This document shows, piece after piece, positions 1 through 13,603 of a stretch of 13,603 nt of DNA. Origin of the DNA: Candidatus Igneacidithiobacillus taiwanensis (GTDB lineage Bacteria > Pseudomonadota > Gammaproteobacteria > Acidithiobacillales > Acidithiobacillaceae). The notes under the pieces were generated by a model, which made no database searches, was not told the DNA's origin, and saw only the letters and a list, made by a program, of their open reading frames with translations. Position 1 is the stretch's first letter; the number at the start of each line of letters is the position of its first letter. The stretch lies in NCBI GenBank assembly GCA_002341825.1, contig DDOU01000018.1:24340-37942 (forward strand). Direction: 5' to 3'. A program made the translations under genes and the position numbers.

Positions 1-685
1 GGTTCAGGCCAAAGCGCTGGGCGAGATCGGCAGCGTCCGCCACGCGAAAGGCGACGTCGATGGAGGGATCGCTGCGATCGCGATACTCCACCTCTGCCTC
101 CGCCAGGGCACTGCCGCAATCCACACACCAGTGCACCGGCTTGGCGCCGCGGTACACCTGGCCGGCCAGGGTGAGCTTGCCAAGCTCGCGCACGATGCCG
201 GCTTCGGCAGCAAAATCCATGGTGCGGTAGGGATGTTCCCAATCGCCAAGAATGCCCAGGCGAACAAAGTCCGCCTTCTGTCCCTCGATTTGGGCATTGG
301 CGTACTCGCGGCAGGCCTGCCGGAAGGCGCTGGCATCGAGCCGCTCACCCGGGCGCCCGTGGGTCTTTTCGACCTGAATCTCGATGGGCAGACCATGACA
401 ATCCCAGCCCGGCACATACGGCACCCGCATTCCCTCGGCGAGCTTGGATTTATTGATGATGTCCTTGAGCACCTTGTTGACCGCATGACCAATATGGATG
501 CGGCCGTTGGCGTAGGGCGGGCCGTCGTGCAGCACGTAGCAGGGCGCCTCGGCGCGGGCCTCTTGCAGGCGTTGGTAGAGGTTCAGGCCCTGCCAATGGG
601 CCAAGCGCTCGGGCTCCCGCTCCGGCAGTTTGCCCTGCATGGGGAAGTCGGTTTTAGGAAGATTTAAGGTGTTTTTGTAATCCAT
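1..685 (-). CDS. ileS: Isoleucyl-tRNA synthetase, N-terminal part (cut by window edge)
   Basis: Charges tRNA-Ile with isoleucine in the cytoplasm. Reading the minus strand from the ATG at 685 gives 228 uninterrupted residues that run off the left edge. Class I synthetase signatures are visible: the HIGH motif (residues 64-67, in [12 protein letters not shown]), WDCHGLPIE at 94-102, and the [15 protein letters not shown] segment (187-201) typical of the start of the IleS editing/insert region. The start is inside the 3' end of ribF: the ATG overlaps ribF by 22 bp in another frame. I see no strong Shine-Dalgarno before it, so translation is probably coupled to ribF. The ribF-ileS order is the common proteobacterial arrangement, often followed by lspA, which would lie outside the window. 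About three quarters of the protein is missing here, so intactness cannot be judged. Confidence 0.97.
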
Positions 686-1623
686 GGGCTTTGACTGGTT
701 GAGGAACTGGCGAAAAATTGGCGAACCTGGCCGACATCGTGCTGGATCGCCGCGATCAAAACGTCGAGATTGGGGTATTTCTCCTCATCTCGCAACTTGT
801 GCAGCAACTCGACCTGTACCTGTAGACCGTAGAGGTTTGGGGAGTCGGCATCGAGGCAGTGGGCCTCGAGGACCAGATGTTTACCGTTGACCGTGGGTCG
901 CAGGCCAATGCTGATAGCAGCCTGCCAACTACCGATGGGGCTGTGCAGGCGCCCGGCAAAGATGCCGCGCAGCGGCAAGGAGCGGCGGGTCAGGGGCAGG
1001 TTGGCGGTGGGAAAGCCAAGCTCGCGGCCGAGTTGATCGCCACGCCGCACCCGCCCGCAGATGGCGTAGGGGCGACCGAGCCAGCGCGCGGCTTGGCCAA
1101 GATCCCCTCGCTCCAAAAACTGCCGAACGCCTGTGCTGCTGACCCGCTGGCCATCGAGCAGAAAGGGCGGCTGCTCGGCGACGGTAAAGCCCAGCTGCCG
1201 TCCCATTTGCTCGAGCAGGGTAAAGTCGCCGCGGCGCTGGGCGCCAAAACGAAAATCGTGACCGACGAAGAGATGGCGCACTTGCAGCCGGCCGACGAGA
1301 ATCTCGCGCACAAAATCCTCAGCCGAGAGCTGGGCAAGGCGACGATCGAAACGACTACAAATGACCTGATCCGCCCCATAGTGCAGCAGCGCCTGGGTCT
1401 TTTCGCGCAGGCTGCTAAGGCGCACCGGAGACTCCGCGCCCTGGAAAAATTCCCGCGGTAGCGGCTCAAAGGTCAGCACCACCCGCGGCAACCGCGTTTC
1501 GCCCATGGCTGCGAGGAGCTGCTGATGGCCAAGATGTACGCCATCGAAGTTGCCAATGGTCAGGGCCTGCGCTGCCGCAAGAGGACGTCGCGGTATACGA
1601 TGCAGGCGGAAGGACGAGGTCAT
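664..1623 (-). CDS. ribF: Bifunctional riboflavin kinase / FAD synthetase
   Basis: Phosphorylates riboflavin to FMN and adenylates FMN to FAD. Using the ATG at 1623 the protein has 319 residues, the usual RibF length. The N-terminal FAD synthetase domain shows [13 protein letters not shown] (21-33, the nucleotidyltransferase HxGH-like motif), FVGHDFRFG (119-127) and SSTGVRQFL (162-170). The C-terminal riboflavin kinase domain shows GFPTAN (203-208), the [10 protein letters not shown] stretch (238-247) and the family's ending [12 protein letters not shown]. An in-frame TTG at 1632 would add three residues; I prefer the ATG, but neither has a clear ribosome-binding site. A TACAAT hexamer on the minus strand (plus 1660-1665 region) could be a -10 element, but no good -35 is visible. 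Its 3' end overlaps the ileS start. Confidence 0.95.
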
Positions 1624-1751
1624 GACTGGCAAAGGAAATCCCGGGCGAAAAACCTCCCCATTGTACCCGAAAGCCCCAACAAAAACCCAGGAGCGGCCGC
1701 GTCAGTGCGTTTTCTCTTCTTTCCCATCTGCCGAGGCGCTATCATCGACGG

Positions 1752-2618
1752 ATGACGGTCGAGACCTTATTGCCGGCGCAACTGGCTTATTTGCGCCTGT
1801 TGGAACTTCCCCTCCCAGAGGGGATGACGCCGTCGGAGCTACCGGCACCGGCGGCTTTAGCGGAAGTTCCGGCGGCTCCGGCCGAGATGGTGATGCCGGA
1901 GGAGCCCTTTGCCCTGCTTGCGCCCGAAGAGGCGCTGCAGGACATGCCACCGGCTCCCGAGCCCCCTGAGCTGGCGCCAGTCGCCATCAAAGTCGACATT
2001 GCAGACGAGCGCCAAGAGCGCATTGCCCGCATGGACTGGTCCTTGCTCGAGAGCAGCATTCACGCCTGTCGTGCCTGCAATTTGGGGGAAAGCCGACAAC
2101 ATGCCGTCGTTGGCGCCGGTGTTCGTCAGGGCCCTTGGCTCTTCGTGGGGGAGGCGCCGGGGGCGGAGGAGGATCGTCGTGGTGAGGCCTTTGTTGGGCG
2201 CGGTGGGCAACTCCTCGATGCAATGCTCGCCGCTATGGGGCTCAGTCGGCAGCGAGAGGTGTACATTGCCAATGTTCTCAAGTGTCGTCCGCCGCAAAAT
2301 CGCGACCCCCTCGGCCCCGAGGTGCGGGCTTGCTTGCCCTTTCTGCAACGGCAGATTGCCCTCCTGCAGCCGCGCATCATCGTTGCCCTGGGGCGCTTTG
2401 CTGCCCAGAGTTTATTGCAATGCAACGAACCCTTGGCCAACTTGCGCGGTGGGGTGCAGCGGTATGGAGAGATCCCACTGATCGTCACCTATCATCCCGC
2501 CTACTTGCTGCGTAATCCCGTCGAAAAGCGCAAGGTTTGGGAAGATCTCAAGCTGGCGCTGCAAACCTATGCCGAATTGCCGCCAGACACCGCGGCCATG
2601 GCCTCGGACACGGAGTAG
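1752..2618 (+). CDS. Family 4 uracil-DNA glycosylase (iron-sulfur type)
   Basis: Removes uracil from DNA to start base excision repair. The 288-residue product carries the family-4 hallmarks: four cysteines placed to bind a [4Fe-4S] cluster (C106, C109, C178, C194), the active-site motif GEAPGAEED (133-141), and the second motif HPAYLLRNP (248-256). The catalytic core starts only around residue 95. Before it lies a Pro/Ala/Glu-rich linker (about 26-80), preceded by LPAQLAYLRLLELPLP, a helix resembling the N-terminal helix of proteobacterial homologues. That helix supports the ATG at 1752 even though the Shine-Dalgarno is weak. The last 52 bp overlap the 3' end of the convergent epimerase-like gene, so there is no room for a terminator between them. 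Confidence 0.93.
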   Translation: MTVETLLPAQLAYLRLLELPLPEGMTPSELPAPAALAEVPAAPAEMVMPEEPFALLAPEEALQDMPPAPEPPELAPVAIKVDIADERQERIARMDWSLLESSIHACRACNLGESRQHAVVGAGVRQGPWLFVGEAPGAEEDRRGEAFVGRGGQLLDAMLAAMGLSRQREVYIANVLKCRPPQNRDPLGPEVRACLPFLQRQIALLQPRIIVALGRFAAQSLLQCNEPLANLRGGVQRYGEIPLIVTYHPAYLLRNPVEKRKVWEDLKLALQTYAELPPDTAAMASDTE

Positions 2619-3508
2619 CGCGGTAACCAACCAAGCTCGATCTCGGCACGGCAACAGTCCACCACCAAGGGATACTCCAGACCCAGAAGCCAGCCGGGAT
2701 CGCCAAAGCGTCGGGTAAATGGGCGCAGGGCGCGGTGGAGCTGGTGCAGATGGCGAGGGCGTAGGGGTAGTTGCAAGCGCCGCGGAATCTGCGACCAAGG
2801 GACCGGATCGGGGGCGGCGATGTTGAAAGCGCCTCTCGCCCCCTGCTCCCAAGCGCCAAGCAGGGCGCGGGCGGCATCCTCCTCGTGCAGGCACTGCACC
2901 GGCAAATCCGGATTGGCCAGGCGAAGGCCAACAGGCGCGCGGGCAATAGAGTTCACGAGGGGCTGCGCGTGCGGGCCGACAATGGCGTGCAGGCGCAGCC
3001 AGCTGAGCCGCATCGGCGGATGGGCGCCTGCCTGTTGCACCAAAAGTCGCTCTACCGCCGCCTTGTCTTCGGCGTAGGCAAAGCCGGGGGGCGGTCGCAG
3101 GGGCTGGGATTCGCGAATCGGGATGGGGTTGTCTGGCCAGGCGCCATAGGCCGCCACACTACTGCTGTACACAAAGCGTTCCACCCCCGCCGCGGCTGCT
3201 GCCCGCAGCAAGCGCAGCGTCCCCGCGCGATTGACCTGCGCCATCTCCCGACGCCAGCGCTGCTGCCGACCCAGGCGCGGGCTAAGGACGACAAAAGCCA
3301 AGTGGATGATGCTATCCACGTCCTCCAACAAAGGTTGCCAATCGACACTCCGCAGGTCGCCGCAAATCCACCGCAGACGGGGATGCTGCAAGATGCCGGG
3401 CTGCAGGTCGAAGGCGAGCACTTCGGGTTTGGCAGGATGCCGTAAGAGTAGCGGTAGCAACGCCTGCGCGGTATGCCCCGCCGCCCCCGTCAGCAGGACT
3501 TGGCTCAT
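2567..3508 (-). CDS. NAD(P)-dependent epimerase/dehydratase, extended SDR family
   Basis: A 313-residue Rossmann-fold oxidoreductase. Visible signatures are the nucleotide-binding TGAAGHTA loop (7-14), an acidic residue after the second strand (D34), the HLAF segment (69-72), the serine of the catalytic set in VYSSSVAAYG (113-122) and the YxxxK pair (Y145, K149). These place it among NAD-dependent epimerase/dehydratases that act on nucleotide sugars or similar substrates; the substrate cannot be read from the sequence. Its ATG shares the ATGA with the stop of the upstream flavin oxidoreductase and has no Shine-Dalgarno of its own, so the two are probably translationally coupled. The 3' end overlaps the glycosylase gene on the opposite strand by 52 bp. 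YAEDK replaces the more usual YGxSK, but the key Tyr and Lys are kept. Confidence 0.88.
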   Translation of the reverse strand: MSQVLLTGAAGHTAQALLPLLLRHPAKPEVLAFDLQPGILQHPRLRWICGDLRSVDWQPLLEDVDSIIHLAFVVLSPRLGRQQRWRREMAQVNRAGTLRLLRAAAAAGVERFVYSSSVAAYGAWPDNPIPIRESQPLRPPPGFAYAEDKAAVERLLVQQAGAHPPMRLSWLRLHAIVGPHAQPLVNSIARAPVGLRLANPDLPVQCLHEEDAARALLGAWEQGARGAFNIAAPDPVPWSQIPRRLQLPLRPRHLHQLHRALRPFTRRFGDPGWLLGLEYPLVVDCCRAEIELGWLPRYSVSEAMAAVSGGNSA

Positions 3509-4590
3509 GCCGCGTTAGCGTGCTGGCCTTGAAGACTCGGCAAAACCTCCGTTGCCAGCAGCTCTAGAGAGCGCTGGGTGACGGTGGAGGGGACCATTCC
3601 GGCGCCCACGGCCAAGAGTAGTCGGTCGACCCCGGCGCGGGCGAAACGCGCCAGACCTTTGCGGCATTGCTCCGGATTTCCCACTACCACCATCCCCATG
3701 CTTTCCAAAAGGCGCAGGCTCAAACCACGCCGCAAGAGCGGCTCAAGAAATGCCAGTCGGTGATAAAATTCATAGCTTTCGCGCAATTGCACGAGTACCG
3801 GCCGTGTTTGGTCGAGCAAGCGTTGATAGTACCAGGTGAAGCCCTCGGCCAGTCGGCGTGCTTCTGCCGCGTCTTCCAGGCAGAGGCAGCCAATGGTCAT
3901 GGCAAATTGGGGGTTGAAGCCCGCCACTTGGGCGCGGGCGCTGCTCTGTACACTGCGGCGGTAGGCCTTGAGATCTTGCTTGATCATAAACCAGGGCTTG
4001 AAGGGGCCGCTCAGAACCCCAATGCCTTCCTCGGCTGCCCAGCGAAAGGTCTGCGGGCTGACGGCCGCCACCCAGAGGGGTGGATGTGGCTGCTGCAGGG
4101 GCTTGGGCAGGATGTCGATGTCGTCCAACCGATAGAGCTTGCCCTGGTGCCGTACCGGCCCGCCGCCAGCTGCGCGCAGAATCGCCAAGCCTTCCTGCAG
4201 GTGGGTGCGACTATCGGCCATCTCGGCGCCAAAAATTGCATATTCCCGCGGCGAGAAACCGCGACCGATGCCAACTTCGAGGCGGCCGTTGCTGAGGATA
4301 TCCAATGCCGCCACGCGCTCCGCTACCCGCACGGCGTGGTTATAGGGCAGGGCGATGACCGCATGCCCGAGCCGCAACTTTTGCGTGCGTTGGCTCGCCG
4401 CCGCCAAAAAGACCTCTGGAGCGCTGGAATGGGAGTACTCGCGCATGAAGTGATGCTCCACCAGCCAGGCGCCGTGAAAGCCCAGTTGGTCGGCGAGCGC
4501 GAGCTCCTCCAGGGTTTCGTGATAGACTTGCGCCTCGCTACGAGGGAGATGGCTAGGTACCGCCAATTCGTAGAAGAGATCCACCTGCAT
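3505..4590 (-). CDS. LLM-class (luciferase-like) flavin-dependent oxidoreductase
   Basis: A 361-residue member of the bacterial-luciferase-like monooxygenase superfamily, which uses reduced FMN or F420 to oxidise a small substrate. The family pattern is clear: an N-terminal beta strand (MQVDLFYEL), AWLVEHHF (41-48), and LSNGRLEVGIGRGF (99-112), the phosphate-binding stretch typical of the group, followed by the TIM-barrel second half. I chose the ATG at 4590 because the family begins at this strand. A GGAG (minus strand, 4605-4602) lies 11 nt before it, rather far but usable. An upstream in-frame start at 4617 would add nine residues with no family support and would run into the neighbouring divergent gene. 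It is coupled by a 4 bp overlap to the epimerase-like gene downstream. Substrate unknown. Confidence 0.88.
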   Translation of the reverse strand: MQVDLFYELAVPSHLPRSEAQVYHETLEELALADQLGFHGAWLVEHHFMREYSHSSAPEVFLAAASQRTQKLRLGHAVIALPYNHAVRVAERVAALDILSNGRLEVGIGRGFSPREYAIFGAEMADSRTHLQEGLAILRAAGGGPVRHQGKLYRLDDIDILPKPLQQPHPPLWVAAVSPQTFRWAAEEGIGVLSGPFKPWFMIKQDLKAYRRSVQSSARAQVAGFNPQFAMTIGCLCLEDAAEARRLAEGFTWYYQRLLDQTRPVLVQLRESYEFYHRLAFLEPLLRRGLSLRLLESMGMVVVGNPEQCRKGLARFARAGVDRLLLAVGAGMVPSTVTQRSLELLATEVLPSLQGQHANAA

Positions 4591-4595
4591 GATTC

Positions 4596-4600
4596 GGGAG
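4596..4600 (+). promoter_or_regulatory. Ribosome-binding site that fixes the start of the small gene
   Basis: GGGAG lies 5 nt before the ATG at 4606. It shows that translation begins there and not in the long upstream open frame. The site sits within the 15 bp separating the two divergent start codons. The oxidoreductase's own GGAG (4602-4605 on the other strand) partly faces it, so the two leaders are interleaved. Confidence 0.7.
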
Positions 4601-4605
4601 ACTCC

Positions 4606-4848
4606 ATGTCTGCACATACGCCACGACCAATTGCCGAGCGTCTGGAAATTGCCATCCTAACATCAGAGCAGATGCGTCTGCACTGGATCGACGAAAAGGA
4701 TCAGACCCACTATATGACCGTCGTCTTACCCCTCGCCGTCGAGGAGGCAAAAGACGCCGATTATCTCCGCTGCCGGGTTTTGGAAGATGACGTCGAAATC
4801 CTCGTCCGCATCGATCTGATTCAAAATCTCCCAACCCCCACCAAGTAA
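4606..4848 (+). CDS. Small acidic protein, possibly Rof-like (Rho-binding) family
   Basis: An 80-residue protein starting at ATG 4606 with a good Shine-Dalgarno (GGGAG at 4596-4600, 5 nt spacing). Much of the same frame is open upstream across the oxidoreductase, but that is an antisense shadow; the RBS fixes the start. The product is rich in alternating beta-type segments and charged residues, with no signal peptide or membrane segment. By eye it resembles the Rho inhibitor Rof/YaeO in outline: PRPI near the start, LE-A (residues 13-16), a central YLRC strand and a final EILVRIDLI strand. However, the CDxxD segment of Rof is absent, so this is only a suggestion. It lies 15 bp from the divergent oxidoreductase and converges with orn across 3 bp. 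Confidence 0.75.
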   Translation: MSAHTPRPIAERLEIAILTSEQMRLHWIDEKDQTHYMTVVLPLAVEEAKDADYLRCRVLEDDVEILVRIDLIQNLPTPTK

Positions 4849-4851
4849 GGC

Positions 4852-5427
4852 TCAAACAAAATCGAGGGTCTCGCTGTCCCAGTCCGCCGCGCGCAGAATC
4901 GTCTGACGGTAATAGCGCAGCTCCTCGATAGACTCGCGAATGTCGCTCAAGGCCTCGTGCCGCTCGGTTTTTTTGAAGCGTGGCAGCTTCGGGTACCAAC
5001 GCACGCTGAGCTCCTTGAGGGTGGAGACATCGATGAGCCGATAGTGAAAAAAGCGCTCGAGCCGCGGCATGTGCTGCGCCAAGAAGCGTCGATCCTGACA
5101 AACGCTATTGCCACAGAGGGGAGAGGTGCCCGGCGTGACATGAGCCTGCAGAAAGTCGAGGGTTTGCGCCTCTACCGCGGCAAGATCAAGACGACTGCTG
5201 CGCACCCGCTCGATGAGGCCCGAGGCGCCGTGGGTGCGTTGATTCCAGTCGTCCATGGCGCGCAGCACGGATTCATCGTGATTGACCGCCAGGACCGGAC
5301 CTTCGCAAATCACCCGCAGCTCGTTGTCGGTTACGATACTGGCAATTTCGAGAATTTGGTCCTGCTGGGGATGCAGCCCGGTCATCTCCAGATCGATCCA
5401 GACGAGGCGTTGACTCTTGGGATCCAT
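4852..5427 (-). CDS. orn: Oligoribonuclease
   Basis: A 3'-to-5' exoribonuclease that finishes RNA decay by degrading very short oligoribonucleotides, including the c-di-GMP breakdown product pGpG. The 191 residues match the family's size. All DEDDh catalytic residues are visible: D12 and E14 in [10 protein letters not shown]112 in [11 protein letters not shown], and H157 and D162 in [14 protein letters not shown]. The ATG at 5427 is preceded by a strong GAGGAGAG ribosome-binding site (5431-5438 on the minus strand). Upstream lies a 12 bp palindrome and then the terminator of the first repeat unit, so orn should have its own promoter between 5428 and about 5476. Its stop is 3 bp from the stop of the convergent small gene. 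Confidence 0.97.
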
Positions 5428-5451
5428 GGGCTCTCCTCAGAAGTTTGTACA

Positions 5452-5463
5452 CATGGTACCATG
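5452..5463. promoter_or_regulatory. Perfect 12 bp palindrome upstream of orn
   Basis: CATGGTACCATG reads the same on both strands and ends 25 bp before the orn start codon, in the only space available for an orn promoter. It could be a regulator-binding site, but nothing here identifies the regulator. The core GGTACC recurs once in each nearby repeat unit (5596-5601 and 5794-5799). Confidence 0.3.
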
Positions 5464-5475
5464 GCAGGGCCCGTA

Positions 5476-5612
5476 TAAAAAAAGACGGGCAAGATGCCCG
5501 TCCAATAGCCGCAAAACAACCGCTACAAACTTTTTGGGTCGCCGGTCTCTGCCGGGTATCCGTATGGGTTACGCTCCGTCTCAATCCGAGATCTGGGTAC
5601 CGCCCTTCATTG
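5476..5612 (-). ncRNA. Candidate small RNA 1 of a tandem pair
   Basis: Inferred minus-strand transcript of about 130-140 nt made from repeat copy 1. Support: a perfect intrinsic terminator at its 3' end, strong conservation with its sibling, small stems that stay intact (CCGG-N6-CCGG at 5542-5555; UAGC/GCUA before the terminator), differences that are almost all transitions, and paired 7-mer boxes where an activator would sit upstream. The 5' end is a guess: the hexamer at the -10 position of this copy (CTAGGC) is poor. No open frame of note lies within it. It matches no RNA family I recognise. Alternative: a non-transcribed palindromic repeat element that happens to look like a terminator. 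Confidence 0.4.
5477..5502 (-). terminator. Intrinsic terminator of repeat copy 1
   Basis: Perfect 7 bp stem GACGGGC (5484-5490) / GCCCGTC (5496-5502) with a 5 nt loop. On the minus strand it is followed directly by seven T (A-run at 5477-5483). It can only act on leftward transcription, so it would stop RNA coming from the repeat before it enters orn. There is no T-run on the plus side. Confidence 0.72.
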
Positions 5613-5632
5613 GTGCCTAGTGTCCGTCTGGA

Positions 5633-5650
5633 TTGTTTCGGGAATATTTC
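5633..5650. promoter_or_regulatory. Paired 7-mer boxes upstream of candidate sRNA 1
   Basis: TTGTTTC (5633-5639) and ATATTTC (5644-5650), 11 bp apart start to start. Read leftward these are GAAATAT then GAAACAA. The 11 bp step suits a tandem-binding OmpR-family regulator. The same pair at the same spacing lies in repeat copy 2, and TTGTTTC recurs before the response regulator gene. Confidence 0.45.
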
Positions 5651-5674
5651 TTACCGGCGGCGGCCTATTCCGAA

Positions 5675-5806
5675 TAAAAAAGACGGGCAAGATGCCCGTC
5701 CAATAGCCGCAAAACAACCGCTACAAACTTTTTGGGTCGCCGGTCTCCGCCGGGTATCCGTATGGGTTACGCTCCGTCTCGATCTGAGGTTTGGGTACCG
5801 CTCCTC
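5675..5806 (-). ncRNA. Candidate small RNA 2 of a tandem pair
   Basis: Inferred minus-strand transcript from repeat copy 2, sibling of the RNA above. Its promoter looks better: a TACATA hexamer (minus strand 5817-5812) lies 13 bp after the inner 7-mer box GAAACAT (5837-5831), with the outer box GAAATAT 11 bp further upstream. A factor of the OmpR/PhoB type could occupy this place of the -35 element. The transcript would start near 5805 and end in the T-run after the hairpin. The core is nearly identical to copy 1, while the 5' quarter differs, so the two RNAs could share a common 3' body and have partly different 5' seeds. Confidence 0.42.
5676..5700 (-). terminator. Intrinsic terminator of repeat copy 2
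   Basis: Same stem, GACGGGC (5682-5688) / GCCCGTC (5694-5700), followed on the minus strand by six T (5681-5676). Two identical leftward terminators 198 bp apart, with no leftward protein gene between them or to their right before 6682, imply that something short is transcribed leftward here. Confidence 0.72.
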
Positions 5807-5830
5807 GTTGCTATGTAGTTTCGGGCGAAA

Positions 5831-5848
5831 ATGTTTCGAGAATATTTC
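5831..5848. promoter_or_regulatory. Paired 7-mer boxes upstream of candidate sRNA 2
   Basis: ATGTTTC (5831-5837) and ATATTTC (5842-5848), again 11 bp apart. Leftward they read GAAATAT-N4-GAAACAT and end 13 bp before the TACATA hexamer. Conservation here (16 of 18) is higher than in the 50 bp between boxes and core, which suggests selection on the boxes themselves. Confidence 0.45.
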
Positions 5849-5949
5849 CTGTTGTAGGGTTACGCTTTTCCCGGGGATGCGGTGTGAATGGCCCCGTGGG
5901 AGCTATCATTCGCAGGGGCAGATCCTCTCGCTGTTCTGCAGGCCCTGGA

Positions 5950-5980
5950 TTGTTTCCCTGACTTGTTTCAGTATTGTTTC
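5950..5980. promoter_or_regulatory. Three TTGTTTC repeats upstream of the response regulator gene
   Basis: TTGTTTC occurs at 5950-5956, 5963-5969 and 5974-5980, with steps of 13 and 11 bp, ending 24 bp before the regulator's ATG at 6005. The spacing and 7-mer size fit tandem binding by an OmpR-type protein, so autoregulation is likely if this is its site. A weak promoter overlaps the boxes (TTGTTT at 5950-5955, 16 bp, TATTGT at 5972-5977). If real, that position would favour self-repression. The rest of 5849-5949 shows only a weak GCCCC/GGGGC inverted repeat. Confidence 0.45.
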
Positions 5981-6004
5981 GGACTCTTCAAAAAAGCGTG
6001 AAGC

Positions 6005-6697
6005 ATGGCGGTTGTACTCCTGGTGGATGACGATTTGCGTTTGTCGCAGATGCTCAAGGGCTACCTCGAGAAGGAGGGCTTTGGCGTATTGCTGGCAGGC
6101 AACGGACAAGAAATGTGGCAGCAACTGCAGACCGGTAGCGTCGATGTCATCGTTCTCGACTGGATGCTGCCGGGGGGCAAAGACGGCATTTCCCTGATTC
6201 GCGAGTTGCGCGCTAAGAAGGCGCCGCCAGTTTTGATGCTCTCCGCCCGGGGTGAGGACGAGGACCGCATCATGGGGCTCGAAAACGGGGTGGACGACTA
6301 TCTCGCCAAGCCTTTCAATGCTCGGGAGCTGCTGGCGCGTCTGCGTGCGCTCTTGCGTCGCCAAGGACGCGAGGAGCCCTCGCCACAATTGCAATTCGGA
6401 CCCTTTCGCCTGGATATGAGCCTGCGCCGGCTCTATCTCAACGATCAGGAGCAGGAAATCAACCCTGCCGAGATGGAGTTGCTCCTGGTGTTTGCCCAGC
6501 GTCCGCGCCGCATTCTTAGCCGCGATACCCTGCTACAGATTCTGGGCGGCGAAGAGGAAGGACGCTTCGATCGTAGCATCGATGTGCGGGTTACGCGGCT
6601 GCGCAAGATCATTGAAGAAAATCCTCGTCAGCCCCGTTACCTACTTACCGAGCGCGGCGTTGGTTATCGCTTCGAACCGGGTCAAGCGGATTCGTAA
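6005..6697 (+). CDS. OmpR-type two-component response regulator
   Basis: A 230-residue DNA-binding response regulator. The receiver domain (1-120) has the acidic pair D8/D9, the phosphorylation site D52 in VIVLDWMLP, S80 and K102 (AKPF). The winged-helix output domain (about 130-226) ends in DRSIDVRVTRLRKIIE and the YLLTERGVGYRF wing. This ending resembles OmpR more than PhoB. It therefore probably controls envelope genes in answer to a sensor kinase, but no kinase gene adjoins it: upstream is the repeat region and downstream is the convergent phosphatase, with a 16 bp overlap. The Shine-Dalgarno before ATG 6005 is weak (GAAG). Three TTGTTTC repeats directly upstream suggest self-regulation. 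The true partner and regulon cannot be told from the window. Confidence 0.92.
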   Translation: MAVVLLVDDDLRLSQMLKGYLEKEGFGVLLAGNGQEMWQQLQTGSVDVIVLDWMLPGGKDGISLIRELRAKKAPPVLMLSARGEDEDRIMGLENGVDDYLAKPFNARELLARLRALLRRQGREEPSPQLQFGPFRLDMSLRRLYLNDQEQEINPAEMELLLVFAQRPRRILSRDTLLQILGGEEEGRFDRSIDVRVTRLRKIIEENPRQPRYLLTERGVGYRFEPGQADS

Positions 6698-8070
6698 CCC
6701 AAATCCTGTCCACTGATGCGGTGTTGCCACAGGACACGTCCTTGCGAGTCTTTACAGCGAACCAAAAGGTGTCGATCCATCCCTTGTCCCTGAAATGTGA
6801 GAGAGCAGTAATTGCGCTCCTCGACCAAAGTCCCGGGAACGCGGTAGGGATTGTGATCGCCCTTGGCGGGCCCAGAGTTGAGGGGAGAACTGGTGATTTC
6901 CCAGAGAGGGTAGTCGTGTTTGCCGCTATAGCGCGGGCGCGGGCGGCGCATGAGCTCGGAAATGTGACGATCACCTGACAAGAAAATCACCCCGCGAATC
7001 TGATTGTCTGCCAGCCAGTCAAGGAATTCTTGTCGCTCCTCTGGGTATAGATTCCAGCCCTCGTAAGCATCATCGTCGTTTAGCATTTGTCCGCCTGCAG
7101 CAATGAATTTGAAGCGGGCATGGGAGCTCAACAAGGCATTTTTTAACCAGTCCAGTTGTGGCTTGCCAAACATGACCTTGCCGCGGGATGCTGCCGCAGC
7201 ATCAGCATCTCGGTACCAGCGATCGTCTAGCAGAAAAAAGTCGGCATCGTAGACCGATTGCTGGGTGAAGACGCCGGGCGTGCCGGGTAGGCCGAAGCTG
7301 GGGTTGGGCCAATAGGCCTGGAAGAGGCGTAGTGCCGCTTCTTTGAACACGAAACTGCTGTCGCTGTCGTTGGGGCCGTAGTCGTGGTCGTCCCAAATGG
7401 CGATCTGTGGAGTGCTATTGAGAAAGCGCTGCAGCGGTGCAAAAGCACGATCAGACCAGTAGCGCAGGGCCATTCCGGCAGGGCTCGCGAAGTCGGCTTC
7501 ACGAAAATATAGGTTATCGCCCAGCCAAATCATGAGATCTGCCTGTTCTCGACGCATGGGTTCGTAGATTTCGTAGCCGCCGCCGTAGGGTTTTCCCGGA
7601 CGATCATAGCGAGGATCGTTGATATAGGCGCAGGACCCCGTCAAGACCGTGAAGTCGGGCGCTGGCGAGCGAAACTTCCAGAGAATTGGGGTTCGCAGGA
7701 GAGGCCCAGAGCTGGGCAAGCCTTGATCGTTGAGGAGGATTTGAGTCTGATAGCGGGTATCCGGTTGTAATTCGTCGAGGACGATACTGGCGGTATAGAA
7801 GTTCCCCGCGTCGGTCTGCACCGTCTCGCTGTGCCGTATCGGGCCCTTGCCATCCAACGCCTGGTAGCGGACTTGCACTTTGGCCGGACCGAAGGTTTGC
7901 AGCCAGATGCTCGCCGAACGGTAGGCCGGATAGCCGAGCATCGGACCGGCATGGAGGCTGCTTGCCGAAGCCGGGAGATCCATGGCCCGAAGCGGTATGG
8001 GACAGATTCCCGCGCCACCCAGAACGAGGCTTTTGCGCAGGAACTCGCGACGTTGTATCAGGTTCTGCAT
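6682..8070 (-). CDS. PhoD-like metallophosphatase, Tat-exported
   Basis: Predicted periplasmic alkaline-phosphatase-D-type phosphomonoesterase or phosphodiesterase (462 residues). The N-terminus carries a twin-arginine signal, RREFLRK (7-13), followed by the hydrophobic SLVLGGAGI. A PhoD N-terminal beta domain (about 40-130) precedes the catalytic domain. Metal-site motifs are TGSCAY with C147, WLGDNLY (D185, N186, Y188), WDDHDYGPND (226-235) and SGDRH (D367, H369). The Cys and Tyr ligands are those known to hold iron in PhoD enzymes, alongside calcium. The ATG at 8070 has a GGAG 6-7 nt upstream. It begins 19 bp after tonB and is the last gene of the receptor-exbB-exbD-tonB operon, which points to release of phosphate in the periplasm for, or from, compounds brought in by the receptor. 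Its 3' end overlaps the response regulator by 16 bp. Confidence 0.88.
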   Translation of the reverse strand: MQNLIQRREFLRKSLVLGGAGICPIPLRAMDLPASASSLHAGPMLGYPAYRSASIWLQTFGPAKVQVRYQALDGKGPIRHSETVQTDAGNFYTASIVLDELQPDTRYQTQILLNDQGLPSSGPLLRTPILWKFRSPAPDFTVLTGSCAYINDPRYDRPGKPYGGGYEIYEPMRREQADLMIWLGDNLYFREADFASPAGMALRYWSDRAFAPLQRFLNSTPQIAIWDDHDYGPNDSDSSFVFKEAALRLFQAYWPNPSFGLPGTPGVFTQQSVYDADFFLLDDRWYRDADAAAASRGKVMFGKPQLDWLKNALLSSHARFKFIAAGGQMLNDDDAYEGWNLYPEERQEFLDWLADNQIRGVIFLSGDRHISELMRRPRPRYSGKHDYPLWEITSSPLNSGPAKGDHNPYRVPGTLVEERNYCSLTFQGQGMDRHLLVRCKDSQGRVLWQHRISGQDLGYESA

Positions 8071-8089
8071 ATATGTCTCCGTCTGTCGA

Positions 8090-8806
8090 TCAGTCGTTGT
8101 CGTGCAAGACGAACTCTACCCAGAGCTCCAACTGGTAGACTTTGCCACGCAACTCTGCCGGAACCGGCGGCAACTGGGCCGAGCGAACGGCAGCCAGTGC
8201 GGCGCTGTCGAAAGCCTCCATACTGCCTTTCTGCAAGATCCGTAAGCCACTGATCTGACCGTTTTGCAGGGTAAAGGCAACCTGCACGCGGCCGCCCTGG
8301 CCTAGCATCCGCGCCGCGTCGGGAAAGTGGACGGCGGCCTGAATAGCCCCCTTGACCTGCGCCAGGTAGTCGGCCTTGACCGCAGGATTGACCGGAGCGG
8401 GAGGTGGCGGCGCCGGTGGCACCACGGGTGCCGGTGGGGCTTGTACGGGGCTTGGCAACGGGCTGGGCGGCAACACTTCCTTGACTGGTGCTGTTTGTGG
8501 CGCCGGGCGCGGCGTTGGTCGTGGCACCGGCTTGGGTACGGGTTTGGGCGTTGGTTTTGGGGTCTCCTTCACCTTTACCGGTTTGGGTGTTGGGGGCGTC
8601 GGCTTAGGCGTTTCTGGCTGTATCAACTGTAGCTGCATGGGCGGCAGCGCCGCCGGTGGCGGCGGCTGCCGTTGCTCGCTCTCCCACACCACCGCGCCGA
8701 TGAGGAGAACCTCTGCGCCGATGGCCAGAGCGAGCGCCAGTGCTTTTTTCGGTCGCGGCTGCTGCCCCTGCAGGATGACCGAGAGGGCGCGAAGATCGGT
8801 GCTCAT
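8090..8806 (-). CDS. tonB: TonB energy-transducing protein
   Basis: Couples the proton motive force harvested by ExbB/ExbD to outer-membrane receptors. The 238 residues show the standard order: a short cytoplasmic start, one membrane anchor (22-41), a long Pro-rich periplasmic rod with many KP/PKP and PxP repeats (about 48-142), and a C-terminal TonB domain (145-238) with FPDAARMLGQGGRVQVAF and the LPPVP turn. The ATG at 8806 is preceded by GAAGGA and lies 5 bp after exbD, so the three genes are co-translated. The anchor contains alanine and leucine stretches, and I do not see the classic SHLS motif. The Pro-rich rod produces a long antisense open frame with Gly repeats that is not a gene. 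Confidence 0.93.
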   Translation of the reverse strand: MSTDLRALSVILQGQQPRPKKALALALAIGAEVLLIGAVVWESEQRQPPPPAALPPMQLQLIQPETPKPTPPTPKPVKVKETPKPTPKPVPKPVPRPTPRPAPQTAPVKEVLPPSPLPSPVQAPPAPVVPPAPPPPAPVNPAVKADYLAQVKGAIQAAVHFPDAARMLGQGGRVQVAFTLQNGQISGLRILQKGSMEAFDSAALAAVRSAQLPPVPAELRGKVYQLELWVEFVLHDND

Positions 8807-8811
8807 TTCCT

Positions 8812-9201
8812 TCAGTTCCCTTTTGCGGCCATACCGATGGCGGTAACGCCCGCTTGTCTGCAGGCATCCATTACCTTGATCAGGGCCTGGATATCGGCGG
8901 TCTTCTCGGCCGCAATCGTCACCTGGGTCGCCGCCGGATCGTGCGCCCGCAGCGCGTTGGTGAGCTCTGATAGACTCACCGTTTTCCCATTCATCTCTAC
9001 ATGGCCATCAGCGTAAAGGTTGAGCACGACCTTGGGCTTGGGCAACTGCTGGGCGGTACTCGAGCCCGGCAGGTTGGACGGCAGCCCCTTGTCGGGGATC
9101 ATGTGGATCGTGATCATGATGAAGAAAATCAGCAAAAACAGCATGATATCAATCATCGGGATGATCTCGACCCGCCCTTTTTTTACCTCTAGGTACTGCA
9201 T
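8812..9201 (-). CDS. exbD: ExbD biopolymer transport protein
   Basis: Inner-membrane partner of ExbB in the TonB-driving proton channel. 129 residues: a short cytoplasmic tail, one transmembrane helix (about 16-36) with the essential aspartate D18 in IIPMIDIMLFLLIFF, and a periplasmic domain to the end. This is the expected size and layout of ExbD/TolR. It starts 3 bp after exbB stops and ends 5 bp before tonB, so it is an ExbD dedicated to this operon and not TolR. The last residues (AIGMAAKGN) correspond to the family's C-terminal strand. Confidence 0.94.
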   Translation of the reverse strand: MQYLEVKKGRVEIIPMIDIMLFLLIFFIMITIHMIPDKGLPSNLPGSSTAQQLPKPKVVLNLYADGHVEMNGKTVSLSELTNALRAHDPAATQVTIAAEKTADIQALIKVMDACRQAGVTAIGMAAKGN

Positions 9202-9204
9202 GGC

Positions 9205-9879
9205 TCAGGCCTCCTGGGCGGCGTAGTACACTGGCTTGGCAGCGTCGACACTGTTACTTACGTGTTGCAACCCCTCCAGACGGTTGGTCAGCATGGTGCG
9301 CAAGGTTTCCATTTGATGGACTACCAGGCGCATGCGGTTATGCAGCCCGTTGAAGGTGACCAAGCCGATGATGGCGATGACCAGACCCGACGCTGTTGCC
9401 AGTAATGCCTCCGCAACATTGCCGGTAATGGCCGTGGGGTTGTTGCTGACGTTGTCGAGGACCTGGAAGGCGTGGAACATACCGATGATGGTTCCCAAAA
9501 GACCCAGAAGCGGGGCAAGAGTGACCGTGGTGTCGAGAATCCACAAGCCACGATCGAGAGTCGGCACCTGGCGCATCACGGTTTCTTGGAGAATGTCCGA
9601 TAGGCGCGCGCTGTCGCGTAACTGTGGGTAACGCACTGGCACTTCCAATAGCGCCTTGAAGGGAGCGGGAGTACTGTCTGCCAGCTCTTTTAGTTGCGGA
9701 CCCTGCAAGTTGGGGAGAGCGTCGATGGCCTGTGCAGTTTGTTCCCCAAGATGGGTCATACGATTCAGGTAGAGAAAGCGTTCAAAGCTCACCCAGAGTA
9801 CGATAAAAAGCAGAATAGGCATCAAATACAGCACACCGCCGCTTTCTGCGGCAATTTTTGCGAGTTCACCGAGATTCAT
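9205..9879 (-). CDS. exbB: ExbB proton channel protein
   Basis: Pentameric MotA/TolQ/ExbB-family channel protein that energises TonB. 224 residues with three transmembrane segments: TM1 15-36, TM2 about 112-138 (TLAPLLGLLGTIIGMF) and TM3 about 155-178 (EALLATASGLVIAI). The conserved channel threonines match T130 and T162. The ATG at 9879 has AGGA 7 nt upstream. The gap of 50 bp to the receptor stop is larger than the others in the operon and holds a strong hairpin, so exbB may be expressed at a lower level than the receptor. The start is inside the MotA/ExbB family's usual length range. Confidence 0.94.
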   Translation of the reverse strand: MNLGELAKIAAESGGVLYLMPILLFIVLWVSFERFLYLNRMTHLGEQTAQAIDALPNLQGPQLKELADSTPAPFKALLEVPVRYPQLRDSARLSDILQETVMRQVPTLDRGLWILDTTVTLAPLLGLLGTIIGMFHAFQVLDNVSNNPTAITGNVAEALLATASGLVIAIIGLVTFNGLHNRMRLVVHQMETLRTMLTNRLEGLQHVSNSVDAAKPVYYAAQEA

Positions 9880-9899
9880 CGAACTGTCCTTGCGTATGC

Positions 9900-9917
9900 G
9901 GGCCGCCGCAGCGGCCC
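9900..9917 (-). other. Strong GC hairpin between receptor gene and exbB
   Basis: Perfect 7 bp stem GGGCCGC / GCGGCCC around the 4 nt loop TGCG (minus-strand reading), 13 bp after the receptor stop codon and 20 bp before exbB. No T-run follows, so it is not a standard terminator. In operons with unequal protein needs such stems usually protect the 3' end of the upstream message or pause transcription. That would suit a receptor needed in larger amounts than ExbB. Confidence 0.5.
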
Positions 9918-9929
9918 AATTGGGATGAC

Positions 9930-12134
9930 TTAGAAAGTGGCATCGAGACCTGCGTAGACATTGAACGGCAGATTCAACTTTTGGTACGGGTTGCTGCTGC
10001 TACCGGTGTACGACTGAATGAAACGCCGATCGAACAGATTGTTGAGATGGAGAGAGGCGGTAACTTTCTTGAACCCAAGCCGTTCTCCCAGGGGTGCGTT
10101 ACGGAAGGTATACTGCAGGCTCATGTTGCTGTAGAAACGGCTCCCCAAAGGCAAGAATTTGCCGCCCAAATTGTAGTACGAGTTACCCATTTCATTGAAG
10201 GAGATGGTGCCACGAAAGCCATGATAGCGGCCAATGAAGCCCACCGACTCCGTATGATGCGGCGCATAAGGAAAGGGTTGATTGGACGACGTCAGGCGCG
10301 CATCGAGGATACCGAAGTTGGCATAGGCGCTAAACATATCGTTGAGCACGACGTTGTTCTGCCAAGAGATGCCCTGGTTTATGGCCTTGCCAGCATTGGC
10401 AAGCACCGTCTGGTTGAAGGAGCCGACAAGAACGGTGGTGCTCAAGATGTAGTTAGAGAAATCTACCCGGAAGGCTTGTAGTTGCGAGGTCCAGGGGCCA
10501 ACCTCCCAATTGGTACCAAAAGTGTACGTCTTTGCACTCTGGGGCTTCAGGTTGGGATTGTAGGTTCCGGTATAAAACTGGTTGTATCCAGGTGGATTGC
10601 TGTTTTCCGTGTAGTTAAAATAGGCGTGCCAATTGGGCAGAATGCGGAGATTCGCGCCCACCGAGGGTAGGACCGAGGAAAAATTGACATTGAATTGTCC
10701 CGGAAGCTTCCGGGCCAAGGCCACGTCGTCGACAAAGCTGCGCTCCGCATACAGGTATTTGACGCCAGCCGTCAGGCGAAGGGCGTCGATAGGTTTATAA
10801 TTGAAGACGAGATAAGGTTCATAGGTGTCAGTTACCACGGGCTCGTAGTAATTTGCGCCTACATAGGTATTGGCCAAACTATAATAGTTGGCCGCATGCA
10901 ACGTATTATTATGATTGAACCAAAACCCGACTTCGGTATCCACCGGCCCGAGCGGGAAAAGAAGGCGAGCAATATTGCCCCAGCGATGTGTCAAGTTCAC
11001 GCTCTGCCGTAGTAGAGCGCCGCCATAATTACGCGGATTGGCAGAAATAATCGTGCCAGCAGGTGTCAACAACGTAGTGTTGAATGTGGTAGCCCCGGCA
11101 CCAAAGCCGTTGCCATAGTAATAGTAGAGCTGGTCAGAAAAATGCACCGCGCCGAGCTGGCCCTCATATTTGGCGTACCCGAGCCAGTTGAGATAGTTGT
11201 TGTAATTGAATCCGGTGTAATTAGTGTTGATGGTGCCATTGGGGTTGTACAGATTGCTGGTATAGCTATTGTAATCCTGACCAAACTGGGCGATTTGTGT
11301 AGGGGTGGCGCCATTGTAATAATTGAAGCGCTGATTGTTCTGGGTAAAGAACAGGGTGAGATCACCAGGGCCAACGTGGGTGACGGATTTGAAAAGAAAC
11401 TGGGTCTGAATTGCGCCATTGTTTTGAAAATAACCATCGCGCTGGATTTTATTCATATAAATCCAGGCAGAGGTTGGTGCGACATTTTTGGCAAACAGCC
11501 CGGTATTGATCAGGCCGCCGTAATTGTATTTGCCGAACGATCCGCCGCCAACGATCGGGCGCACCATAGGGAACGGTGAGGGCTGCAGACTATTGGTGGC
11601 AAAGGCGCCGCCGAATGCAGCCAGGCCCGGCAAAGCGGCAGATTCTGCGCCAGGGTAATACTTGGCATTGGCCACGAGCACCGAGGGGATGAATTCGTTG
11701 GTGTAGTAGGTGTAGCTATCGTTGTCGTTGAGGGGAATTCCGTCGAGAGTGAAATTGATCAGCGACTTGCTGAAGCCGTTGATGTAGACATCGTCGCCAT
11801 CCATGCTATCGCCGCTGCTGACCACCATGGCATTGGGCAGGTTGTTGAGGGCTTGCGTATAGGAGTCGGTCGGCGTGAGCATGTCGAACTGACCCTTGGT
11901 GATGGTGGTCTCCTGGTTGGTGGCGGTCTTGTCGAACTTCTGCACTTGCTGGATGTCCGACGCAGGGGTGTGACCGACGTTGACCTTGGGTGTAGCGCCA
12001 AAAAAACCTGTGGAACCGCTACTAGCAGTACCGGTTACGGTCCCTAGGGACTGGGTATCGGCATGGGCGGCAGTCTGGGTCAAAAACAGCAGGGCTGCCG
12101 AGACAGAAAGGCTCAAAGGCTTGCTTGCTTTCAT
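9930..12134 (-). CDS. TonB-dependent outer-membrane receptor
   Basis: Gated 22-strand barrel that imports a scarce nutrient across the outer membrane. From the ATG at 12134 the protein has 734 residues and begins with a clear signal peptide (MKASKPLSLS..., cleavage after AHA at 25). LGTVTGTA shortly after it may be the TonB box. The plug domain (about 75-180) includes VYINGFSKSLINFTLDGIP, and the C-terminus ends in ...YAGLDATF with the terminal Phe needed for barrel insertion. The barrel is rich in Asn, Tyr and Gly, and I see no cysteine. GGAG (12144-12141) with 6 nt spacing sets the start; longer in-frame starts at 12146 or 12209 lack a ribosome-binding site and would bury the signal peptide. 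The ligand is unknown. The Pho-box-like repeat upstream and phoD downstream favour a phosphorus compound over an iron chelate. Confidence 0.9.
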   Translation of the reverse strand: MKASKPLSLSVSAALLFLTQTAAHADTQSLGTVTGTASSGSTGFFGATPKVNVGHTPASDIQQVQKFDKTATNQETTITKGQFDMLTPTDSYTQALNNLPNAMVVSSGDSMDGDDVYINGFSKSLINFTLDGIPLNDNDSYTYYTNEFIPSVLVANAKYYPGAESAALPGLAAFGGAFATNSLQPSPFPMVRPIVGGGSFGKYNYGGLINTGLFAKNVAPTSAWIYMNKIQRDGYFQNNGAIQTQFLFKSVTHVGPGDLTLFFTQNNQRFNYYNGATPTQIAQFGQDYNSYTSNLYNPNGTINTNYTGFNYNNYLNWLGYAKYEGQLGAVHFSDQLYYYYGNGFGAGATTFNTTLLTPAGTIISANPRNYGGALLRQSVNLTHRWGNIARLLFPLGPVDTEVGFWFNHNNTLHAANYYSLANTYVGANYYEPVVTDTYEPYLVFNYKPIDALRLTAGVKYLYAERSFVDDVALARKLPGQFNVNFSSVLPSVGANLRILPNWHAYFNYTENSNPPGYNQFYTGTYNPNLKPQSAKTYTFGTNWEVGPWTSQLQAFRVDFSNYILSTTVLVGSFNQTVLANAGKAINQGISWQNNVVLNDMFSAYANFGILDARLTSSNQPFPYAPHHTESVGFIGRYHGFRGTISFNEMGNSYYNLGGKFLPLGSRFYSNMSLQYTFRNAPLGERLGFKKVTASLHLNNLFDRRFIQSYTGSSSNPYQKLNLPFNVYAGLDATF

Positions 12135-12175
12135 GATACGCTCCATATCAAGGGTGACGAGGTTCGCGGCACCGA

Positions 12176-12196
12176 GATCGATGGCATAGATCGATC
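12176..12196 (-). other. Hairpin in the receptor mRNA leader
   Basis: GATCGAT (12176-12182) and ATCGATC (12190-12196) form a 7 bp stem with a 7 nt loop, 41 nt before the receptor start codon and inside the predicted leader of about 90 nt. It does not cover the ribosome-binding site. It may affect message stability or small-RNA access, but there is no direct evidence. Confidence 0.35.
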
Positions 12197-12232
12197 CGTA
12201 ATAAGTCATAGAGGCTACCAGGAAATTGTTTC

Positions 12233-12238
12233 ACTATG
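12233..12238 (-). promoter_or_regulatory. Candidate -10 element of the receptor operon
   Basis: CATAGT on the minus strand matches TATAAT at 4 of 6 positions and begins 11 bp after the end of the second GTGTCAC 7-mer. That is the layout of PhoB-activated promoters, where the Pho box replaces the -35 element. Transcription would start near 12226, giving a leader of about 92 nt. Confidence 0.4.
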
Positions 12239-12245
12239 ATGAACA

Positions 12246-12267
12246 TTTTGTGACACTTTTGTGACAC
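12246..12267 (-). promoter_or_regulatory. Pho-box-like perfect tandem 11-mer
   Basis: TTTTGTGACAC is repeated twice in perfect tandem (12246-12256 and 12257-12267). On the receptor's strand this reads GTGTCAC-AAAA-GTGTCAC-AAAA. The Pho box is known as two direct 7-mers CTGTCAT/C separated by 4 A/T-rich bases, so each half here matches the CTGTCAC form at 6 of 7 and the spacers are pure A. Position and orientation suit activation of the receptor operon. The divergent lipoprotein gene lies on the other side and might also respond. Confidence 0.6.
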
Positions 12268-12287
12268 CCCGGTTTCACGAAATGACC

Positions 12288-12293
12288 TAGAAT
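12288..12293 (+). promoter_or_regulatory. Candidate -10 element of the Slp-like lipoprotein gene
   Basis: TAGAAT matches the consensus at 5 of 6 positions and lies 35 bp before the ATG at 12328. No convincing -35 hexamer is visible 16-18 bp upstream, which may mean an activator is needed. Confidence 0.35.
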
Positions 12294-12327
12294 GCTAGTG
12301 GTAACTCTTTCTGTAGTGAGGGATTTT

Positions 12328-12873
12328 ATGCGAGTTTGGCAGATCTTTTCGTTGACTGTGCTCCCCTTGGCTTTGAGTGCCTGCGCGACGATGTCGCCCA
12401 TCCCGGGAGACTTCCCCCCCATTACCCCACACCAGGCACAGACCGGCGCCGAGAATGGCAAGCTGGTACGTTGGGGTGGAGAACTCATCCAGACCGAGCC
12501 CGAGGCGGATCAAACCTGTTTTACCATGCTCGGCTTTCCCCTGGACCGAGACGGCCGTCCGCGGCTGGGTCGTCAGTCTGCCGATGCAGGCCGGTTCATT
12601 GCCTGTGCGCCCGGCTTCTACGACCCGACCCTCTATGCCGCTGGTCGCGAGATGACCTTTGTGGGAACGATAACCGGGGTCGTCAAAAAGAAAGTAGGGG
12701 GGTACGACTATCCCTACCCTCGTATTAGTGCGAGCCGTGTATACCTGTGGCCTTTGCCGGAACCGGAGCCACGGATGAATACCGTCGTGCTCACCGGCGG
12801 TTGGGGCTGGGGCTGGCCGGGCTATATCGGGCCCTGGGGCCCGCGTTGGGGGTGGGGATATCCCTGGTGGTAA
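12328..12873 (+). CDS. Slp-family outer-membrane lipoprotein
   Basis: A 181-residue lipoprotein. It begins with a lipoprotein signal (MRVWQIFSLTVLPLALSAC) whose lipobox LSAC gives lipidated C19. The remainder matches the Slp pattern: a GRFIACAPGFYDPTLYAAGREMTFVGTITG stretch (residues about 90-120) followed by KKKVGGYDYPYPRISASRVYLWP. Slp in E. coli is an outer-membrane lipoprotein raised in stationary phase and acid stress; its molecular role is poorly known. ATG 12328 is chosen because GAGGG sits 5-6 nt upstream and the signal peptide starts there; an in-frame ATG at 12292 would add 12 residues before the signal. The last 25 residues are almost only Gly, Trp, Pro and Tyr with eight Trp, an unusual tail. 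It is divergent from the receptor operon. Confidence 0.85.
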   Translation: MRVWQIFSLTVLPLALSACATMSPIPGDFPPITPHQAQTGAENGKLVRWGGELIQTEPEADQTCFTMLGFPLDRDGRPRLGRQSADAGRFIACAPGFYDPTLYAAGREMTFVGTITGVVKKKVGGYDYPYPRISASRVYLWPLPEPEPRMNTVVLTGGWGWGWPGYIGPWGPRWGWGYPWW

Positions 12874-12929
12874 GTGGCGTCGGTGCCGCTGCGTGTTAGA
12901 CTGCCAACTTTCCGGGAAGTGGGGAGTGC

Positions 12930-13603
12930 ATGTTACGCAGCATGACGGGGTATGCCCGAGTCGTGGGGGGCGAGAAGGGGGATAGCCACGTCTGGGAGAT
13001 TCGTGCCGTCAATCACCGATACTTGGAGACGGTGCTGCACCTGCCCGAGACGCATCTGGGTCTCGAGGGAGAGATTCGGCAACGGGTCGGGCAGGTAATC
13101 AAGCGGGGTCGAGTGGAGATTTGGCTGCGCCAGGAATCGCGTGGGGAGGCCAGTCTGCAGGTCGATTCGGGTCTCCTCCAGGGCTTGCGCCATGCCGCGG
13201 GGCAGGCTGCCGAGCTCTGGGGCACGCCGCTACCGTTGCCCTCTGCCCTGGATTTGTTGCGCTGGCCCGGAGTATTGCAGGCGCCAACAGCGGATCTTTC
13301 GGCAGAGCAGCTCCTCGCCTTGCTGGATGCGGCACTGGCTGAATTGCAGGCGACTCGTGCCCGCGAAGGTGAGGCGTTGGCGTCGATTCTCCGCCACAAG
13401 CTGGACAACATGGGGGAGATTTTGACAGCGCTGCAACGGCAGTTGCCGCTCATCGAGACGCGCCTGCGCGAGCGTCTGGATCGGCGTCTTGGTGAATTGC
13501 GGCAGCAGGTGGAGCCGGCGCGCTGGGAGCAAGAACTGGTGTTTTATCTGCACCGGCAAGATGTGGCAGAAGAAATGGAACGTTTGGCTACCCATCTGCA
13601 AGA
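12930..13603 (+). CDS. yicC: YicC family endoribonuclease, N-terminal part (cut by window edge)
   Basis: The first 224 residues of a YicC-like protein (family length about 290). Hallmarks are the start MLRSMTGYAR, the VNHRYLET segment (28-35), RGRVEIWLR, and a helical central part with many Glu/Arg/Leu residues. The C-terminal family domain begins near QDVAEEMERLATH and continues past the right edge. YicC proteins are reported as endoribonucleases, and in E. coli YicC influences small-RNA turnover. GGGGAG lies 4-5 nt before the ATG at 12930. It follows the lipoprotein gene by 56 bp without an obvious terminator, so it may be read from that promoter or from its own. Outside the window gmk is the usual next neighbour. 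Confidence 0.9.
   Translation, partial: MLRSMTGYARVVGGEKGDSHVWEIRAVNHRYLETVLHLPETHLGLEGEIRQRVGQVIKRGRVEIWLRQESRGEASLQVDSGLLQGLRHAAGQAAELWGTPLPLPSALDLLRWPGVLQAPTADLSAEQLLALLDAALAELQATRAREGEALASILRHKLDNMGEILTALQRQLPLIETRLRERLDRRLGELRQQVEPARWEQELVFYLHRQDVAEEMERLATHLQ

Follow-up and report, generated by a model that had tools for sequence, protein, structure and literature searches.

Which product, if any, is encoded by a sequence unit that occurs twice in the 577-base gap between orn (4852–5427, minus strand) and a response regulator (RR) gene (6005–6697, plus strand) of Candidatus Igneacidithiobacillus taiwanensis? We studied this locus in a window of 13,603 nucleotides, the whole stretch of DNA analyzed here, from genome assembly G000, which is 70% complete, falls within Acidithiobacillaceae and yielded no copies other than the two in the window. 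A preliminary description had proposed tandem sibling small RNA (sRNA) genes that arose by duplication. Promoter geometry, a common 3′ core, terminator covariation, a fixed genomic location and a body that varies between copies support this proposal, and two predicted sibling trans-acting sRNA genes are, judged from sequence, the best explanation of the units. The per-copy regulator box, the RR as likely controller, the family-wide distribution and the dispersed 3′ modules reported below had not been mentioned in that description.

Tandem units between orn and the RR gene

The copies occupy 5478–5650 and 5676–5848 on the minus strand and align without gaps at a spacing of 198 (88% identity over 173 nt; 20 of 173 positions differ when numbered from the box). 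An identical 9-pair hairpin with a T-run closes each copy on this strand (5503–5483 and 5701–5681). Alignment and terminator scan thus bear out the ungapped duplication with its repeated terminator. We found two terminator-like sites in the region, compared with 0.9 expected in shuffles of it, and the 46-nt string of core plus terminator has exactly two occurrences in the window and none in 200 shuffles. The transcript body is nearly identical, as had been claimed, with one difference in the final 105 positions, and we see no sign of a leftward protein gene from orn up to the PhoD-like gene at 6682–8070. The differences just outside the body had been described as transitions without exception, which holds for the seven at positions 42–68; further upstream, transversions appear. 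The single difference within the body had been placed in a predicted loop, a suggestion that we cannot confirm as meaningful, as the alignment of 46 copies supports hairpins at the 3′ end only. The features of the region are as follows.

4852–5427, minus: orn (oligoribonuclease), syntenic neighbor (protein models, family synteny)
5453–5458, minus: −10-like hexamer TACCAT, lying past the last terminator and ahead of orn, interpreted as the promoter of orn itself (comparison of 17 stretches)
5477–5611, minus: sRNA copy 1, orn-proximal, predicted transcript of ∼135 nt (alignment, promoter geometry, terminator)
5477–5503, minus: terminator hairpin and T-run of copy 1 (terminator scan, RNAalifold)
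5502–5528, minus: 3′ core of copy 1 (family comparison, alignment)
5619–5624, minus: −10-like hexamer of copy 1, GACACT (A and T positions invariant in 47/47 copies)
5631–5650, minus: box of copy 1, GAAATATTCCCGAAACAATC (pattern search in window and genome-wide)
5676–5809, minus: sRNA copy 2, RR-proximal, predicted transcript of ∼134 nt (alignment, promoter geometry, terminator)
5676–5701, minus: terminator hairpin and T-run of copy 2 (terminator scan, RNAalifold)
5700–5726, minus: 3′ core of copy 2 (family comparison, alignment)
5817–5822, minus: −10-like hexamer of copy 2, GAAACT (alignment of full-length copies)
5829–5848, minus: box of copy 2, GAAATATTCTCGAAACATTT (pattern search in window and genome-wide)
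5951–5980, minus: third box region with three half-sites, beside the RR start (half-site search; short siblings in five other genomes)
6005–6697, plus: OmpR-family RR, divergent from the array, likely activator (protein models, alignment to OmpR, ortholog comparison)

The 5′ ends of both transcripts were placed by inference, 7–9 nt past the −10.

A match to the orn-proximal copy is present in 28 of 29 Acidithiobacillaceae genomes (the own genome included) and in 0 of 28 genomes outside the family; the sole family genome without a match (G005) is 61% complete. The order RR, one to three copies, orn is found in one stretch in 24 genomes. The same order holds for G004, whose core has diverged, and for G021, where it is spread over two stretches; in G018 and G028 contig ends interrupt the locus. 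An exact scan with a 22-nt part of the core over one genome per species (84,980 species) returned 22 stretches, which belong to Acidithiobacillus, Igneacidithiobacillus or Proteobacteria MAGs. A covariance search of related genomes had been recommended in the preliminary description; our model R1, run over 185 genomes drawn from the class under strict filters, scored the own copies at 122 and 119 bits. Matches in five other genomes (23–31 bits, E-values of 8.8e-5 to 0.0075) were judged to be chance, the best one (G178) lying between two metabolic genes, and the sister-family genomes G029 and G030 gave no match to R1. We located full units exclusively in the orn–RR gap and not scattered as untranscribed palindromes, the situation that had been named as speaking against sRNA genes. 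Rfam at its gathering score returned no match on the window, and viral and plasmid collections contained no match to the sRNA.

We counted 53 copies in 28 genomes, five of them of a short type, after seven core-like rows with box scores of 14–19 had been dropped as chance. A tree built from the full-length copies (47 sequences), which is weak given only some 150 nt, splits the siblings of genus g2 into two groups; those of G003, G006 and G007 mostly group by genome, and the window copies interleave with those of G001. The two copies of G001 are 4.5 kb apart (L053 4434–8945), with inserted genes between them, one of which has a DUF4357 domain. G002, G003, G007, G010 and G013 have a third, short sibling, lacking the 5′ block, next to the RR gene; at this place the window retains box half-sites (5951–5980) and has no core.

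Conserved ends of the predicted RNA, box and candidate regulator

According to the alignment of 46 copies, the body of a copy comprises a 5′ stretch around GGTACCCAAACC, GGAGCG and then a variable middle with many indels. Of the 47 full-length copies, this alignment (A1) includes all but L008:1267, and the five short copies are not part of it; L007:1465 and L026:1738 were trimmed by hand past the terminator because their T-run is interrupted. The 5′ block ACCCAAAC is kept in most aligned copies, and the 3′ core, TTGTAGCGGTTGTTTTGCGGCTATTRG, contains a 16-nt stretch, GTTTTGCGGCTATTRG, that is kept in 46/46. RNAalifold returned two hairpins for the 46 copies, both 3′. Five of the nine pairs in the terminator stem have compensatory changes (both sides changed, pairing kept). 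The core hairpin has no compensatory change in this alignment, and at several of its pairs one or two copies lose the pairing. Folding single sequences gave no advantage over shuffles (z from −0.13 to −0.70). In G012 and G009 (L028, L029), the GTAGCGGTTG part of the core is repeated just upstream of the core, and the RR gene is located more than 1 kb from the core.

Every copy whose upstream sequence is available (52/52; L023, truncated by a contig end, does not enter the box counts) is preceded by a GAAAYA-N5-GAAAYA box, which reads GAAATANTCYNGAAAYA in the 47 full-length copies. Our script took the best-scoring site within 260 bases, and exact half-sites were then seen in every copy. The pattern occurs three times in the window, always in the orn–RR gap, with 0.01 occurrences expected. 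Scanning 30 whole genomes with a longer form of the box and up to one mismatch, we obtained 33 matches, of which 29 are at arrays (one presumed, in G018, where the array is split across contigs), three at other sites of family genomes and one in a genome from a different family. As a control, the reversed pattern gave 0 matches in 19 family genomes and 2 in 11 others. Two of the 19 family genomes have no box match: G005, in which no array was found, and G011, whose box has two differences. One of the three non-array matches in family genomes (L149, minus strand, G007:C1:506139–506158) lies upstream of the possible start of a protein with a signal-peptide-like N terminus (by eye), and the gene behind it is a possible further target of the RR.

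A −10-like hexamer is located at box positions 27–32. A28 and T32, which correspond to the two key positions of a sigma-70 −10 element, are invariant in 47/47 full-length copies with no gap, and neighboring positions vary. Their set distance from the box suggests that the box takes the place of a −35 element. A simple sigma-70 promoter scan of 5300–6100 found no promoter, so the promoter argument rests on conservation. The window hexamers match three of six consensus positions; such poor −10s would fit activator-dependent promoters, yet also count against the promoter reading.

The RR is best matched by the OmpR model of NCBIfam (229 bits, below the cut-off of 331) and shares 45% sequence identity with E. 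coli OmpR, with the phosphorylated-Asp stretch and the recognition region aligned. We rejected an orthologous relationship, as another gene is closer to E. coli OmpR in 7/7 array-bearing genomes searched (56% identity for the closer relative in the own genome); by these comparisons the array RR is a paralogue, not an orthologue, of OmpR. An EnvZ-like kinase, which scores 194 bits with the EnvZ model (cut-off 415, not reached), is encoded directly behind the RR gene in 3 of 11 genomes (G014, G022 and G023). Its orthologues are present in 11/11 genomes searched, in eight of them far from the RR gene or on another contig, and that of G010 has a stop within. The own genome contains such a kinase (G000:C74, L148 1263–2618; 57%), with the next kinase far weaker, and the EnvZ-like kinase is the probable partner of the array RR. 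The own-genome kinase gene is found beside a thioredoxin-like gene (by eye), away from the presumed RR partner.

OmpR boxes elsewhere are built on a GxxxC motif, according to PMC10342277, and the GAAAC half-site fits this motif. The proposed link between RR and box draws on neighborhood and half-site form. In 10/10 genomes examined, the sRNA strand has half-sites at a distance of 21–85 bases from the RR start (paired in 9), which makes RR autoregulation via this box plausible. The third box region of the window (5951–5980) is possibly such an autoregulation site or the remnant of a third short sibling's promoter.

Proposed mode of action and alternatives

We propose, with a probability of about 0.7, that each copy is activated by the phosphorylated RR at a box of its own and that the products are Hfq-type base-pairing sRNAs of ∼135 nt. 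The phosphorylated RR would bind the two half-sites of a copy's box, which would replace the −35 element, and would recruit RNA polymerase to the weak −10; each copy would be switched on separately, and its RNA of ∼135 nt would stop at the terminator. Less surely, the RNA would bind Hfq at its U-rich 3′ end and regulate mRNAs by pairing with them via ACCCAAAC in its 5′ part or via the 3′ core. Having more than one copy may provide dosage, their diverged 5′ and middle parts may give the siblings separate targets, and through the box beside its start the RR would also control its own gene. The general marks of Hfq-class intergenic sRNAs, an own promoter and an intrinsic terminator in an intergenic place, are present as predicted elements. 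Hfq itself is encoded in 18 of 19 family genomes and was not detected in the own genome, which is incomplete. PMC13029372 states, with reference to another work, that Hfq from A. caldus can complement an hfq deletion in E. coli.

Pairing with TonB-receptor and OmpA-domain starts gave z below −2 in 8 of 120 pairs, none repeated for one gene across genomes. The 60 loci used comprise 30 of 50 TonB-receptor and 30 of 53 OmpA-domain matches, namely those listed as loci, and a script guessed their start codons; this result, of low power given guessed starts and few genes, weakens the case for outer-membrane targets. No signal was detected for pairing with RR or orn starts (mean z of 0.14 and 0.07, respectively). 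In 6 of 8 genomes, TonB receptor genes are located no more than 8 kb from the array, only a hint as to targets. In the window, a cluster of TonB, ExbD/ExbB-like and TonB-dependent receptor genes is found near the array at 8090–12209.

Array and orn share a strand, and the last T-run ends ∼50 bases before the orn start. The units could thus form an orn leader or attenuator, with RR-driven transcripts mostly stopping at the terminators and partial read-through setting orn expression. However, 16 of the 17 stretches listed have a TANNNT hexamer past the last terminator and ahead of orn (the 17th, L069, used a wrong orn start), a leader needs no repeated, complete box-body-terminator units, and RR-proximal copies have a body no less clearly marked than that of the last copy; we regard a leader as improbable, although some read-through may occur. 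Titration of CsrA/RsmA in the manner of RsmY/Z, in place of mRNA pairing, would suit the combination of a two-component system and sibling RNAs devoted to it. By our own count the window copies contain 4–5 GGA, one GGAG is nearly invariant in the alignment, and the post appears open in A. caldus, for which PMC13029372 reports that no Csr-family sRNA has been found. This idea was rejected on the GGA counts, which do not exceed those of dinucleotide shuffles over the 46 copies (mean 2.76, range 1–6, versus 2.68), and appears very unlikely to us.

Boxes and 3′ end are the best conserved parts of the array, as might be expected if it consisted mainly of DNA binding sites and terminators that insulate or fine-tune the RR and orn promoters, with the RNAs as by-products. 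The invariance of GTTTTGCGGCTATTRG in 46/46 aligned copies is beyond what a terminator needs, though, and together with the retention of the 5′ block ACCCAAAC in most copies it leaves this interpretation little credit. We also considered a repeat protein on the plus strand, given that 198 is divisible by 3 and that ORF 5445–6197 runs in frame through both copies and is open for 250 codons. Core spacings elsewhere are often no multiple of 3 (e.g. 217, 211, 257 and 254), bodies contain indels of many lengths, and the ORF enters the RR gene in another frame, all of which render a protein product scarcely credible.

Dispersed 3′ modules and known sibling sRNAs

GCGGTTG followed by TTTTGCGGCTATT is present at seven scattered sites distributed over six genomes, at one site with a mismatch; neither the 5′ block nor the box accompanies it.

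L060 1876–1902, minus: dispersed core, ssb beside (Pfam)
L061 1887–1913, minus: dispersed core, sigma factor beside (Pfam)
L062 2007–2033, plus: dispersed core and terminator behind a gene
L063 1958–1984, plus: dispersed core, ssb and PLD-like protein beside (Pfam)
L064 1968–1994, minus: dispersed core and terminator behind a gene
L065 2022–2048, minus: dispersed core and terminator behind a gene
L066 780–806, plus: dispersed core and terminator behind a gene

A hairpin and a T-run come next in 7/7 (by eye), and R1 matches all seven; the hairpins are unlike those of the arrays. A same-strand reading frame ends up to 80 bases upstream of each module or just inside the core. Several modules are directly followed by a ribosome-binding site and the next gene, and an attenuator role is possible at these places. 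Their surroundings are mobile-element-like by gene content, from a Pfam search covering L060–L063 (ssb, PLD-like, sigma factor) and from a methylase and others recognized by eye. Compared with plasmids, the L063 cluster has nine matches, to ssb only, the best in A. caldus (68%), and the L065 cluster has none; the core is absent from the two A. caldus stretches inspected. Five places with the 13-mer only (L143–L147), in or beside reading frames and without the GCGGTTG prefix, were taken to be chance occurrences. Any one of three things would account for the dispersed module: a common binding site for Hfq or some other protein, a seed in common, or mimicry. A speculative and rather doubtful extension is that the 3′ module (GCGGUUGUUUUGCGGCUAUU plus any intrinsic terminator) is a portable RNA element, carried by mobile elements whose transcripts would mimic, titrate or plug into the RR-controlled sRNA network of the host.

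Among known systems, the array resembles OmrA/OmrB of Enterobacteriaceae in design, and its sequence matches no Rfam family. OmrA and OmrB are tandem siblings with alike 5′ and 3′ ends, under EnvZ/OmpR control and Hfq-dependent, according to PMC4211561. The array likewise consists of tandem siblings, for which we infer OmpR-class control and, less surely, Hfq binding. Across the family the 3′ core and 5′ block are common to the copies and the middle is variable, but in the window the middle is nearly identical too. In contrast to OmrA/OmrB, the array is unrelated in sequence, is flanked by orn and the RR gene rather than by aas and galR as in E. coli, has as presumed controller an OmpR paralogue encoded next to it, and comprises one to three copies with predicted RNAs of 134–135 nt in the window (OmrA/OmrB, 88 and 82 nt). 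GacA has sites nearly confined to sibling sRNA genes (RsmY/RsmZ), and the box described here is nearly confined to sibling sRNA arrays; RsmY/RsmZ and CsrB differ from the array in that the regulator here is OmpR-class and not GacA-class, GGA is not enriched and the siblings are in tandem. PrrF1 and PrrF2 of Pseudomonas aeruginosa are under Fur control with iron targets, unlike the array, which has no Rfam match. As described in PMC4211561, they are tandem, near-identical siblings with possible read-through products, and in tandem arrangement and near-identity the array siblings are similar. We found no description of the array in open-access titles and abstract beginnings of the Acidithiobacillus sRNA literature, subscription journals lying outside this scope.

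The occurrence of the same 3′ RNA module in mobile-element-like clusters poses a puzzle. If our proposal is correct, the array would, apart from OmrA/OmrB, be a case of an OmpR-class regulator for which an sRNA array forms nearly the only visible set of sites. It would define a family-wide sRNA circuit in extreme acidophiles used in bioleaching, complete with regulator, probable kinase, binding site and RNA ends.
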